Origin: Acidobacteriaceae bacterium | GTDB taxonomy: Bacteria; Acidobacteriota; Terriglobia; Terriglobales; Acidobacteriaceae | DNA length: 64,000 nucleotides | Direction: 5' to 3' | NCBI GenBank assembly: GCA_030037545.1 | Contig: JASHRF010000076.1 | Location: forward strand, 1 to 64,000 | Position numbers and translations under genes: made by a program | In this document: positions 1-64,000 of the stretch, piece by piece | Position numbering within the stretch: the stretch's first letter is position 1 | How the letters are laid out: each line of letters begins with the position of its first letter | Notes under the pieces: generated by a model | What the model saw: only the letters and a program-made list of their open reading frames with translations | The model's database searches: none | Told to the model about the DNA's origin: nothing

Positions 1-1
1 G

Positions 2-205
2 GAACTGAACGCACAGGGGGCACTGCGGCTGGAGGGACGGAACTGGCAGATAGCCGGGGCGCTGGCGCATCAGCCGGTGCGGCTGGAGAGATATGGAAAC
101 CGCGTCTGGGTGTTCTATGCCAGCACCCTGCTGCGCCAGATCGACCTCGCCGGGCACGGGTCCACGATCGTGGACCCGTGCCCGGCGAACCTCCTCCAAC
201 TGTAA
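2..205 (+). CDS. Transposase, C-terminal fragment (cut by window edge)
   Basis: An open frame enters from the left edge and ends at a TAA at 203-205, leaving 67 codons. The tail contains a stretch like VRLERYGNRVWVFYASTLL, typical of the beta-rich C-terminal domain behind an integrase-type (DDE) transposase catalytic core. The DDE residues themselves would lie outside the window. The stop codon sits inside the first of two direct repeats that look like the IS terminus. The family cannot be fixed from this fragment, and no start can be assigned. Confidence 0.6.
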   Translation, partial: ELNAQGALRLEGRNWQIAGALAHQPVRLERYGNRVWVFYASTLLRQIDLAGHGSTIVDPCPANLLQL

Positions 206-237
206 AGTATGTCTGGAGACAAACTGTAAAGAATGTC
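198..237. repeat. Terminal direct repeats of the insertion sequence
   Basis: Two 16-bp copies, aactgtaaagtatgtc at 198-213 and aactgtaaagaatgtc at 222-237, differ at one position and lie 24 bp apart. They directly follow the transposase C-terminus; the first contains its stop codon. Spaced repeats at an IS end are usual as transposase binding sites. The IS boundary is probably near 245-250, just before a truncated palindromic repeat. Confidence 0.5.
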
Positions 238-250
238 CCGGCACTGGACA

Positions 251-318
251 ACTGAAGGCGTGCCCTTTCAAAACAGGGCGTGCCCTTTCAAAAACCCCAT
301 TTGAGCAACCGGTTCTAG
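251..318. repeat. Truncated family-1 palindromic element (right half)
   Basis: Contains two tandem copies of GGCGTGCCCTTTCAAAA (257 and 278) followed by an end sequence reading GAGCAACCGGTTCTAG. Both motifs match the right half of the complete family-1 elements elsewhere in the window. The left half is absent, and the IS end lies where it should be, so the IS probably inserted into or next to this element. Confidence 0.55.
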
Positions 319-414
319 TTTCATGAATCAGCGCGTTTCTGCGACGGCTCTTTCCCACTTCGTCTTCCCACAACGTTCCATCGTCCCTCCCATTACACTG
401 ATTCTTGCCCCTCC

Positions 415-2994
415 ATGCCGGAATACTGCGAAGTCGCGCTGCCTGTGCCGCTGGACCGCACGTTTACTTATGCCTTGCGGGACGGGCCGTCGCCGCAGCG
501 TGGCGCGCGGGTGATTGCGCCCTTTCGCAATGAGAAGCTGATCGGCGTGGTGGTGTCGCTGGCGGCACAGGCCCCGCAGGATTTTGAAGTGCGGCGGCTG
601 GAAGCGGTGCTCGACAAAGAGCCGCTGCTGGGCGAGCCGCTGCTGGCGCTGGCCGAATGGATCGCACAGTATTACCTGGCCCCGCTCGGCGAAGTGTTGC
701 GCGCCATGCTGCCATTGATGGCCGAGGTCCGCCGCACCGTTTATTACCGCATCACCGATCTGGGGCGCGACATGCTGGCGGACACGATGGATGGGGCAGA
801 CGGGTTCATAGGCGTGGGCGGAACTGCAGATCCTTCAACTCCGCTTGGCGCAAGGAGCGCGCCAAGCTTGGCTCAGGATGACATCTCAAGGTTTGTTCCT
901 GGCATTCGGCGACCTCGGCGGCAAAAGAAGCTTTCGGCGGAAGAGCAAGACATGGAGTTGCGGGTGCTTACGCGGCTGGCGGCGGGCGAGGCGATGAAGG
1001 TGTCGACGCTGCGTACGGCAACGGCCGCTTCGCTGCCGGGGCTGGCCTCGCTGGTTCGCAAAAAATGGATTGCGCGCGAAACCGCCGCAGCGGAGCGCGA
1101 TGCGCGGCGCATGGAGCGCTTTGCGGTGCTGGTTCCCGAAGCGCGGCTGCCGGCGCTCACGCAAAAGCAGCAGGCGATATTCGCTGAACTCGCCGCCTGC
1201 GGCGGGGAAATGCCGCTGACGGAGCTGCGCAATCGCGAGCTTTCTTCCTCCACATTGCAGACGCTGGTGCGCCGCCACCTGGTGCGCATTGAGGAACGCG
1301 CCGCAGCCTTTCATCTCGGCGGTTTGCCGCCGGCCTCAGCGGCGTTCGAACTCAACGCACCGCAGCAGCAGGCGCTGGCCACGATCGTGAATTCGCTGGG
1401 AGGGTTTCATGCGTTTCTGCTTCACGGCGTAACCGGCTCCGGGAAAACCGCGGTCTATCTCGCCGCCATGCAGCAGGCACTGGATCGCGGGCTCTCGTCC
1501 ATCCTGCTGGTTCCGGAGATCGGGCTTACACCGCAGACCGCCGGTTTGCTCGATCAGGCCTTCGGCCAGCGCGTGGCGCTGCTGCACTCCGGGCTCACGC
1601 CAGAAGAGCGCAGCGAGCAGTGGCGGCGCATCCGGCGCGGCGAAGCGCCGATCGTGGTGGGCACGCGCTCGGCCATCTTTGCGCCGGCGCCGAACCTGGG
1701 GCTCATCCTTGTGGATGAGGAGCACGACCAGAGCTACAAGCAGGAAGAGACGCCGCGCTACCATGCGCGCGACGTAGCCGTGATGCGCGCCAAGCTGGGA
1801 GGGTCGGTGGTGGTGCTGGGCTCGGCCACGCCCTCGCTGGAAAGCTGGCAGAACTCGGCGCAGGGCAAATATACGCGCATCGAGTTGCGCGAGCGGGTGA
1901 TGAACCGCCCGCTGCCGGCGGTCGAGCTCATCGACATGCGCCGCGAGTTTCAGGAGACGGGGCAGGAGCAGCTTTTTTCCCGTTCGCTCATCGAGCAGAC
2001 CCGAGCGGCGCTGGAACGCGGCGAGCAGGCGCTGATTCTGCTGAACCGGCGCGGCTATTCCTTCGCAGTGATCTGCCGCGCATGCGGTGAGAAGCTGGAG
2101 TGCCAGAACTGCGCCATCGCGCTCACGCATCACAAGCCGGCGGGGGAAGAAGCGGAGGTGGCGCCGGCGGGGCAGCGTTTGGAGTGCCACTACTGCGGCT
2201 ACCGGCGCACCGTTCCCACGCGCTGCCCCAAGTGCGACAGCGAACACTTGTATTACCTGGGCGCGGGCTCGCAGCAGGGCGAGGAGCGGCTGGCGGAGAT
2301 TTTTCCGGGCGCGCGCATGGGGCGCATGGATCGGGACACGGTGCGCGGCCGCGGAGATTTGGAGAGATTGCTGGCGCGGCTGCATTCGGGCGAGATCAAC
2401 CTGCTGGTGGGCACGCAGATGATCGCCAAGGGCCACGACATTCACGGCGTGACGCTGGTGGGGGTGGTGGGCTGCGATCACGCGCTCTCGCTGCCTGATT
2501 TTCGCGCCGCCGAACGCGTCTTCCAACTGATGACGCAAGTGTCCGGCCGAGCCGGCCGAGGAGAATTGCCGGGGCGGGTGGTGGTGCAGACTTATTATCC
2601 CGATCACTACGCGATTATGGCCGCGACTTCACACGACTACGCTGCTTTTGCCGAGCGCGAGCTGAAATATCGCCGCTGGATGCACTATCCGCCCTTCGGG
2701 GCGCTGGCCAATGTGCTGGTGCAGTCGCAGAAGTTGGAAGAGGCGGCGGGGTGGGCGGCGGTGCTGGGCAAGTACCTGGTCCGAAATCAAAACGGCGGAG
2801 CCGTGCGGGTGCTGGGGCCCTGCACGGCGCCCATTGCGCGTATCAAGGGCGTCTATCGCTTTCACCTGATTCTGAAGGGCGCATCGCGCAAGGCGCTCAA
2901 CGTGGCGCTGCGCGGAATGTTGGACGACGCCGAAAAATCAGGCGTGCCGCGCCGCAACTTAATCGTGGATGTGGATGCATTGCGGCTGATGTAA
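415..2994 (+). CDS. priA: Primosomal protein N' (PriA helicase)
   Basis: Superfamily 2 helicase that recognises stalled forks and reloads the replisome. The N-terminal 3'-DNA-binding domain begins MPEYCEVALPVPLDRTFTY. Walker A GVTGSGKT is at about residues 338-345 and the DEEH box at about 434-437. Paired zinc-binding CxxC motifs lie at about 553-620 (CRACGEKLECQNC and CHYCGYRRTVPTRCPKC), followed by the C-terminal helicase lobe. At 859 aa it is longer than usual (about 730-830). Part of the excess is a family-2 repeat read in frame (codons 138-157), between the N-terminal domain and the winged helix. The ATG at 415 gives the canonical N-terminus although no clear Shine-Dalgarno is seen. Confidence 0.95.
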   Translation: MPEYCEVALPVPLDRTFTYALRDGPSPQRGARVIAPFRNEKLIGVVVSLAAQAPQDFEVRRLEAVLDKEPLLGEPLLALAEWIAQYYLAPLGEVLRAMLPLMAEVRRTVYYRITDLGRDMLADTMDGADGFIGVGGTADPSTPLGARSAPSLAQDDISRFVPGIRRPRRQKKLSAEEQDMELRVLTRLAAGEAMKVSTLRTATAASLPGLASLVRKKWIARETAAAERDARRMERFAVLVPEARLPALTQKQQAIFAELAACGGEMPLTELRNRELSSSTLQTLVRRHLVRIEERAAAFHLGGLPPASAAFELNAPQQQALATIVNSLGGFHAFLLHGVTGSGKTAVYLAAMQQALDRGLSSILLVPEIGLTPQTAGLLDQAFGQRVALLHSGLTPEERSEQWRRIRRGEAPIVVGTRSAIFAPAPNLGLILVDEEHDQSYKQEETPRYHARDVAVMRAKLGGSVVVLGSATPSLESWQNSAQGKYTRIELRERVMNRPLPAVELIDMRREFQETGQEQLFSRSLIEQTRAALERGEQALILLNRRGYSFAVICRACGEKLECQNCAIALTHHKPAGEEAEVAPAGQRLECHYCGYRRTVPTRCPKCDSEHLYYLGAGSQQGEERLAEIFPGARMGRMDRDTVRGRGDLERLLARLHSGEINLLVGTQMIAKGHDIHGVTLVGVVGCDHALSLPDFRAAERVFQLMTQVSGRAGRGELPGRVVVQTYYPDHYAIMAATSHDYAAFAERELKYRRWMHYPPFGALANVLVQSQKLEEAAGWAAVLGKYLVRNQNGGAVRVLGPCTAPIARIKGVYRFHLILKGASRKALNVALRGMLDDAEKSGVPRRNLIVDVDALRLM
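826..885. repeat. Family-2 palindromic repeat inside priA, in frame
   Basis: Exactly 60 bp, starting gcagatccttcaactcc and ending caggatgacatc, with an internal inverted repeat CTTGGCGC/GCGCCAAG. The same framing ends occur in intergenic copies at 15013, 32763, 46881 and 62536. Here it begins on a codon boundary of priA and encodes ADPSTPLGARSAPSLAQDDI without a stop. Confidence 0.8.
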
Positions 2995-3024
2995 TGCCTA
3001 ACCTCGTCGCACGAGAGCAGGTGC

Positions 3025-3186
3025 ATGAGCTCAACCGAAGTTCGCCGGAAGCCGTGGAAGAACTACCTATGGCAGATGCGAGACCTGGGACACCCAAGTT
3101 ATTGGACACGAGCACGAAATCGCGGAGTCATGGCCTCCGCTTGGAGGAAGCTTCGACGGGCCGAGCGGATCGAAACCAGAGCCTAG
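3025..3186 (+). CDS. Small basic ORF, 53 aa, unknown function
   Basis: ATG at 3025 is preceded by GAGAGCAGGTGC, a plausible Shine-Dalgarno. It encodes a Trp/Arg-rich peptide beginning MSSTEVRRKPWKNYLWQM and stops at a TAG (3184-3186) that belongs to the CTAG end of the palindromic element at 3181. It lies 30 bp after priA on the same strand. No family is recognised. It is below the ORF-track cutoff and could be chance or the remnant of a longer gene cut by the repeat. Confidence 0.35.
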   Translation: MSSTEVRRKPWKNYLWQMRDLGHPSYWTRARNRGVMASAWRKLRRAERIETRA

Positions 3187-3320
3187 CAGCCTGTGGCGAA
3201 AGTCAAAAATTCGGGAAAAACCATTCCTCAGCGGCTAAAGCCGCATTGATTTGAGACCGCTTACGGCACGGCTGAAGCCGTGCCCTTTCAAAACTCGACT
3301 TTTACCACAGGCTGCTAGGC
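3181..3320. repeat. Complete family-1 palindromic element
   Basis: A 140-bp element with about 24-bp terminal inverted repeats: GCCTAGCAGCCTGTGG at the left and CCACAGGCTGCTAGGC at the right. Inside are two short hairpins, CAGCGGCTAAAGCCGC and GGCACGGCTGAAGCCGTGCC, the latter followed by CTTTCAAAA. It sits between convergent genes, and its two CTAG ends provide TAG stop codons to both the small ORF on the left and the HU gene on the right. Confidence 0.85.
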
Positions 3321-3611
3321 CTGGGACTGCGCCCCACTGCCGTTTTCGAGCGAGTGCAGCTCCTTGCCGGGCTTGAAACGAACGGCTTTGCCCGGAGCGA
3401 TGCTGACCTCAGTCCCAGTGCGGGGATTGCGGCCAATGCCGGTTTTGCGAGCGCGGACGCTGAAGACGCCAAATCCGCGCAGCTCAATGCGCTCGCCTGC
3501 GGCGAGAGCCTGCTTGAGGCCTTCGAAAACGGTATCCACGGCCGCTTCAGCCTTGGTGCGCGGCAGGCCGGTGCGTTCGATCACCTGATGGACGATGTCC
3601 TGCTTGATCAC
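3315..3611 (-). CDS. HU/IHF-family DNA-binding protein
   Basis: Small nucleoid protein that bends DNA as a dimer. At 98 aa it shows the whole family pattern: helical dimerisation region (MIKQDIVHQVIERTGLP), beta-arm signature with GFGVFSVRARKTGIGRNPRTG, and the C-terminal VRFKPGKEL. The start is GTG (3609-3611) with TGAGGTTACTC upstream as Shine-Dalgarno. The C-terminal tail SLENGSGAQSQA goes past the usual end, and its TAG stop lies in the inverted end of the palindromic element, so the tail may have been altered by that insertion. The sequence does not separate HU from IHF subunits. Confidence 0.93.
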   Translation of the reverse strand: MIKQDIVHQVIERTGLPRTKAEAAVDTVFEGLKQALAAGERIELRGFGVFSVRARKTGIGRNPRTGTEVSIAPGKAVRFKPGKELHSLENGSGAQSQA

Positions 3612-3880
3612 GAGTAACCTCAGGGGCGCGGATGTTGGCCATGCTGCGCCCTACACCGCCTATGGTACAGATTTTGCGGGAATTATGGAACTGGGAATGG
3701 CGTTGCGCGCTGGGAAGGCTGAGGAAATCGGGATTTGAGATGCAAGTGCAGCCACGGGGTGCGAATTGGAGCGGGTTTTCCGCAGATGTATCCGTTGTCA
3801 ACCCCCAAACGGTTCCGTAAGATGAAGTTTCGAATCTTCCCGCCACTTTTCCCGGGCAAACCGGCGCGAACAGGAGATGC

Positions 3881-4435
3881 ATGTCCATTCAAAGCGATGG
3901 CTGGATTCGCGAGCAGGCCCTTGAGCACGGGATGATTGAGCCGTTCAGCGAGAAGCAGGTGGCCAGTGGTGTCATTTCCTACGGGCTTTCCTCCTACGGC
4001 TACGATCTGAGGGTCAGCGACGAGTTCAAGATCTTCACCAACGTCAATAGCGCCATCATCGACCCCAAAGCCTTCGATGAGCGCTCTTTCGTCTCGGTGC
4101 GTGCCGATTCGGTGATCATTCCTCCCAACTCCTTTGCCCTGGCTCGCTCGGTGGAATATTTTCGGATTCCACGCGATGTGCTGACGATTTGCGTGGGCAA
4201 GTCGACCTACGCCCGCTGCGGCATTCTCGTGAACGTGACGCCTTTCGAGCCGGAGTGGGAGGGCTTTGTTACCCTGGAAATCTCCAATACCACCCCTCTG
4301 CCGGCGCGGGTCTACGCCAACGAAGGACTTTGCCAGATTCTCTTCTTCCGCTCCGACCGAACGTGCCAAATCAGCTATGCTGATCGTAAGGGAAAGTATC
4401 AAAAGCAACAGGGAATCGTGCTGCCCAAGCTCTGA
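3881..4435 (+). CDS. dcd: dCTP deaminase
   Basis: Deaminates dCTP to dUTP, feeding dTMP synthesis in the cytoplasm. The protein is 184 aa, normal for the family. It shows the N-terminal [22 protein letters not shown] segment, the GKSTYARCG substrate loop and the [10 protein letters not shown] beta strand that carries the conserved glutamate. ATG at 3881 follows AACAGGAGATGC, a strong ribosome site. It is divergent from HU across a 269-bp spacer and followed by a regulator gene 120 bp downstream. A bifunctional deaminase/dUTPase cannot be excluded from sequence alone. Confidence 0.95.
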
Positions 4436-4555
4436 GATGGGGTGCGAGCCTGGCTGATGGGCATGATCAAAGCCCGAAGCCTTTCCTGCAGTCTTGTAGC
4501 CGCCTACCGGCTTCGCGTTCATGCCTGGTTTTCTTGCCGCTTACGGGAGCTGAAA

Positions 4556-5263
4556 ATGTCAGCCATTGCGAAGGCTGGCTCGATCCGCATCGGCCTGGTG
4601 GCCGACGAGCCAATTCGGATTGCGGGCCTGGCCAGTGTTTTCGATCAACCGTGCCAGCCGGGTAAGCCACAGCTCATACCCGTTCCGGGAACCACCGAAG
4701 AGCTCCTGGCCGGCGATCCGCCGGAGTACATCGTGATCGATCTGCACGCCGCGGCGGGAGTGGCGGCCATTGAAGCAGTTCACCGCGCCCGGCCGAATAT
4801 TCGCCTAATTGTCATTGGCCCGGAGGGCGACGAAGAGTTGGTGATGAACTCGATTGTGGCCGGAGCCAGGGCTTATCTGGCTCCCACGGCCGGTCCTGAG
4901 GTCGTGCGCCAGGCCATCGAGGTGGTTACCGGCGGCTCGATCTGGGCGCCGCGCCGTCTGCTTTCCCGGCTCATCGACCGGCTCCTTAAGGTTCCGGAAG
5001 CCACCCTGGCCGCGCATCCCCGGCTTACGGAGAGGGAGCGCCAGGTTCTGGAACTGATCCTGATGGCCCGGTCAAATCGTGAGATCGCTTCCAAGCTGGG
5101 CATCGAGGAACGCACCGTGAAGGCCTACGTGGGCCGCCTGATGCGCAAAACGGGCGCCGATAACCGCATCAAGCTATCCATGTCGCCCGTGAGCATGGCG
5201 CTGTTTCCTGGAATTGCCGGCCGGCAGGGTTCCAAGGCGAGGGGTCATGTTACTAATTCATAG
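4556..5263 (+). CDS. LuxR-family response-regulator-like transcription factor
   Basis: The C-terminal LuxR/NarL helix-turn-helix is clear (LTERERQVLELILMARSNREI, then ASKLGIEERTVKAYVGRLMRK). The N-terminal half resembles a receiver domain (IRIGLVADEPIRIAGLASVF and YIVIDLHA with a possible phospho-Asp). It lacks the usual acidic pair and the conserved lysine region is weak, so it may work without phosphorylation. I start at ATG 4556, preceded by CGGGAGCTGAAA; the ORF-track start adds 38 unsupported residues. No kinase gene is adjacent. Its target is unknown. Confidence 0.8.
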   Translation: MSAIAKAGSIRIGLVADEPIRIAGLASVFDQPCQPGKPQLIPVPGTTEELLAGDPPEYIVIDLHAAAGVAAIEAVHRARPNIRLIVIGPEGDEELVMNSIVAGARAYLAPTAGPEVVRQAIEVVTGGSIWAPRRLLSRLIDRLLKVPEATLAAHPRLTERERQVLELILMARSNREIASKLGIEERTVKAYVGRLMRKTGADNRIKLSMSPVSMALFPGIAGRQGSKARGHVTNS

Positions 5264-5285
5264 AAATAATGGTTACTAAAAGCCA

Positions 5286-5313
5286 TTGACCTTAAGTACT
5301 CTTGTGTTACTTT
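5286..5313 (+). promoter_or_regulatory. Possible sigma70-type promoter
   Basis: TTGACC (5286-5291) is followed after 16 bp by TACTTT (5308-5313) in an AT-richer stretch just after the LuxR-type gene. It would start a transcript near 5318-5320 that ends at the strong terminator at 5405-5411. The -10 box is weak. Confidence 0.35.
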
Positions 5314-5317
5314 CGAA

Positions 5318-5411
5318 TTTCCAGCACTCTATTTCCAGAAACAACGCAGATCTGGGGAAAGGAGTTCCCAGGCAGCATGTTTTCCATGATGCCTGTGAAC
5401 TCCTATTTTTT
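5318..5411 (+). ncRNA. Candidate small RNA with two hairpins
   Basis: About 90 nt lie between a possible promoter and a strong intrinsic terminator. The interval has no convincing ORF. It can fold into a first hairpin (TTTCCAGA pairing with TCTGGGGAAA) and a 20-bp terminator hairpin. An alternative is that this is only the 3' UTR and terminator of the LuxR-type gene 95 bp upstream. No known RNA family is recognised. Confidence 0.35.
5360..5411 (+). terminator. Intrinsic terminator with a 20-bp stem
   Basis: AGGAGTTCCCAGGCAGCATG pairs with CATGATGCCTGTGAACTCCT across a TTTTC loop (18 of 20 positions complementary), followed by ATTTTTT. It is the most stable hairpin plus T-tract seen in the window and would end transcription from the left. 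Confidence 0.75.
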
Positions 5412-5783
5412 CGCGCCGCACTGACCGGTGCGAGCCCGGCCCAGCCAATTGGCGGTTTCGAAGCGTGTTTCTCCTCCAGCCCTCCCCTCTACCGCTAACC
5501 CCCGATTTTCATTTGACCGTGTTTCTACGGCCGGCCGTTTTTTTGCGTGAATCCGCGCCGGCAGGTTCCCGGCGCGGCGCCTTTGCACAGAGCTGCCGGC
5601 GGAAATCCGGGACGGATGCTGTAGTCTGGTCAAGGAGACCGTGGGAAGATTCCTTGAAAATCCGGCGCGTCCCATGCGCTTCCCAAGGCATTTCTCCGAA
5701 TGTCTGATGTCCTGGGGACGGCTTTGTCCCCAACCTTCACCTTCACGCCACCGCGGCCGGCGCCGCGGCATGAGGATACGGAT
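5412..5783. other. Spacer with hairpins and no supported gene
   Basis: No coding frame is convincing here. The interval holds a self-complementary ACGGCCGGCCGT followed by seven T residues (around 5527-5547), and a short GGGGAC/GTCCCC hairpin at 5714-5731 just before the next gene. Otherwise I see nothing assignable. Confidence 0.4.
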
Positions 5784-6476
5784 ATGAAGAAGACCATTTC
5801 TTGTCTCTGCCTGTGCTTCCTGATCGCATCCACGAGCGCTTTTGCGGCTTCCACGCGGGCCGATTTGCAGAACCGCATCGACGCAGCCAAGGTTGTCCTC
5901 GACCAGATTATGAACGCGCAGGACCGCACCATCCCCACCGACATTCTTCGCTCCGCCACCTGCGTAGCCGTGGTTCCCGGAATGATCAAGGGAGCATTTG
6001 TCTTCGGCGCGCAATACGGGCAGGGCGTGGTCACCTGCCGCACCGGCCACGGCTGGAGCGGTCCGGTGTTTATCCGCATGGCGGGCGGGTCATTTGGATT
6101 TCAAATCGGAGGACAATCTACGGACCTGATCCTGGTTGCGGTGAACGATCGCGGGTTCCAGGACCTGCTCAAGAGCAAGTTCAAGATCGGCGGCGATGCC
6201 TCGGCGGCGGCCGGGCCAGTGGGCCGCGCCGGCCAGGCCTCGACCGACTGGAGGATGAACGCCGAGCTGCTCAGCTACTCGCGCAACAAAGGGCTGTTTG
6301 CCGGAATCGACCTGGACGGAACCAGCGTGACGCAGAACAAGGAAGATACCGACACCTACTACGGCGCTCCGGAGACGTTTGAGCAGGTGCTGCGCGGCCA
6401 GGTCGCGGTGCCGAGGGGCGCGGTTCCGTTTGTGCGCACCGTGGCCCACGACTTTGTGGTTGCGCGCGGCCACTAA
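5784..6476 (+). CDS. SYLF (Ysc84) domain protein, secreted
   Basis: 230 aa with an N-terminal signal peptide (MKKTISCLCLCFLIASTSAFA). The mature part matches the SYLF lipid-binding fold: early ATCVAVVPGMIKGAFVFGAQ, then GGSFGFQIGGQSTDLILVAV and a late NKGLFAGIDLDGTSV. In eukaryotes such domains bind phosphoinositides; the bacterial role is not established, though an envelope location fits the signal peptide. The start at 5784 is chosen because it opens the signal peptide and is preceded by GAGGATACGGAT. The 28 extra residues in the ORF track are not supported. Confidence 0.85.
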   Translation: MKKTISCLCLCFLIASTSAFAASTRADLQNRIDAAKVVLDQIMNAQDRTIPTDILRSATCVAVVPGMIKGAFVFGAQYGQGVVTCRTGHGWSGPVFIRMAGGSFGFQIGGQSTDLILVAVNDRGFQDLLKSKFKIGGDASAAAGPVGRAGQASTDWRMNAELLSYSRNKGLFAGIDLDGTSVTQNKEDTDTYYGAPETFEQVLRGQVAVPRGAVPFVRTVAHDFVVARGH

Positions 6477-6612
6477 ATTCGAACCGAAATCTCCGCATCC
6501 CCGCTTGCGGCGTGGTCCGAGAAAAGATGGGAAACCATCGAGCGAGTTCGTCTGCATTGCGTCGAGAAAATGTTTTCCCGGTCCCTGAAGCTACAATGAA
6601 GGTCGGTTTTCC

Positions 6613-7515
6613 ATGCGCGAGAACGTCGAATACTGGATTGTGGTGGCAGTCGCGCGCGCGTTAGGGCGTCTGCCGCGCGCGGTGGCGCGCCTGTGTTCGT
6701 CGGCTCTGGCTTTTGCCGTGTACTGGTGTTTTGGGCGCCTGCGCGCCGTGGGAGAGCGGAACCTCGCACTGGCTCTACCCACACTCTCGTCCCAGACCAA
6801 GAAAAAGATCCTGCGGGGCGTATACCGGCACCTCGGCTATCAACTGGTCGAGTTCTGCCGCATGACGCGCTACACGCCCGGGAACACCCGCAATTGGCTG
6901 CGCACCGAAGGCCTGGAACATTACCTGGCGGCTGAGGCGCGCGGCAAGGGCGTTCTTATCCTTACCGGCCACCTGGGAGCGTGGGAGGTTTCCAGCTTTT
7001 ACCACTCCATGATGGGCCACCCCATGGGCATGGTGATCCGGCGGCTCGACAACCGGCGGCTGGACGTTTACGTGAACCGCATCCGCTGCCTGCATGGCAA
7101 CTACGTGCTGCACAAGGACGATTTTGGGCGCGGGCTGCTGACCGCGATGCGCCAGGGCGGCGGCACGGTGGGCATCCTGATGGATACGAATATGACGCCT
7201 CCGCAGGGCGCGTTTGTGCGCTTTTTCGGGATCGAGGCCTGCACGGCCACCGGCTTGGCGCACGTGGCGCGCAAAACCGGCGCCGCGGTGGTACCCGGAT
7301 TCATGATCTGGGACCCGGACGAGCGTTGCTATACTCTCCGCTTTGGTCCCGAAGTCCCCATGCCGCACAGCGGCGATGCCGCCGCCGATATTCTGGAAGG
7401 AACGCAGCGTGCAACAAGCGAAATCGAAACCTGGGTGCGGCGCTATCCTGACCAGTGGCTATGGATTCACCGGCGCTGGAAGACGCGTCCGCCGGGTGAG
7501 GCGCCGCTCTACTGA
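6613..7515 (+). CDS. Lysophospholipid/lipid A acyltransferase (LpxL/HtrB family)
   Basis: Adds a secondary acyl chain to a lipid A precursor or a related lipid at the inner membrane. At 300 aa it has a hydrophobic N-terminus (about residues 28-45), the HX4E catalytic motif TGHLGAWE (His120, Glu125) and the GILMDTN segment of the family. It is followed 26 bp later by lpxD in the same direction, which supports a lipid A role. The ATG at 6613 follows AAGGTCGGTTTTCC; an upstream TACAAT may be the -10 box. Which acyl position it uses cannot be told. Confidence 0.85.
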   Translation: MRENVEYWIVVAVARALGRLPRAVARLCSSALAFAVYWCFGRLRAVGERNLALALPTLSSQTKKKILRGVYRHLGYQLVEFCRMTRYTPGNTRNWLRTEGLEHYLAAEARGKGVLILTGHLGAWEVSSFYHSMMGHPMGMVIRRLDNRRLDVYVNRIRCLHGNYVLHKDDFGRGLLTAMRQGGGTVGILMDTNMTPPQGAFVRFFGIEACTATGLAHVARKTGAAVVPGFMIWDPDERCYTLRFGPEVPMPHSGDAAADILEGTQRATSEIETWVRRYPDQWLWIHRRWKTRPPGEAPLY

Positions 7516-7541
7516 TCTCAAATCTTTCCAGGAGGGTGCGC

Positions 7542-8609
7542 ATGACCATCGGCGAACTGATTAAGACTCTGGGCGGAAAGCTGGCGCAGGGCGACCAGGA
7601 GTGGCCGGTAGACGGGGTGAGCTCGCGCCAGTTCGCCAGCCCCTCCGAAATTGTCTTTGCCGAGGATGGCGCCGCTGCCAGGGCCGCGCTGGAGAGCTAC
7701 GCAGGCTTGGTCGTACTGCGCGCGGGAATCCTCGCCGGGTATCCGGCTGACAAGAACATCGTGGAGAACGATCATCCGCGGCTCTGGTTTGCGCGCGCGG
7801 GGCAGCTGCTGAAACCGATGCTGCCCTCGACGGGGGTTCACCCAAAGGCGGTAATCGGCGAAATGGTGCAACTGGGCGAGAACGTGACCGTGGGCCCCGG
7901 TGCGGTTCTCGAAAACTACGTGCACGTGGGCTCAGGGACGCGCATCGAGGCCGGCGCAGTCATCGGCGAGGGTGTGCGCATCGGCGAGCAGTGCCGCATT
8001 TATCCGCGCGTGGTCGTTTATCCGGGAACGGCGATCGGAAACTGGGTGACCGTCCACGCCGGAGCGGTGCTGGGCTCGGACGGTTTCGGCTACGTGCGCG
8101 ACCCGGCGAGCGGCGCGTACACGCAGTTTCCACAGCAGGGCGCGCTGATGATTGAAGACGATGTGGAGATCGGCGCCAACAGCACCATCGACCGCGGCGC
8201 GCTGGCCGAGACCCACATCCGACGCGGCGTAAAGATAGACAACCTGGTGCACGTAGGGCACAACTGCGATGTGGGCGAGGACGTAATTCTGGTTGCGCTC
8301 ACCGGCATCTCCGGCTCGTCGAGTATCGGCCGCGGCGCGGTGCTGGCAGGCCAGGTGGGCATCGGCGATCATGCGCATGTGGGAGAAGGCGTGATTCTTG
8401 GCGGACAATCCGGCGTGTTCAGCGGGAAGACGGTGTCAAAGGAAGGTTTGCCGCCGGGCACGGTACTCTACGGCACGCCGGCGCGGCCGTTGAAGCAGGT
8501 GTTGCGCGAACAGGCAGTGCTGGCGCGGTTGACGAAAGCAGAAAGGGCGGGGAAGAAAGAGGCAGGGACTAGAGAAGCAGGGACCAAGGGACCAGGGGCC
8601 AGGGATTAG
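7542..8609 (+). CDS. lpxD: UDP-3-O-acylglucosamine N-acyltransferase
   Basis: Third step of lipid A synthesis: N-acylation of UDP-3-O-acyl-glucosamine by acyl-ACP. 355 aa. The N-terminal uridine-binding domain is followed by a left-handed beta-helix of hexapeptide repeats (for example VIGEMVQLGENVTVGPGAV). Catalytic histidine is about His240 in VHVGHNCDVGE. The start is ATG 7542 with AGGAGG six bases upstream, not the GTG at 7536. The last 20-odd residues (KKEAGTREAGTKGPGARD) come from a low-complexity GGGACCA-type repeat and are probably an added tail. Confidence 0.95.
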   Translation: MTIGELIKTLGGKLAQGDQEWPVDGVSSRQFASPSEIVFAEDGAAARAALESYAGLVVLRAGILAGYPADKNIVENDHPRLWFARAGQLLKPMLPSTGVHPKAVIGEMVQLGENVTVGPGAVLENYVHVGSGTRIEAGAVIGEGVRIGEQCRIYPRVVVYPGTAIGNWVTVHAGAVLGSDGFGYVRDPASGAYTQFPQQGALMIEDDVEIGANSTIDRGALAETHIRRGVKIDNLVHVGHNCDVGEDVILVALTGISGSSSIGRGAVLAGQVGIGDHAHVGEGVILGGQSGVFSGKTVSKEGLPPGTVLYGTPARPLKQVLREQAVLARLTKAERAGKKEAGTREAGTKGPGARD

Positions 8610-8659
8610 AAGCGAAGCGCGTCCACGATGCGCGAATCACGATCCGCGAATCACCTTTT

Positions 8660-8887
8660 CTAAAAGGGCTTTTCGGTGAGAAACGGCTCGGGCTTGAGCG
8701 AGCCGTCGCGCTGCTTGACGAGCATCCGCACCTTGCCTTCGGCGGCGTCGAGCTCCTGTTTGCAGGCAGCCGACAGCGCCACTCCTTCTTCGAACAGCTT
8801 CAACGATTCTTCGAGGGCCAGATCGCCTTTTTCCAGTTGCTCGACGATCGATTCAAGTTTCTTCAGCGATTCTTCAAACGATGGCAT
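8660..8887 (-). CDS. xseB: Exodeoxyribonuclease VII small subunit
   Basis: 75 aa, the whole length of the family, with the signature [20 protein letters not shown] and [13 protein letters not shown]. Several small subunits coat one XseA and restrain or direct its single-strand exonuclease. The partner xseA is not next to it but 34 kb away in this window (42330). It lies convergent with lpxD and downstream of the aldolase gene. The C-terminal tail [14 protein letters not shown] is ordinary for the family. Confidence 0.95.
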
Positions 8888-9010
8888 ACGAGCCGGCTCC
8901 GCGTGTTGAGTGGAAGCATCAGGATACTTGATTGGGGCCGAATCATGAGCTGGTCCGGTGGAAGGCCACCGCTCCCCGGGTCGCGTCGAGAAGTGGTTTC
9001 GGTGCGGAAG

Positions 9011-9793
9011 CTACAGCCTTCTCAACCTCGCCGCCAGGGCTTCAGCATTTCGCGCCAGGAGCGCTACATCGATTCCCGCGGCCACGAAGCTGAATCCCAT
9101 CGCGAACATGGCCTCGGCCTCCTCAACGTCGCGCGCCAGCGTGCCTGCCGGCTTTCCCGCCGCGCCAATCCTCTCCGCTGCATCTTTGATGGCTGCCTGG
9201 ACGGCGGGATGTTTCGGATTTCCAAGATAACCCATGTCGGCGGCCAGGTCGCTGGGGCCGATGAACATGCCATCCACGCCATCCACCTGCGCGATGGCCT
9301 CAATCTCTTTGAGCGCCGCGCGCGTTTCCAGTTGCACCAGCAGGCAGGTGTCCTGGTGCGCGTTTTCAAGATATTGCGGTACGCGGCCGAAGTCGCTGGC
9401 TCGCACCACCACGGCTACGCCACGCACGCCGCGGGGCGGATAGCGGGTTGCAGCTACGGCCCGGCGCGCCTCTTCAGCGCTCTGCACGAAGGGAACGAGG
9501 AGGGTGCGCGCACCCGCGTCAAGAGCGCGCTTGACGATGACCATATCGTTCCAAGGAACGCGGAATACCGGCTCCGCTGCGCCCCCGCGCATGGCCTGCA
9601 ACTGAGCAACCAGCGAGGGAATGTCGTTGGGACCATGCTCGCCATCGATCACGATCCAATCGAAGCCGGCGCCGGCCAGGATTTCGGCGGCGATGGGGCT
9701 GGCCAACGCGCTCCAAAAGCCCACTTGACGCTTGCCCACCGCGAGCGCCTGCTTGAATGGATTGCGGCTGGAGGGTTGGGGCGAATCAGGCAT
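9011..9793 (-). CDS. HpcH/HpaI-family class II aldolase
   Basis: Metal-dependent aldolase cleaving 2-keto-3-deoxy sugar acids or 4-hydroxy-2-oxo acids to pyruvate (or a related oxoacid) and an aldehyde. 260 aa with WIVIDGEHGPND (base/metal region), LLVQLETRAAL carrying the metal-binding Glu, and MFIGPSDLAADMGYLG carrying the metal-binding Asp. It lies 6 bp past a broken MFS transporter and downstream of a lactonase gene on the same strand, which together suggest sugar-acid catabolism. The exact substrate is unknown. Confidence 0.85.
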   Translation of the reverse strand: MPDSPQPSSRNPFKQALAVGKRQVGFWSALASPIAAEILAGAGFDWIVIDGEHGPNDIPSLVAQLQAMRGGAAEPVFRVPWNDMVIVKRALDAGARTLLVPFVQSAEEARRAVAATRYPPRGVRGVAVVVRASDFGRVPQYLENAHQDTCLLVQLETRAALKEIEAIAQVDGVDGMFIGPSDLAADMGYLGNPKHPAVQAAIKDAAERIGAAGKPAGTLARDVEEAEAMFAMGFSFVAAGIDVALLARNAEALAARLRRL

Positions 9794-9799
9794 GCTACC

Positions 9800-10025
9800 A
9801 GCTTAACAATGAAACACGCGTACGCCCATCCGAACCCGAACAGCAGCCAACCAGGACGCTGCGGAGGTTCATGCCTTTGGGCATAAAGGCGGCGGCTTGC
9901 GAAAGCGCCGAGCGGTCCGCGTAGCCGAAGCAGCTTACGGCGAAGAGGATGGCAATGATCAGATAGCGGACACGCGTGGATTTTTCGGGTTGAGCCAAGC
10001 AAACACCCTTCAATACCGACAGCAT
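9800..10025 (-). pseudogene. MFS sugar-acid transporter remnant (frameshifted, truncated)
   Basis: The frame starting at 10025 encodes VRYLIIAILFAVSCFGYADR, the first transmembrane segment and cytoplasmic loop signature of anion/sugar-acid MFS transporters. After MPKGMNLRSV the match continues in another frame as GWLLFGFGWAYACF, the usual start of helix two, so a one-base shift separates them. Only about 75 of an expected 400-plus residues remain before the aldolase gene. The bulk of the transporter has been deleted. Confidence 0.7.
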
Positions 10026-10075
10026 GAACCAAGGGCGCCGGACGAGCGCAGCGACGCCACGCCGATGGAATGCGC

Positions 10076-11167
10076 TCAGTGTGGCCGCTCCACCGGCATG
10101 CCCACGATCTTCAGGCGCACGCGATAGAGGCTGGTGGTCGCGGTAATGTAGAGCGTGCGCCGGTCCGAACCTGCCCAGGCCAGGTTTGAGACGCGCTCGG
10201 GAATCAGCAGCGTTCCCAGCGGCTTGCCTTCAGGGGTCAAGATCAACACGCCGCCCGGCCCGGCGCTGTAGACGTTGCCCTCTTCATCCAGCTTCATGCC
10301 ATCGGGACCACCGGGGCGCGGGTCGGCGGTGGCATCGTAAAGAAGCCTGGCGTCGGTCAGCGTACCGTCGGGTTTCACGCGATACCGCATCCACAGCTTC
10401 CTGGGCTCCGAATTATCCACGTAGAGGTATTTTTCGTCGGGGGAAAACGCAATGCCGTTGGGCCGGGGCAGGTCGCTTACCAACAGCTCGAGCTCGCTGC
10501 GCGCAGGCGAGGCTCCCGGTTTCTGCTCCAGCGCGTGGGGAATCCGGTACACGCCGTTCACCTTCAGTTGCTTGTGCGGGTCGCTATCGTTCTGCGTGCG
10601 CAGTCCGTAGGGCGGATCGGTGAAGTAGAGCGAGCCGTCGGAGCGGTAGACCAGATCGTTGGGGCTGTTGAGGCGCTTGCCCTGGTAGGTATCGGCCAGG
10701 ATGGTGATCTGGCCGTGCGGATCGAAGCTCTCGAAGCGGTAGACGTCGCGCTGCGCGTGCCCGGCCACCGTGAGCCGGCCGCGAGCGTCCAGCGTCATGC
10801 CGTTGGAGCCGGATTCGCGCCCGCCATAGGGCGCCGCGCCCAGGTAGCCGCTGGGCTGGAGGAAGATGCTTACGCCGCGACCCGGGGTCCAGCGGCGAAT
10901 GCTATTACTGGGAATTTCGGCAAAAAACAGGCTGCCCTCGGCCCACACCGGCCCTTCAACCCAGGTGAAGCCGGTGGCAAGCCGCTCCAGTCGCGCTCCG
11001 GCGGGAACAATGCGGTCCAGGGCCGGGTCCAGGCGATCGACTTTGAGCGGGGCGGAATCTGGCGCGGCCGAAGCGGCGGACGAGGGACTGCGCGCCAGAA
11101 GAAACGCGCACAAGACAGGAACGAAAGTGGCGATGGTGACGATGCTGCAAAGCTTTATGGAGGTCAT
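10076..11167 (-). CDS. SMP-30/gluconolactonase-family lactonase, exported
   Basis: 363 aa six-bladed beta-propeller hydrolase that opens sugar lactones. An N-terminal signal segment (CSIVTIATFVPVLCAFLLA) points to export. Family markers in order: WVEGPVW with the metal-ligand Glu, GSNGMTLD, LNSPNDLVYRSDG with the metal-binding Asn, RPNGIAFSPDEKYLY, and GGPDGMKLDEEGNVY. ATG 11167 follows GGAGAATCGA, a good ribosome site. With the MFS remnant and HpaI-type aldolase it forms a same-strand set consistent with lactone/sugar-acid use; the substrate is not determined. Confidence 0.88.
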   Translation of the reverse strand: MTSIKLCSIVTIATFVPVLCAFLLARSPSSAASAAPDSAPLKVDRLDPALDRIVPAGARLERLATGFTWVEGPVWAEGSLFFAEIPSNSIRRWTPGRGVSIFLQPSGYLGAAPYGGRESGSNGMTLDARGRLTVAGHAQRDVYRFESFDPHGQITILADTYQGKRLNSPNDLVYRSDGSLYFTDPPYGLRTQNDSDPHKQLKVNGVYRIPHALEQKPGASPARSELELLVSDLPRPNGIAFSPDEKYLYVDNSEPRKLWMRYRVKPDGTLTDARLLYDATADPRPGGPDGMKLDEEGNVYSAGPGGVLILTPEGKPLGTLLIPERVSNLAWAGSDRRTLYITATTSLYRVRLKIVGMPVERPH

Positions 11168-11353
11168 TCGATTCTCCGGTGCGGGATTCGGTTCCGGGCG
11201 CGGCTGAACGGGGCAGCGCGCGGAACCATAGCAGGTGCGGCGGATTCATGGTTCGCCGCGGCGGGTGGGGCTGTCAAGGAGGAGGACGCGTGTCGAGGCA
11301 CTGGCCGGGGGTGCGGACAAAACAGGAGCGGAGGGCCTACAATTTCAACTGGT

Positions 11354-11662
11354 ATGTCACGGGCGAAGGAAAAGACGTTTGAAGTGGCCTGCCCCGACTG
11401 CGGGGCGATGCTGAAGATTGACGGCGCGACGGGACTGGTGGTCAGCCACACCCCGGCGCCGCGCAAACGAATGTTCGAGGATTTGGAGACGGCGGCCAAG
11501 GCCATGCGCGAGCAGGAGGAGCGCAAGGAATCGATCTTCCGGCAGTCGGTGGACGCGGAAAGAAACAAAGCCGATCTGCTGGAAAAGAAGTTTGCCGAGG
11601 CGCTGCGCAAGGCCAAGGATGCGCCGGAGGGCAAGCCGCTGCGCGAATTCGACCTCGACTGA
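11354..11662 (+). CDS. Zinc-ribbon plus coiled-coil protein, unknown role
   Basis: 102 aa. It begins with one CxxC pair (VACPDCGAMLKID), followed by VVSHTP and then a highly charged helical segment (RMFEDLETAAKAMREQEERK through NKADLLEKKFAEALRKAKD) likely to form a coiled coil. The ATG at 11354 is chosen because the upstream ORF extension overlaps the lactonase on the other strand. A TACAAT lies 10 bp before the ATG, so the leader is very short. No function can be assigned. Confidence 0.65.
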   Translation: MSRAKEKTFEVACPDCGAMLKIDGATGLVVSHTPAPRKRMFEDLETAAKAMREQEERKESIFRQSVDAERNKADLLEKKFAEALRKAKDAPEGKPLREFDLD

Positions 11663-11779
11663 GGACCTTGATTGGCGGCGCGCATCCAAATAATCGAATG
11701 CCGGGCCGTGGGTGGGAACGAAACAGGATTCGCATGATTCCGCCGGCGGCTCGAAAGCCCGGCGAGAGAAGGAGAAGTC

Positions 11780-12118
11780 ATGGTGGTTGTGCCGCTTGCC
11801 GCAACTGGAAATGAATCCGAAGCCCGAGGTGAAGGGGTTTGTACCGCCAGCTCCACCTGCTGGGTGCGTGTGACGGCTGCAGGAGCGCTGGCCGCCAGCG
11901 GGGTTCTGCTGATGGCGGGCAAGCGCCGCGCCGGCCTGGTGGCGGCTGTGGCGGGCACTGTCCTGACCGTCCTCGACCAGCAGGAGACGGTGCGCACCTG
12001 GTGGAACCGCGTGCCCGGCTATCTGGAAGAAGTGCAGAGCATTCTCACCCGCGTGCAGGGCGCCGTGGACGAGCTCTCGGCGCAGGGCGAGCGGCTGCGG
12101 AACATCCTGCAACGCTAG
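11780..12118 (+). CDS. Small membrane protein, unknown
   Basis: 112 aa. A central hydrophobic stretch (VTAAGALAASGVLLMAGKRR, then LVAAVAGTVLTVL) could form one or two membrane helices, followed by an amphipathic C-terminal helix (YLEEVQSILTRVQGAVDELS). ATG 11780 follows GAGAAGGAGAAGTC, a strong ribosome site, supporting a real gene. It is convergent with ispA 20 bp away. No family is recognised. Confidence 0.6.
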   Translation: MVVVPLAATGNESEARGEGVCTASSTCWVRVTAAGALAASGVLLMAGKRRAGLVAAVAGTVLTVLDQQETVRTWWNRVPGYLEEVQSILTRVQGAVDELSAQGERLRNILQR

Positions 12119-12138
12119 CTGATGGCAGGCGCCGACTG

Positions 12139-13038
12139 CTAATTCTGCCGCTCGACGAGGTAGCGCGCCACCGACTTCAATCCTTCCGCGCGGCTGCCGT
12201 ATGGTTCGAGCGCCGCAAGAGCTTCCTTGACCAGATCGGCGGCGTCGCGCAGGCTTTGCTCGATGCCGTAGACGGCCGGCCAGGTCGCCTTTTCCGTTGC
12301 CTGGTCCTTGCCCGCGGTCTTGCCCAATTGCGCCGAGTCCTTGGTCATGTCGAGCACGTCGTCAACAATCTGGAAGGCCAATCCTTCCTTGCGGCCAAAG
12401 AGGTCCAGTCGCGCCGCATCCTCCGCGGTTGCCCCGGCGTAGACGCCGCCAGCCACCACGCTCACCCGGATCAGCGCGCCGGTCTTGGCGCGATGGATGG
12501 CCTGGACGATCTCCGGCGTGGGTTTTTTGTGTTCGCTCTCAAGGTCCAGTACCTGCCCGCCGATCATGCCTTCGACGGTGCCCACGGCGTTGGCAATCAA
12601 TCCGATAATCTGGACGGTAGCGGCGGCGGGGCAGTCGAGGCCGGCCAGCACTTCGAAAGCGCGCGTCTGCAGAGCGTCGCCGGCGAGGATGGCGATGGCT
12701 TCGCCAAAGGCCACATGGCAAGTGGGCCGGCCGCGGCGGAGGTCGTCATTGTCGAGCGCAGGCAGATCGTCGTGGATGAGCGAATAGGTGTGCAGCATTT
12801 CGAGGGCTGCGCCCAGGCGCTCGATGCCGGGCGGGACAGCGCCGGCAATCGTGGCTCCGGCCTGCATGGCAAGGACAGGGCGCAGCCGTTTGCCGCCGGC
12901 AAAGACGGAGTGACGCATGGCCGCGTGAATGGACGCGGGCACGGTGTCAGCGCTGGGAAGCAACGTCTCCAGCGCGCGATCGGTGAGCTCCGCGTCCTCA
13001 CGAATGAGGGATTTCACATCCTGAGCCATTGCATTCAT
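12139..13038 (-). CDS. ispA: Short-chain polyprenyl (farnesyl/geranylgeranyl) diphosphate synthase
   Basis: Condenses IPP with DMAPP/GPP to C15 (possibly C20) diphosphate, the precursor for squalene made by the hpn genes in this window. About 299 aa with the first Asp-rich motif SLIHDDLPALDNDDLRRG, GGKRLRP for IPP binding, and the second motif FQIVDDVLD. The DDxxxxD spacing is the bacterial short-chain type. The start at 13038 is chosen because its ATG overlaps the TGA of the upstream membrane-protein gene (ATGA), implying translational coupling. FPP versus GGPP cannot be decided. Confidence 0.9.
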   Translation of the reverse strand: MNAMAQDVKSLIREDAELTDRALETLLPSADTVPASIHAAMRHSVFAGGKRLRPVLAMQAGATIAGAVPPGIERLGAALEMLHTYSLIHDDLPALDNDDLRRGRPTCHVAFGEAIAILAGDALQTRAFEVLAGLDCPAAATVQIIGLIANAVGTVEGMIGGQVLDLESEHKKPTPEIVQAIHRAKTGALIRVSVVAGGVYAGATAEDAARLDLFGRKEGLAFQIVDDVLDMTKDSAQLGKTAGKDQATEKATWPAVYGIEQSLRDAADLVKEALAALEPYGSRAEGLKSVARYLVERQN

Positions 13039-14870
13039 GATACTGAAGCGCGGTAGAATTTTCGCTCCAGCAAACACACGGCTGTGAGCGCCAGCACGCC
13101 CAGAAGGCTTACCCAGCGGCTCAGCAGCACATCGGGAGTGGTGGTCCAGTCGATGCGCAGGCTGGATGGCCCGCGCGGCACGGGCACAGCTATCAGGCCG
13201 TCGTCGCGGCGGGGCAAGACAGTGATGGTTAGTCCATTCACCTGCACCCTCCACGCCGGAAAACTGAGCAGGCGCAGCACCAGGTACCCGGATTGGGGAG
13301 CATCTGCGCTCACGCGCAGATGCTCGGGGTTAGTGGCGCGGCCGCCAAGGAACGGGAAGGTTGCCGTGCAACTGTCCTGGCCGGCGGTCCAGACCAGATT
13401 GTTGTTGTCGGGGTTGTCAGCGTCCACTTTGCCCAGCTCCGCCGTCGGATCGCTGACCAGGCATGCGTCCGGCAGTCCCATGGCGATCTCGGTGATGTCG
13501 CCCTGGGGCGGCGCGTACTCATACATGCCTTCAAAGCCGGCACCGGCATGGTAATCGGCCAGCGAGGAAGGAACGGTATCTTCCGGATTGCAGACCTGGA
13601 AGAATCGGGTTGCGGCGCAGGCCGTGGCGCACGCAAAGGCCACCGCGCAGACGGCTGCGACCAAGCGGCGGGCGCGGCGGCCGGTGGGCCAGACCGCGGC
13701 CGCGAAGAAGATGGCCATGGGCGCTTCGACGGCTTCCATCCATCGCCACGGGTACTGCAGGAATTTGAATTTGGGCAGCAGTTGCCAGATGGGACGCGAG
13801 ACAGGAAAGAGCAGAAAGAGCGCCACACATGGAATGGCAGCAAGCGGAATCCACCAGCGCCGCGAGCCGGTGGTTTTTTCGGACGCGAGGGTTCCTCGGC
13901 GCCAGGCAATGGCGAGGCAGAGAAGCGCGACGACGATCATGGAAATGGAAATCAACGAGACGGTGTGCAGAACCTCATCGTGCAGGGCCAGGGCCGGGTC
14001 GTTATGGCGCGCGAAGAGCCAATTGTTCTCGAAGTTGTAGCCGGGGTCCTGGGTGGCCTGGCGGATATCGACCCAGCGCTGCTCCCAGGCCGCGGGAATC
14101 CAGTAGACCGCGGTGAGGCCCAGGCCCAGGGCGGCGGCGATCACGGCGCGCAGGATGGGCGCCCATGATTTTTTGAGCGACGCGGCAAGCAGGGCGACCG
14201 CAGCGAGCAGGTAGCTGGCCATGACGCCCAGCGGCGCGTTTGAAAGCCAGGACGCGGCGAGAGCTAGAGCCAGGAGCGCGGTTGAGCCGTCGAGAGCGCG
14301 ACGCACCAGCGATGCGGAGGGACGGCGATCGCGCAGCGCGAAGAGCAGCAGCAATGGAAGCCAGGCGCCGCCGGTGAACTCGGGGAATGCGGCGCGCTCG
14401 TAGGCGGTAAAGAGGGTGAAGCCGGAGAAGATGGCGGCGCAGCCGGCGAGCGTGGCTACGGGTTCGTCGCAAGCCTTAAGCGCCAGCGCGCGCGTGGCCA
14501 GTCCCGTGCCCGCGAGGCACAGGAAGGTGAGGACGATGGGCGCGAAATGCCAGGAAAAGACCAGGCCCAGCGCCGCGCCCAGCATCCACGTGAGCGGAGG
14601 ATAGAAAACAAAGCGCGGCTCGCCGGCATCCCAGTTGGGGCTTGGCGTCCAATGCGGGTAGACGATGCCGTGGCGCCACGCATTCACGCAGTCGAGCCAG
14701 GAGACGAGATGCACGTTGAAGTCGTGGCCGCATGAGTTGCCGCGAATCAATTGCGGCGCGACGGCCAGCGCCGCGGCAGCGAGAATGATCGCCAGGCCGG
14801 TGAAACTTGGCCCGAGTTTCGCGCCGCGCGCCGGCTGAGGCGCTTCTTCAATTGCAAATTGACGTTCCAC
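13035..14870 (-). CDS. Large multi-pass membrane protein, PTPS-related/GT-C-like
   Basis: 611 aa with roughly ten hydrophobic segments and a periplasmic-type C-terminal beta-rich portion (about residues 440-585). It opens with a cytoplasmic N-terminus then FTGLAIILAAAALAVAPQLI, followed by GHDFNVHLVSWLDCVNAW, resembling the early acidic loop of GT-C type glycosyltransferases and of the 6-pyruvoyl-tetrahydropterin-synthase-related membrane family. GTG start at 14868-14870 with AGGAAAGCTGTT upstream. Its stop overlaps the ispA start. A lipid-linked sugar transfer role is possible but not shown. Confidence 0.7.
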   Translation of the reverse strand: MERQFAIEEAPQPARGAKLGPSFTGLAIILAAAALAVAPQLIRGNSCGHDFNVHLVSWLDCVNAWRHGIVYPHWTPSPNWDAGEPRFVFYPPLTWMLGAALGLVFSWHFAPIVLTFLCLAGTGLATRALALKACDEPVATLAGCAAIFSGFTLFTAYERAAFPEFTGGAWLPLLLLFALRDRRPSASLVRRALDGSTALLALALAASWLSNAPLGVMASYLLAAVALLAASLKKSWAPILRAVIAAALGLGLTAVYWIPAAWEQRWVDIRQATQDPGYNFENNWLFARHNDPALALHDEVLHTVSLISISMIVVALLCLAIAWRRGTLASEKTTGSRRWWIPLAAIPCVALFLLFPVSRPIWQLLPKFKFLQYPWRWMEAVEAPMAIFFAAAVWPTGRRARRLVAAVCAVAFACATACAATRFFQVCNPEDTVPSSLADYHAGAGFEGMYEYAPPQGDITEIAMGLPDACLVSDPTAELGKVDADNPDNNNLVWTAGQDSCTATFPFLGGRATNPEHLRVSADAPQSGYLVLRLLSFPAWRVQVNGLTITVLPRRDDGLIAVPVPRGPSSLRIDWTTTPDVLLSRWVSLLGVLALTAVCLLERKFYRASVS

Positions 14871-14911
14871 AACAGCTTTCCTGCGTCCCTTGCTCTCTTA
14901 GTTCCGAGTCC

Positions 14912-15205
14912 CTGGAACCGGTTGCGTAAATACCCAAGCCGCGCACGAACCGCCCCTCATGGGCTATAGATACCTGCATAAGAAATTTCCTGAAGCGGAC
15001 CGAAAGACAACCGCAGATCCTTCGACTCCGTTGGCGCAAAAAGCCGCGCCAACTGCGCTCAGGATGACAGTTCCTGGCGGAATCGAGCCAGGGATGAACG
15101 CGGTCATTGCTTTTGCAGGAATCAATAAAGCCCCGGATTTATGCGCCTTTGGCGGCCCGGCTGAAGCCGTGCCCTTTCAAAGCCCTATTAATGCAACCAG
15201 CTCTC
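14912..15205. repeat. Family-1 element interrupted by a family-2 repeat (nested)
   Basis: Left end CTGGAACCGGTTGCGTAAAT and right end ATTAATGCAACCAGCTCTC are imperfect inverted repeats of the family-1 type. The right arm includes the GGCTGAAGCC hairpin and CCCTTTCAAAG. The interior contains a complete family-2 copy (15013-15070), making this copy about 294 bp instead of 125-150. This fills the spacer between the 611-aa membrane-protein gene and the acylase gene; no ORF is supported in it. Confidence 0.7.
15013..15070. repeat. Family-2 palindromic repeat
   Basis: 58 bp from gcagatccttcgactcc to caggatgacag with an internal TTGGCGC/GCGCCAA inverted repeat. It closely matches the copy embedded in priA and sits within a family-1 element. 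Confidence 0.75.
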
Positions 15206-15214
15206 AAGCCGCCC

Positions 15215-17740
15215 TTACGGCTCCAGCCGCAGCGTGTGCGTGGTCTGCGCGGTGACGGCCGCAGGCGTAAACGGCAGCGCGAAAGTCGTTCCGCTGTACC
15301 ACGCGTTCCACTGGTTGCGGTAGTAGGGGCTGAATACATTACTGCTCTCGCCGAGGACGATGTTCTCCGTCGAGCCATCGATATTGTTCCAGTCCATGGT
15401 GAAGCGCTGCGACGGGCCGACAAACGGGCTGACCTGCTTGACGGTGGTGGTGTCTCCGCTCATAGGCAGAGGTCCGGTGTTGGCGATGCGGCCAACCAGG
15501 GGCAGGAATTCGGCCAGCGGATGCTCGATATCGATCACGTGCCAGCCGCCGTACATCCAGTTGTCAATGTTGGCGGGTGCTTTGCCGTTGGTCATGCCCT
15601 CGCGTACGGCTTCCGTCAGCAGCGCGTTCCAGTCCTTATAGCCGATTGGCAGCCACGCCGGATCGAAGTTCATCACGATTTGCTCCTCGGCAAACTGCGA
15701 TTCGCCCCAATGATAGTCGGTCCACAGGTCACCCAGCTTGGGTTTCAGGATCAGCGGCCAGAGCGCGTCGCGGGTCTGGTCGACGACGGACGGCGCGGCG
15801 GAATTCACGGTCAGTTTTCCATCCCAGCTCCGCATCAGGTCAGCAGCCTTGCGCAGGCGGTCGTCGACTCCGTCGGAATGGTCGATGGCATAGGCGAAGC
15901 GCTGGCCAAGTTCCTGGTCCACTTCGCTGTAAATGTCCATCTGCACCGAGAGCATGTCTTTGGGCGTAAGGCCGTCGCGTCCGTCGAGCAGCTTGTAGAG
16001 GCGCTCAATGCGATAGGGATCAATCCACTCGTCGGTGATTGGATATGGGGACTTATCAGTGGTTACGCGCGAGTTGGCCGTGGCCAGAAATCCGGAAGGC
16101 GGATCGAGGGCGTTGGGCATGTCAGCGAAGGGGATGTAGCCTTGCCACTCGTGCGCATGGTCCTGGATGGGCAGGTCCATAAGGCGCGCCGGGCGCAGGG
16201 GCACTTTGCCGATGGCGTGATACGCGATGTGGCCCTGGTCGTCGGAGTAGACAAGATTCTGCGCCGGCCAGCACCAGTCGGCGAGCGCCGCGGAGAATTC
16301 CGCCCAGTTCTCGGCCACGTTCATTGCGTACAGCGGAATGGCGTGCAGGGTGGGATCGTAGAGATTCCACTTAAGCGCGATGGGGCGCGGCTCATGGACC
16401 AGGGAGTTCACCAGCGGGCCGTGATCGGTGGACTCGACATCGACGGTCACATCGCGGCCGGCGCGCACATGAATCACCTCGCGATCCACGCTGAGGGGAT
16501 GCCATTGCCCGTCTTGCCCCAGGTAGTTGCCTTTGCCGTCGAGCTTTTCGAAATAGAGATCTTGCACGTCGGCCATCAGGTCAGTGAATCCCCAGGCCAC
16601 GTGCTCATTGTGCCCGGCGATGATGAAAGGAAATCCGGGCAAGGTGACGCCGGCGGCATCGAAGCCCGGAGCGCGCAGGCCGGCCATGTACCAGATGTTG
16701 GGCTCGGTGAGCCGGATGTGCATGTCGTTCGAGAGCAGCGATTTTCCGCTGGCGGTATGGCTGCCGGCGATGACCCACTGGTTTGAGCCCACGGAGCAGC
16801 CCCGGCAAAGCGGCCTCCCCAGCCCATCCTGGACCTCCATCGGAGCGTGGGGTTCGGGCGCGCCCGGGCTCGGCTCCGGAATCGGCGAAGGCGCTGCTCG
16901 GACCGCGCTGCTGTTCGCTCCGCTGTCTTCGTCGTCTTGGCTGCCATCTTGGCGCCGGAGCGGCGCGGGTTGCGGCCGGCTTAAGTCCGGATCCACGCCG
17001 GTAGGTGGATGGTCGCGCCACGAGCCGACCGGATAGAGGTCAGACTCCAGCTTCGGATTATTCAGCTTTGCGGCTACGTACCAGCGGTCCAGCTTGGTGG
17101 CGGCGTGCATGTCAAGCTCCTGCACCTCCATCAGCCCCACGCTGACGGAATCGACTCCGGTCCACGGCTGCGGTCTGTACATCAGGAGGCGGAACTCCGC
17201 CGGCAGCCTGCCTGTTGCCTCGCTTTGGGCAATAAATGCGTTCACGCCGCGCGCGTAGTCGTCCAGGCGCCTGCGATCAGCAGGCGGAAGACTGGCGTAA
17301 ATGCGCTGAGCCTGCCTGCCGAATCCGAGCACGCGCTGCATGCGGTCGTGCTCGATGAGCGAGGGGCCGAGAATCTCGGCCAGATCACCGTTGGCGTGGC
17401 GGCGGAACATGTCCATCTGCCAGAGGCGGTCCTGCGCGGTTACGTAGCCCTGGGCTGCGAAGAGGTCATCCTGCGTGGCGGCGTCGATGTGCGGCGTGCC
17501 AAGGGCGTCGCGACGCACCGTCACCGGCGCAGAGAGCGCGGGCACGCGCAGCGTGCCGTCCATCTGCGGCAGGGCAGCGCGCTCGGCTGTGTAAAGCCAC
17601 AGCACGCCCGCGATGGCCGCGAACAGAACGAGTACTGCGAGCGCGGCGGCGAACCACGTCAACCAGCGCAGCCAACGCCGCGGGGATGGGCTTGCCGGAA
17701 GACGGCCCGCGGTGGGAGTCGATGAGTGCGTTTCCGCCAT
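15215..17740 (-). CDS. Penicillin-acylase-family (Ntn) hydrolase, membrane anchored or exported
   Basis: 841 aa, the normal size for single-chain precursors cleaved autocatalytically into alpha and beta chains. An N-terminal hydrophobic anchor (WFAAALAVLVLFAAIAGVLW) is followed by the family start PVTVRRDALGTPHIDAATQ. The nucleophile is the Ser of CSVGSNQWV (about Ser319), after which IAGSHTASGKSLLSNDMH fits the beta-chain start. The linker just before cleavage has an unusual acidic and Pro-rich stretch (about residues 270-305). Known members cleave penicillins, acyl-homoserine lactones or peptide-linked acyl groups; the substrate here is unknown. Confidence 0.9.
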   Translation of the reverse strand: MAETHSSTPTAGRLPASPSPRRWLRWLTWFAAALAVLVLFAAIAGVLWLYTAERAALPQMDGTLRVPALSAPVTVRRDALGTPHIDAATQDDLFAAQGYVTAQDRLWQMDMFRRHANGDLAEILGPSLIEHDRMQRVLGFGRQAQRIYASLPPADRRRLDDYARGVNAFIAQSEATGRLPAEFRLLMYRPQPWTGVDSVSVGLMEVQELDMHAATKLDRWYVAAKLNNPKLESDLYPVGSWRDHPPTGVDPDLSRPQPAPLRRQDGSQDDEDSGANSSAVRAAPSPIPEPSPGAPEPHAPMEVQDGLGRPLCRGCSVGSNQWVIAGSHTASGKSLLSNDMHIRLTEPNIWYMAGLRAPGFDAAGVTLPGFPFIIAGHNEHVAWGFTDLMADVQDLYFEKLDGKGNYLGQDGQWHPLSVDREVIHVRAGRDVTVDVESTDHGPLVNSLVHEPRPIALKWNLYDPTLHAIPLYAMNVAENWAEFSAALADWCWPAQNLVYSDDQGHIAYHAIGKVPLRPARLMDLPIQDHAHEWQGYIPFADMPNALDPPSGFLATANSRVTTDKSPYPITDEWIDPYRIERLYKLLDGRDGLTPKDMLSVQMDIYSEVDQELGQRFAYAIDHSDGVDDRLRKAADLMRSWDGKLTVNSAAPSVVDQTRDALWPLILKPKLGDLWTDYHWGESQFAEEQIVMNFDPAWLPIGYKDWNALLTEAVREGMTNGKAPANIDNWMYGGWHVIDIEHPLAEFLPLVGRIANTGPLPMSGDTTTVKQVSPFVGPSQRFTMDWNNIDGSTENIVLGESSNVFSPYYRNQWNAWYSGTTFALPFTPAAVTAQTTHTLRLEP

Positions 17741-17831
17741 GAGTCAGCTACAGGATAGCGCCGATCCACTGCGGAGCGTCGGTGCGGAGGGTTGCGACGG
17801 CGGATTGGGTTGAAGCGGCAGTGCGGGCAGG

Positions 17832-19004
17832 CTATCGCGCGGCCGGTTCCGGCGCACGGTCCGATTGCGCCGAAGTTCTACGCCCGTAGACTACCACCAG
17901 CCAGATCATCAGCAGCGCCAGGATTCCGAGAATCAGCAGGCTGCCTTCGGGGCCATCGGAGCCGCCGCTCAACAGCGGGTTTCCGGCGGGCGCGGTGCTG
18001 AGGAAGTGACCCTGGGGCACGAGACCGCTGTCGGCCGTGCCGTAGAAGTAGGTTTCGGCCCAGTCCCAGCCGGCGTGGCAGCCGATTGCCCACCATGCCG
18101 AGCCGGTGACGCGGATGCTGACGCAAAAGACGAAGCCGATGGCGGCAGCGCTGAAGATGCCAACCCAGTTCTCGCCGCCGTTGCCGGTGTGCAGGAAGCC
18201 GAAAAACGTGGACGTGACCCAGGCGGCCTGCCAGAACGCGCTGTGCGCGGCAGCCCTGCGGTGAAGAATGAAACAAGGCACGAGGCCCAGCAGCGCGATC
18301 ACATACACGCCCCACATCTCGAGGCCCTTGTGGCGTACCGCCAGGCCGGCGCAGACCAGGGCCTCCAGGCCCAGCGCCCACCAGAAGTTGATGCCACGGG
18401 TGAGCGTGTATTGCAAATAACAGCGGAAGGTTCCTTCTTCCACGCATCCGGTCATCAGGAAGACGCAGCCCCAGAAGAGCGCATAGCCAAGGACCGCGGC
18501 TGCGGAGAGCGTTGGCCCTCCAAAGCGCAGCCAGTGGCCGGCTGCAAGCCCGCCCACCAGAATCGACAGTGCGGCAAAACCGACCGCCAGGCCGGCGAAG
18601 AAGTAGCGCGTGCGCCGCAGACCGCCAAGGTTGTAATCGATCATGCGCCGCCGCTCGATCAGAGCCGTCACGGGCGCGGCCACCAGCAGCCCCACGAACA
18701 GGACAAGCTCGTTGAAGAACACGCTCCGCGGGGTGAAGCCGAGCTTAGGGTTGACCAAGTGCAGGGTGGTGAGGACAACGCCCGTGGCAATGGCCGCGAC
18801 GACATAAACGACGACGAAGATCAGCACCGACCAGCCGGCGCGCAGACCCTGCGGGCCGAGGAACATCCAGCGCAACCAGCTCTCCTTATCCGCCGGTCCG
18901 GGCGGCAAGGCCTCAGGCGGTGCGACAATTTCGCCGGGTTCGGGCTTCTGCGGTTCATCGGCTCGATGATTCAGGTCAAGCGATTCGGGCGTCTGCGGCT
19001 CCAT
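17832..19004 (-). CDS. CPBP-family intramembrane metalloprotease
   Basis: 390 aa with about eight membrane segments after a 45-residue Pro/Glu-rich cytoplasmic tail. The three CPBP (Abi/CAAX) motifs are visible: EEGTFR (EExxxR), FFGFLH (FxxxH) and the third region HAGWDW. ATG 19004 is preceded by AAGGAGGGCTC, an excellent ribosome site. Such proteases cleave within or near membranes, but substrates in bacteria are mostly unknown. It stands alone, downstream of a permease remnant on the same strand. Confidence 0.88.
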   Translation of the reverse strand: MEPQTPESLDLNHRADEPQKPEPGEIVAPPEALPPGPADKESWLRWMFLGPQGLRAGWSVLIFVVVYVVAAIATGVVLTTLHLVNPKLGFTPRSVFFNELVLFVGLLVAAPVTALIERRRMIDYNLGGLRRTRYFFAGLAVGFAALSILVGGLAAGHWLRFGGPTLSAAAVLGYALFWGCVFLMTGCVEEGTFRCYLQYTLTRGINFWWALGLEALVCAGLAVRHKGLEMWGVYVIALLGLVPCFILHRRAAAHSAFWQAAWVTSTFFGFLHTGNGGENWVGIFSAAAIGFVFCVSIRVTGSAWWAIGCHAGWDWAETYFYGTADSGLVPQGHFLSTAPAGNPLLSGGSDGPEGSLLILGILALLMIWLVVVYGRRTSAQSDRAPEPAAR

Positions 19005-19100
19005 GAGCCCTCCTTGGGCAGCGAAAGATTCGGCTGGAGCATTGTATCGAAGAGACGCCGCTGCCGGCTCGATGCACAGGTTCGATCGAGCTTCAGCGCT

Positions 19101-19229
19101 CTACTCGTCGCACAGTGCGGCCATGGGATCGATGCGTGCCGCGCGGTGCGCCGGAATCCAGCTTGCGAACAGCGCAATCGCCGCTACCGCTGCGGGGATG
19201 CCGGCAAAGACGGAGAAGGTCGTTTTCAT
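19101..19229 (-). pseudogene. C-terminal remnant of an FtsX/MacB-type ABC permease
   Basis: 42 codons ending at TAG 19101. The tail ALFASWIPAHRAARIDPMAA is the characteristic last helix and end of MacB-like permeases (usually WIPARRAARVDPMVALR). The remaining several hundred residues are missing; upstream sequence to 19539 shows no matching frame. This is a deletion remnant. Confidence 0.7.
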
Positions 19230-19539
19230 GGTGTGAATTTCTGCCCGTGCTGACTAAAGCACGCTTTTATGGCCGACTGAACGCGGCCTCCAGGACGCAT
19301 TAAGTTCATTGTTTTTAGCCAGTTGTACCGCCTTTTTGTGCCGCCTCCTGTAGACACACGAATCTGGAATCGGGTTGCGCGGGATGAAGACTGGACGGGG
19401 ATTTCTACCTGGGAGTTTCCCCAGGTGAACAGCCGGCGAATCCGACAGCAACTGCAATGTTTGCGAGGGCATCCTAGTGGTCAAGCGACGCCTCTGCCGG
19501 TGCTGAGAAGCCGTTGGAATTAAGGGTCTTGGGGGAAGG
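19230..19539. other. Spacer before the MEDS kinase, nothing assigned
   Basis: No ORF with coding character was found. One short hairpin, CCTGGG/CCCAGG around 19408-19426, is present. It may hold the promoter of the kinase gene, but no clear -35/-10 pair is visible. Confidence 0.3.
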
Positions 19540-21384
19540 ATGCACACGGTAAACGAGGTTGGGGAAAAAGGCGTAGTCGGGGGCCCGGGAGGCAGCGGAA
19601 CCAAGGTAGGGTCGCATTGGGTGCGATTTTATGAGGATCCGTCAGTGTTTCTCGATCAACTGGCGGAATTTGCGGGGTCGGCGCTGGGCTCGGGCGGCGC
19701 GTGCATTGTGATTGCCACCGCCGAGTGCCGCAGCGGTTTGGCCGACCGGCTCACAGAGTGGGCGATCGATGTCCGGCTGGCTGCCCGTTCGGGCCGGTAC
19801 ATCGCTGTCGATGCCCAGGAAATGCTGGGCCGGTTCATGGTGGAGGGTTGGCCTGACCGCGACCTGTTCTACCGCACGATTGAGCCGGTGCTGGCGCATG
19901 CCGAATCCGCGCTCACCCGCAAGTGCGGCGTGGTTTCGGTCTTTGGCGAGATGGTGGCCCTGCTGTGGAAGGGCGGGCACTACGATGCCACCATCCAGCT
20001 CGAGCAACTGTGGAACGAAGTGGCCACACAGCATTGCCTCTCGCTGCTCTGCGCCTATCCGCTCTCCCTTTTTGCCCACGACGCGGAGCAGGAAGGCTTC
20101 CGCAAGGTCTGCCAGCAGCATGCCGAAGCGGCGCCCGCCGAGAGCTTCACCTCGATGGGAAGTGAATCGGAGCGCAAGCGCATGGTCAGCTCGCTGCAGC
20201 AAAAGACGGCGCTGGTGTGCAGCGTGATGGAGGAGCGAGAGCGTGCCATTGCGGAGCGCAAGCACGCTGAAGAGAAGCTCTTTCGCAGCGAAGAGTTTGC
20301 GCGCAAGGTGGTGGAGAGCTGCACGGACTGCGTGAAGGTTCTGGACCTGGAGGGGCGCCTCGAATACATGAGCCCCTCAGGGCAGGCGGCGATGGAGATT
20401 TCGGACCTAAGCAGATTTCTGGGCAGGACCTGGCTGGAGCTGTGGAAGGACGAGGACCGTCCGCGCATCGAAGAAGCGGTTGCAGTGGCGAAACGCGGTG
20501 GCGTAGGCATGTTTCAGGCCGATTGCATCACCATCTCCGACCGGCGCAAATACTGGGACGTCCGCGTTACGCCGGCCCGCGGACGCGACGGCGCCATCGA
20601 ACGCCTGATCGCCTTCTCGCGCGACTTGACGGAGTTGCACGAGGCGCAGCAGATCGCCATTCAGGCGGAGAAGGTGGCCGCCGCCGGGCGCATGGCGGCC
20701 ACCATTGCGCACGAGATCAACAATCCGCTGGAAGCGGTTACCAACTTCATTTACCTGGCGCGCACCAGTCCCAAGATGCCTGAAGAAGCAGCCCGCCAAC
20801 TGGAGATTGCCGACCGCGAGCTGACGCGCGTGGCGCAGATGGCGCAGAAGACGCTGGGCTTCTATCGCGACACGTCGAAGAACAAGTGGATGGGCGTTTG
20901 CGAGGTGGTGGATGACGTGCTGCTCATCTACGAGCGCAAGCTGCGCAACAAACAGATGCAGACCACAGTCGACGTCGATCCTTCCCTGAAAATCTTTGTC
21001 AAGCAGGGCGAGCTCAAACAGGCGCTCTCAAACCTGGTGGCCAACGCCATTGACGCCTCGCGCGAGGGCGGCGCCATCTGGCTGCGCGCGCACGCGAGCA
21101 AAAACTGGACCAACGACATGGAGCCGGGCATCCGCATCACACTGGCAGACAACGGTTCAGGCATGGCGCCGGAAGTCCAGAAGCGCATCTTCGCTCCGTT
21201 CTTTACAACCAAGACGAACGTGGGAACGGGCATCGGGTTGTGGGTCACCAAGTCGCTGATCGAGCAGCAGTGCGGTTACCTGCGCTTCCGCAGCCGCCAG
21301 GGCCGGCATTCCGGAACAGTAATGAGCATGTTTCTGCCCGCAGAGCCCCATCCACAGGCCCACCAGGCTCAACTGGCCGCTTAA
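19540..21384 (+). CDS. MEDS-PAS sensor histidine kinase
   Basis: 614 aa, no membrane segment, so cytoplasmic. The N-terminus (residues about 20-200) fits the MEDS domain (methanogen/methylotroph DcmR sensory): HWVRFYEDPSVFLDQLAEF and the late LLCAYPLSLFAHDAEQEGF. A PAS domain follows (FARKVVESCTDCVKVLDLEG). The HisKA H-box is MAATIAHEINNPLEAV (His391), and the ATPase has the N-box SNLVANAIDASREGG, ITLADNGSGM and TGIGLWVTKSL. ATG 19540 is preceded by GGGGGAAGG, very close. No response regulator is adjacent. Confidence 0.88.
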   Translation: MHTVNEVGEKGVVGGPGGSGTKVGSHWVRFYEDPSVFLDQLAEFAGSALGSGGACIVIATAECRSGLADRLTEWAIDVRLAARSGRYIAVDAQEMLGRFMVEGWPDRDLFYRTIEPVLAHAESALTRKCGVVSVFGEMVALLWKGGHYDATIQLEQLWNEVATQHCLSLLCAYPLSLFAHDAEQEGFRKVCQQHAEAAPAESFTSMGSESERKRMVSSLQQKTALVCSVMEERERAIAERKHAEEKLFRSEEFARKVVESCTDCVKVLDLEGRLEYMSPSGQAAMEISDLSRFLGRTWLELWKDEDRPRIEEAVAVAKRGGVGMFQADCITISDRRKYWDVRVTPARGRDGAIERLIAFSRDLTELHEAQQIAIQAEKVAAAGRMAATIAHEINNPLEAVTNFIYLARTSPKMPEEAARQLEIADRELTRVAQMAQKTLGFYRDTSKNKWMGVCEVVDDVLLIYERKLRNKQMQTTVDVDPSLKIFVKQGELKQALSNLVANAIDASREGGAIWLRAHASKNWTNDMEPGIRITLADNGSGMAPEVQKRIFAPFFTTKTNVGTGIGLWVTKSLIEQQCGYLRFRSRQGRHSGTVMSMFLPAEPHPQAHQAQLAA

Positions 21385-21555
21385 GGATTCCGCCAGATTC
21401 CGTAGCTGCAATTCTCATTGCGGGCCATACGCCTGCGCGCCGCCGTGAAATTTCGCGGGCTCAGCGGGGCGCCCATCATCAGGCCGGATCACCCATACAT
21501 TGCCGACGAGAAAATCCGAATTGGGGGCAAGATTCGGAGTGCGCTACGAGCGATA

Positions 21556-22725
21556 ATGAGCGACGATGGTTTCATGAACAGCAACGCACAGCTCGTGCCG
21601 GATGCTTCTCGCATCTCATCCTTTCGCGTGTCGCTCGATGCAGAAAATGACGCAGGGACGGACGGCCGCAAGACCGAATCGTCCCCGCTCGATGTTGAAA
21701 CCGCGTGGCGGCAGCTTCTCGTCCGCAACCGCAAGGCGGGTTTCTTTTACGGCGTTACCAGCACTGGAGTTTTTTGCCGCGCCGGCTGCGCCAGCCGGCG
21801 GCCTCGGCGCGCCAACGTACGATTCTTCCGTACGGCGGCCGAGGCGCAGGCGGCTGGATTTCGCCCCTGCCAGCGCTGCCGCCCCACCACTGCCACTGCG
21901 TGGGGCAGACCTTTGGACCAGATTCGCGCCTACATCGAGGGTCACTTGGATCAGCGGGTGCGGCTGGCCGAGCTTGGCCGCCTGGCGGGACTCAGCCCGT
22001 TTACCGTGCAACGGCTGTTCAAGCGTGAGATGGGCGTGAGCCCGCTCGAGTATCAGCGCGCGCTTCGGGCCGGCTCCTTGCGCGGCGCGTTGAAGAGAGG
22101 TGACAGCGTGACGAATGCCATTTACAACTCCGGTTTTGGATCCTCGAGCCGCGCGTGGGAGGGCGCGCAACTGGGAATGACGCCGGCGCGGTTTGCCAAG
22201 GGCGGCAAAGGCGAGCTGATCCGGTGGTGCGCCGCGGCTTCTCCATTTGGCTGGGTGATTGTGGGGGCGACCGGACGCGGGTTGTGCTGGTTGTCGCTGG
22301 CCCGGACGCGCGCGGAAGCCGAGGCGAGCCTGCGCGCGGAATTTCCCGCGGCTACTTTGCACCAGGATTCTTCTCTGACGCGGTTTGTGGACGCGGCAAT
22401 TACCAGCGTTCGCGAAGGCTCCGATCCGGACGGGAGCCGTGACTCGGCGGAACGGCTCGACTTGCGGGGCACGGTGTTTCAGTTGCGGGTTTGGCAGGCA
22501 CTGCGACAGATTCCGCGCGGCGAGACCCGCACTTACGGCCAGTTGGCGCGCGAGTTGGGCAACCCCAAGGCTTTCCGCGCCGTGGCCCGGGCTTGCGCGC
22601 TGAACCGCGTGGCGCTGCTGGTGCCGTGCCATCGCGTGGTGGGCGCGGGCGGCTCGGCGACCGGCTACCGCTGGGGCATCGACCGCAAACTGCAGATCCT
22701 GGCTGCCGAAAGCTCTTCCCGCTGA
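21556..22725 (+). CDS. ada: Ada-type bifunctional DNA alkylation repair protein and regulator
   Basis: Suicide methyltransferase and transcription activator of the adaptive response. Domains in order: Ada metal-binding domain with acceptor Cys in GVFCRAGC (about Cys74) and CQRCRP; AraC-type HTH (LAELGRLAGLSPFTVQRLFK); and the O6-methylguanine methyltransferase domain with the active site LVPCHRVVG (about Cys358). About 389 aa from the ATG at 21556. That start has no strong ribosome site and the ATG at 21574 is an alternative; the 46 upstream residues in the track are unlikely. It follows the MEDS kinase by about 170 bp. Confidence 0.92.
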   Translation: MSDDGFMNSNAQLVPDASRISSFRVSLDAENDAGTDGRKTESSPLDVETAWRQLLVRNRKAGFFYGVTSTGVFCRAGCASRRPRRANVRFFRTAAEAQAAGFRPCQRCRPTTATAWGRPLDQIRAYIEGHLDQRVRLAELGRLAGLSPFTVQRLFKREMGVSPLEYQRALRAGSLRGALKRGDSVTNAIYNSGFGSSSRAWEGAQLGMTPARFAKGGKGELIRWCAAASPFGWVIVGATGRGLCWLSLARTRAEAEASLRAEFPAATLHQDSSLTRFVDAAITSVREGSDPDGSRDSAERLDLRGTVFQLRVWQALRQIPRGETRTYGQLARELGNPKAFRAVARACALNRVALLVPCHRVVGAGGSATGYRWGIDRKLQILAAESSSR

Positions 22726-22825
22726 ACGCGATTGGTGGAACCGGAAGCGCGGGTTTCGCGTACCATTGACGTGCCGGGGTTTGCGACGGTTCGATTTGCG
22801 CGCGCTTGGAGCAGGGGAGGGGACG

Positions 22826-23332
22826 ATGTACTGCAGTGGATGCGGTGTGGCTTTAGCGCCGGGGCAGGCGTTTTGCCCGCAGTGCGGACGGCCGGTGGCG
22901 CCTGCTGTTCCTCCGGCTCCTGCGCTTCCGAATTTCGCATTCCAGGTGGAAAGCTATCGCGGCAAGATCCGGGCACTGGCGGCTGTATGGTTTGTCTACG
23001 CGGGGCTTAGGCTCTTGCTTGGATTCGCTGCCCTCACCTTTGCCAAACAATTCCTGAGCGGTGGATTCGGACCATGGATGAATGGCGCCACTCCGCCGGC
23101 CTGGATTTTCCCGGCCATTTTCAGGATTGCGTGGATCGCGCTTGTGGTATGGAGCGGGTTAGCCGCGGCGGCAGGATGGGGCCTGCTGGAGAACGCGCAG
23201 TGGGGCCGCATCGTCGCGATTATCGCGGCAATCGTGAACCTGATCAAGTTTCCGTTTGGAACGGCGATGGGGATATGGACACTGGTGATGCTGCTGGGGT
23301 ACAGGAATGCGACGCTGTACGAGCAGCTATAA
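22826..23332 (+). CDS. Zinc-ribbon membrane protein, unknown
   Basis: 168 aa. A short N-terminal zinc ribbon (MYCSGCGVALAPGQAFCPQC) is followed by a Pro/Ala linker and about three to four hydrophobic segments. ATG 22826 is chosen because GGGGAGGGGACG lies just upstream; the track start adds 20 residues. This architecture is common in soil bacteria and its function is not defined. Confidence 0.75.
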   Translation: MYCSGCGVALAPGQAFCPQCGRPVAPAVPPAPALPNFAFQVESYRGKIRALAAVWFVYAGLRLLLGFAALTFAKQFLSGGFGPWMNGATPPAWIFPAIFRIAWIALVVWSGLAAAAGWGLLENAQWGRIVAIIAAIVNLIKFPFGTAMGIWTLVMLLGYRNATLYEQL

Positions 23333-23413
23333 AGGCAGGGGCAGCGGCCAGGGGTCAGGCTGTTCCCCATATGGGTTTCAGACCACCCAGTTTTGCACCA
23401 TTGGGGGTTGCCA

Positions 23414-23435
23414 CAAGTCTCGATTTTGAGACTTG
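23414..23435. repeat. Perfect 8-bp hairpin in a spacer
   Basis: CAAGTCTC and GAGACTTG are separated by GATTTT. It lies between convergent genes (zinc-ribbon protein and the S41 peptidase) and may act as a bidirectional transcript end, although there is no T-tract beside it. Confidence 0.4.
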
Positions 23436-23478
23436 GGAAGGCGCCATCTAAAGGAACGAAATCAAGCGGCCGCGGATC

Positions 23479-24828
23479 TCACAGCGGCAGCCACTCGAAG
23501 GAGAACACCTTCCCGGCCTCGGCAGGATCCAATTTGACTCCAGCGAGCTCAGCGGCCCTGGCCAGCGCCGGGTCGCGGCCCGCGGCCAGGTCGGCCCCGG
23601 TCGGCAGAATCACCTCGTCGGGCGTGACCCCGGTCTTCTCAAGACTCTTGCCGTCGCTCATGATCAGATTGGCGTCGGTAACGCTGAATCCGTAGAAAAT
23701 CTGAGTGCCAAGACCTTGCGAGTCCTGGTAGAGTTTCGCTTCCATCACCGCGCCGGCGGTCCGGTCTCCGATCACCGTTCCCCGATGTTCGAGTTGAACC
23801 ACGCGCGCCAGCAGCTCCGAGGCGGAAGCCGATCCGGCGTCGACAAGCACGATGAGTTTTCCTCGAAATGGCTGCCCATGGTGCTTTGCAATCTCCGGCT
23901 TTGAGGGTTTTCTGCTCACCTTGTCGGCGATCTTTACATCGTGATCGAAGAGCGAGCCCAGGATCCATTCCAGCGTATCGACGGAGCCCCCGGGGTTTCC
24001 ACGCAGATCGAGGACCAGCGCCGAGTGCTTGCGCGCCTTATCCATGAACTCGTCGAAAGGGCCCTCGTCCCCGTCGAATTGCTGCAACTTGAGGAATATG
24101 GCATCGCCGATCTCCCGGAATTGCGCGCGCGAAACGTGGTCCTCCATCTCCCCCTTCCGGATCAGGTCCCAAACATCGGTTTCCCCTCCTGAATCTCCCG
24201 TCAGGTCCAGAACCCGTTTTCCTTCCTTGATCGTAGAGTTCACGATGGCCATGCGTTGCTCGCCGGTTGGAGCCTGGAGATCCAGCTAGAATCCGCTTTG
24301 CGGCGCCAGCACAAGGAAGTAGTACTGCATATCGTGGAAGTCGGCGCGGTTCACGTCATAGCCGTCCAGCTTGAGCACCTGGTCGCCGGGGCGCAGCTTG
24401 CTGGCGGCGTCGGTTCCGGGACGAACCCGCGTGACGAAACAGGAGTCTCCCACCAGCGCAAGGCGGTATCCTGGCTCGACGCGAGCGGCGTGTTGCGGGG
24501 GAACGAAGTAAGTGTGCGAATCCTGGAGGCCGGAAAGGAAGGCGGCCACGATCCTGAAGCCGTCGCCGTTGCTATGTGCGGCCGCGACGCGCGCGGAATA
24601 CTCCCGATAGCGGGCGTCCAAATCAAGGTTGTTGAATTTCTGGTCATAGTAATGCTTTTTGACCTCGTCGCGAGCGTCGCGAAGCATCTCAGAAATCTCC
24701 GCCCGCCCATCGTTGCTCAAGGTCTGCTGTTGCTGCGCCCCGGAGACTGTGCCTGCAAAGAATGAACAGGCAAAGAAACCGGCAATCGCCGGCAGAGAAC
24801 GACAGTGCATCATCGGCAAAGTGTTCAT
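23479..24828 (-). pseudogene. S41-family peptidase interrupted by a single in-frame TAG
   Basis: Read from 24828 the frame has a signal peptide (AIAGFFACSFFAGTVSG), an S41 N-terminal region and a PDZ-like part (GTDAASKLRPGDQVLKLDGY). It meets TAG at 24286-24288 after LAPQSGF, then continues without a frame change as LDLQAPTGEQR through ALVLDLRGNPGGSVDTLEW and the serine region VLVDAGSASASELLARV to 23479. Apart from the stop it is full length (449 codons). ATG 24828 is preceded by AAGGA. The usual catalytic Lys position reads GDRTAGAV, so catalysis was perhaps already altered. Confidence 0.8.
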
Positions 24829-24904
24829 TCCTTGAGATCCGTCTGGATAACGATGACCAGCTTACACCCGCGGGGAGCGATCTTCAATGCAGCGGTCGAT
24901 TCAG

Positions 24905-24910
24905 TACAAT
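24905..24910 (+). promoter_or_regulatory. Putative -10 box directly before hemB
   Basis: TACAAT ends six bases before the hemB ATG at 24917, so transcription would begin at or next to the start codon (leaderless). No good -35 is visible. Confidence 0.35.
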
Positions 24911-24916
24911 TTGGAT

Positions 24917-25906
24917 ATGGCCTTTCCTGAAAACCGGATGCGCCGGCTGCGGCGGAGCGACGCTTTGCGCGCGCTGGTGCGCGAGACCACGCTCGAGCCC
25001 GGTGACCTGATCTATCCGCTCTTTATCTGCCCCGGCAAGGGCGTGCGTAATGCCGTCGGATCGATGCCAGGCGTCTTCAATGTGTCAGTGGACGAAGCCG
25101 TGCGCGAGGCCGAGGAAGCGGCGCGGCTGGGGATTGGCGGGCTGCTGCTGTTTGGATTGCCGGAAGCGAAGGACGAGCAGGGCACGGGCGCGTGGGATGA
25201 GAACGGCATCGTGCAGCAGGCGCTGCGGGCGCTGAAGCAGTCCGATGCGGCAAAGAAGCTGGTGCTGATCGCAGACGTCTGCCTGTGCGAGTACACCAGC
25301 CACGGGCACTGCGGGGTGGTTGTGGAGGGGCGTGAAGGGTTCGAGGTCGATAACGATCCTACGCTGGAGCTGTTGGCGCGTACTGCGGTGAGCCAGGCGC
25401 GCGCAGGAGCGGACGTGGTGGCGCCGAGCGACATGATGGACGGCCGCGTGGCGGCCATTCGCTGCGCGCTCGATGCCTCCGGGCTGGGCATGACGCCGAT
25501 TCTCAGCTACGCTTCGAAATTCGCTTCGGCGTTTTACGGGCCCTTCCGCGAGGCTGCCGATTCGGCGCCCCAGTTTGGAGACAGGCGCAGCTACCAGATG
25601 GACGGGGCCAATCTCAGAGAGGCGATGCGCGAGATTCAGCTCGACCTGAACGAGGGCGCGGACATGATCCTGATGAAGCCGGCCATGCCCTATCTCGACG
25701 TGGTGCGCGCTGCGCGCAATCGCTTCGGTGTGCCCATGGGCGCGTATCAGGTTTCCGGCGAATATTCCATGCTGCAGGCGGCATTTGAGAAGGGCTGGCT
25801 GGACCGCGATCGGGCGATCCTGGAGTCGCTGGTCGGCATCCGGCGCGCCGGGGCGGATTTCATTGTGACGTATTTCGCGCAGGATGCGGCGAGGCTGCTG
25901 GGTTAG
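24917..25906 (+). CDS. hemB: Delta-aminolevulinic acid dehydratase (porphobilinogen synthase)
   Basis: Condenses two 5-aminolevulinate molecules to porphobilinogen in heme synthesis. About 329 aa. The sequence shows [19 protein letters not shown], the metal-binding Cys region [13 protein letters not shown], and the Schiff-base lysines in [16 protein letters not shown] and [13 protein letters not shown]. The three-cysteine pattern suggests a zinc-type enzyme. ATG 24917 gives the usual N-terminus ([13 protein letters not shown]); the track start at 24887 adds ten residues. It is divergent from the S41 pseudogene. Confidence 0.95.
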
Positions 25907-25991
25907 GTTTGTGAGCGGGGGATCTCTTCCCTGCGGGCTGAAGGGGGTTCAGCGCCGCGTCCGGACCAATCGGGGAACAAAAACATTTTGG

Positions 25992-26117
25992 CTAGAAATG
26001 GATTCATAACCCGTCTGTCATCGTCCCTCAGGAGCTAAGCCCCGCGTTTTTGGGGAACTTATTGGCACGGCTGAAGCCGTGCCCTTTCAAAACCAGGGTT
26101 ATGAGACAGCTTCCAGG
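25992..26117. repeat. Family-1 palindromic element, left of the mgtC-like gene
   Basis: 126 bp with ends CTAGAAATGGATTCATAACC and GGTTATGAGACAGCTTCCAG in inverted order. It contains a GGAGCTAAGCCCC unit and GGCACGGCTGAAGCCGTGCC. It is about 90 percent identical, over its full length, to the element at 26972. Confidence 0.85.
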
Positions 26118-26184
26118 GAAAAGCCTCACCATCCTGCTCCCTTTCATGGCATCCACTTCCGTTGCAGCCGAATCCAACTGCAAG

Positions 26185-26895
26185 ATGCCAACGGAAGTTC
26201 ATTGGCCGGCTATCGCCCTTCGCCTCGTCCTGACGCTGCTTGCCGGCGGGCTGCTCGGAATCGAGCGCAGCAGGACGGGCCACGCCGCCGGGCTGCGCAC
26301 CACGCTGCTGGTCACGCTTGCCGCCTCCGTCGCGATGATCCAGATGAATCTGCTCATCCCTACGAATGGCAAGCCGCCCAATTCTTACGCGGTGATGGAC
26401 CTGATGCGCCTGCCGCTCGGCATTTTAACGGGCGTGGGATTCATCGGCGCAGGGGTTATTGTGCGCAAGAACGAGCTGGTGATCGGCGTGACCACCGCAG
26501 CGACCATGTGGTTCGCAACCGTGGTGGGATTGTGCATGGGCGGAGGGCAACTGGCGCTGGGATCGGTTTCGACCGTCATCGGTTTCGCGGTTCTGTGGGC
26601 GCTTCGCTATTTCGAGAACTACGTAGAACGTTTCCGGCTCGCCCAGTTGAAGATCACGGTGCGCAGCGGCCATCTTGCTCCGCGCGAATTGCGCGACCGG
26701 CTGAAGGCCGCGGACTTTGAGATAAAATCCCTGTCGGTCCACAACTGCGTCGACGAGCGCCAGCAGAAGCTTGCCTGCGAAGTGCGTTGGCCGTCTGCCC
26801 GCGACAGCGCGGACATTCCTCCGGTGGTTGGTGAGCTGGAGCGGCTGCCTGGAGTGCTGGAGCTCGAATGGACCGCCATCAGCCCGGGCGGGTGA
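26185..26895 (+). CDS. MgtC/SapB-family membrane protein
   Basis: About 236 aa. Five N-terminal helices carry the family signature (ALRLVLTLLAGGLLGIERSR, GLRTTLLVTLAASVAM, LTGVGFIGAGVIVR), followed by a soluble C-terminal ACT-like domain. MgtC proteins modulate ATP synthase or Mg homeostasis in pathogens; in soil bacteria the role is open. The start is unclear: ATG 26185 matches the family N-terminus, while in-frame ATGs at 26101 and 26050 lie within the flanking repeat. The gene stands alone between two near-identical palindromic elements. Confidence 0.85.
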   Translation: MPTEVHWPAIALRLVLTLLAGGLLGIERSRTGHAAGLRTTLLVTLAASVAMIQMNLLIPTNGKPPNSYAVMDLMRLPLGILTGVGFIGAGVIVRKNELVIGVTTAATMWFATVVGLCMGGGQLALGSVSTVIGFAVLWALRYFENYVERFRLAQLKITVRSGHLAPRELRDRLKAADFEIKSLSVHNCVDERQQKLACEVRWPSARDSADIPPVVGELERLPGVLELEWTAISPGG

Positions 26896-26971
26896 TGAGG
26901 ATGCTTCGTGGCGACAGCGATGAATGGCGCATAAAAATCCTTGGGAATCGCGGCGCGATGTGGTTTTCTTA

Positions 26972-27096
26972 CTAGAAGTGGTTTCATAACCCGTCTATCA
27001 TCGTCCCTCAGGGGCTAAAGCCCCACGTTTTTGGGGAACTTATTGGCACGGCTGAAGCCGTGCCCTTTCAAAACAGGGTTATGAAACAGCTTCTAG
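26972..27096. repeat. Family-1 palindromic element, right of the mgtC-like gene
   Basis: 125 bp with almost perfect 21-bp inverted ends: CTAGAAGTGGTTTCATAACC and GGTTATGAAACAGCTTCTAG. It carries AGGGGCTAAAGCCCC and GGCACGGCTGAAGCCGTGCC hairpins. Its final CTAG is also the first CTAG of the next element. Confidence 0.9.
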
Positions 27097-27244
27097 AACC
27101 GGTTGCACAAATCTGAGCAGATGGCAGAGAAGGCATCCCTCAGGGGCTGAAGCCCGCGGCAGGTACCTTGCCCTTTGCGGTCCGGCTTGCCCAGAGGGCT
27201 CGCACCGTGCCCTGTTACGCACCTATTTATGCAGCCAGTTTTAG
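27093..27244. repeat. Second family-1 element abutting the first
   Basis: About 152 bp with ends CTAGAACCGGTTGCACAAAT and ATTTATGCAGCCAGTTTTAG. The core is degenerate (CAGGGGCTGAAGCCCGCGG and CACCGTGCCCTGTT). It shares its left CTAG with the preceding element and ends 10 bp before the permease start codon. Confidence 0.75.
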
Positions 27245-27253
27245 AACCTGCCT

Positions 27254-28561
27254 ATGCGCAAGCGACTGGAAGGCTATTTTGAATTTGCGCGCCTGGGGAC
27301 GAACTGGCGCACCGAAGCGCTGGCCGGCGCCACTACGTTCATCACCATGGCGTACATCGTGCTGGTGAATCCGGCCATTCTGGCCGATGCCGGCGTGCCC
27401 GTGCCTGCGGCGACTGCGGCTACGTGCATTTCGGCGGCCTTCGGGTCCATCCTGATGGGCGTGCTGGCGCGCTATCCCATCGCGCTGGCCCCGGGCATGG
27501 GCCTGAACGCGTACTTTACCTACACCGTCTGCATCAAGATGCACGTGCCCTGGCAGACAGCGCTGGGCGCGGTGTTTATTTCCGGCGTCCTTTTTCTCTG
27601 CATCACCGCGGCCGGTATCCGGCAAATGATTTTGCGCGCCATTCCGCATCAGTTGTATGCAGCCGTGGCCAGCGGAATCGGGTTATTTATCGCGTTTATC
27701 GGCTTTCAGCACGCAGGGCTGGTGGTGCGCGATCCGAATACGTTTGTCGGCATTGGCAACGTTCGCAATCCCACCACGGCGCTGGCGCTGTTCGGACTTA
27801 TTCTCATGGTCGCGCTGGAGGTGAAGAAAGTGCGCGGGTCGATTCTGATCGGCGTGCTGGCAGTGACGGGGGCGGCGTGGCCGCTGGGGTTGGCGCACTG
27901 GAGCCATGCGAGCATCGGCCTGCGCGCGCTCACCCTCACCGCATTCAAGCTCGACATTCCCGGAGCGCTGCACAAAGGGCTGCTGGAGATTATCTTCGTA
28001 TTTTTCTTTGTCGATTTGTTTGACAACCTGGGCACGCTGGTGGCGGTGACGAAACGCGCCGGGCTGATTGAGGCCGATCATTCGATTCCGCGGCTCAACC
28101 GCATTCTCTTCGCCGATGCGGCGGCCACGGTGGTGGGCTCGCTGACGGGCACTTCGACGGTGACCAGCTACGTGGAATCGACGGCGGGCGTGATGGCCGG
28201 CGGGCGCTCCGGCGTCGCGGCCATTGTTACGGGGTTGTTGTTTGTGGCGGCCATCGGCGCAGCGCCTTTTGCGGGCGTGGCGCCGGCCGCGGCCACGGCG
28301 CCGGCGCTGATCCTGGTGGGATCGATGATGCTGACGGCGATTGCAGAGATCAACTGGCACGATCCGCTGGCGGCGGTTCCGGCTTTCCTGACTTTGGTTT
28401 TGATCCCATTCACCTATTCCATCGCCAACGGGCTGGGCTTCGGCATCATCGCGTGGGCGGTGCTGCACCTGGCAGCGGGAAAGCTGCGCCGGCGCGATTG
28501 GCTTCTCTATGTGCTCGCTATCCTGTTTATGGCGCGGTTCATTTATCTGGGCGCGAATTAG
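27254..28561 (+). CDS. NCS2/AzgA-type purine (guanine/hypoxanthine) permease
   Basis: 435 aa with 12-14 hydrophobic segments. AzgA-type signatures are LAGATTFITMAYIVLVNPAI near the N-terminus, LAPGMGLNAYFTY, and VDLFDNLGTLVAVTKRAGL followed by SLTGTSTVTSYVESTAGV. Members import guanine, hypoxanthine or adenine with protons. ATG 27254 lies just past a palindromic element, so its promoter must be in or before that repeat. The last 27 bp before the stop are repeated exactly at 28927. Confidence 0.92.
   Translation: MRKRLEGYFEFARLGTNWRTEALAGATTFITMAYIVLVNPAILADAGVPVPAATAATCISAAFGSILMGVLARYPIALAPGMGLNAYFTYTVCIKMHVPWQTALGAVFISGVLFLCITAAGIRQMILRAIPHQLYAAVASGIGLFIAFIGFQHAGLVVRDPNTFVGIGNVRNPTTALALFGLILMVALEVKKVRGSILIGVLAVTGAAWPLGLAHWSHASIGLRALTLTAFKLDIPGALHKGLLEIIFVFFFVDLFDNLGTLVAVTKRAGLIEADHSIPRLNRILFADAAATVVGSLTGTSTVTSYVESTAGVMAGGRSGVAAIVTGLLFVAAIGAAPFAGVAPAAATAPALILVGSMMLTAIAEINWHDPLAAVPAFLTLVLIPFTYSIANGLGFGIIAWAVLHLAAGKLRRRDWLLYVLAILFMARFIYLGAN
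28530..28556. repeat. Direct repeat, copy 1 (end of permease gene)
   Basis: 27 bp beginning TGGCGCGGTTCATTTATCTG, coding for the permease tail ARFIYLGA. An exact copy lies 397 bp downstream at 28927. Confidence 0.85.
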
Positions 28562-28602
28562 CATCTGTTACCATGTTGATCGTTCACTGGAAGGAAACCA
28601 AC

Positions 28603-28917
28603 ATGCACTGGTACGACTTTCTGGCGTACTTCTTCGGTGGAGCATTCCTCGCCAACTCCCTGCCTCATCTCATCAACGGAATCTCGGGACGAGCCTTTCA
28701 GAGCCCCTTCGCCAAGCCCCCGGGGAAGGGTTTGTCCTCTTCGACAGTGAATGTTCTGTGGGGATTCTTCAATCTAGTCGCCGCTTATCTGCTCATCTTC
28801 GATGTCGGCAACTTCAGTCTTCACGACGTTCCGCAGGCCCTCACTCTCGGCGCGGGAATGCTGATCATGTCGCTTATGCTTGCCCGCACCTTCGGACGCT
28901 TTTATGGCGGACGGTAG
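28603..28917 (+). CDS. Small membrane protein, unknown
   Basis: 104 aa with about three hydrophobic segments (YDFLAYFFGGAFLANSLPHL, VLWGFFNLVAAYLLIF and ALTLGAGMLIMSLML). ATG 28603 follows GGAAGGAAACCAAC, a strong ribosome site; the ATG at 28573 is less likely. The gene lies exactly within the interval bounded by the 27-bp direct repeat. The family is not recognised by name, and no function is assigned. Confidence 0.7.
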   Translation: MHWYDFLAYFFGGAFLANSLPHLINGISGRAFQSPFAKPPGKGLSSSTVNVLWGFFNLVAAYLLIFDVGNFSLHDVPQALTLGAGMLIMSLMLARTFGRFYGGR

Positions 28918-28926
28918 GTCCGCCCG

Positions 28927-28953
28927 TGGCGCGGTTCATTTATCTGGGCGCGA
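28927..28953. repeat. Direct repeat, copy 2
   Basis: Exact 27-bp copy of the end of the permease gene, now in non-coding sequence after the small membrane protein gene. Confidence 0.85.
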
Positions 28954-29156
28954 TTGCGAAACGATGTAGGTGCGGAATTAGTGACCGGTTTTCCGCCGTT
29001 GCCAGATTGAGTCCTGCGTTCCAAATGCCCTAAAAGTCGTAAACTCTTATCATTCCTCCCCGGTAGCATGAGGACAGCTCTGCGCGTGCGCGCGGAGTGG
29101 CGCAAGGTCATGGATGGGCAGCAAAAATTCGCGTTAACGTGGGCTTACTTCCGAAG

Positions 29157-29978
29157 ATGAAGACGATCCCGTGCAGCAGGGCCTGGATTGGTTCGACCTT
29201 GACCGGCTTGATCCCAGCCGGCGCTATCCCGGCTGGATGGACGAGGGGCGCGCGGAGGCTGGCCAAGTCCCCGCTGGTCGCTGCATCGGCAGCGTCGCTG
29301 GCGGTTGCGGTCGCGCTCTCGGGATGCGAGAACGTGGCCACGTATACCCAGCCCAGCCTGGTGCGGGCGATTGATGCTTCTTATATTGCACCAGCCGCGA
29401 ACGTGACCGTAGAAGGCGAACTGATCGCCGGGAATATCGGCCAGGGATACATTGGCTCTTACGCCACTTTGCCGGCCTCGAACGCCGCGCCTATCGATAT
29501 TACGGCTTCGACTGGCGGAGCGACCCTGGTTTCGACCACCGGAACGCTGCTTGCGGGCCACCAGCACTCGATCCTGCTGACGGATAACGGCGCCGCGCCT
29601 ACCGGCTACGAGGTGACGATCCTCGAAGACCAGGACGTGGCGGCGGCGCAGGGTCACTCGGCGTTCCGATTCTTGAACCAGGCTCCCAAAACCGGTGCCG
29701 TGGACGTGTACATGATTCCCTCGGGCACCACGATGGCGAACGCCATTCCTATCGTGACCGATCTGGCGGTGGGCGGCACCACCGGGTACATCAGCTTCAA
29801 CTCGCAGACGGTGACCATGGTGATAACACCTACCGGTTTGACCACGCCCAGTTACACATCGACTTCCATGGCGCTGATCGGCGGCGAAGTGCGCACGGTG
29901 CTGATTGTCGACACCCAACTGACGTCGAATCCGCCGGTCGAAGCCTTCATCGCCGACGACGCCGGGCCATCGGATTAA
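29157..29978 (+). CDS. DUF4397-type lipoprotein
   Basis: About 273 aa. It has a hydrophobic leader with a lipobox (LAVAVALSGCEN), predicting lipidation at Cys, then beta-rich repeats of the DUF4397 type (LVRAIDASYIAPAANVTVEG and FRFLNQAPKTGAVDVYMIPS). The leader is long and the start uncertain: ATG 29157 lacks a clear ribosome site, and the ORF opens at 29097. It probably sits on the outer face of a membrane. The role is unknown. Confidence 0.7.
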   Translation: MKTIPCSRAWIGSTLTGLIPAGAIPAGWTRGARRLAKSPLVAASAASLAVAVALSGCENVATYTQPSLVRAIDASYIAPAANVTVEGELIAGNIGQGYIGSYATLPASNAAPIDITASTGGATLVSTTGTLLAGHQHSILLTDNGAAPTGYEVTILEDQDVAAAQGHSAFRFLNQAPKTGAVDVYMIPSGTTMANAIPIVTDLAVGGTTGYISFNSQTVTMVITPTGLTTPSYTSTSMALIGGEVRTVLIVDTQLTSNPPVEAFIADDAGPSD

Positions 29979-29993
29979 GATAGAGTACGTCCG

Positions 29994-30791
29994 ATGCGTT
30001 TTCCCCGCTTCTTTCGCGCATTCCTGTTGGTTGTCTTTGCGATCCAAGCCGCTGCGCTTGCGTTCGCGGCCGACGGCTACCGCGTTGTTGACGTTTATCC
30101 CCACGACCCTCATGCATTCACTCAGGGACTCATCTATCTGGATGGGCACCTGTATGAGAGCACCGGCTTGAGGGGGCAGTCGTCGCTGCGCATGGAGGAC
30201 CTGCAAACCGGGCGTGTTTTGCAACAGGTGGACTTGCCGGCGCAGGACTTTGGGGAAGGACTTGCATCCTGGGGTAGCACGCTAATTCAGCTCACCTGGC
30301 AGGCGCACATTGCTTTTGTATACGACCGCTTCAGCTTTCGCCTGCTGCGCACGTTTCACTACGACGAGGAAGGCTGGGGCCTGACGCAGGATGGCAAACA
30401 CCTGATCCTGAGCGATGGAACCGCGACCCTTCACTTTTTCGATCCCTCGACATTCCGCGAAGTGGGGCACATCGAGGTGAAGGACCATGGGACTCCCGTG
30501 ACGCAACTCAACGAGCTGGAATATGTGCGCGGGCAAATCTACTCCAACGTGTGGCACTCCAACCGCATCGCGCGCATCTCGCCGGAGACCGGACAGGTGC
30601 TGGGCTGGATTGACCTGAGCGGTCTGCTGCAGCCGGGCGAAGTGACCAATCCCGAGGCCGTCCTCAACGGCATCGCTTATGACGCCGCGCACGATCGGCT
30701 TTTTGTGACCGGAAAGCTTTGGCCAAAGCTATTTGAGATCAAGGTGGTTCCGGAAGGGGCAAAAGAAATTCCCGCCAGACGCACCAAGTAA
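29994..30791 (+). CDS. Glutaminyl-peptide cyclotransferase (bacterial/plant beta-propeller type)
   Basis: 265 aa with a signal peptide (FLLVVFAIQAAALAFA), so it acts outside the cytoplasm. The mature protein shows family motifs HDPHAFTQGLIYLDGHLYES, GEGLASWGSTLIQLTW, GWGLTQDGKHLILSDGT and LNELEYVRGQIYSNVW. The enzyme converts N-terminal Gln to pyroglutamate on exported proteins. It lies 15 bp after the lipoprotein gene, possibly in one operon. Physiological targets are not evident. Confidence 0.92.
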   Translation: MRFPRFFRAFLLVVFAIQAAALAFAADGYRVVDVYPHDPHAFTQGLIYLDGHLYESTGLRGQSSLRMEDLQTGRVLQQVDLPAQDFGEGLASWGSTLIQLTWQAHIAFVYDRFSFRLLRTFHYDEEGWGLTQDGKHLILSDGTATLHFFDPSTFREVGHIEVKDHGTPVTQLNELEYVRGQIYSNVWHSNRIARISPETGQVLGWIDLSGLLQPGEVTNPEAVLNGIAYDAAHDRLFVTGKLWPKLFEIKVVPEGAKEIPARRTK

Positions 30792-30884
30792 CAATTTGGG
30801 ACGGTCGGACACAGGCGTAGCGCCATCACAGTGCGCCACCCCGCAATCAAGGTATACTTTGCCCCGAGGTGAAGTAACCCGGCC

Positions 30885-31520
30885 ATGGACCCGTCTTCGA
30901 TTGTTCTCCCGAATTCCCTGCAAAACGCGTGGGTGCTCACCATCGTTCTGGCTTTTGCCGGCTACCTGGTGACGTTCATGTTCACGCGCATGATGGCGCG
31001 GCGCGCCGACCTGCTGCGCATGGTCAACGAGCGGCTGAACGAGTTCTACGGGCCGCTCTACGTGGCTTCGCAGGCGGGCAACATCGCTTACCGGTCGCTG
31101 CTCCAGAAGCAGGGCAAGACGCAGAGCTTTCCCATCCTCGACAGCGAGCTGGCGGAGTGGGTGCTGTGGATGAAGACCATCTTCATGCCGCTGAACGATA
31201 TTCGCGAGAAGATCATCATCGAGAAGGCGCACCTGATCGTGGAGGAGCAGATGCCGCGCTGCCTGCTCGATTTTGTCACCCACGTGGTGGGTTACAAGGC
31301 GGTGCTGGCCAAGTGGGCGGAGGGCGATTACACCGAGCGGCGATCGACTATCGGCTGGCCGCCGGAGTTCGATATCTATGTCGAGCGTTCGTACCAGGCG
31401 CTCAAAGCGGAGCAGACGCGGCTGATGCACAATATGGCGTGGCGGGCCTGGCGGCGCTGTTTCCCGCGCCGCAGCCGGGAACCGCGCGCCGCAACCCGCA
31501 GCGCACCCGTGAAGGCTTAA
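30885..31520 (+). CDS. Membrane-anchored protein, unknown
   Basis: 211 aa. One N-terminal transmembrane helix (WVLTIVLAFAGYLVTFMFTR) is followed by a helical cytoplasmic domain (ADLLRMVNERLNEFYGPLY, then DIREKIIIEKAHLIVEEQMP) and a basic C-terminal tail (RRCFPRRSREPRAATRS). ATG 30885 has GAGGTGAAG about 12 bases upstream. It resembles uncharacterised proteins with an N-terminal anchor and a helical domain. No function can be given. Confidence 0.65.
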   Translation: MDPSSIVLPNSLQNAWVLTIVLAFAGYLVTFMFTRMMARRADLLRMVNERLNEFYGPLYVASQAGNIAYRSLLQKQGKTQSFPILDSELAEWVLWMKTIFMPLNDIREKIIIEKAHLIVEEQMPRCLLDFVTHVVGYKAVLAKWAEGDYTERRSTIGWPPEFDIYVERSYQALKAEQTRLMHNMAWRAWRRCFPRRSREPRAATRSAPVKA

Positions 31521-31538
31521 CTTGCCCGCCTAGCGGGA

Positions 31539-32396
31539 TTAAGCAGGTGTGTTGAGGGCCAGGTTCTTCCACAGGCGCAGGGTGGGCTCGGCCTGGTTGA
31601 TGGTGTAGAAGTGCAGGCCGGGGGCGCCGTTTTTGAGCAGCGTTTCGCAGAGGCGCGTGACCACGCCGAGACCGAAATCGTGCAGCGCGGCCTTGTCGAA
31701 TTGCAGCTCCTCGAGGCGCAGGCGAATCCAGCGCGGCAGGTCGGCGCCGCAACCGCTGGTAAAGCGCGCGATGCTCGCATAGCTGGTAATGGGCATGATG
31801 CCGGGCACGATGGGGATGGCGATGCCCGCGCGGGCGCAGCGGTCGATAAAATCGAAGTACGAATCGGGATTGTAGAAGAGCTGGGTGAGCGCGGCGTCCG
31901 CGCCGGCCTCGACCTTGCGACGAAAGTTGTCGAAGTCCGCGCCGGGATTGGGCGCTTGCGGGTGCATCTCGGGATACGCGGCCACTTCGATCTTGAAGTG
32001 GTTGCCCTGGGTCTGGCGGATGAAGCTCACCAGCTCATTGGCGTAATGGAATTCGCCGGGCGCGGCGGGGCTCATGGCCGTGGCGGGCAAATCGCCGCGC
32101 AGGGCCACGATGCGCTTGACGCCGGCGGCGCGATAGCGGTCGAGCAGCATGGCCACGTGGGCGCGCGTCGAGCCCACGCAAGTGAGGTGCGGCGCCGTCT
32201 CCACGCCGGTATGCTCGACGACGGTGAGCAGCGTTTGGTAAGTGCCGTCCTGGTCGGAGCCACCCGCGCCATAGGTGACGGAGAAGTAGTCGGGGCGCAG
32301 TGCGGCAAGCTGGCTGAGGACGCCGGGCAGCCTGGCCGCGGCCTCGGGCGTGCGCGGCGGAAAGAGCTCAAAAGAGAGGGTGGGTTGAGAACTCAT
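31539..32396 (-). CDS. metF: 5,10-methylenetetrahydrofolate reductase
   Basis: FAD enzyme that makes 5-methyl-THF for methionine synthesis. 285 aa, typical for bacterial MetF. Motifs: SFELFPPRTPE with the catalytic Glu, FSVTYGAGGS, HLTCVGSTRAHV, IVALRGDLP, and YPEMHPQ. The ATG overlaps the stop of the upstream small gene (ATGA), so the two are probably co-translated. ahcY lies next upstream on the same strand, making this a methyl-cycle locus. Confidence 0.95.
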   Translation of the reverse strand: MSSQPTLSFELFPPRTPEAAARLPGVLSQLAALRPDYFSVTYGAGGSDQDGTYQTLLTVVEHTGVETAPHLTCVGSTRAHVAMLLDRYRAAGVKRIVALRGDLPATAMSPAAPGEFHYANELVSFIRQTQGNHFKIEVAAYPEMHPQAPNPGADFDNFRRKVEAGADAALTQLFYNPDSYFDFIDRCARAGIAIPIVPGIMPITSYASIARFTSGCGADLPRWIRLRLEELQFDKAALHDFGLGVVTRLCETLLKNGAPGLHFYTINQAEPTLRLWKNLALNTPA

Positions 32397-32698
32397 GGGT
32401 TTGAATCCTCGTGCGTGTCAACGGGCGAAAGCATAATCCTCCTCAACTCCGCCAGCGTCGGGAGCATGTCCTCTCTGGTTGCATCCAATCCCATCTGTTC
32501 ATAGACGGCCCAGAAAAGATAGTCCAAAAGTGCGGAGCCGGAAGCATCGTTCACCAGCAGGTCATAGACCTTGCCAATATATCCGTCGTATCCGTCCTGA
32601 GCGTTGGGCTCATCCTGGATTCCGATCGGGTCCCATGTCCGCAAGAGTACATGTCGAATTTCCGCGCGAATCTTGCGAGATTGAGCCTTATTGATCAT
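32393..32698 (-). CDS. Small conserved-type protein coupled to metF
   Basis: 101 aa, acidic and helical: RKIRAEIRHVLLRTWDPIGI, DEPNAQDGYDGYIGKVYDLL, then EQMGLDATREDMLPTLAELR. Proteins of this look occur as isolated hypotheticals in many bacteria (DUF1871-like). Start ATG 32698 is preferred; the 30 extra residues of the track overlap a dispersed repeat. Its TGA overlaps the metF ATG. Function unknown; a regulatory or immunity-like role is only a guess. Confidence 0.65.
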   Translation of the reverse strand: MINKAQSRKIRAEIRHVLLRTWDPIGIQDEPNAQDGYDGYIGKVYDLLVNDASGSALLDYLFWAVYEQMGLDATREDMLPTLAELRRIMLSPVDTHEDSNP

Positions 32699-32762
32699 TG
32701 GCAGCCTTAGCGCGCTGGTGACCACCAGCCAGCGCGCGGAAACAGAAGGCTGAAAAGCAACC

Positions 32763-32828
32763 GCAGATCCTTCGCTCACCGCCCCCAAACTGAAAAACGT
32801 TCGGGGCCTCGTTCGCTCAGGATGACAG
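32763..32828. repeat. Family-2 palindromic repeat
   Basis: 66 bp from gcagatccttcgctcacc to gttcgctcaggatgaca with an internal hairpin around AACTGAAAAACGTT flanked by CCCCC/GGGG. It is close to the copy at 62536. It lies between ahcY and the small gene before metF. Confidence 0.8.
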
Positions 32829-32885
32829 TTTCCGTTCGTAAACAGCTCGTCTTATCCCTGATCTCTGACACCTGTTCCCTCATCC

Positions 32886-34331
32886 CTAATAGCGGTAGTG
32901 GTCCGCCTTGTACGGCCCTTCCACGGGTACGCCGAGGTAATCCGCCTGCTTGGGCGTGAGCCTGGTCAGCTTGACGCCGATTTTCTCGAGATGCAGGCGC
33001 GCGACTTCTTCGTCCAGCTTCTTGGGCAGCGTGTAAACGGCGGCCTTGTAGCTGTCGCGGTTCTTCCACAGATCGATCTGCGCCAGCGTCTGGTTGGCGA
33101 AGCTGTTCGACATGACGAAGCTGGGATGGCCGGTGGCGCAGCCCAGGTTCACCAGGCGGCCTTCGGCGAGGATGAAGATGCTATGGCCGGCTTTGCCCGG
33201 TCCGGAAGGGAAGGTGTACTTGTCGACCTGGGGCTTGATGTTGAGCTTGGTCACGCCCTGGGCCGCGTTCAGGCGGTCCATCTGGATCTCGTTGTCGAAG
33301 TGGCCGATGTTGCAGACGATGGCCTGGTCCTTCATCTTCTGCATGTGCTCGAGGGTGATGATATCGGTGTTGCCGGTGCAGGTGACGTAAATGTCGCCAC
33401 GGCCCAGCGTGTCTTCGACGGTTGCAACCTCGAATCCTTCCATGGCCGCCTGCAGCGCGTTGATGGGGTCGATTTCGGTGACGATGACGCGCGCGCCCAT
33501 GCCGCGCAGCGAGTGGCTCGAGCCTTTGCCCACGTCGCCGTAGCCGCAGATGACGGCGACTTTGCCGGCCACCATGACGTCGGTGGCGCGCTTGATGCCG
33601 TCAGCGAGCGACTCGCGGCAGCCATACAGATTATCGAACTTGCTCTTGGTCACCGAGTCGTTGACGTTTATGGCGGGAACCAGCAGCTTGCCCTGCTCCA
33701 TCATCTTGTAAAGGCGATGCACGCCGGTGGTGGTTTCCTCTGAGACGCCGCGCCACTCTGCAGCCACCTTGTGCCAGTGCCGCGGGTCGTCCGCGTAGAC
33801 TTTCTTGAGCAGGTCCTTGATCACCTGCTCTTCGTGATTGCCGCTGGGTGAATCTACCCACCTGTCGCCCTCTTCGAGCTCATAGCCTTTATGGATGAGC
33901 AGGGTGGCGTCGCCACCATCGTCGACGACGAGCTGCGGGCCTTTGCCGCGCTGGTGCGTCAGCGCGCGCCAGGTGCACTCCCAATAATCTTCGAGGGATT
34001 CGCCCTTCCAGGCGAAGACGGGAACGCCCGCCGCGGCAATCGCAGCCGCCGCGTGATCCTGCGTGGAAAAAATGTTGCAGCTTGCCCAGCGCACTTCGGC
34101 GCCCAGGCTGACCAGGGTCTCGATCAGCACGGCGGTCTGGATGGTCATGTGCAGCGAGCCGGTGATGCGCACGCTGGCGAGCGGCTTTTCGGCGGCATAT
34201 TTGTTGCGGATGGCCATGAGGCCGGGCATCTCCTGCTCGGCGATGACGATCTCCTTGCGGCCCCAATCGGCCAGGCTCATATCGGCCACTTTGCAGGCCA
34301 GGCCGGTGACTTCCAGGGTGGGGGTTGCCAT
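32886..34331 (-). CDS. ahcY: Adenosylhomocysteinase
   Basis: Hydrolyses S-adenosylhomocysteine to adenosine and homocysteine with bound NAD. 481 aa from ATG 34331, which follows AAAGGAGAACAA. Key segments: [48 protein letters not shown], the NAD-binding [26 protein letters not shown] and the C-terminal [10 protein letters not shown] that reaches into the neighbouring subunit. The 22-residue extension in the track overlaps the operator and is discarded. It is divergent from an ArsR-methyltransferase gene. Confidence 0.97.
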
Positions 34332-34357
34332 TTGTTCTCCTTTACATCGTCCCATCG

Positions 34358-34377
34358 TGATATGTTGATATGTATCA
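34358..34377. promoter_or_regulatory. Candidate operator between ahcY and arsR-type gene
   Basis: Imperfect palindrome with arms TGATAT and GTATCA enclosing a direct repeat of GATATGT, placed in the 56-bp divergent spacer. A site here could control both genes. The nearby ATG at 34370 falls inside it, which argues that the regulator starts later, at 34388. Confidence 0.45.
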
Positions 34378-34387
34378 GAACTGTGCG

Positions 34388-35326
34388 ATGGCGTCAATTG
34401 TGAAAATGCTGCGCGTGGTAGCCGATCCCTACCGGCTGCGCATCCTCTTGCTTCTAAAGGGCGAAGAGCTCACCGTGGCAGAGCTGCAGGAGATCCTGAC
34501 GATGGGGCAAAGCACGATCTCTACGCACCTTTCGCAGCTCAAGCAGGCGGGACTTGTGGAGGACCGGCGGACAGGGAAAAGCAATTTTTACAGGCTTTCC
34601 GGCCCTGGTCCTGGCCCTGCGGAGGGCGGCCTTTTGGATGAGATTCTGGGCAATGCGGAGAAGGAAATCCCCGAAGCCGTGCAGGACCAGGCCGCGCGGC
34701 GGCGCGTGGTACGCAAGCGGCAGGACCGGATGCGAGCCTTTTTTGACAGCGTGGCCGGGCGGCTGGGCCGCGATTACGTGCCGGGAAAATCGTGGAAGGG
34801 CATTGCCGAGGCTTTGCTGCGGCTGATGCCGCCGCTGGTGATCGCCGACCTGGGCACGGGCGAAGGGGGCTTCGCTCTCTTGCTCTCTCAAAGAGCCGCA
34901 CGGGTGATCGCGGTCGATTCGTCGGCCAAGATGATCGAGGTGGGGCGCGAGCAGGCGCTGCGCAACGGGATCAAGAACGTCGAGTTCAGGCTGGGCGATA
35001 TGGAAGAGGTTCCGATCAGGGATGCGGAAGTGGACCTGGTCTTCTTCTCGCAATCGCTGCACCACGCGCTGCACCCGGAGCGGGCGCTGAGCGAGGCGGC
35101 GCGGATTCTGGCGCCTGGCGGGCGGGTGGTGATTCTCGATCTGGGCAAGCACCGGTTTGAGGAAGCCCGCGAGCTTTACGCCGATGAATGGCTGGGATTC
35201 AGCGAGGCGGAGCTGGAGGCGATGCTCGGGAAGGCCGGGTTCACAGACGTGAAGACTTCTGTGGTGGATAAAGAGCTGGAGGCGCCGCAGTTTCAGACAC
35301 TGCTGGCAGTCGGGGAAAAGGGATAA
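34388..35326 (+). CDS. ArsR-family regulator fused to SAM-dependent methyltransferase
   Basis: About 312 aa. Residues 1-90 form an ArsR winged helix ([40 protein letters not shown]). Residues about 140-300 form a class I methyltransferase with the glycine motif [31 protein letters not shown] and [12 protein letters not shown]. It is divergent from ahcY, so sensing SAM or SAH through the methyltransferase domain is plausible, similar in idea to SahR-type ArsR control of the methyl cycle. The start is uncertain (34370, 34388 or 34406); 34388 avoids the operator. Confidence 0.85.
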
Positions 35327-35383
35327 TACCCCTAAATTCATTTCAGACAATGACGATTTGCGACGGAACTGCCGGCGGGAGGG

Positions 35384-35782
35384 TTACCTGTAGGCCTGCT
35401 CATCGGCCCAGTTCCCGATAATCGGGAGCTTGCAGCGCTTGCCATTCAACGCGTAGACCACGCACCACAGCCATAAGAGAAAAGCAGCCAGAAAGGCAAC
35501 ACACCACAGGCCCAGGAGAGCCCGAGGCCCAAGGAACCTGGCAAGGGGCATGACAAGATACAAAACATAAAAGCAGAGGAATGCAAAGGCATGGAAGAGG
35601 AGGGACTGCCAGGAGTGGAATCGCACATAGGGCCTCTTGTTGTAGCGCCTGATGGCCAGGAAAAAGAACGCCGGTGCGGGAGTGATGTAGGCCATGGCGG
35701 CGATGGAGTTGTCAGAGAGACCGGACTTTGGGGGATGGGACACAAGCCCTTCTTTTTCGGATTTAGAGCGGGTTGTTGGCAT
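35384..35782 (-). CDS. Small membrane protein, DUF4870-like
   Basis: 132 aa. A hydrophilic N-terminus is followed by three to four hydrophobic segments with the DUF4870-like order: IAAMAYITPAPAFFFLAI, RPYVRFHSWQSLLFHAFAFL, LLGLWCVAFLAAFLLWLW, ending CKLPIIGNWADEQA. ATG 35782 is preceded by CACAGGAGGAGGTCAC, an excellent ribosome site. The role is unknown. Confidence 0.75.
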   Translation of the reverse strand: MPTTRSKSEKEGLVSHPPKSGLSDNSIAAMAYITPAPAFFFLAIRRYNKRPYVRFHSWQSLLFHAFAFLCFYVLYLVMPLARFLGPRALLGLWCVAFLAAFLLWLWCVVYALNGKRCKLPIIGNWADEQAYR

Positions 35783-35925
35783 GTGACCTCCTCCTGTGGC
35801 GTACAGACAGAATAAACGGAAAACAGGGGGGATTCCCTATTACTCTTCGATCAGGCAGCTTTTCCGCCCCATTTCCATACTCGTAGCCGGTGTCTTGCAT
35901 CCGTTCCATTCCAGGGAGCCGGACG

Positions 35926-36152
35926 ACTGAACATTACTGGGGCTACGCTGCGCAGCGGGACGGTGGCTGCCTCGAATACGAAGTCAGCATCCGCGCCGGC
36001 TGGTGCGAGAAGCACGGCACGCCAAGTTTTCCGGTGACGCCGCCAGCTTCTATGGCGCAGAGTTTGGAGAGATTCTGCGGCGCGACCCGGATTCCGCATT
36101 CCTGGCCGAGGGCTCGCCGGTGACAGTGTTCAAGGGAGCAAGGATTCTTTGA
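35926..36152 (+). pseudogene. DUF2071-family protein, frameshifted C-terminal remnant
   Basis: One frame reads TEHYWGYAAQRDGGCLEYEV and the next frame continues HPRRLVREARHAKFSGDAAS through SAFLAEGSPVTVFKGARIL and a TGA at 36150-36152. Together they match the order I recall for the C-terminal half of YqjF/DUF2071 proteins, with a one-base shift near 35985. The N-terminal half is missing. The rest of the spacer 35783-36263 shows nothing else assignable. Confidence 0.6.
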
Positions 36153-36263
36153 TAGGCAAGAACCCCGAAGACCGCGGGTGCTTTCACTGCTTCCTTTGCG
36201 CTTTCCTTGCGATTTATTTACGTTGGGCATGAAAGAATCGCCAATGTGACGCCCAGCGCATTC

Positions 36264-37247
36264 ATGACGACCCCCCTCGAAGCCGGGGATACGCTCGACC
36301 ACTATCGCCTCGATGCGGCCGTGGCGCGCAGCGGTATGGGCACGCTGTTTCGGGCCACCGACCTGCGCACGGGACGGACTGTGGCCGTCAAGATCCCGCA
36401 CCCGGAGATGGAAGCCGACCCGGTGCTCGTGGAGCGGTTCCGGCGCGAAGAGGAGATTGGCCGCGAACTCGACCATGTGGGAATCGTGAAGACCTACGCC
36501 GGCGAGGAGCGCAGCCGGCGCTACATGGTTCTGGAGTGGGTGGAGGGACGGCTGCTGCGCGCGATTTTGAACGAGGGCGGCCTGAATCAAGGGAGCAGGT
36601 TGCCCATCGATCGCGCTATCGCCATTGCGCTGCAGATCTGCGACGCGCTCGACACCATGCACAAACACGGCGTGGTGCACCGCGACCTGAAGCCGGAAAA
36701 CGTCATGGTGGGCGCGGGCGACTGCGTGACCATTATCGACTTCGGCATCGCCATGAAGGAGGATGCACGGCGCATTACGCAGGCGGGGTTTTCGCCCGCG
36801 CTGGGCACACCCGACTACATTTCGCCGGAGCAGGTGAAGGGGGCGCGCGGCGACCAGCGCAGCGATATTTACGCCCTGGGCGCGATGCTTTACGAGATGC
36901 TCACCGGCCAGCCGCCGTTTACGGGGTCGAATCCGCTGGCGGTGATGAACGAGCGCCTGCTCAACGATCCTGCGCCGGCGCGGAAGTTGAATCCTGCCAT
37001 CTCGCCGCAGCTCGAGGAGATTCTGCGCCGCGCCCTGGAGCGCGACCCGCGTCATCGCTACGCTACCGCGGCCGAAATGGCGTGGGAGCTCGAACACCCG
37101 GAGCTGGTGGGCGTGGAGGAGGATGAGCGGCGCATGGCGGCGCGCGGCCGGCTGGTGCTGAACGGGCGCAAGCTGCTGCTCTACGCGAGCCTGGCGCTGG
37201 TGCCGGCGGCGCTGTTTGTGATCATGCTCATGGTTGCGCGGCGGTAA
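36264..37247 (+). CDS. Membrane-anchored Ser/Thr protein kinase (PknB-like)
   Basis: About 327 aa. The kinase domain fills residues 7-275: a glycine-loop-like ARSGMGTLFRA, the ATP Lys in TVAVKIPHPEM, HRDLKPENVM catalytic loop, DFGIAMKED, and GTPDYISPEQVKG activation segment. A single C-terminal transmembrane helix (LLLYASLALVPAALFVIMLM) ends the protein, leaving almost no external sensor. ATG 36264 gives the usual start; the track begins at a TTG 57 bases upstream. No phosphatase is adjacent. Confidence 0.9.
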   Translation: MTTPLEAGDTLDHYRLDAAVARSGMGTLFRATDLRTGRTVAVKIPHPEMEADPVLVERFRREEEIGRELDHVGIVKTYAGEERSRRYMVLEWVEGRLLRAILNEGGLNQGSRLPIDRAIAIALQICDALDTMHKHGVVHRDLKPENVMVGAGDCVTIIDFGIAMKEDARRITQAGFSPALGTPDYISPEQVKGARGDQRSDIYALGAMLYEMLTGQPPFTGSNPLAVMNERLLNDPAPARKLNPAISPQLEEILRRALERDPRHRYATAAEMAWELEHPELVGVEEDERRMAARGRLVLNGRKLLLYASLALVPAALFVIMLMVARR

Positions 37248-37278
37248 GGATCGCCTGTGCGAACGCGCAGGCCGGGAA

Positions 37279-37424
37279 GAAAACTGGTTGCATCAATGCC
37301 TAACCCCTGCCCACAGCTACCCCTCAAGGGCTAAATGCCTAGATTTTTGTGGCTTTGGCGGCACGGCGTAGCCGGAGGGTTCCCACCGTACCCTTTCAAA
37401 GCCCTATTTATGCAACCAGCTCTC
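37279..37424. repeat. Family-1 palindromic element
   Basis: About 146 bp with ends AAAACTGGTTGCATCAAT and ATTTATGCAACCAGCTCTCG. The interior has CCCTCAAGGGCTAAATGCC and a GGCACGGCGTAGCCGGAGGG variant with CCCTTTCAAAG. The left arm lacks CTAG, so it is an older or diverged copy. It lies between convergent genes. Confidence 0.7.
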
Positions 37425-37456
37425 GCACAGTGTTCTTTTTCAACACTGCAAAGAGA

Positions 37457-38368
37457 TCACTTGCCGGGGTAGGGTGGGACGGGCTGGGCGCTGTCGACCC
37501 AGGCGGCGCAGATCATGTCGCGCAACATGCTGGCGCCGGCGGCCAGGCGCTCGGCGACAAAGGCGCGCGTGGCGGGCGTGCCTCCGCCTTCAAAGCCGCC
37601 ACCCTTTTCCAACTGGTAGAGCTTCTCCACATAACTGTGCGTGACGCGGATGTAGGCGACGTAGGCGTCGAACATGTCGCCGGTGATGGGCTTGAGCGGG
37701 GTCATCTGGGCTTGAACGTCGGCGGGAGTGATGTTGTCATTGACGAACGTGCCTTCAAAGGTGTGATGAATCTGACGGCTGGTGGTGTAGCCGTTGGGAT
37801 TAGGGCCGGTCCAGCCGTTGTAATTGACGGTGGTGTGCAGGGGTTGCGAGGCGTCGCCGACATAGTGGCCGAGCCAGCCGGCGTAGAAGATGACAGCCTG
37901 CTCGACGGGCGCGGTGTTCCGGCCGGCGGCTTTGAGGGCGCGGTAGTCGCGCATGGCGGATTTAAGGCGCTCCCAGACTTCGTCGGCTTCCCAGGGCTGG
38001 AGGCCGATTTTCTCGGGGCGCTCGTGGGCGGCGAAAACTTCGGCTTCAAAATCGAGGCGTTTGTGGGGCAGCGGGCCCAGGGCGTCGGCGAGCTCGAGAT
38101 CGATGAAGTGCTCAGGAGCCTGGGCGGCGCCGAGCTCGGGCTCGGCGGGCGAGCGCCAGCGGTCGGGCTCGGGGCCGAGATACTCGATTTCGTCGATGGC
38201 GGCCGGGGTGCGCAGAAACTCGGGAACGTCGGGCGGGAGGTTCTGGGCGGCCAGACGGTTGATCATGCGATGGCCTTTGCTTTCCCAGGCGTGGGCAGCG
38301 GGTATGCACGTGAGGAGGGCGAGCCCGGCAATGGCCAGGGCGCGGCAGGAAGTAGTAATGCGGAACAT
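37457..38368 (-). CDS. S1/P1-type nuclease, secreted
   Basis: 303 aa. The signal peptide LAIAGLALLTCIPAAHA is followed directly by Trp28 (AHA-WESKGH). This is the usual arrangement, because the mature N-terminal Trp is a zinc ligand. Other zinc-site regions: GHRMINRLA, APEHFIDLEL, FYAGWLGHYVGDASQPLHTT, then RQIHHTFEGTF. Zinc-dependent cleavage of single-stranded nucleic acid outside the cell is expected. ATG 38368 has a TATACT six bases upstream, so the message may be leaderless. Confidence 0.92.
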   Translation of the reverse strand: MFRITTSCRALAIAGLALLTCIPAAHAWESKGHRMINRLAAQNLPPDVPEFLRTPAAIDEIEYLGPEPDRWRSPAEPELGAAQAPEHFIDLELADALGPLPHKRLDFEAEVFAAHERPEKIGLQPWEADEVWERLKSAMRDYRALKAAGRNTAPVEQAVIFYAGWLGHYVGDASQPLHTTVNYNGWTGPNPNGYTTSRQIHHTFEGTFVNDNITPADVQAQMTPLKPITGDMFDAYVAYIRVTHSYVEKLYQLEKGGGFEGGGTPATRAFVAERLAAGASMLRDMICAAWVDSAQPVPPYPGK

Positions 38369-38374
38369 GGGGAT

Positions 38375-38380
38375 AGTATA
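38375..38380 (-). promoter_or_regulatory. Putative -10 box directly before the S1/P1 nuclease
   Basis: TATACT on the minus strand ends six bases before the ATG at 38368, with CTGACC about 18 bp upstream as a possible -35. A start of transcription at the ATG is implied. Confidence 0.4.
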
Positions 38381-38632
38381 CGGGAGCGGAGATGGCGGGG
38401 TCAGGGAAGTTAGGGCCGTACCCATGATGGTTTTTGCATCCCAATTCGGGCTGGGGCTTGCCGGGAAGTAACTGGATTGCTTCGCCGGTACAGGCACGCG
38501 CGGAAATATGGGTAAAAGAATCGATTAAACGCTTATACTACGTGCGAATCGCGGACTGGCCTTTGGTGCAGGCCAAAATCTGTGCATTTGAGCAGGAGTG
38601 AATGGAGTGGGCGCGATTTTGCGGGTTTTGCC

Positions 38633-41344
38633 ATGGAAGCCAGAGCAGACGAGATCGGGGTGAGGGTGAGCGAACTGGCCGACGCCGGGAACCCGCCTGC
38701 GGGTACGGCGCAGAACGGTCTTTCATTTGCCGCTACGGCCGCGGGCGTTCTGGCGCTGCTGCTTTCGGCGGGCGCGATCGCTATGAGCGCGACTGGAATT
38801 TATCCGGCCGGCCGGTTGTTGGTGGTGGCGGGAGTCACGGCGGCCGCATTTCTGTTTTTGCAGCGCATGGCGGCGAGAATAGAAAAGGCGCGCGCTCACG
38901 CGCCCACGGTCAAGGATCTGATGGAGTCCGCGGGTGCGTCCATGGTGGCTATCGGTTTGGACGGGCGCGTGATTTATGTGAACCCGGCGGCAGAGCGGCT
39001 GCTGGGCTACCACGCTATACAGCTCAAGGCGGAATGGGGCACAACCGAGATTCTGGCGCCGGGCGAAGGATCGCGGCTGGTGAGCGAGATGCAGAAGCTG
39101 TGCGGCGTTGACAAACCCATGGAGAGCACGGCGGAAGGCCGAATGGCCGCCTATCTCGATTGCGTGCGCGCGCTGCCGCCCAGCCTGGTGCCCAGCTTCG
39201 ATGCACAGTTGCGGCATCGGCGGGGGCAGATGATCCCGGTGACGCTCCATATCACGGCGCTGCGGGATGTGACGGGCAGATTCTGCGGGCTGATGGCCGT
39301 GGCGATGGAACAAATCCCGGCGCGGAAGCCGGAACGCGACAGGCTCGAGTCTCAGGATCCCTACCGCGATCTCTTCGAACATTCCAGCGAGATGATTGCG
39401 ACACTGAACTCCCGGGGCAAATTTCTCTATGCGAATCCGGCCTGGAAGCGGTGTTTCGGGATGGAAAACCAAGCGCTAATGGAGCTGGAAACGTTTGAGC
39501 AACTGTTGAACGTCGAGAGCCGCGGCGAAGCAGCGGCGCTTTTCCGGCGGGTGCTGGACGGCGAGGTGGTGGAGCGCGCGGGGCTGCATCACTACACACA
39601 GGACGGGCGCGCGTTGGAGCTGGAGTTGAGCCTGAGCCAACTCCATCATTCTGGAAATCCGCACACCGTGCGCTGTCTGCTGCGCGATGTGACGCAGCAG
39701 AAGCGGCGCGAACAACGCCTGGCGCTGCAACTGGTGGTGAGCCAGATTGTGGGCGAGAACACGGCCACCGAGGTCGCGGCCATGCGGGTCCTGGAAGCGC
39801 TGTGCGTGTCGCAGGGCTGGGACGTGGCGCTGCAGTGGCAGGTAAACCCGAAGCAGAATCAACTGGAGTTTCTGACCGCGTGGGGCGCGCCGGGCAAACG
39901 CGCGGAGAAACTCATCCAGGAGAGCATGGGGCTGACGCTGCCCAGCGGCGGCGATTTGCCGGGGCGGGCGTGGAAGGAGGGGCGTGCGGTTTGGCTTGCC
40001 GACTTGAGCGCGGCGCCAGCCAGTCCGCGCATCCAGACGGCGCTGAGACAGGAGATGGCGTCGGGTTGGGCCGTACCGGTGCGCGTTGGCAGCCAGGTGC
40101 TTGCGGTGCTGGAGTTCTATTGCCGCGTCAAGCTGCGCGAGGACCGGGAAGCGATGGCGGCTGTGGAAACGGTGGCTGGCTCCCTGGGGCAGATGCTGGC
40201 GCGAACGCAGGAGCAGGGGAAAGCCGCGGAGCTGAGCCGGCAGCAACAGATTCTGCTCGATTCGGTCACCGACGGCATTTGCGGCGTAGACCGGATGGGA
40301 ATGGTGAGCTTTGCCAATCCGGCGGCGGCGCGGCTGCTGGGCTTGCCGGTGGCCAAACTGACGGGTAAGCGCGTACACGAGCTGCTGCACGGAGCCGCGG
40401 TCAACGGTCAGTCATGCGGAGAAGAGTGCGCGCTGAGACGCGCGGCGGAAAATCGAATGGCCGCGACCGGCGAAGACACCGTTTTCCGTGCCGACGCCAG
40501 CGCGTTTCCGGCTGAGTATGTGTTGACGCCGATTCTGGATCAGGGGCGATTCTCGGGGTCGGTGCTAAGCTTCCGCGACATTAGCCAGCGCTCGGCTCTG
40601 GACCGGATGAAGGACGAATTCATTTCCACCGTGAGCCACGAGCTGCGCACGCCGCTCACGTCGATACGGGGCGCGCTGGGACTGCTTACGTCGGGAATCC
40701 TGGGCGAGATGAACGAGAAGGCAGCGAATCTGCTGCGCATTGCGCTCACTAACAGCGACCGGCTGGTGCGCCTGATCAACGACATTCTCGATTTAGAGCG
40801 GATCCAGAGCGGGCGCGAGCCTCTGGCCTTCCGGCCGGTGCAACTGGCGGAGATTGTGAGCCAGGCCATCGAAGGGATGCAGCCGGTGGCGGATGCGGGC
40901 GGGGTGCACCTGATTCACGACACCGTGCAGGCGGAAGTGGAAGCCGATCCCGACCGTCTGCTGCAGGTGCTCACGAATCTTCTGTCGAACGCCGTCAAGT
41001 TCTCGCCGGCTAATTCGACGGTGAGCGTGATGCTGAAGCCGGACAGCAAGGGAATCACACTTTCGGTGATCGATCACGGGCGCGGGATTCCCGCCGATAA
41101 GCTGGAGGCGATTTTCGGACGATTCCAGCAGGTGGACGCATCGGATTCGCGGCAGAAGGGCGGCAGCGGGCTGGGGCTGGCCATCTGCCGGACCATTGTG
41201 CTGCAGCACTCGGGGCGCATCTGGGCGGAGCGGAACCTGGTGCGCGGATCGACGTTCCGCGTGTTTCTGCCGTATCATCCGGAACCCTTCGAGGCGGCAG
41301 GCGGGGCAAAGGATGGCGCTTCGGCAGAGGCTGCGAAAGGATAG
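38633..41344 (+). CDS. Multi-PAS/GAF sensor histidine kinase
   Basis: About 903 aa. Two N-terminal transmembrane helices (ATAAGVLALLLSAGAIAMSA, LLVVAGVTAAAFLFLQ) are followed by PAS1 (SMVAIGLDGRVIYVNPAAER), PAS2 (SEMIATLNSRGKFLYANPAW), a GAF-like domain, PAS3 (ICGVDRMGMVSFANPAAARL), HisKA with VSHELRTPLTSIRG (His about 669) and HATPase with NLLSNAVKFSPAN, IDHGRGIPADK and GSGLGLAICR. ATG 38633 has no clear ribosome site. A GTG at 38582 in frame is an alternative. It is followed by receiver and HPt genes. Confidence 0.9.
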   Translation: MEARADEIGVRVSELADAGNPPAGTAQNGLSFAATAAGVLALLLSAGAIAMSATGIYPAGRLLVVAGVTAAAFLFLQRMAARIEKARAHAPTVKDLMESAGASMVAIGLDGRVIYVNPAAERLLGYHAIQLKAEWGTTEILAPGEGSRLVSEMQKLCGVDKPMESTAEGRMAAYLDCVRALPPSLVPSFDAQLRHRRGQMIPVTLHITALRDVTGRFCGLMAVAMEQIPARKPERDRLESQDPYRDLFEHSSEMIATLNSRGKFLYANPAWKRCFGMENQALMELETFEQLLNVESRGEAAALFRRVLDGEVVERAGLHHYTQDGRALELELSLSQLHHSGNPHTVRCLLRDVTQQKRREQRLALQLVVSQIVGENTATEVAAMRVLEALCVSQGWDVALQWQVNPKQNQLEFLTAWGAPGKRAEKLIQESMGLTLPSGGDLPGRAWKEGRAVWLADLSAAPASPRIQTALRQEMASGWAVPVRVGSQVLAVLEFYCRVKLREDREAMAAVETVAGSLGQMLARTQEQGKAAELSRQQQILLDSVTDGICGVDRMGMVSFANPAAARLLGLPVAKLTGKRVHELLHGAAVNGQSCGEECALRRAAENRMAATGEDTVFRADASAFPAEYVLTPILDQGRFSGSVLSFRDISQRSALDRMKDEFISTVSHELRTPLTSIRGALGLLTSGILGEMNEKAANLLRIALTNSDRLVRLINDILDLERIQSGREPLAFRPVQLAEIVSQAIEGMQPVADAGGVHLIHDTVQAEVEADPDRLLQVLTNLLSNAVKFSPANSTVSVMLKPDSKGITLSVIDHGRGIPADKLEAIFGRFQQVDASDSRQKGGSGLGLAICRTIVLQHSGRIWAERNLVRGSTFRVFLPYHPEPFEAAGGAKDGASAEAAKG

Positions 41345-41442
41345 CTGCCGGCTTAGGGTTATCAGCCTTCAGATTGGCGCCGCGATCTCCAAGAGGGCTA
41401 ACAGCTTTTCGCTAGAATGGGTTTTTTGGAAGCAGGTGCAAG

Positions 41443-41817
41443 GTGGATCACAAGATTCTGATTATCGATGACGAGGAAGATATTCGCGAGGTGGCGGCGC
41501 TGAGCCTGGAGAGCGTAGCGGGGTGGCAGGTACTGGTAGCCAGCTCGGGCGCGCAGGGACTGGCGCGGGCCGCGGAGCACAAGCCGGATGCCATTCTGCT
41601 GGACGTGATGATGCCGGGGATGGATGGTCCGACGACCTTTCGCGAGTTGAGAAAAAATCCGGCTACGGCCAAGATTCCGGTGCTGCTGCTGACGGCCAAG
41701 GTGCAAAGCACGGACCAGCGGCGGTTTGCGGACTTGGGCGTGGAGGCGGTGCTGTTCAAGCCCTTCGACCCGCTGACGCTGTCGCGGCAGATTTCGAGCG
41801 CGCTGGGCTGGAATTGA
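41443..41817 (+). CDS. Single-domain response regulator (CheY-like)
   Basis: 124 aa, receiver only. Acidic pair in ILIIDDEED (Asp9-Asp10), phospho-acceptor Asp54 in ILLDVMMPGMDG, and conserved Thr and Lys in LLLTAK and LFKPFDP. The start is GTG 41443. No output domain, so it probably relays phosphate. It lies 98 bp after the kinase gene and just before the HPt gene, forming a phosphorelay set. Confidence 0.93.
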   Translation: MDHKILIIDDEEDIREVAALSLESVAGWQVLVASSGAQGLARAAEHKPDAILLDVMMPGMDGPTTFRELRKNPATAKIPVLLLTAKVQSTDQRRFADLGVEAVLFKPFDPLTLSRQISSALGWN

Positions 41818-41831
41818 GGGTATTTCGAACC

Positions 41832-42182
41832 GTGAACTCTTCAGACCATGTGAGCGGGCAGGCAACAGCCGAGGAAATCTCGAAGGCTCTGGATACGATG
41901 TGGGCGAAATTCCTACCCGACATTCGGGAGCGGGCGATGGTGCTGGAGTCGGCGGGGCAAGAGGCGCTGGCGGGTGCGTTGAGCGAGGAGAAATGCCAGG
42001 CGGCAAAAGCCGCCGCGCATAAGCTGGCCGGGACGTTAGGAACCTTTGGGCTGCAGCGCGGCTCGGCACTGGCCCAGAGCGTGGAGGCTCTATACGGTCG
42101 CGGCCAATTCAAACGCGCCGATGCGGTGAAGTTGACCGCGATGACAGGAGAAATAAAAGCCATTATCGAGAGCCGGAAATAG
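41832..42182 (+). CDS. HPt (histidine phosphotransfer) domain protein
   Basis: 116 aa four-helix phosphotransfer domain with the motif AAAHKLAGTLGTFGL (His63). GTG start at 41832 is 14 bp after the receiver gene; the track start lies out of frame inside that gene. With the kinase and receiver it fits His-Asp-His transfer, but the final Asp partner with an output domain is not in the window near it. Confidence 0.85.
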   Translation: MNSSDHVSGQATAEEISKALDTMWAKFLPDIRERAMVLESAGQEALAGALSEEKCQAAKAAAHKLAGTLGTFGLQRGSALAQSVEALYGRGQFKRADAVKLTAMTGEIKAIIESRK

Positions 42183-42329
42183 CCAGAAGGCGCCAGGTCT
42201 CGAGTGCGAACCGATCGCGGCGATCCAGGCTCCGAAGGTGAAGGGCGACGCAACTGACGGGACCCTCCTTCATTATCGAGAACATCTCTGACTCCGCTAA
42301 GGCCGCTGCTCCGATTACACTCATTGTTG

Positions 42330-43760
42330 ATGCCCCGGCAGGATCCAATCGCGCCGCAACTGGAACTGACATTTGAGGTGCCGCGTCTTGCGCGGCGCAT
42401 CTGGCCGGTGCGCGAGCTGGTGGGACAGGTACGCTCGCTCGTCGAGCAGGAATTCAGCGATGTGTGGGTGGAAGGCGAAATTTCGAATTACCGGCCGGCG
42501 CCCTCGGGGCATGTGTACTTCACGCTGAAGGATGCTGACGCGCAGTTGCCGGTGGTGCTTTTCCGGCGGCAGGCAATGTTGTTGCGCTTCCGGCCCGAGG
42601 ATGGCCTGCACGTGCTGGTGCGCGGGCGGGTGAGCGTTTACGAGCAGCGCGGCCAGATGCAGCTGGTGGCCGAAACCATGGAGCCGGTGGGCGCCGGCTC
42701 GCTGCAGCTTGCCTTCGAGCAGTTGAAGGAGCGGTTCAAGGCGGAGGGCCTGTTCGATGCGGAGCGCAAACGGCCGCTGCCGGCGTTTCCGCGCTGCGTG
42801 GGGATTGTGACCTCGCCGACGGGCGCCGTGATTCGCGATTTTTTGAACATCGTGGCGCGACGGCACTCGGGGCTGAACGTGCTGCTCTACCCGGTGAGCG
42901 TGCAGGGCGAGTCGGCGCCGGCGGAGATTGAAGCGGCCCTTGCCGAACTGAACGCAGCACAGGGACTGGTGGACGTAATCGTGCTGGCGCGCGGCGGAGG
43001 GTCGCTTGAAGACCTGGCAGCGTTCAACAGCGAGCGCGTTGCCCGGGCAATTGCGTCGAGCAGGCTTCCTGTGGTTTCTGCCGTTGGACATGAGACGGAT
43101 TTCACGATCGCGGACTTTGCGGCCGACCTGCGCGCACCTACACCTTCGGCGGCGGCGGAGCTGGTGACCGAAGCACAGCACAAGATTGCCGAGCGCGTGG
43201 CCGAGCAATCGTACCGGCTGGAGCGGGCCGCGCGGTTTCAGCTTTTGCAGGCGCAGCAGCACTTCAGCCGCGTGCCGCTGAGCCGTGCGGAGGGGCGCAT
43301 GATGGCGATTCTGCACCGGCTTGCCCAGCGGCTCGACGATCTGACGTTTCGCGGTGAGACGGCCATGCGGGCGCTGGTGCGCGGGCGCTGCGATCGCGTG
43401 GCGGAACTGGGAGCGGCGGTGCTGCGCCATGATCCGCGCCAGCGGCTGGCCCACGCCAGCGCGCATCTGTGGGATTTTCGCGCGCGCATGGACCGTTCGC
43501 TGGAACGCCTGATGGAGGGGTCGCAATCGCGCCTGGGAGCGCTGGATGCGCGGCTGCGTGCGCTGTCGCCATTGGCGGTGCTGGATCGCGGTTATGCACT
43601 GGTGGTCACCGATGCGGGGCAGGTGGTGCGGTCGGCGGCACAAGTTGTTGCCGGCGATCGGGTTTCGACGCGCGTGGCGGACGGAGCGTTCACCAGCCGC
43701 GTGGAAGAGATCGGCGCGAAGAGCAGCGCTGCAAAACGAAAGAGTAAAGAAACTTCATGA
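42330..43760 (+). CDS. xseA: Exodeoxyribonuclease VII large subunit
   Basis: Single-strand DNA exonuclease catalytic subunit. 476 aa. N-terminal OB fold (VSSLV-like VRSLVEQEFSDVWVEGEIS, SGHVYFTLKD), then the catalytic domain with IVTSPTGAVIRDFLNI, VIVLARGGGSLEDLAAFN and VSAVGHETDFTIADFAADLR, and a helical C-terminus. ATG 42330 is preferred over the TTG codons upstream. It overlaps glmM by four bases (ATGA). The small subunit gene is distant at 8660. Confidence 0.95.
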   Translation: MPRQDPIAPQLELTFEVPRLARRIWPVRELVGQVRSLVEQEFSDVWVEGEISNYRPAPSGHVYFTLKDADAQLPVVLFRRQAMLLRFRPEDGLHVLVRGRVSVYEQRGQMQLVAETMEPVGAGSLQLAFEQLKERFKAEGLFDAERKRPLPAFPRCVGIVTSPTGAVIRDFLNIVARRHSGLNVLLYPVSVQGESAPAEIEAALAELNAAQGLVDVIVLARGGGSLEDLAAFNSERVARAIASSRLPVVSAVGHETDFTIADFAADLRAPTPSAAAELVTEAQHKIAERVAEQSYRLERAARFQLLQAQQHFSRVPLSRAEGRMMAILHRLAQRLDDLTFRGETAMRALVRGRCDRVAELGAAVLRHDPRQRLAHASAHLWDFRARMDRSLERLMEGSQSRLGALDARLRALSPLAVLDRGYALVVTDAGQVVRSAAQVVAGDRVSTRVADGAFTSRVEEIGAKSSAAKRKSKETS

Positions 43761-45124
43761 CAGACGGACGAAGGCTTTTTGGGACCGACGGGATTCGCGC
43801 TGTGGCTGGTGAGCCGCCGCTCGATGCAAGGACGATTTATGCGGTGGGTCTGGCGCTGGCGCATTCGCTGCGGAGGACTGCGGCGTCGCCGAAGGTGATT
43901 CTGGGACGCGATACGCGCGCTTCCAGCCCGTGGATTACGGCGACGCTGGCCGCGGGGCTGCGTGAGGCGGGAGCGGGCGTGGAGAACGCCGGTGTGATTA
44001 CGACACCGGCCGTCGCGTTTCTGGCGCGGACGCACGGGTTCGATGCGGGCGTGGTGATTTCGGCGTCGCATAATCCGTGGCAGGACAACGGGATCAAGCT
44101 GTTTGGCGGCGACGGCTTCAAGTTGCCGGACGCGGTGGAGCTGGCGATTGAGGACGAGATTTTTCATCATCTGGAGCAAATCGCCGCGCCTGATGCGGAA
44201 AAGCTTCCGCAGGTCGAAGATAACTTCGCGCTGGCCAACGACTACGTTCAGTTTTTGATCGATGCAGCGCCGGGGTTGTCGCTGGCGGGGCTACGGATGG
44301 TGGCCGATTGCGCCAACGGCGCGGCGGCCGCGGTGGCGCCAGAGCTGGTGCGGAGGCTGGAGGGCGAGGCCGGACAGGTGCTGCTGCTGAATGTGGAGCC
44401 GGACGGGCGCAACATCAACCTGAACTGCGGCGCTCTGCATCCGGAGTATGTGGCCCGCGAAGTAAAGCAGCACGGCGCCGCGCTGGGCGTGACCTTCGAC
44501 GGCGATGCGGACCGCTGTATGTTAGCCGGGGCGCGGGGGAACGTGATCAACGGCGACGCGATCCTGCTGATGGCGGCGCGGGATTTGCAGGCGCGCGGAA
44601 TGTTGACGGGAAATTTGGTGGTGGCCACGACCATGTCGAACATGGGGCTGGAGGCGGCACTGAAGCGCAGCGGAATCAGAATGCTACGTGCGCCGGTGGG
44701 CGACCGTTACGTGCTCGAGGAGATGCAGAAACACAACGCGGCGCTGGGCGGCGAGCAATCGGGGCACATCCTGTTTCCGCACCTGGCGACGACGGGTGAT
44801 GGATTGCTGACAGCGCTGGTGGTGCTGGATTTGATCGCGCGCAGCGGGAAAACGGTTGAAGAGCTCACCTCGGACCTGAAGGTGTTTCCGCAGGTGATTG
44901 TGAATATCAAGGTGCGGGAGAAGAAACCACTGGCGGCGATTCCGGCTGTAGCTGAGGCGATTCGCGCGGCCGAAGAGGATCTGAAGGATTCGGGGCGGGT
45001 GGTGATTCGCTACTCGGGAACCGAGCCGCTGGCGCGGGTGATGATCGAAGCGGAGAGCGAAGAGGCGATGCGACGGCACGCGGAGGGGATTGCGGAAGCG
45101 ATACGGGGGGAGCTGGGGGTGTAA
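43757..45124 (+). CDS. glmM: Phosphoglucosamine mutase
   Basis: Interconverts glucosamine-6-P and glucosamine-1-P on the way to UDP-GlcNAc. 455 aa with RLFGTDGIRAVAG, the phosphoserine loop VVISASHNPWQDNGIK (Ser104), the metal-binding FDGDADRC and the sugar-binding GGEQSGHILF, ending with the phosphate-binding RYSGTEPLARVM. Its ATG overlaps the xseA stop (ATGA), so it is co-translated. UDP-GlcNAc serves cell wall and lipid A, and is also the sugar donor used for modified hopanoids in other bacteria. Confidence 0.95.
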   Translation: MTDGRRLFGTDGIRAVAGEPPLDARTIYAVGLALAHSLRRTAASPKVILGRDTRASSPWITATLAAGLREAGAGVENAGVITTPAVAFLARTHGFDAGVVISASHNPWQDNGIKLFGGDGFKLPDAVELAIEDEIFHHLEQIAAPDAEKLPQVEDNFALANDYVQFLIDAAPGLSLAGLRMVADCANGAAAAVAPELVRRLEGEAGQVLLLNVEPDGRNINLNCGALHPEYVAREVKQHGAALGVTFDGDADRCMLAGARGNVINGDAILLMAARDLQARGMLTGNLVVATTMSNMGLEAALKRSGIRMLRAPVGDRYVLEEMQKHNAALGGEQSGHILFPHLATTGDGLLTALVVLDLIARSGKTVEELTSDLKVFPQVIVNIKVREKKPLAAIPAVAEAIRAAEEDLKDSGRVVIRYSGTEPLARVMIEAESEEAMRRHAEGIAEAIRGELGV

Positions 45125-45299
45125 GGACAGGGATCGGGGGATCAGGGTCGCGGGACCGGAGTTGTGGTTTGGCCGGGTTTAGAGGAACAAATGTCAAACG
45201 CGGGGGTTTGAAAATGAGGTTCCCGCAATGAGTTTTGCGGACTCAAACCAAATTTGAGCAAGTGAAAACCTTCTCAATGGTAAAATGAAGGGGATGGCG

Positions 45300-46775
45300 A
45301 TGCCCCTGAAAACACTTTTCTTGAACCCACCTTCCTTCGAGAATTTCGATGGCGGAGCGAGCTCACGCTGGCCGGCGACGCGCGAGATTGAGTCCTACTG
45401 GTACCCGGTGTGGTTAACCTACCCGGCGGGGCTGCTGGAGGGATCGCGGCTGCTCGACGCGCCGCCCCACCACGTCTCGGCACAGGAAACAATCGAGATT
45501 TGCAAACAATACGAGTTCCTGGTGCTGTTTACCTCCACGGTCGGCTGGGAGGGCGACCAGAGGCTGGCCGAGGCCATTAAGGCGGCCAATCCGTCGATCA
45601 AGATTGCGTTTGTGGGACCACCGGTGACGACCGCGCCCGATCGCGCGCTCAACGAATGCTGGGCTATGGACTTCATCTGCCGGCGCGAATTTGACTATTC
45701 CGTTGTGGAGTTTGCGCAGGGCAAGCCGCTCAACGAGATTCTCGGCATCAGCTACAAGCTCGACAGCAAGGTTGTTCACAACCCCGACCGGCCACAGGTG
45801 GAAGACCTGGACGCGATGCCGTGGGCGACGAAGATTTACAAGCGCGACCTGGATGTGACGCGCTACAACGTGCCGTTCCTGCTGCATCCGTTCATTGCAC
45901 TCTACTCCACGCGGGGCTGCCCGGCGCAATGCACCTTCTGCCTGTGGCCGCAGACGCTGAGCGGGCACGCGTGGCGCAAACGGTCCAGCGACGACGTGGC
46001 CGCGGAGATGAAATGGGCCAGGGAGAACTTTCCTGATGTGAAAGAGTTCTTCTTTGACGACGACACGTTCAACATCCAGAAGGGACGGACGATTGAGCTT
46101 TGCGAAAAGCTCAAGCCGCTGGGGCTGACGTGGAGTTGCACGTCGCGCGTGACCACCGATCGCGAGACGCTGAAGGCGATGCGCGAGGCGGGATGCCGGC
46201 TGCTGATTGTGGGCTTCGAGTCGGGCGATCCGCAGATTCTAAAGAACATCAAGAAGGGTGCGACCGTGGAGCGAGCCCGGGCGTTTGCGAAGGACTGCCA
46301 CGATCTGGGGCTGACCATCCACGGCGACTTCATCCTGGGCCTGCCGGGCGAGACCAAGGAGTCGATCCGCAATACCATCAACTTTGCCAAGAGCCTGGAC
46401 GTGGAGACGATCCAGGTGTCGATTGCGCACGCGTATCCGGGCACGGAGTTTTTCGAGTTCGCCAAGGCTAACGGGTTCATTGTGAACAAGCAGGCCATGA
46501 GCGACGACGGCGGCCACCAGATGGCGCACATCGAGTATCCGGGGCTGCCGACGGACTACGTGATGGAAATGGTGCACCGCTTCTACGACGAGTACTACTT
46601 CCGGCCCAAGGCGGCATTCCGAGTGGTGTGGAAGGCGATTGTGAATCGCGACATTCCGCGGTTGTACGTGGAGGCCAAGTCATTTCTTAAACTGCGCGCG
46701 CAGCGCAACCGCATGGTGAAACAGGCGCGCAGCCAACAGGGTGAACCGCGGGCGCCTGTAGGCGCGGGGGCATAG
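45300..46775 (+). CDS. hpnJ: Hopanoid-associated radical SAM protein HpnJ
   Basis: 491 aa B12-binding-type radical SAM enzyme. The N-terminus KTLFLNPPSFENFDGGASSR and the long match to HpnJ are distinctive. The cluster is CPAQCTFC (Cys207, 211, 214), followed by KEFFFDDDTFNIQKG and SCTSRVTTDRETLKAM. In Burkholderia HpnJ is needed to form bacteriohopanetetrol cyclitol ether from the glucosamine form. I start at ATG 45300, seven bases after AAGGGG; the track begins at 45285. No hpnI or hpnK is visible in this window. A terminator follows. Confidence 0.93.
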   Translation: MPLKTLFLNPPSFENFDGGASSRWPATREIESYWYPVWLTYPAGLLEGSRLLDAPPHHVSAQETIEICKQYEFLVLFTSTVGWEGDQRLAEAIKAANPSIKIAFVGPPVTTAPDRALNECWAMDFICRREFDYSVVEFAQGKPLNEILGISYKLDSKVVHNPDRPQVEDLDAMPWATKIYKRDLDVTRYNVPFLLHPFIALYSTRGCPAQCTFCLWPQTLSGHAWRKRSSDDVAAEMKWARENFPDVKEFFFDDDTFNIQKGRTIELCEKLKPLGLTWSCTSRVTTDRETLKAMREAGCRLLIVGFESGDPQILKNIKKGATVERARAFAKDCHDLGLTIHGDFILGLPGETKESIRNTINFAKSLDVETIQVSIAHAYPGTEFFEFAKANGFIVNKQAMSDDGGHQMAHIEYPGLPTDYVMEMVHRFYDEYYFRPKAAFRVVWKAIVNRDIPRLYVEAKSFLKLRAQRNRMVKQARSQQGEPRAPVGAGA

Positions 46776-46795
46776 GGCTTTCCTGGAGTTCAGCG

Positions 46796-46827
46796 GAGGG
46801 CGGCTGGAGCGGCCGCCCTCATTTTGT
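46796..46827 (+). terminator. Intrinsic terminator after hpnJ
   Basis: Perfect 9-bp stem GAGGGCGGC/GCCGCCCTC with a 7-base loop, followed by ATTTTGTCTT. It lies 20 bp after the hpnJ stop. Confidence 0.7.
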
Positions 46828-46880
46828 CTTGAGCCTCATTTGCTTTATGGTTTCCCACCCTTGCGATAGGGCTGCAAGAA

Positions 46881-46929
46881 GCAGATCCTTCGGCTCTGGT
46901 CGCTGCGCGACCTCCGATCAGGATGACAG
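46881..46929. repeat. Family-2 palindromic repeat (short copy)
   Basis: 49 bp from gcagatccttcggctctgg to gatcaggatgaca with GGTCGCtgcGCGACC as the internal hairpin. The ends match the other family-2 copies; only the hairpin sequence differs. Confidence 0.7.
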
Positions 46930-46987
46930 CAGGGACGGGGCAGGAAAGATTCGGGCAAGTCATCGGTGCCCAAAAGAAAGATCACGG

Positions 46988-47542
46988 ATGGGTCGTCACA
47001 CACTTTCAGTGCGACAATATTTGATTCTGGCGCTGGTGGCGCTGTGCGCGCCGCTGGGCGACTCCTGCCTGGCGCGGGGAATGGCCCACATGCCGCACAT
47101 CCATTTGTCGCACCCTGGGGCGTTGATCGCGGCCGTGTTTACGCCCTGGATTGGAGCGGGGATTGCGCTGCTGATTGCGTTTTTCGCGAGCTACCTGACC
47201 GCCTTGTCCTGGGCGGACCTGACCTTTGTGCTGCCGGCGACGGCGTTCGGGTACGTAATCATTGCGCTGCTGTCGCGCTTCTGGCTGCACGAAGCCGTCT
47301 CGCCGGAACGCTGGGCGGGAATCCTTCTGATTGCAGTCGGGGTGGGATTCGTGGCGCGAGGTCCGTCGCGGACCGAACCGCCGGTAAAGGACCCCGAGCC
47401 GAGTGAACCGGATGTCAAAGAGCCTCCTGCGAAACGGCCGGATGTGAAGGAACCTCCGGCGAAGGATCCCGACGTGAAGGAGCCGGACATCCGGGATCCG
47501 GAAACGGAAGAGCGCAAGAATATGGAGATCGAAGCGCGATGA
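46988..47542 (+). CDS. EamA/SMR-like half transporter with charged repeat tail
   Basis: 184 aa. Four hydrophobic segments (about residues 9-118) follow the DMT half-protein pattern: LILALVALCAPLGDSCLARG, LTALSWADLTFVLPATAFGY, LLSRFWLHEAVSPERWAGIL, LLIAVGVGFVARG. After them comes an unusual hydrophilic tail of about 60 residues with repeats of PDVKEPPAK. The ATG at 46988 removes a repeat-derived extension. Its stop overlaps the next gene's ATG, suggesting the two half-size proteins work as a pair. It lies 210 bp after hpnJ and its terminator. Confidence 0.75.
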   Translation: MGRHTLSVRQYLILALVALCAPLGDSCLARGMAHMPHIHLSHPGALIAAVFTPWIGAGIALLIAFFASYLTALSWADLTFVLPATAFGYVIIALLSRFWLHEAVSPERWAGILLIAVGVGFVARGPSRTEPPVKDPEPSEPDVKEPPAKRPDVKEPPAKDPDVKEPDIRDPETEERKNMEIEAR

Positions 47543-47925
47543 CGACGGGTGTGTGGGCAGCAACGGCGATGATCGCGGCGGTGGTCCTGAGCTCGACGAC
47601 CGGGGAGGTATTGACGGCCGCAGCCATGAAGTCGGTCGGCGATCTGGATGCTATCCGGGCGCGATCAGGCTTGAAAGGCGCGATTGGGGCGGTGCTTCGG
47701 CGCCCGCTGTTTTTTGCCGGAGTGGTTTTTCTGGCCCTGGCATTTTTCTCGTTGCTTTTTGCGCTCAATCACATGAATCTGAGCCTTGCAGGCCCGGCTA
47801 CGGCGTCGCTCACGCTGGTGACGAATGCAATGGCAGGAAAGTTCTTCCTCAAAGAGAACGTTGATCGCCGCCGGTGGGCGGCAGCGCTGCTGGTGTGCGT
47901 GGGAGTATACTTGCTAGCTCATTGA
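47539..47925 (+). CDS. EamA/SMR-like half transporter, second partner
   Basis: 128 aa with four hydrophobic segments: AATAMIAAVVLSSTTGEVLT, PLFFAGVVFLALAFFSLLFA, LSLAGPATASLTLVTNAMAG, RRRWAAALLVCVGVYLLAH. The order AxxMNxSLAGPATASLT and KFFLKENVDRRRWAAALLV resembles the C-terminal half of DMT transporters. It overlaps the preceding half transporter by four bases. ArnE/ArnF-like flippases are a precedent for heterodimeric half proteins. The substrate is unknown; a hopanoid or lipid-linked sugar is an inference from position. Confidence 0.75.
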   Translation: MTTGVWAATAMIAAVVLSSTTGEVLTAAAMKSVGDLDAIRARSGLKGAIGAVLRRPLFFAGVVFLALAFFSLLFALNHMNLSLAGPATASLTLVTNAMAGKFFLKENVDRRRWAAALLVCVGVYLLAH

Positions 47926-47935
47926 GTTCACTCGA

Positions 47936-48301
47936 ATGAAAAGGCTCGGCGACAAAACCTCGCTCATTCGTGCTCTTTGCGGGCCGAGCCCTCGCAATGC
48001 CGGTTTTGTGCGACTTGTCATTGCCTTGGCTCTCCTCGCAATCCCCACTGCAACATGCGTGGCCCTAATGGCGAACCCGTTAATTTGCCCTCGCGCCATT
48101 GCAATTGTATTGTCGCCGGGAAGCCTGCTAACAGCGCTTGCGACATCAAGCCCACAAACTATAGAGGATTATTTGAGGCTATCCTCGCCGCTGTCATCGG
48201 TCGTTCTCATGGCGGATTCGCTTTATTGGTTTCTGGCTTTCCTCGGTTTATTCTGCTGCCTGTCTGGACTGCGAAAGTCGGCTGATGACACCGAGCGATG
48301 A
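47936..48301 (+). CDS. Small membrane protein, unknown
   Basis: 121 aa with two or three hydrophobic stretches (FVRLVIALALLAIPTATCVA and MADSLYWFLAFLGLFCCL). It starts 11 bp after the half-transporter pair and ends 3 bp before the convergent hpnE stop. The ribosome site is weak and no family is recognised. The base use looks less biased than its neighbours, so it may be spurious or recently acquired. Confidence 0.45.
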   Translation: MKRLGDKTSLIRALCGPSPRNAGFVRLVIALALLAIPTATCVALMANPLICPRAIAIVLSPGSLLTALATSSPQTIEDYLRLSSPLSSVVLMADSLYWFLAFLGLFCCLSGLRKSADDTER

Positions 48302-48303
48302 AT

Positions 48304-49752
48304 TCAGCGACTGAGCAACCGCATCAAGCCTCGCGGTCTTAGATCGGGGGTGACGAAAGCTCGCGGTTCGTTCAAGGCACGGCATAGATCCTCTGCAGCC
48401 AGATGCCCGCTGCGGGCAGCGCTTTCCATCGTCGACGGCCAGCCGGTTGCGGTCCAGTCGCCGGCCAGAAAGCTGTTGGGCCAGGGACTCTGCGCGGCGG
48501 CCGGGCGAGCCGCGTCGATGCCCGGCGGCACGCCGAAGGTGGCGCGAACTTCTTTCACCAGCGCGGCCTTCACCAGCTTGGCGGGCTTAACGGCAGGAAA
48601 GAACTCGGCCAGCTCGCGCAAGGTTAGCTCGATAGCCCGATTGCGTTCGAGAGCCGCGTAGGCCCGGGAGGCGCTGACCTCAACTTCGATGTAACTGCCC
48701 TCAGTTTTGCGCCACGGCTGCAGCTTGCCGCGGTTGAAGAGCCAGTGGATCTCGCGGTCGAGCATGACGGCGTGGTCCAGGTCAGTAATCGCACGGTCGA
48801 ACCAGAGATGCGCACTGCAGATGGGCCAATGCTCATGGCGCGCGATTTGGGCGGCGAGGGGTTCGGCGCCCGGCGCGGGCGGCATCCGCGGGAGCAGGCG
48901 GGCCATGGCTTCAAAGGGCAGAGCGAAGACGAGGTAATCGGCGACGATCGATTCTGCGCGGGTCGGGACGGTCCACTCTGAGACCTCCTCGTCCCATTCC
49001 AGGCGCTCGACGTTGCTGTTCAAGTGGAGCGAGGAGCCGTTGTTGCCGAGCAGCCCTTCGACGCCGGAGTAGAGCTGGCTGAGCGGGACGGTGTTGATGC
49101 CCATGCGGCCGGCCGCGGCCGAGTTCATGAACAGCTCGCGGATGACCTTGGCGGCGTAGGGCACGGCGATGTGCTCGATCTCCGCGTTGAGGGCGCTGGC
49201 GATGACCAGTTTCCAGAAGCGCTCGATGGCGCCAGGCGATTGGCGATGACGCGTGAGCCACGCCGCCAGCGTTTCCTCAGAATCCGCGGGGATGGGCCGG
49301 AGGATGGCTTGGAAGGCGCGGGCCAGAGACAGCTTGTCTTGGAGTGAAAATGCGGATGCGGTGAGCAGGCGGGGCAGGCCGTGCAAGGGCGCCGGCAGCG
49401 GCGATGGCCCGAGGATTGAGCGCCGGCCGCCGGGCTCGATCATGATCATGTCGCCGCTCCAGTGGATTTTGTTCTCGACGCCGATGCGCTGATAGAAGGC
49501 GATTAGATTTGTGCAGCAGCCGAAGAGGACGTGCTGGCAGTTGTCGATAACCTCGTTGACGCCGGGATGAAGGTAAGAGCTGGCGCGGCCGCCCAGGTAA
49601 CCGCGGCGCTCGATGAGGTGGACGCGGAAGCCGGCTTCGGAAAGCGCACAAGCCGCGCTCATGCCGGCGACGCCGCCGCCGATGACGGCGACGGATCTTT
49701 GCGTTGTGATCGAGTCCGAGATCGCACTCCCCCAGGGGCTGAAGCCCCGCAC
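48304..49752 (-). CDS. hpnE: Squalene-forming flavoprotein oxidoreductase HpnE
   Basis: Reduces hydroxysqualene to squalene in the HpnCDE route. 482 aa flavoprotein of the amine-oxidase/phytoene-desaturase type with the dinucleotide motif VAVIGGGVAGMSAACALSEA (about residues 21-40) and HLIERRGYLGGRASSY, plus the C-terminal FLAGDWTATGWPSTMESA. The only start before the flavin motif is GTG 49752, preceded by TTAGGAACAAGG. Start, ribosome site and the first residues RGFSPWG derive from a family-3 palindromic repeat. Confidence 0.92.
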   Translation of the reverse strand: MRGFSPWGSAISDSITTQRSVAVIGGGVAGMSAACALSEAGFRVHLIERRGYLGGRASSYLHPGVNEVIDNCQHVLFGCCTNLIAFYQRIGVENKIHWSGDMIMIEPGGRRSILGPSPLPAPLHGLPRLLTASAFSLQDKLSLARAFQAILRPIPADSEETLAAWLTRHRQSPGAIERFWKLVIASALNAEIEHIAVPYAAKVIRELFMNSAAAGRMGINTVPLSQLYSGVEGLLGNNGSSLHLNSNVERLEWDEEVSEWTVPTRAESIVADYLVFALPFEAMARLLPRMPPAPGAEPLAAQIARHEHWPICSAHLWFDRAITDLDHAVMLDREIHWLFNRGKLQPWRKTEGSYIEVEVSASRAYAALERNRAIELTLRELAEFFPAVKPAKLVKAALVKEVRATFGVPPGIDAARPAAAQSPWPNSFLAGDWTATGWPSTMESAARSGHLAAEDLCRALNEPRAFVTPDLRPRGLMRLLSR

Positions 49753-49812
49753 CCTTGTTCCTAAGGAATCTACGGGCTAAAAGCCCGCACCCTTCGCTGA
49801 AGCCCCACCTTT
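49735..49812. repeat. Family-3 repeat filling the hpnD-hpnE junction
   Basis: Three related units: GGGGCTGAAGCCCCGCACCC, CGGGCTAAAAGCCCGCACCC and CGCTGAAGCCCCACC. They fill almost the entire 65-bp gap after hpnD and extend into the hpnE coding start. The same three-unit arrangement occurs at 55684-55766. Confidence 0.75.
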
Positions 49813-49817
49813 CCGCG

Positions 49818-50819
49818 TCAGCCAAAGGCGCGTGCCCAGGCCATGCGCCCCAGCCCGATTAAAAGAATCGCGAGCTTTTGCGGCGCGGGAACGCTGGCGC
49901 GGCGAGTGAAGACATCGTAGTTGGCGCTCTCGACGCGTTTAAGCAGCGCGTGATAGATGGTGACCAGGACCCAGAGCGCGGGGCGGCTTTCGCGGTCGAT
50001 CAACGGCAGCAAGGCTTCGGCGGAGCGGTAATAGTTTTCGGCGCGGTGGGCATAATCGGCGAGCAGCGCGCGCTCGGCGACGGTGGGCGGCGCGGTTGGC
50101 GAGCGATGAAGAAACGCGCCGGGCGCAATGCCGTGCGCGTCCAGATCCTGGAGCGGGAGATATATGCGGTTGCGGGCTGCGTCCTCTTGAACGTCGCGAA
50201 GAATGTTGGTGAGCTGGAAGGCGACGCCGGTTTCCTCGGCTAGTTTTTCGGCGCGATGGTCGGCGTAGCCGAAGATGCGGATGGAGACCAGGCCGACGAC
50301 CGAGGCGACGAGGTAGCAGTAGCGATAGAGATCGGCGAAGGTGGCGTAGGTGTCGGGAGGCGTTTCTGGAGCTGAAGGCTCCGGGCCTCCTGTCCTTTCC
50401 ACAGGAGAAATGGAAATGACGGGGAAGGGGAAATCGGTGGCCGGCGCCGGGGCGCGGTTCAGGTCCATGCTGACGCCGGCAACCAGCTCATCGAGGAGAT
50501 GGAGGGGGATGGAAAAGCGGCGCGTGGCGTCGCGCGAGGCTAGGAAGACGGGATTGGAGGAAGCGGCGTCTTGGCAGACGGCGCGCCACTCGGCGAGCCA
50601 CGCGTCGAGGCGGCGGCGGCGCTCATCGCGCGGGAGGGATTCGTCATCGGCCAGATCATCGGCCTGGCGCATGAAGGCGTAGATGGCGCAGATGGCGTTG
50701 CGGCGGGCGAGCGGGAGGGCGACGAAGGCGTAGTAGAAGTTCTTAGCCTCTCGGCGAGCGATGGTGCGGCAGGCGGCGTAGGCCTGGGTGAGATCGATGG
50801 ATGGAGTGGATTGCGTCAA
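49818..50819 (-). CDS. hpnD: Presqualene diphosphate synthase HpnD
   Basis: Condenses two farnesyl diphosphates to presqualene diphosphate. 333 aa in the track frame. Squalene/phytoene synthase motifs: NFYYAFVALPLARRNAICAI, YAFMRQADDLADDE (first Asp-rich), YRYCYLVASVVGLVSI, and QLTNILRDVQEDAARNR (second Asp-rich). Compared with typical HpnD it has about 33 extra residues between MDLNRAPAP and YATFADLYRY, encoded by a hairpin pair of repeat type. The start appears to be TTG at 50817-50819. It sits between hpnC and hpnE in one direction. Confidence 0.93.
   Translation of the reverse strand: MTQSTPSIDLTQAYAACRTIARREAKNFYYAFVALPLARRNAICAIYAFMRQADDLADDESLPRDERRRRLDAWLAEWRAVCQDAASSNPVFLASRDATRRFSIPLHLLDELVAGVSMDLNRAPAPATDFPFPVISISPVERTGGPEPSAPETPPDTYATFADLYRYCYLVASVVGLVSIRIFGYADHRAEKLAEETGVAFQLTNILRDVQEDAARNRIYLPLQDLDAHGIAPGAFLHRSPTAPPTVAERALLADYAHRAENYYRSAEALLPLIDRESRPALWVLVTIYHALLKRVESANYDVFTRRASVPAPQKLAILLIGLGRMAWARAFG
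50353..50452. repeat. Repeat-like insertion within hpnD, in frame
   Basis: About 100 bp coding for a Pro/Ser-rich stretch containing VERTGGPEPSAPETPPD, absent from the usual HpnD spacing. The DNA has two adjacent hairpins: GGAGC-TGAAG-GCTCC (50368-50382) and CTCCTGT/ACAGGAG around CCTTTCC (about 50387-50407). The GCTGAAGGC core and CCTTTCC resemble the intergenic palindromic elements. Confidence 0.55.
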
Positions 50820-50950
50820 AGCACGGTTCCCGGTCGATTACTCATGGCGCTGCGTTGAGGGCTGTCGTTTCCCAGCTTAGCGGCTGCAAAAAACGCGCCA
50901 CGACAAAGGCGTGGTACCCAGGCTCGTGGCAGGTTTGATTCTCAAGCCGT

Positions 50951-50990
50951 GTATCTTTCGGCTCCGCTGCGGTCCCTTCAGGATGAAAGC
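50951..50990. repeat. Degenerate family-2 repeat
   Basis: ATCTTTCGGCTCCGCTGCGG followed by TCCCTTCAGGATGA resembles the family-2 outline (ATCCTTCG ... CAGGATGA) with changes. It lies in the 218-bp gap between hpnC and hpnD. No ORF is supported in that gap. Confidence 0.35.
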
Positions 50991-51037
50991 GGAATGAAAT
51001 GCTCAAGCCGGAATGAAGCGTGGGACTCAATGCGATT

Positions 51038-52012
51038 TTATCGCGCGGCGTGGTTTGATTTGCCGAAGCGGAGAAAGGGGATGGCTTTGCCGGCCAAGGC
51101 GCGAAGGACGAGGGCGAGCTTGGTGGGTTTGGAAATGGCCGGGCGGCCGCTGAGGACGTCGTAGTCGCGGCGCTCAACGGCGCGCAGGATTTCGAGGCCA
51201 CCGCGACTGAAGAGATCGAGATCGACGGCCAGATCGCGGCGCACGCGGCCGATGAGCGGCAGGCCGGCGAGGAAAAGCGAGCGGGCGTAGTCAACTTCCT
51301 GCCGCAGCAGGGCGCGAAACGGAGGCGTGGCGGTGCCTTTTGCGATGGTTTCATCTGTGACGCCGTGGGCGCGCATGTCGGTTTGGGGAAGGTAGACGCG
51401 GCCCTTGGAGAAATCGACGCGCACATCCTGCCAGAAATTGGCGAGCTGCAAGGCGGTGCAGGTTAGGTCGGAGAGGCGGAAGTTTTGATCGCTCACTTCA
51501 CCGCAGGCATAGAGCACCAGGCGGCCGACGGGGTTGGCGGAGAAGCGGCAGTAGCCAAGCACGTCGTCCATGGTTTCGTAGCGGGTGACGGTCTGGTCCT
51601 GGCGGAAGGCGGTGAGCAGATCGGCGAAGGGCTGCTTGGGAATGTGGCAGGCGCGGATGGTCTCGGCCAGCGCAACGAAAACGGGATGACGGGCATGGCC
51701 TTCGTAGCAGGCGTCCAGCTCGCGGCCCCACAGGTCAAGGAGGGCCAAAGCGGCGGAGCGGTCGGGAACCTCGTCACCCAGGTCGTCTGAGATGCGGCAG
51801 TAGGCATAGATAGCGTGAAAATGCGGGCGCAGCGGCTTGGGGAGAAACCAGGTGGCGACGTGGAAGTTTTCGTAGTGCGATTCGGCCAGGCGGCGGCAGT
51901 ACGCCAGGGCTTCGTCGAGGGAGGGAGCCTTCTCCGGAATGCGATAGGAAGGCGGCAGCGCGGCCCAGCCGCGGGCGAGGAGATTGTCGTTGTGTGCGGC
52001 TGTAGCAGTCAA
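51038..52012 (-). CDS. hpnC: Hydroxysqualene synthase HpnC
   Basis: Converts presqualene diphosphate to hydroxysqualene. 324 aa. HpnC markers: ESHYENFHVATWFLPKPLRP, AIYAYCRISDDLGDEVPDRS (first Asp-rich), YCRFSANPVGRLVLYACGE and ALQLANFWQDVRVDFSKGRV (second Asp-rich). The start is TTG at 52010-52012 with GGCGGAAATATCC upstream. It follows two dehydrogenase genes and precedes hpnD. Confidence 0.94.
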   Translation of the reverse strand: MTATAAHNDNLLARGWAALPPSYRIPEKAPSLDEALAYCRRLAESHYENFHVATWFLPKPLRPHFHAIYAYCRISDDLGDEVPDRSAALALLDLWGRELDACYEGHARHPVFVALAETIRACHIPKQPFADLLTAFRQDQTVTRYETMDDVLGYCRFSANPVGRLVLYACGEVSDQNFRLSDLTCTALQLANFWQDVRVDFSKGRVYLPQTDMRAHGVTDETIAKGTATPPFRALLRQEVDYARSLFLAGLPLIGRVRRDLAVDLDLFSRGGLEILRAVERRDYDVLSGRPAISKPTKLALVLRALAGKAIPFLRFGKSNHAAR

Positions 52013-52088
52013 GGATATTTCCGCCTCATCGATATTCTAGCGGGTCGGCGAGTGAGCGAGCGGTACGGGTCTGGAGACTCGCACGACA

Positions 52089-52106
52089 GCCGGTTTGGAA
52101 ACCGGC
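52089..52106. repeat. Perfect palindrome between dehydrogenase and hpnC genes
   Basis: GCCGGTTT-GG-AAACCGGC, an 8-bp stem with two-base centre, in the 115-bp spacer. It might be an mRNA processing or stability site within the hpn transcript, or a protein site. No T-tract follows on either strand. Confidence 0.4.
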
Positions 52107-52127
52107 GCTACTGGCTGGCGTTGCCGG

Positions 52128-53402
52128 TCATGGAACGATGGCGGTTTTGATCTCGGTAGAGCGCTTCATCAGCTTTTCGAAGACACGGTTGAGCTCGTAG
52201 AGGTGGGCGTGGCCGGTGATGAAGGCGCCGGCCTGGAAGCGGCCGCTGGCGATAAGTTCGAGCGCTTTGCGGCAGAGGGCCGGGGTGTGGTGGAAAGTGG
52301 CGCGCAGCGTGATGTCGCTGTAGTGGATGCGATTGGTGTCGAGAGTGACGTGGGTGCCGGTAGCGCAGCCGCCGAAGAAGTTGACCGTCCCGCCTTTGCG
52401 GACCAGCTCGACCGCCTCTTGCCACGCCTCGGGAACGCCGACGGCCTCGATAGCGATGTCGACGCCGCGGTCGTTGGGCGTGAGGGCGCGAGTTTCGCGG
52501 ATGGCCTTGCTGATGCTGGAGGTCTGCACCACGTGAGTCGCGCCGAGCTGGCGCGCCGCTTCCGCCTGGCCATCGAGGCGGACCAAGGCAGTGGTTTCAT
52601 AGCCGGCCAGTGCGGCGACGTGAAGAATCATCAGGCCCAGCGGGCCTCCGCCGATTACGGCCACGATATCGCCCTGGCGCGGGTTCGAGTCCTGGAATCC
52701 GTGGACGGCACAAGCCAGCGGCTCGGTGAGAGCGGCGTGCTCCAGGGGGACGTGACCGGGAACGCGGAGAGTGTTCTTGGCGACGATGCGGGCGGGGATG
52801 CGAATGAATTCGGCGTAGGCGCCGTTGTTGAAGAGCAGATCGTCGCAGAGGTTTTCCTGGCCGCGGGCGCAAAAGTAGCACTGGCCGCAGGGAGCGGAAT
52901 TGAGGGCCACGACGCGGTCGCCAGGAGCGAATTCGGTGACGCCGTCGCCAGCCTCGACTACCGTTCCGGCCAACTCGTGGCCAAAGAGCGCAGGCGGCAC
53001 GATCATGCGGGCGTGATAGCCGCGCCGGAAGACTTTGAGATCGGTGCCGCAGGTGAGGGCTGCGCCCACGCTGACGATCAGCTCGCCCGGTGCGGCTTTG
53101 GGAACAGGGACAGATTCGATGCGAATATCTTGACGGCCGTGGAGGACCGCAGCCCTCATGGTGCTGTGCCCGTGGAGGAGAGTTTTCTCGACAGTCTTGC
53201 GGCCCAGGCTGACGGCGGATTCAACCTTTTTGCGGCCTCTGACGACCACCGTCTCGACGGTATCGAGGCCAGCTTCGACGACCGTTTCGACCGTATTGAG
53301 GCCTCCCTCGACGACGTTCTCGACTCTCCTGCGGCCCCCTTCGACTACAGTTTCGACCGTTTTACGGCCGCGGAGGATCGCGTCTTTCATCGTGCTCGCC
53401 AT
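52128..53402 (-). CDS. Zinc-type MDR dehydrogenase with N-terminal 11-residue repeats
   Basis: 424 aa. From about residue 82 it is a medium-chain dehydrogenase: MRAAVLHGRQDIRIESVPVP, catalytic-zinc GTDLKVFRRGYH and GHELAGTVVEAGDGV, structural-zinc CGQCYFCARGQENLC, and the coenzyme fold VAVIGGGPLGLMI. Ahead of it are seven or eight 11-residue units such as RKTVETVVEGG and LNTVETVVEAG (residues 2-89). The ATG at 53402 has TAGGAGGACCCG directly upstream, so the extension is translated. It lies 9 bp after a sister dehydrogenase, between hpnG and hpnC. A role in reducing the ribosylhopane side chain is inferred. Confidence 0.88.
   Translation of the reverse strand: MASTMKDAILRGRKTVETVVEGGRRRVENVVEGGLNTVETVVEAGLDTVETVVVRGRKKVESAVSLGRKTVEKTLLHGHSTMRAAVLHGRQDIRIESVPVPKAAPGELIVSVGAALTCGTDLKVFRRGYHARMIVPPALFGHELAGTVVEAGDGVTEFAPGDRVVALNSAPCGQCYFCARGQENLCDDLLFNNGAYAEFIRIPARIVAKNTLRVPGHVPLEHAALTEPLACAVHGFQDSNPRQGDIVAVIGGGPLGLMILHVAALAGYETTALVRLDGQAEAARQLGATHVVQTSSISKAIRETRALTPNDRGVDIAIEAVGVPEAWQEAVELVRKGGTVNFFGGCATGTHVTLDTNRIHYSDITLRATFHHTPALCRKALELIASGRFQAGAFITGHAHLYELNRVFEKLMKRSTEIKTAIVP
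53136..53399. repeat. 33-bp-period tandem repeat coding for 11-residue units
   Basis: Eight consecutive units of exactly 33 bp encode ASTMKDAILRG, RKTVETVVEGG, RRRVENVVEGG, LNTVETVVEAG, LDTVETVVVRG, RKKVESAVSLG, RKTVEKTLLHG and HSTMRAAVLHG. No insertion or deletion breaks the period. The last unit merges with the start of the dehydrogenase domain. Confidence 0.88.
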
Positions 53403-53411
53403 CGGGTCCTC

Positions 53412-54554
53412 CTACTCTCGGCCGGCTCCAGGCACCGGCTCAATCATAATCTTCATGGACCCCGCTTGGGGATGGGATGCAATTTCAATGGCTTCGACAG
53501 CCTGCTCCAGCGGAAAACGATGGGAAATGAGCTCGGTAAGATCGAAGCCGCTGCGATAACCGCCAAAGACGAGGCCGGTCACTTCGTCGAGGATAGGGAA
53601 AGAAGACGAGTAAGAGCCGAGGAGGGTTTTTTCGTCGACGCAGACGGCGGCGGGATCGAAGGTGGCCTCTCCATGCTGGGTCTGGGCGAAGAGCATAACC
53701 TTGCCACCAGGCCGGGCAGCGTCCATGGCGGTGCGGATGAGGGCATTGCCGCCGACGGCAACGATGACGGCGTCGGCGCCGCGGCCATCAGTGGCGGCCA
53801 GCACGCGCTCGATGACGTTTTCCTGTCCGGCGTGGATGGGCTCGGTGAGGCCGAAGCGCGCGGCGATGGCGTGGCGCTCAGGGAATAAATCGGAGGTGAG
53901 AACGCGGGCCCCGGTCTTGCGCGCCAGTGCGGCGTGCATCAGCCCGATGGGGCCCTGGCCTATGACGAGCACGGTGTCGTCGGGAGCGAGGTTGAGCATC
54001 TTCACGCCTTTGAGCACGGTGTTGACGGGCTCGACGAAGGCGGCCTGCTCGAAGGGGACGTCATCGGGGATGCGGACTACGCCGCGGTTCCGGACCACGA
54101 AATCCATCACGCGAATGTAGTGGGCGAAGCCTCCGCCGGAGGGCTCAAAGCCGGCGGTGACACCGGTCTTCTTGTAGAGCGGGCACTGCGCAGGGGTCTG
54201 CTTGCGGCAGTAGTAGCACTGGCCGCAGGGGACGTGATGGAAGGTCATCACGCGGTTGCCGACTGCGTAGCCGATGACGCCGGCACCGGTTTCCACGATG
54301 ATGCCGGCCATCTCGTGGCCGAAAATGCGCGGCGCGGAGTGGGAGCCGTTGTGGATTTTTTTGAGGTCGGTGCCGCAGATGCCGCAGGTAGCAACTTTGA
54401 TGAGCAGCTCGCCGGGGCCGATGCGGGGCACGGGAACGGTCTCCACGCGCATGTCGTTGACGCCGCGATAAACTACGGCGCGCATGTTTGCGGTTGTCTC
54501 AACGGGAAGGTTAGAGCTTACCTTGCCTTCAGGGTTCGAGGTTTGGGTTGCCAT
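53412..54554 (-). CDS. Zinc-type MDR dehydrogenase (sorbitol-dehydrogenase-like)
   Basis: 380 aa. Zinc-site residues are seen in CGICGTDLKKIHNGSH and GHEMAGIIVETGAGVIGY, the structural zinc cluster in CGQCYYCRKQTPAQC, and the nucleotide fold in VLVIGQGPIGLMHAAL with LTSDLFPERHA. It has a short 23-residue extension and no repeats, unlike its neighbour. ATG 54554 is preceded by ACAGGAAAACGGA; the long track extension reads antisense to hpnG. It lies 25 bp after hpnG. Alcohol/polyol oxidoreductase activity is expected, substrate unproven. Confidence 0.9.
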   Translation of the reverse strand: MATQTSNPEGKVSSNLPVETTANMRAVVYRGVNDMRVETVPVPRIGPGELLIKVATCGICGTDLKKIHNGSHSAPRIFGHEMAGIIVETGAGVIGYAVGNRVMTFHHVPCGQCYYCRKQTPAQCPLYKKTGVTAGFEPSGGGFAHYIRVMDFVVRNRGVVRIPDDVPFEQAAFVEPVNTVLKGVKMLNLAPDDTVLVIGQGPIGLMHAALARKTGARVLTSDLFPERHAIAARFGLTEPIHAGQENVIERVLAATDGRGADAVIVAVGGNALIRTAMDAARPGGKVMLFAQTQHGEATFDPAAVCVDEKTLLGSYSSSFPILDEVTGLVFGGYRSGFDLTELISHRFPLEQAVEAIEIASHPQAGSMKIMIEPVPGAGRE

Positions 54555-54579
54555 TCCGTTTTCCTGTGCGACCTCAGGT

Positions 54580-55254
54580 TCACAAGAGAAAATTGTGAAT
54601 CGACTCCGCAATATTTTGGGAAGCCTGTCTACTATTTTCTCCCATGCGGAGGAGCGCGGGCCAGTAAATAGGCCTGAGAAGCGCATAAAGGGCGAAACGG
54701 GCGGTTCGGAAGCGGCCGCTGGGGTCGAGGAAACGATTGAAATCGGGAAGGCGGTCATCGCGGCCATCGCTGACACCCTTGATGCAGTAGAAGGGGATCT
54801 CGCGCATGGCGGCCAGGCGTGCGACGGCCGCGGCTTCCATGTCGACAAGTGCGGCGTTGTAGGCGGAGGCCAGACGGAGCTTTTCGGCATGGTTAGCGAC
54901 TGTGGGGCTGGTGGCGAGCCACAGATCGCCCGCGCCGGCCTCACAGTGAAAGCGCTCGCCGGTGCGGACATCGATGACGCCGGCGACATTGTGGGCGCTG
55001 CCGGGAGCAATGCCTGGCGTGAGCGCGCCAGCCCAGCCGATGGAGAAAACCAGATCAATCGGCCCACCGTCTTCAATGCCCGCGAAGGCGCACGTAGCAG
55101 CGGTTTGGCCGACACCGGCACAGGCGGCGATCCACTCGTCCTCTTCATTGCGCTGGGCCCAGAAGTGGATGCCGTTGCGGGCGCTGTGCGGCCAGCCGCG
55201 CACGAGCGGCCTGAGCTCGCCGGGCAGTGCAGCAATGATGGCAGTGCGGGTCAT
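54580..55254 (-). CDS. hpnG: Adenosylhopane nucleosidase/phosphorylase HpnG
   Basis: Releases adenine from adenosylhopane, giving (phospho)ribosylhopane. 224 aa nucleoside-phosphorylase fold: IIAALPGELRPLVRGW at the start, IDLVFSIGWAGALTPG and the purine-site region ALVDMEAAAVARLAAM, followed by YCIKGVSDGRDDRLPDFNRF. ATG 55254 overlaps the DUF488 stop by four bases (ATGA), which sets the start and implies coupling. It is followed by two dehydrogenase genes that could act on its product. Confidence 0.92.
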   Translation of the reverse strand: MTRTAIIAALPGELRPLVRGWPHSARNGIHFWAQRNEEDEWIAACAGVGQTAATCAFAGIEDGGPIDLVFSIGWAGALTPGIAPGSAHNVAGVIDVRTGERFHCEAGAGDLWLATSPTVANHAEKLRLASAYNAALVDMEAAAVARLAAMREIPFYCIKGVSDGRDDRLPDFNRFLDPSGRFRTARFALYALLRPIYWPALLRMGENSRQASQNIAESIHNFLL

Positions 55255-55655
55255 GCCTTGGGAGCGTGGGCGAGAAGAATCTGTTTGAGGCGCGAACGAT
55301 GGCAACGGGACTCGTCGGCGCAGAAACAGCCAATGGCGATGGGCATGCGCGCGGCAATTTGGGCGACGAATTCTACGGTCTGGCGGGTGTCGGCGTGGCC
55401 AAGCAGCTCGCGCTCGTAGCGGTCGAAGAATTTTTTGCGATGCGCGGGATTCTCGAAGTCGTAACTCCTGAGCTGGCCGAGGATCTCGGTGCTGGGAGCG
55501 AGCGCGGGCAGCCAGACGTCGAAATAGCCATCGGCGGCCCAGCGGTCTTTGGGGACGCCGCGCGGCGGGCGGCGGGTGGCGCCGATGCGCAGGCCCTGGC
55601 CGGGCCGAGGCGGAGTGCCGATCTGGAAGGTGGTGAGTTTCAGGTCTCGCGGCAT
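55251..55655 (-). CDS. DUF488-family protein, coupled to hpnG
   Basis: 134 aa. DUF488 features are an early GTPPRPGQGLRIGATRRPPR, a middle FDVWLPALAPS and the terminal Cys motif IAIGCFCADESRCHRSRLKQ. ATG 55655 follows GAGGCCCATC. Its TGA overlaps the hpnG ATG. The family is uncharacterised in the main; its Cys pair could be redox or catalytic. Placement inside the hpn operon is the only hint of its job. Confidence 0.85.
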   Translation of the reverse strand: MPRDLKLTTFQIGTPPRPGQGLRIGATRRPPRGVPKDRWAADGYFDVWLPALAPSTEILGQLRSYDFENPAHRKKFFDRYERELLGHADTRQTVEFVAQIAARMPIAIGCFCADESRCHRSRLKQILLAHAPKA

Positions 55656-55683
55656 GATGGGCCTCGCTGGTTGTGAGGAAGAA

Positions 55684-55766
55684 TCCCTCGAGGGTTAAAG
55701 CCCACGATCATTGTAGGTCAGTGATGTGCGGGCTAAAGTCGTAACCTTCAGCTGAAACCCTACTCT
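55684..55766. repeat. Family-3 repeat between hpnA and the DUF488 gene
   Basis: Units AGGGTTAAAGCCCACGATC, GCGGGCTAAAGTCGTAACC and AGCTGAAACCCTACTCTTC in the same order as the repeat at 49735-49812, but more diverged. It ends at the hpnA stop codon and fills most of the gap. Confidence 0.65.
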
Positions 55767-56756
55767 TCACGGCGCGTAGTTGTGGACGCGGAACCAGTCG
55801 ATGGCGGCGCGCATGGCGGGCTCGATGGGCGCGATGCGGAAGCCCAGCTCGTGCTGCGCGCGCGCGCTGGAGGCAAACATTTTTTTGCGGCCCATGCGGA
55901 CCTCTTCGAGCGTGGCGCGGGGCTCACGCCCGCGAATGCGGCCGGTGATCCACTCCTCGAGAAATGCGTAGGTGGCGGCGACGGCGAAAGGAATCTCGAC
56001 GGTGGGCGAGGGGATGGAGGTGAGCGCGGACATCTTGTCGAGGATCTGCTTGAGGGTGAGGTTCTCGCCGCCCAGGATGTAGCGGCGACCGGGCGTGCCC
56101 CGAGTGAGCGCGAGGACGTGGGCACGGGCAACTTCGGCGACGTCGACGAGGTTCAGGCCGGTATCGACATATGCGGGGAATTTGCGGTTAAGGAAATCGA
56201 CGAAGATGCGGCCGGTGGGCGTGGGCTTTACATCGCGTGGGCCGATGGGGGTGGTGGGGTTGAGAATGATGACCTGCTGGCCGGCTTGCGCGGCCTGGAT
56301 CGCTTCCTGCTCGGCGAGAAATTTGGATCGCTTGTAATGGCCGACCATCTCGGCGAGCGAGACCGGCGTGTCTTCATCGCTTACCGCGCCGTCGGTGAAG
56401 AAGTGCATGGTGGCGACGGACGAGGTGTAGACGAAGCGCGGCACGCCGGCCTCGCGCGCCAGGTGCAGCAACTCGCGCGTGCCGTCGACATTGGCGCGGT
56501 ACATGGCGGCGGGATCGGGAATCCACAGGCGGTAATCGGCGGCGACGTGGACCACCGCGTCGCAGTCGGCCAGCGCGGGACTAAGCGACTCCGGATCGGC
56601 GAGATCGCCGGTATGGGTTTCTCCGGTGAGGCCTTCGAGATTTTTCAGGTTGCTGGTCTTGCGGACGAGCAGGCGGAGCTGTGCGCCTTCGGTGGCGAGC
56701 GCCCGCGCGACGTGAAAGCCGACAAATCCGGTGGCGCCGGTGAGAAAGACATTCAT
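55767..56756 (-). CDS. hpnA: Hopanoid-associated sugar epimerase HpnA
   Basis: 329 aa extended SDR. Rossmann motif MNVFLTGATGFVGFHVARAL, DAVVHVAADYRLWIPD, YTSSVATMHFFTDGA and the catalytic region VGHYKRSKFLAEQEA with the YxxxK pair. HpnA is conserved with hopanoid genes but its exact reaction is not settled; it is named a nucleoside-diphosphate-sugar epimerase or dehydratase by similarity. ATG 56756 removes eight residues from the track. It is upstream of the DUF488-hpnG block on the same strand. Confidence 0.9.
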   Translation of the reverse strand: MNVFLTGATGFVGFHVARALATEGAQLRLLVRKTSNLKNLEGLTGETHTGDLADPESLSPALADCDAVVHVAADYRLWIPDPAAMYRANVDGTRELLHLAREAGVPRFVYTSSVATMHFFTDGAVSDEDTPVSLAEMVGHYKRSKFLAEQEAIQAAQAGQQVIILNPTTPIGPRDVKPTPTGRIFVDFLNRKFPAYVDTGLNLVDVAEVARAHVLALTRGTPGRRYILGGENLTLKQILDKMSALTSIPSPTVEIPFAVAATYAFLEEWITGRIRGREPRATLEEVRMGRKKMFASSARAQHELGFRIAPIEPAMRAAIDWFRVHNYAP

Positions 56757-56965
56757 GGTCAAAGGCAGCCAGTTAGCCACGCTGCGCGCGATAGCGAGTT
56801 GGCAGGTTAGCGCGAGCGGGTTGGACTTAATTGTAAGTGGTGGGCGGAGATAGGAGATAGAGGAGCCAGAGCCCCTGGGGACCCGGCGCAGCCGTGGTCA
56901 ATATAGCGGTGCAGTGAGATCAGATTAAGCGAGGTCTCCCGTTGGGGACTTCAGTCTGGCGTCTC

Positions 56966-57394
56966 CTACTCCAGCGCGTCCGGATGCAGGCCGATGTTCT
57001 TTTCACCGGCGGCTTTCTTTTCGTTGTAGGCCTTGACCCAGTCTTCCCAGTGCTTGCCGGCGGCGCGGTCTTTGCCGCTGAATTCGAGGCGCGCGATCTC
57101 GGCGTAGCTGAGCTTGCGCTTGTTCTCCGCCTTGGGCGTGAAGTACTGCACCCAGGAATCGGCGAGCGTGGCGCCGGTATGGCGATTGAAGATGTAGGCT
57201 TCGATCTTCTCGCCGGATTTGGTGGTAATGGTCACGTCGCCGCGGTAGTCGAAGGCTTTTTCGAGGGCGTTGCGGATTTCTTCGTCGCTGGCCAGCTCGG
57301 GAATCCAGCCTTCGAGCTGTTGATGCTCGGTGCCGGGGGCGAGTTCGAGGGCCTCGATTTGTTCGAGCGTGTATTTCTGGACTTCAGCCGTCAT
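56966..57394 (-). CDS. 142-aa protein coupled to hpnH, unknown
   Basis: Soluble, charged protein with a likely small beta-barrel centre (FDYRGDVTITTKSGEKIEAY), then WVQYFTPKAENKRKLSYAEI and LEFSGKDRAAGKHWEDWV. Its ATG overlaps the hpnH stop (ATGA). No family name is recognised with certainty; the middle resembles Sm-like barrels. An accessory function to adenosylhopene formation is possible from gene coupling only. It ends 210 bp before hpnA. Confidence 0.75.
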   Translation of the reverse strand: MTAEVQKYTLEQIEALELAPGTEHQQLEGWIPELASDEEIRNALEKAFDYRGDVTITTKSGEKIEAYIFNRHTGATLADSWVQYFTPKAENKRKLSYAEIARLEFSGKDRAAGKHWEDWVKAYNEKKAAGEKNIGLHPDALE

Positions 57395-58509
57395 GCGCGC
57401 GTTTCCTCGTAGGCGCGTTTGGGCCGTTCGATGGTGACCAGATTGGCGGGGCCGTGTGGGGCGGGCTCGTTGAGCAGATTGCGCGCGTGCTGGTCAGGGT
57501 AGAGGCTGAAACTGCCTTTGACCATGGCCCAGAAGCCCTTGAGCGAGCCGAAGCCGTCGAACACGGCGGTGGGCTCGTAGCCGCAGCTCACCATGCAGTT
57601 AGCGCACTTGGGATTCCCCGAAGCTACGCCGTACTCTTCCCACTTCGTGGTCTCCATCAACTCCTTGAAGGTGTCGGCGTAGCCGTCCTGGAGCAGGTAG
57701 CAGGGACGCTGCCAGCCGAAGATGTTGTAGGCGGGGGAGCCCCACGGCGTGCACTCGTATTTGCGGTCGCCCATCAGAAACTCGAGGAAGAGCGGGGACA
57801 TGTTGAATTTCCAGCTCTTCTTGCGGTTGGACAAAATGGCGCGGAAGAGCCGGCGGACGCGGGCGCGGCCCAGGAAACGGTGCTGGTCGGGCGCTTTCTC
57901 GTAGCTGTAGCCGGGCGAGAGGACGATGCCTTCGACGCCCATGTCCATGACCTCATCGAAGAAGGCGCGGACGGAGTTGGGGTCAGTGCCGTCGAAGAAG
58001 GTGGCGTTGGTGGTGACGCGGAAGCCGCGTTTCACCGCCTCCTTGATGCCCTCGACGGCAATTTCGTAACCGCCCTCACGGCAGACGGAGAAATCGTGGT
58101 GCTCGCGCTGGCCGTCGAGGTGCACGGAAAACGTGAGGTACTTGGAGGGGGTGAACTCGGGCAGGCGGCGCTTGAGTTCGAGCGCGTTGGTGCACAGGTA
58201 GATGTACTTTTTGCGCGCGATAAGGCCGTTGACGATTTCGACGATCTGCGGGTGCAGCAGGGGCTCGCCACCGGGGATGGAGACCATGGGCGCGCCGCAT
58301 TCTTCCACGGCGGCGAAGCATTCCGCCGGCGTGAGCTGCTTCTTGAGAATGTGCGGCGGGTACTGCACTTTGCCGCAGCCGGCGCAGGCCAGGTTGCAGC
58401 GGAAGAGCGGCTCCAGCATGAGAACGAGCGGGTAGCGCTTTTCGCCCGTGAGACGCTTCTTGAGCACGTAGGTTGCAACCGTACCCATCTGGGAGATTGG
58501 AACTGCCAT
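57391..58509 (-). CDS. hpnH: Adenosylhopene transferase HpnH (radical SAM)
   Basis: Adds 5'-deoxyadenosyl to diploptene, the first step of extended hopanoids. 372 aa. The radical SAM cluster is CNLACAGC (Cys38, 42, 45), followed by GGEPLLHPQIVEIV, and a Cys-rich C-terminal segment CANCMVSCGYEPTAVFDGFG. ATG 58509 follows GGGGAAATCGCTG. It is 104 bp downstream of shc. The high resemblance to HpnH leaves little doubt. Confidence 0.96.
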   Translation of the reverse strand: MAVPISQMGTVATYVLKKRLTGEKRYPLVLMLEPLFRCNLACAGCGKVQYPPHILKKQLTPAECFAAVEECGAPMVSIPGGEPLLHPQIVEIVNGLIARKKYIYLCTNALELKRRLPEFTPSKYLTFSVHLDGQREHHDFSVCREGGYEIAVEGIKEAVKRGFRVTTNATFFDGTDPNSVRAFFDEVMDMGVEGIVLSPGYSYEKAPDQHRFLGRARVRRLFRAILSNRKKSWKFNMSPLFLEFLMGDRKYECTPWGSPAYNIFGWQRPCYLLQDGYADTFKELMETTKWEEYGVASGNPKCANCMVSCGYEPTAVFDGFGSLKGFWAMVKGSFSLYPDQHARNLLNEPAPHGPANLVTIERPKRAYEETRA

Positions 58510-58613
58510 CAGCGATTTCCCCTTTTAATGCAGCTATTAGCTCCTAGCATCTAGCCTCTAGCTAAATACGTTGAATCATGCCAGCAGCCACCTGGAGAGC
58601 TATGAGCCAGGAG

Positions 58614-60632
58614 CTAAAAGCTGGAAGCTGCTTTTCCGTCCATGGCCCGCTTGTAGCCGGTGAGGGCCAGAAGCGGGAAATATTGGCGGTACATGGTGTA
58701 GGCCAGATAAAACACTCTGGGGAAGCCAGTTCCAGTGTACAGCGCCTGGTGGTTGACGCCCGAACCCAAGCTTTCGTCCCAACTGCCGTCTTCACGCTGG
58801 CGGGTGAGCAGCCAGCGTACGCCCTTGGCTATGGAGTCGGAGCGGTCGTCGCCGGCGGCCAGCAGGCCAAGCATAGCCCACGCGGTCTGCGAAGGCGTGC
58901 TGGCGCCGATGCCGCGCGTATTCGGGTCGTCGTAGCTGCCGCAGGTCTCGCCCCAGCCTCCGTCGGGGTTCTGCACCATGCGAATCCACTCGGCAGCTTG
59001 CTGGATCTGCGGCTCGTGGCGATCGACACCGATGGCGTCAAGGCCACGCAGCACCAGATAGGTGCCGTAAAGATAATTAACGCCCCAGCGACCGAACCAG
59101 CTCCCATCCGGCTCCTGCTCCTTGAAGATGAATTCGATCGCCTTCTGGACGCGCTTATCGTCGCGCGTATAGCCGTAGGTAGCCAGCATCTCCAGGATTC
59201 TTCCGGTAATGTCCACGGTGGGCGGATCGAGCATGGCGTTATGATCCGCGAAGGGGATGTACTGGAAGATCATCTTGGTGTTGTCTTTATCGAAGCTGCC
59301 CCACCCTCCGTTTTTGCACTGCATAGCCAGCAACCACTCAATGGCGCGCTGGGTGACCTGGTGCTGGTAGCGCTCGCGCGGATTGTCCACCTTGCTGAGC
59401 GCCAACAGCACCTGGCCGGTGTCGTCGGTATCGGGATAAAACTCGTTGTTGAACTCGAAGTACCATCCGCCGGGATCGGATTTGCTCGCTTTCCTAGCCC
59501 AATCGCCGCGGTGACGAACTTCCTTCGACAGAATCCAGTCGGCGGCCTTGACCATGCGGGGATCGTTGCGCGGCACTCCGGCTTCGCCCAGGGCAAAGAC
59601 GGCCTGCGCCGTGTCCCAGACCGGCGAGACGCAGGGCATCATGCGGAAGGTGGGATAGGGAACTTCAACTGTGGGCGGCTGCTCGATGCCCAGCTTCTCA
59701 AACTCATCGCGGGCGCGGATGACCTGCGGATCGTCTTCGGAGTATCCGAGGCAGCGCAGGGCGAGAATGGCGTTGAGCATGGCCGGATAAATGGCGCCTA
59801 GTCCGTCGGTCAGCTCGAAGCGCTCCAGCATCCACTTCTCGGCGCGGCGCAGGGCCAGGCGGCGCAGAGGACGAATGTGAACCGCTTCAAACCAGTGGGT
59901 CATGCGATCGAGGGCCAGGAAAAAATTGCGCCATGAGAAAAGGTGCTTTCGGTCCATGCGCAGGCGCAGGATGGAATTGGCGCGCCCGCCCACGAACAAC
60001 TCGTCGATGCCATGTTCCGCGGGAATCTTCTTGAACGGCTTTTTGGCATAGATGATGGCCAGCGGGACGAGGATCGACCGCGACCAGGATGAGATTTCGT
60101 AGATGTTGAAGTAGAACCAGTTGGGGAAAAGCACGATCTCCGGCGGAATAGCGGGCACGGCATCGTAGTCGTATTGGCCCAGCGAGCAGAGATACATCTT
60201 GGTAAAGGTGTTGCAGGCTATTACACCGCCATTGGCCAGAATCCACTCGCGGCAGATTTGCATGCGCGGATCGTTGGGGGGCACATTCATGAGCTTGGCG
60301 GCGAAGTAGCACTTGACGGAGAGCGAGATGTTGCCTGGTCCGCCGGGATAGAGGCTCCAGCTCCCATCTTCTTTTTGATAGCGCCACATCTCGGCAAGGG
60401 CGCGTTCCAGGCGGCCGGGATCGCCGGATTCAAGGAGCTTGTGCAGGAAGATGTAGTCGGCTTCGAGCATGGAGTCGGCTTCCAGCTCGCCGCACCAGTA
60501 GCCCTCAGGATGCTGCAGAGAGAGAAGAAAGTCGCGGGCCTTTTGGATGGAGGATTCCACATCGGCCATGTCGGCATCGATGCGGCCGAAGCGCGGCGCT
60601 GCGGTGCGTAAGTTTGAATCCGGCGAAATCAT
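58614..60632 (-). CDS. shc: Squalene-hopene cyclase
   Basis: Cyclises squalene to hopene/hopanol at the membrane. 672 aa, normal for the family. The acid motif DxDD is DTDD at residues 401-404 in NEFYPDTDDTGQVLLA. Several QW repeats are visible: QHPEGYWCGELEADSMLEAD, QKEDGSWSLYPGG, QCKNGGWGSFDKDNTK, QEPDGSWFGRWGVNYLYGT, QNPDGGWGETCGSY and QREDGSWDESLGSG. The start ATG 60632 has GGAGGG ten bases upstream. It is the first hpn gene after ispH on the same strand. Also called hpnF. Confidence 0.97.
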   Translation of the reverse strand: MISPDSNLRTAAPRFGRIDADMADVESSIQKARDFLLSLQHPEGYWCGELEADSMLEADYIFLHKLLESGDPGRLERALAEMWRYQKEDGSWSLYPGGPGNISLSVKCYFAAKLMNVPPNDPRMQICREWILANGGVIACNTFTKMYLCSLGQYDYDAVPAIPPEIVLFPNWFYFNIYEISSWSRSILVPLAIIYAKKPFKKIPAEHGIDELFVGGRANSILRLRMDRKHLFSWRNFFLALDRMTHWFEAVHIRPLRRLALRRAEKWMLERFELTDGLGAIYPAMLNAILALRCLGYSEDDPQVIRARDEFEKLGIEQPPTVEVPYPTFRMMPCVSPVWDTAQAVFALGEAGVPRNDPRMVKAADWILSKEVRHRGDWARKASKSDPGGWYFEFNNEFYPDTDDTGQVLLALSKVDNPRERYQHQVTQRAIEWLLAMQCKNGGWGSFDKDNTKMIFQYIPFADHNAMLDPPTVDITGRILEMLATYGYTRDDKRVQKAIEFIFKEQEPDGSWFGRWGVNYLYGTYLVLRGLDAIGVDRHEPQIQQAAEWIRMVQNPDGGWGETCGSYDDPNTRGIGASTPSQTAWAMLGLLAAGDDRSDSIAKGVRWLLTRQREDGSWDESLGSGVNHQALYTGTGFPRVFYLAYTMYRQYFPLLALTGYKRAMDGKAASSF

Positions 60633-60749
60633 GCGGTCTGAACCCTCCGGAATACCGTCTCCGTATTGGCCCTGCCAGGCTTACCGGTGGCTCCCGGTAT
60701 ATACGATGCCCCGGAATTCCCGCTGCGGCGGAACTTCCGGGGCTGCCGA

Positions 60750-61778
60750 TTAGCGAACTGGCAAAGGCTCAGCACCGTTTGCGCTGCCGATCGCCTGCAC
60801 GATCTCAGGCGGCAGGCCGAAGCGCACGTTCTCCGGCATCACTTCCACTTCTTCGACGTTGGCGAAGCCGTTTTGGCGCAGATAATTCACGACATCCTCG
60901 ACCAGCACTTCGGGAGCCGAAGCGCCGGCGGTTACGGCAATATTTTCAACTCCTTCGAGCCAGGTGGGGGATATGGCGCGAGAGTTATCGATGAGATACC
61001 CAAGGGTTCCAAGGTTGCGCGAAACCTCGACCAGGCGATTGGAGTTGGAGCTGTTTGTAGATCCGACCACTAGCACCAGGTCGGCCTTGTGGGCCACGTT
61101 GCGCACGGCCACCTGGCGATTCTCGGTGGCGTAGCAAATGTCCTGCGAGTGGGGGCCGACGATATTGGGAAACTTAATTTTGAGGGCATGAATGATGTCA
61201 CGCGCCTCATCGAGCGAGAGCGTGGTCTGGGTGAGATAGGCCACGCGGTCGGGGTCGGGAACCTGGAGGGCCTCGACTTCGGCCACGTTGGAGACAACCT
61301 GCGTGACTTCAGGAGCTTCGCCCAGTGTGCCTTCGATCTCGTCGTGGTCGCGATGGCCGATGAGCACCAGCGAATAGCCCTGGCGCGCGAATTTGACCGC
61401 CTCAATGTGAACTTTGGTGACCAGGGGGCAGGTGGCGTCAATCACCTTGAGACGCCTGGCTTTACTAAACTCGCGGACGGCCGGCGAAACGCCGTGCGCG
61501 GAGTAGATGACGCGCTGGCCCTCGGGAACTTCTTCGATCTCGTGGACGAAGATAGCGCCTTTTTCGGCCAACTCATTGACCACGTAGCGGTTGTGCACAA
61601 TTTCGCGGCGGACGTAGATGGGCGCACCGAAGGTTTCGAGGGCGATGCGAACCACATCGATGGCGCGCACCACGCCCGCGCAAAAGCCGCGGGGCTTGAG
61701 TAGAAGGACTGATTTGTGGGTAGAGCAAGCCCCTGGGGTCGGGCGGCTAGCCGTGGGCTCTAAGGCGGTAGTGGTCAC
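60750..61778 (-). CDS. ispH: 4-hydroxy-3-methylbut-2-enyl diphosphate reductase
   Basis: Last step of the MEP pathway, producing IPP and DMAPP with a 4Fe-4S enzyme. 342 aa. Cluster cysteines are in KPRGFCAGVVRAI, IDATCPLVTKVH and QDICYATENRQ, and substrate-binding residues in VVGSTNSSNSNRLVEV. The start is GTG 61776-61778; no ribosome site is seen, but a TATACT lies seven bases upstream. It is placed directly before shc, linking precursor supply to hopanoid synthesis. Confidence 0.96.
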   Translation of the reverse strand: MTTTALEPTASRPTPGACSTHKSVLLLKPRGFCAGVVRAIDVVRIALETFGAPIYVRREIVHNRYVVNELAEKGAIFVHEIEEVPEGQRVIYSAHGVSPAVREFSKARRLKVIDATCPLVTKVHIEAVKFARQGYSLVLIGHRDHDEIEGTLGEAPEVTQVVSNVAEVEALQVPDPDRVAYLTQTTLSLDEARDIIHALKIKFPNIVGPHSQDICYATENRQVAVRNVAHKADLVLVVGSTNSSNSNRLVEVSRNLGTLGYLIDNSRAISPTWLEGVENIAVTAGASAPEVLVEDVVNYLRQNGFANVEEVEVMPENVRFGLPPEIVQAIGSANGAEPLPVR

Positions 61779-61785
61779 AAAGGTA

Positions 61786-61791
61786 AGTATA
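61786..61791 (-). promoter_or_regulatory. Putative -10 box directly before ispH
   Basis: TATACT on the minus strand ends seven bases before the GTG start, which would give a leaderless ispH message. The -35 region is poor. Confidence 0.4.
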
Positions 61792-61859
61792 CCAATGGGC
61801 GAGTGTTAGCGATAGCGGGGAAATTGGCAGGCGTAGCGGGGCTCGCGGTACTGGCTGTG

Positions 61860-62140
61860 TTAGCGGTGTGGGACCGGACGACCTAAGCCTGCCAGCTCCA
61901 CTAGCTCCGCTCGGTCCTTGAGCGCCTTCAACAGCTTGGCCGTTGTGACCACCTGGCCCACTTGGCGCTGGGTGTGGTCGGCGACGTGGATGAGCGCGCC
62001 GCCGAGGGTCGTAGGGAGTTGTTTGCGGCTGACGGTGCGCGGTGACTCGAGATCGGCGGCAGACAAAGCGCGGACGCGCTCGGCGGCTCGGGCGAACGTG
62101 GCCTGGAGGGCGATGAGAAACCCGGCCGCGTGCCGTCTCC
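61860..62140 (-). pseudogene. DinB-type (DUF1572) protein, C-terminal fragment
   Basis: The minus-strand frame contains GFLIALQATFARAAERVRAL and LPTTLGGALIHVADHTQRQV followed by GQVVTTAKLLKAL, which is the last helix pair of DinB-like four-helix proteins including the conserved HxxxH-type region. The N-terminal half is missing; the frame upstream of 62140 changes to unrelated sequence. No start codon is present in the matching part. Confidence 0.6.
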
Positions 62141-62142
62141 GG

Positions 62143-62457
62143 CACGGGAAGATTCGGATCCATCTCAATCTCGGCGAGCACTCCTTTACCGACGTGGGCC
62201 CCACTGGGCCCAGCAAAAAGCCTCTGGTAATCAACGTGAAGGACGGCGGTCAATACTGCGTCCGGCTCTTCGCAAAAATGATGAATTTTGAAGTGTATGG
62301 CCAATGGGAGAACCAGATCGAAGAGATTCCTTGCGAGCGGGCGCAGCGCGAAGCAGCACATTTGAAACCCCTCGATATCAAGCGGATCGACCCAGCCGTC
62401 CGTGCCGAACTTGACCCTGCGACCGACTTTCCCGGCAAGAGTCGAGCGCAGAAATGA
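62143..62457 (+). pseudogene. C-terminal fragment of an unidentified protein
   Basis: An open frame of about 104 codons with protein-like composition: RIHLNLGEHSFTDVGPTGPS, YCVRLFAKMMNFEVYGQWEN, then AHLKPLDIKRIDPAVRAELD, ending TAG-free at TGA 62455-62457. It begins abruptly at the junction with the DinB fragment on the opposite strand, with no start codon or ribosome site. I cannot name the family. Confidence 0.45.
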
Positions 62458-62535
62458 CATTCGAAACGTCAACGCAGCGTGATCGGGCCAATATTTTTGG
62501 CTGTATCATCGGCAGGCCGAAGCAGAAGAGCAACC

Positions 62536-62600
62536 GCGGATCCTTCTCTCACCACCCCCGAACTGAAAAACGTTCGGGGCCCCGTTCGTTCAGGATGACA
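62536..62600. repeat. Family-2 palindromic repeat
   Basis: 65 bp from gcggatccttctctcacc to gttcgttcaggatgaca with the hairpin CCCCCGAAC-TGAAAAAC-GTTCGGGG. It is nearly the same as the copy at 32763. A second partial end (CGGGATGACAGG) follows at about 62684-62696. Confidence 0.8.
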
Positions 62601-62754
62601 GGGTTGTGGTGTTCTCGAGTTCAGTGGCGACTGCCAAGCCGGAAACAACCAGAAAGACAAACACACATCTTGCGACTGCGCCTCGGGATGACAGGGTTGC
62701 ATACGCGCATGCGGCTGGCAAATCCGCGAATCCGTGCGGAAATCCCAAGAACGC

Positions 62755-63564
62755 CTACCCCGCGTTTTTCACCCGCACCACCGTAATCTTCTCAAAGCCC
62801 TCCTCGAAGACCGGGGGCTTGAGCTTCTCGGCCATCTTGAGCATTATGTCTTCGCTGACGCTGCGGTCGCGCTGGCGATTGCGCTGGAGGCACACGTCGA
62901 GCGGCACATCGAAAAATACGGCCTGCACTTCGTAGCCGAAGCTCTTGGCCATTTTGATCCACTGGCGGCGCTCGTGGATGGATAGGTTGGTGGCGTCTAC
63001 ATAGTTCATGGGCATTTTGGCGATGAGGCGGGCGCGGAGAAGCGAGCGCAGCGTGGAAAAGACCAGGCCCTGAAAGCGCTGCTCCTCGACATCGTCGAAG
63101 AGGATGTTGCGGAGCAGGTCGCTCGAAAGCGGGGTGATGCCACGGCGTCCGAACCATGTGGTTTTTCCGGAGCCGGGCAGCCCGATAGCCAGTACCACAA
63201 AGCCCTTGGGCGCGTTGGGCGAGCGCTCGGCTTCCGGCGGAACGGCGGGCGTCTCAGGCTGGGTCTCGACTTCAAGCCGTCCGGAGGCGGAGGGCTCATT
63301 CCAGTCGGTGCGAGTCGGATTCGGCTGGCGGGCCGGGCGTTGCTGCTGGGGGCGCTGCGGCTGAGGCCGTGGATTGGGGCGCGCATCAGATCGTGCGTCC
63401 TGTCGCGCGTCCTGGTGACGTTGCGCCAGCGGCTGCGCGGAGTGCGGCGCCGACATATCGGGATAGTGAGGCACCAGCGGAGCGGGTTGGTTGGGAGGGA
63501 GTTCCTGGCCGATTTTGCCTGTGGATTCAGAAAGATTGGGAGCGCGTCTGGAGCGTCTTCTCAT
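62755..63564 (-). CDS. P-loop kinase (polynucleotide-kinase/zeta-toxin-like) with disordered N-terminus
   Basis: 269 aa from ATG 63564. Residues 1-120 are Pro/Gln/Arg-rich and probably disordered (ARPNPRPQPQRPQQQRPARQ). Residues about 125-269 form a nucleotide kinase: Walker A AIGLPGSGKTTWF, a second-site VDATNLSIHERRQWI and DVCLQRNRQRDRSVSEDIML with the lid arginines. This pattern matches 5'-polynucleotide kinase or zeta-toxin-like AAA_33 kinases. Substrate unknown. No antitoxin gene is adjacent. Confidence 0.8.
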   Translation of the reverse strand: MRRRSRRAPNLSESTGKIGQELPPNQPAPLVPHYPDMSAPHSAQPLAQRHQDARQDARSDARPNPRPQPQRPQQQRPARQPNPTRTDWNEPSASGRLEVETQPETPAVPPEAERSPNAPKGFVVLAIGLPGSGKTTWFGRRGITPLSSDLLRNILFDDVEEQRFQGLVFSTLRSLLRARLIAKMPMNYVDATNLSIHERRQWIKMAKSFGYEVQAVFFDVPLDVCLQRNRQRDRSVSEDIMLKMAEKLKPPVFEEGFEKITVVRVKNAG

Positions 63565-64000
63565 GCTGTCTTCAAGACCTATCCTGCTGGTCAGCGCCCT
63601 TGGCGCCGGATCTGCACAGGCTGAGCGTTTTCGGTTCACACGTTCGATAAGCCGGCATGGTGCAATGTGGCTCTATCTTGAGGAAAGAGCCGCTTGGCTG
63701 TTTCGTTCTGGTAAAGACCTGAACCGAAAAGCGCTGTGCGCAGCGGCCGCCCACGGCCCTGCCTGTTACCCGAATACCACAGTAGGCGAAGCTGCTGCAA
63801 ATTCTGTGCACATCGTCACATACAGTTCTCTGGCTGGAACCTTATCCTAGCGGTGGGGAAATCCGCGTGCAAATCCGTCGCGGACAGGTCCGAAGTCCGC
63901 GCGGAAGGGTGCGGATGTTACGATCAAGAGTTTGGTGGAATCGCTCGCAACTCGACTCCCAACCGCAAGATGAAATTGGAAAGACGGATGGGGAGAACGG
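63565..64000. other. Right-edge spacer, no gene supported
   Basis: No convincing coding frame was found on either strand. On the minus strand this would be a long leader of the P-loop kinase gene. A run of GC-rich imperfect repeats (TCCGCG-type) lies at 63850-63920. An ATG at about 63970 opens a frame cut by the window end and cannot be judged. Confidence 0.3.

Follow-up and report, generated by a model that had tools for sequence, protein, structure and literature searches.

A pair of zinc-dependent MDR dehydrogenases following hpnG as candidates for redox steps in hopanoid side-chain synthesis of Acidobacteriota

We find that the hopanoid operon of an Acidobacteriaceae bacterium carries, directly after hpnG, two adjacent genes for zinc-dependent MDR dehydrogenases, here called MDR2 and MDR1, and we consider it probable, at roughly 80%, that the encoded enzymes have a redox role in synthesis of the hopanoid side chain. 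In the established pathway HpnH joins a 5'-deoxyadenosyl group to hopene, whereupon HpnG removes adenine to give ribosylhopane; formation of bacteriohopanetetrol (BHT) then requires that the ribose unit be reduced at its C-1 aldehyde. A preliminary description of this DNA had stated that no gene is firmly assigned to that reduction, in agreement with a paper of 2025 according to which the enzyme forming BHT from ribosylhopane is still not established (PMC12583986). As cited in that paper, extracts of Methylobacterium organophilum convert ribosylhopane into BHT, the reaction proposed here, with the enzyme never having been assigned (Bodlenner et al. 2015), and HpnJ acts downstream of BHT (Schmerk et al. 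2015). The window, by which we mean the whole analysed stretch of 64,000 nucleotides, encodes this radical SAM enzyme (hpnJ, 45285–46775, plus strand; TIGR03471, 747 bits, over the cut-off), and tetrafunctionalised hopanoids have been measured in these bacteria (PMC5462960), so that BHT is expected here and such a reductase should exist. MDR2 and MDR1 would together constitute a two-enzyme redox module of side-chain synthesis placed directly after HpnG.

The operon and its two dehydrogenase genes

On the minus strand, from 61778 to 48304, the gene order is ispH-shc-hpnH-142-residue protein-hpnA-DUF488-hpnG-MDR2-MDR1-hpnC-hpnD-hpnE. The upstream genes are ispH (60750–61778; PF02401), shc for squalene-hopene cyclase (58614–60632; PF13243/PF13249) and hpnH for adenosylhopane synthase (57391–58509; TIGR03470, 538 bits), followed by a gene (56966–57394) for a 142-residue protein without an assigned function, which had no match in Pfam or NCBIfam, occupies the same place in relatives and is probably ug3 of a survey published in 2017 (PMC5462960). 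Then come hpnA, encoding an SDR-type hopanoid-associated epimerase/reductase (55767–56780; TIGR03466, 464 bits, over the cut-off), and a gene for a DUF488 protein (55251–55655; PF22751) that overlaps hpnG by 4 bp and was not detected between hpnA and hpnG in the sister genome L090. For hpnG itself (55254–54580) the best family was TIGR03468 with 86 bits (E 2e-24); the curated cut-off is 187 bits, which the hpnG of no class genome reached, and the assignment therefore leans on the best family match together with the conserved operon position. MDR2 (54554–53412) encodes 380 residues, with the conserved core starting from 54488, and MDR1 (53402–52128) encodes 424 residues, with the catalytic core starting from residue 81. 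The downstream genes, also on the minus strand, are hpnC (52012–51038; TIGR03464, over the cut-off), hpnD (50819–49818; best match TIGR03465 with 235 bits, below the cut-off of 279) and hpnE (49752–48304; TIGR03467, over the cut-off).

The gaps of 25 bp and 9 bp given in the preliminary description were recovered, with a correction as to their position. Both precede an MDR gene, lying between hpnG and MDR2 and between MDR2 and MDR1, respectively, so that they do not flank the pair, and the distance from MDR1 to hpnC is 115 bp. The ATG of MDR1 is directly preceded by a GGAGGA-like ribosome-binding site.

Part of this arrangement was already published in 2017: hpnC is preceded, in subdivisions 1 and 3 of the Acidobacteria, by a gene for a zinc alcohol dehydrogenase (ug2), and hpnG is followed by a gene for which no identity or role was given (ug1) (Sinninghe Damste et al. 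2017, PMC5462960). By position, ug2 is MDR1 and, as we infer, ug1 is MDR2. New in the present analysis are the close link between MDR2 and hpnG, the different cofactor types of the two enzymes, the pairing across the phylum, the two-clade history, the natural losses and the correction concerning Chloracidobacterium-like genomes.

The N-terminus of MDR1 in the window, noted before as apparently membrane-binding, is indeed unusual, as residues 4–80 consist of seven extra 11-residue (33-bp) units (53393–53163, minus strand; TRF period 33), with the enzyme's own first strand (TMRAAVLHGRQ) forming an eighth. Unit 1 and unit 8 share 76% DNA identity, and the eight units are on average 55% identical to one another in DNA, compared to 33% in control segments. 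The repeat segment, which was modelled at low confidence, is strongly amphipathic as an 11/3 helix, having a hydrophobic moment of 0.42 (mean 0.13 and maximum 0.38 in 5000 shuffles). No other MDR1 orthologue read has the repeats, not even that from sister genome G091 (88% identity), and their pattern suggests that they arose in this lineage by in-frame tandem expansion. The repeats may bind membranes, but membrane anchoring as a trait of the MDR1 family was rejected, because a feature confined to this genome cannot explain a shared function.

Linkage and co-inheritance with hopanoid genes

The survey of 151 genomes of the class gave 113 with MDR2, 115 with MDR1, 121 with HpnH and 123 with SHC. 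MDR1 and HpnH occurred together in 114 genomes and were both missing from 29, with HpnH alone in seven and MDR1 alone in one (Fisher p 2e-23, uncorrected for kinship of the genomes). Four of the eight mismatches fell at contig ends (G009, G032, G146 and G113) and the other four (G012, G020, G064 and G084) belong to a single family, where HpnH-HpnA is present and an operonic hpnG is absent. The distance between MDR2 and hpnG was at most 500 bp in 110 of 113 class genomes, the three exceptions having MDR2 590 bp away, 804 bp away or on a different contig. MDR2 and MDR1 were equally close to each other in 86 of 112. The linkage is retained in at least ten families, and these counts across the class show that the order hpnG-MDR2-MDR1 is not due to chance.

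Three natural rearrangements further distinguish the two genes. Most members of family f1 have a split operon, with hpnG-MDR2 kept together and MDR1 beside hpnC; two f12 genomes have hpnG-MDR2-MDR1 as an isolated trio, with no squalene gene, shc, hpnH or other hpn gene detected in the surrounding 20 kb; and family f7 has kept hpnA-hpnG-MDR1-hpnC and lost MDR2 (as read at the locus in G006, with G015 also giving no MDR2 match). MDR2 thus tracks hpnG, with MDR1 being the member that can be retained alone, and the tie of MDR1 to hpnG is the looser of the two. The 2017 survey tied ug2 to the squalene genes, whereas we find the pair tied to hpnG. If the dehydrogenases served the squalene branch hpnC-hpnD-hpnE, as hinted for ug2 in that survey (PMC5462960), it would fit that MDR1 adjoins hpnC in most genomes and remains with it in split operons; nonetheless, we regard such a role as very improbable, because there is no missing redox step from farnesyl diphosphate to hopene, the search for squalene genes next to the f12 trio gave none, and MDR2 follows hpnG.

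In the wider survey of 247 Acidobacteriota genomes, with MDR1 identified by profile at E up to 1e-70, MDR1 was found in 67 and HpnH in 68. As counted from two lists, the genomes outside of the class comprised 30 with both, eight with HpnH only, eight with MDR1 only and 171 with neither; among those with MDR1 only, the gene of G246 is really of the MDR2 clade and G240 has shc. At the level of families, MDR1 and HpnH overlapped in seven, compared to about 2–3 expected (p 0.001–0.003, with families taken as independent). The link of the pair to hopanoid side-chain genes claimed in the preliminary description, which had pointed to co-occurrence in Acidobacteriota as a means of checking it, is thereby upheld by both linkage and presence/absence profiles, with the association being strong in the class and weaker but persisting throughout the phylum.

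Outside of the class, MDR and hpn genes were mostly unlinked, and MDR1-MDR2 adjacency was seen in several families there as well. MDR1 was absent from eight HpnH-positive genomes in eight families, and it was kept in six genomes without shc. Inspection by eye of the open reading frames beside hpnH in the MDR1-lacking genomes gave no recognisable alternative reductase. With eight such genomes, the pair is probably not a universal ribosylhopane reductase; the earlier proposal, that it could perform ribosylhopane reduction or a related redox step on the side chain, keeps its link to the side chain, by linkage and co-inheritance, and would probably not apply universally.

Could the pair instead be a redox module for polyols or sugar alcohols in general, which the hopanoid operon has taken up and in which it plays no specific role? 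Some genomes lacking shc or HpnH carry it (G332, G214, G320, G340 and G293), others have it away from hpn genes, and comparison of the neighbours of pairs outside hpn loci gave no consistent partner. We find this improbable, however, given the near-perfect co-inheritance within the class, the linkage throughout at least ten families and the isolated trio with hpnG.

A tree of 101 MDR proteins resolved an MDR1 clade (support 100/100) and an MDR2 clade (100/98) with similar inner groupings, so the pair appears to be older than its placement in the operon. Three f41 genomes have a gene for the FMO antenna protein together with unlinked genes of both MDR clades, and since we take an FMO gene within Acidobacteriota to mark Chloracidobacterium, we regard these genomes as Chloracidobacterium-like. 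In the 2017 survey ug2 was absent from C. thermophilum, which makes BHT (PMC5462960), whereas the FMO-bearing genomes found here carry genes of the MDR1 as well as the MDR2 clade.

Zinc ligands, cofactor pockets and relatives

Both proteins encoded in the window have ADH_N (PF08240) and ADH_zinc_N (PF00107) domains, a GxGxxG Rossmann motif, the catalytic zinc ligands Cys, His, Glu and Glu and all four Cys of the structural zinc, so that their earlier identification as zinc MDR enzymes is well founded. The zinc ligands are fully conserved in MDR2 of the class, and two MDR1 proteins of the class (family f6; L068 and L070) have Asp in place of the catalytic Cys. The structural models reached a pLDDT of 93.9 for MDR2 and above 90 across most of the core for MDR1.

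According to the usual rule for MDR enzymes, Asp at the end of strand β2 signifies NAD(H), and a non-acidic residue followed by a basic one signifies NADP(H). At this position Asp was found in 65 of 65 MDR2 sequences of the class, and Val, Gly or Ala followed by Lys or Arg in 66 of 66 MDR1 sequences, both sets containing repeat fetches of some loci. The cofactor types predicted from these residues, NADP(H) for MDR1 and NAD(H) for MDR2, are without exception in the class. Outside of it the split holds in most groups, including the Chloracidobacterium-like genomes, but fails in the f56/f54/f35 branch and in some f38 MDR1 sequences, with the f56 branch having acidic cofactor residues in MDR1 and MDR2 alike.

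The closest solved relatives with regard to both sequence and fold were polyol, ketose (1e3j), threonine, sorbitol and butanediol dehydrogenases, at 25–32% identity, and the fold search gave generic polyol/alcohol dehydrogenases only, with no hint of a substrate. The nearest, NADP(H)-dependent ketose reductase/sorbitol dehydrogenase 1e3j and the uncharacterised MDR 4ej6, are zinc MDR proteins like MDR1 and MDR2 and about 28–32% identical to them, but the known substrates are soluble sugars, as opposed to the lipid proposed here. These nearest solved relatives act mainly on secondary alcohols, not on aldoses. Although L-threonine 3-dehydrogenase (TIGR00692) was one of the best-scoring families for MDR1 and MDR2 alike, this identity was rejected, as the scores were 160 and 164 bits compared to a cut-off of 458 and the tree separates both MDRs from Tdh; a separate protein in this genome groups with E. 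coli Tdh (100/100). All other NCBIfam equivalogs were also far under their cut-offs for both proteins.

Candidate steps on the side chain

As to substrate, direction and division of labour, we infer the following. MDR1, with its NADPH-type pocket, would reduce open-chain ribosylhopane to BHT, and MDR2, with its NAD-type pocket, would work together with MDR1 on that chain, its most likely reaction being the oxidation of a secondary hydroxyl or the same step in reverse. We place MDR1 first, as a plausible if tentative candidate for the reductase, because its pocket is of the NADPH type and because f7 has retained it.

One reductase would suffice for BHT, which leaves the second enzyme without explanation. 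The preference of the relatives for secondary alcohols and the eight HpnH-positive genomes without MDR1 also count against MDR1 as the reductase, as do its presence in the six genomes lacking shc, its looser tie to hpnG and the acidic cofactor residues of both proteins in the f56 branch.

The main and serious rival to MDR1 as the BHT-forming enzyme is HpnA, the SDR protein of the same operon, with MDR1 and MDR2 then tailoring the side chain at a later stage, for example by oxidising and re-reducing a secondary hydroxyl. The substrate preference of the MDR relatives would agree with such tailoring, hpnA adjoins hpnH/hpnG in several MDR1-lacking genomes (G176, G224, G245 and G360), and HpnA has been proposed for BHT formation (PMC5462960). 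We nevertheless consider this somewhat doubtful, because the surroundings of hpnH in G199, G208, G344 and G353 yielded no HpnA, and because hpnA is non-essential for BHT in Burkholderia cenocepacia and missing from BHT-making Rhodopseudomonas, according to work cited in the same survey (PMC5462960).

MDR2 could also itself form BHT using NADH, with MDR1 performing a later or parallel step, as it is MDR2 that is tied to hpnG and as the HpnH-positive families f36, f57 and f65 outside of the class contain a gene of the MDR2 clade but lack MDR1. This is unlikely in our view, because an NAD-type pocket suits oxidation better and f7 keeps hpnG-MDR1-hpnC without MDR2.

Finally, the opposite cofactor types would allow MDR2 to oxidise a side-chain hydroxyl with NAD+ and MDR1 to re-reduce it with NADPH on the opposite face, yielding a BHT stereoisomer. 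We hold this to be a long shot. If true, BHT-isomer biomarkers would have a genetic source in Acidobacteriota, and the enzymes would constitute a two-cofactor inversion pair of a kind not described for hopanoids.

As bacterial biomarkers, bacteriohopanetetrol and the fossil compounds derived from it rank among those in widest use. The present analysis gives a shortlist of three testable candidates for the BHT-forming enzyme, MDR1, MDR2 and HpnA, and the opposite cofactor signatures of the two dehydrogenases hint at an extra redox step on the hopanoid side chains of Acidobacteriota.

Variation in MDR1 and a third MDR gene

In the window, seven extra 11-residue amphipathic repeats (53163-53393) appear to have arisen by in-frame expansion of the 33 bp that open the MDR1 core, and they were seen in the window genome alone. 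In the MDR1 proteins of family f6 (L068:12691-13722, L070:9128-10159), the Cys that would bind the catalytic zinc is replaced by Asp. A third MDR gene follows immediately after shc-hpnH in G121 (L244:10884-11915), a genome of family f12, where the hpnG-MDR2-MDR1 trio stands apart; its product clustered with L248, a further MDR encoded in the window genome, and with neither MDR1 nor MDR2. Finally, a public record labelled as a Bordetella parapertussis MAG (CALQCC020000014.1, L105) contains an acidobacterial hopanoid operon, with an MDR1 identical to that of surveyed genome G004, and is probably mislabelled.

HpnH and neighboring genes

Two kinds of HpnH alternate in families f5 and f6 of the class survey, having about 70% versus about 43% identity to the window HpnH. 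Many members of these families encode the closer kind away from the operon, a pattern that looks like replacement. The gene following hpnH in the window (56966-57394) encodes a 142-residue protein without any family match, and was also seen after hpnH in relatives, including outside the class (L242:10826-11224). Between hpnA and hpnG lies a DUF488 gene (55251-55655), overlapping hpnG by 4 bp, that was not detected in this position in the sister genome (L090). Downstream of hpnJ are two small EamA/SMR-like membrane genes (46829-47925), the first having a Pro/Lys/Glu-rich repeat tail (VKEPPAKDPD...); at L228 and L240, hpnJ and two such genes are separated by a gene for an HpnK-like deacetylase (a TIGR03473 match in L240).

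Operons lacking hpnG

In family f38 (L205, L222, L243), the gene order is ispH-hpnA-MDR2-MDR1-hpnD, with hpnG missing from its place. Since only weak matches to HpnG were found elsewhere in these genomes, a different nucleosidase may serve in its stead.
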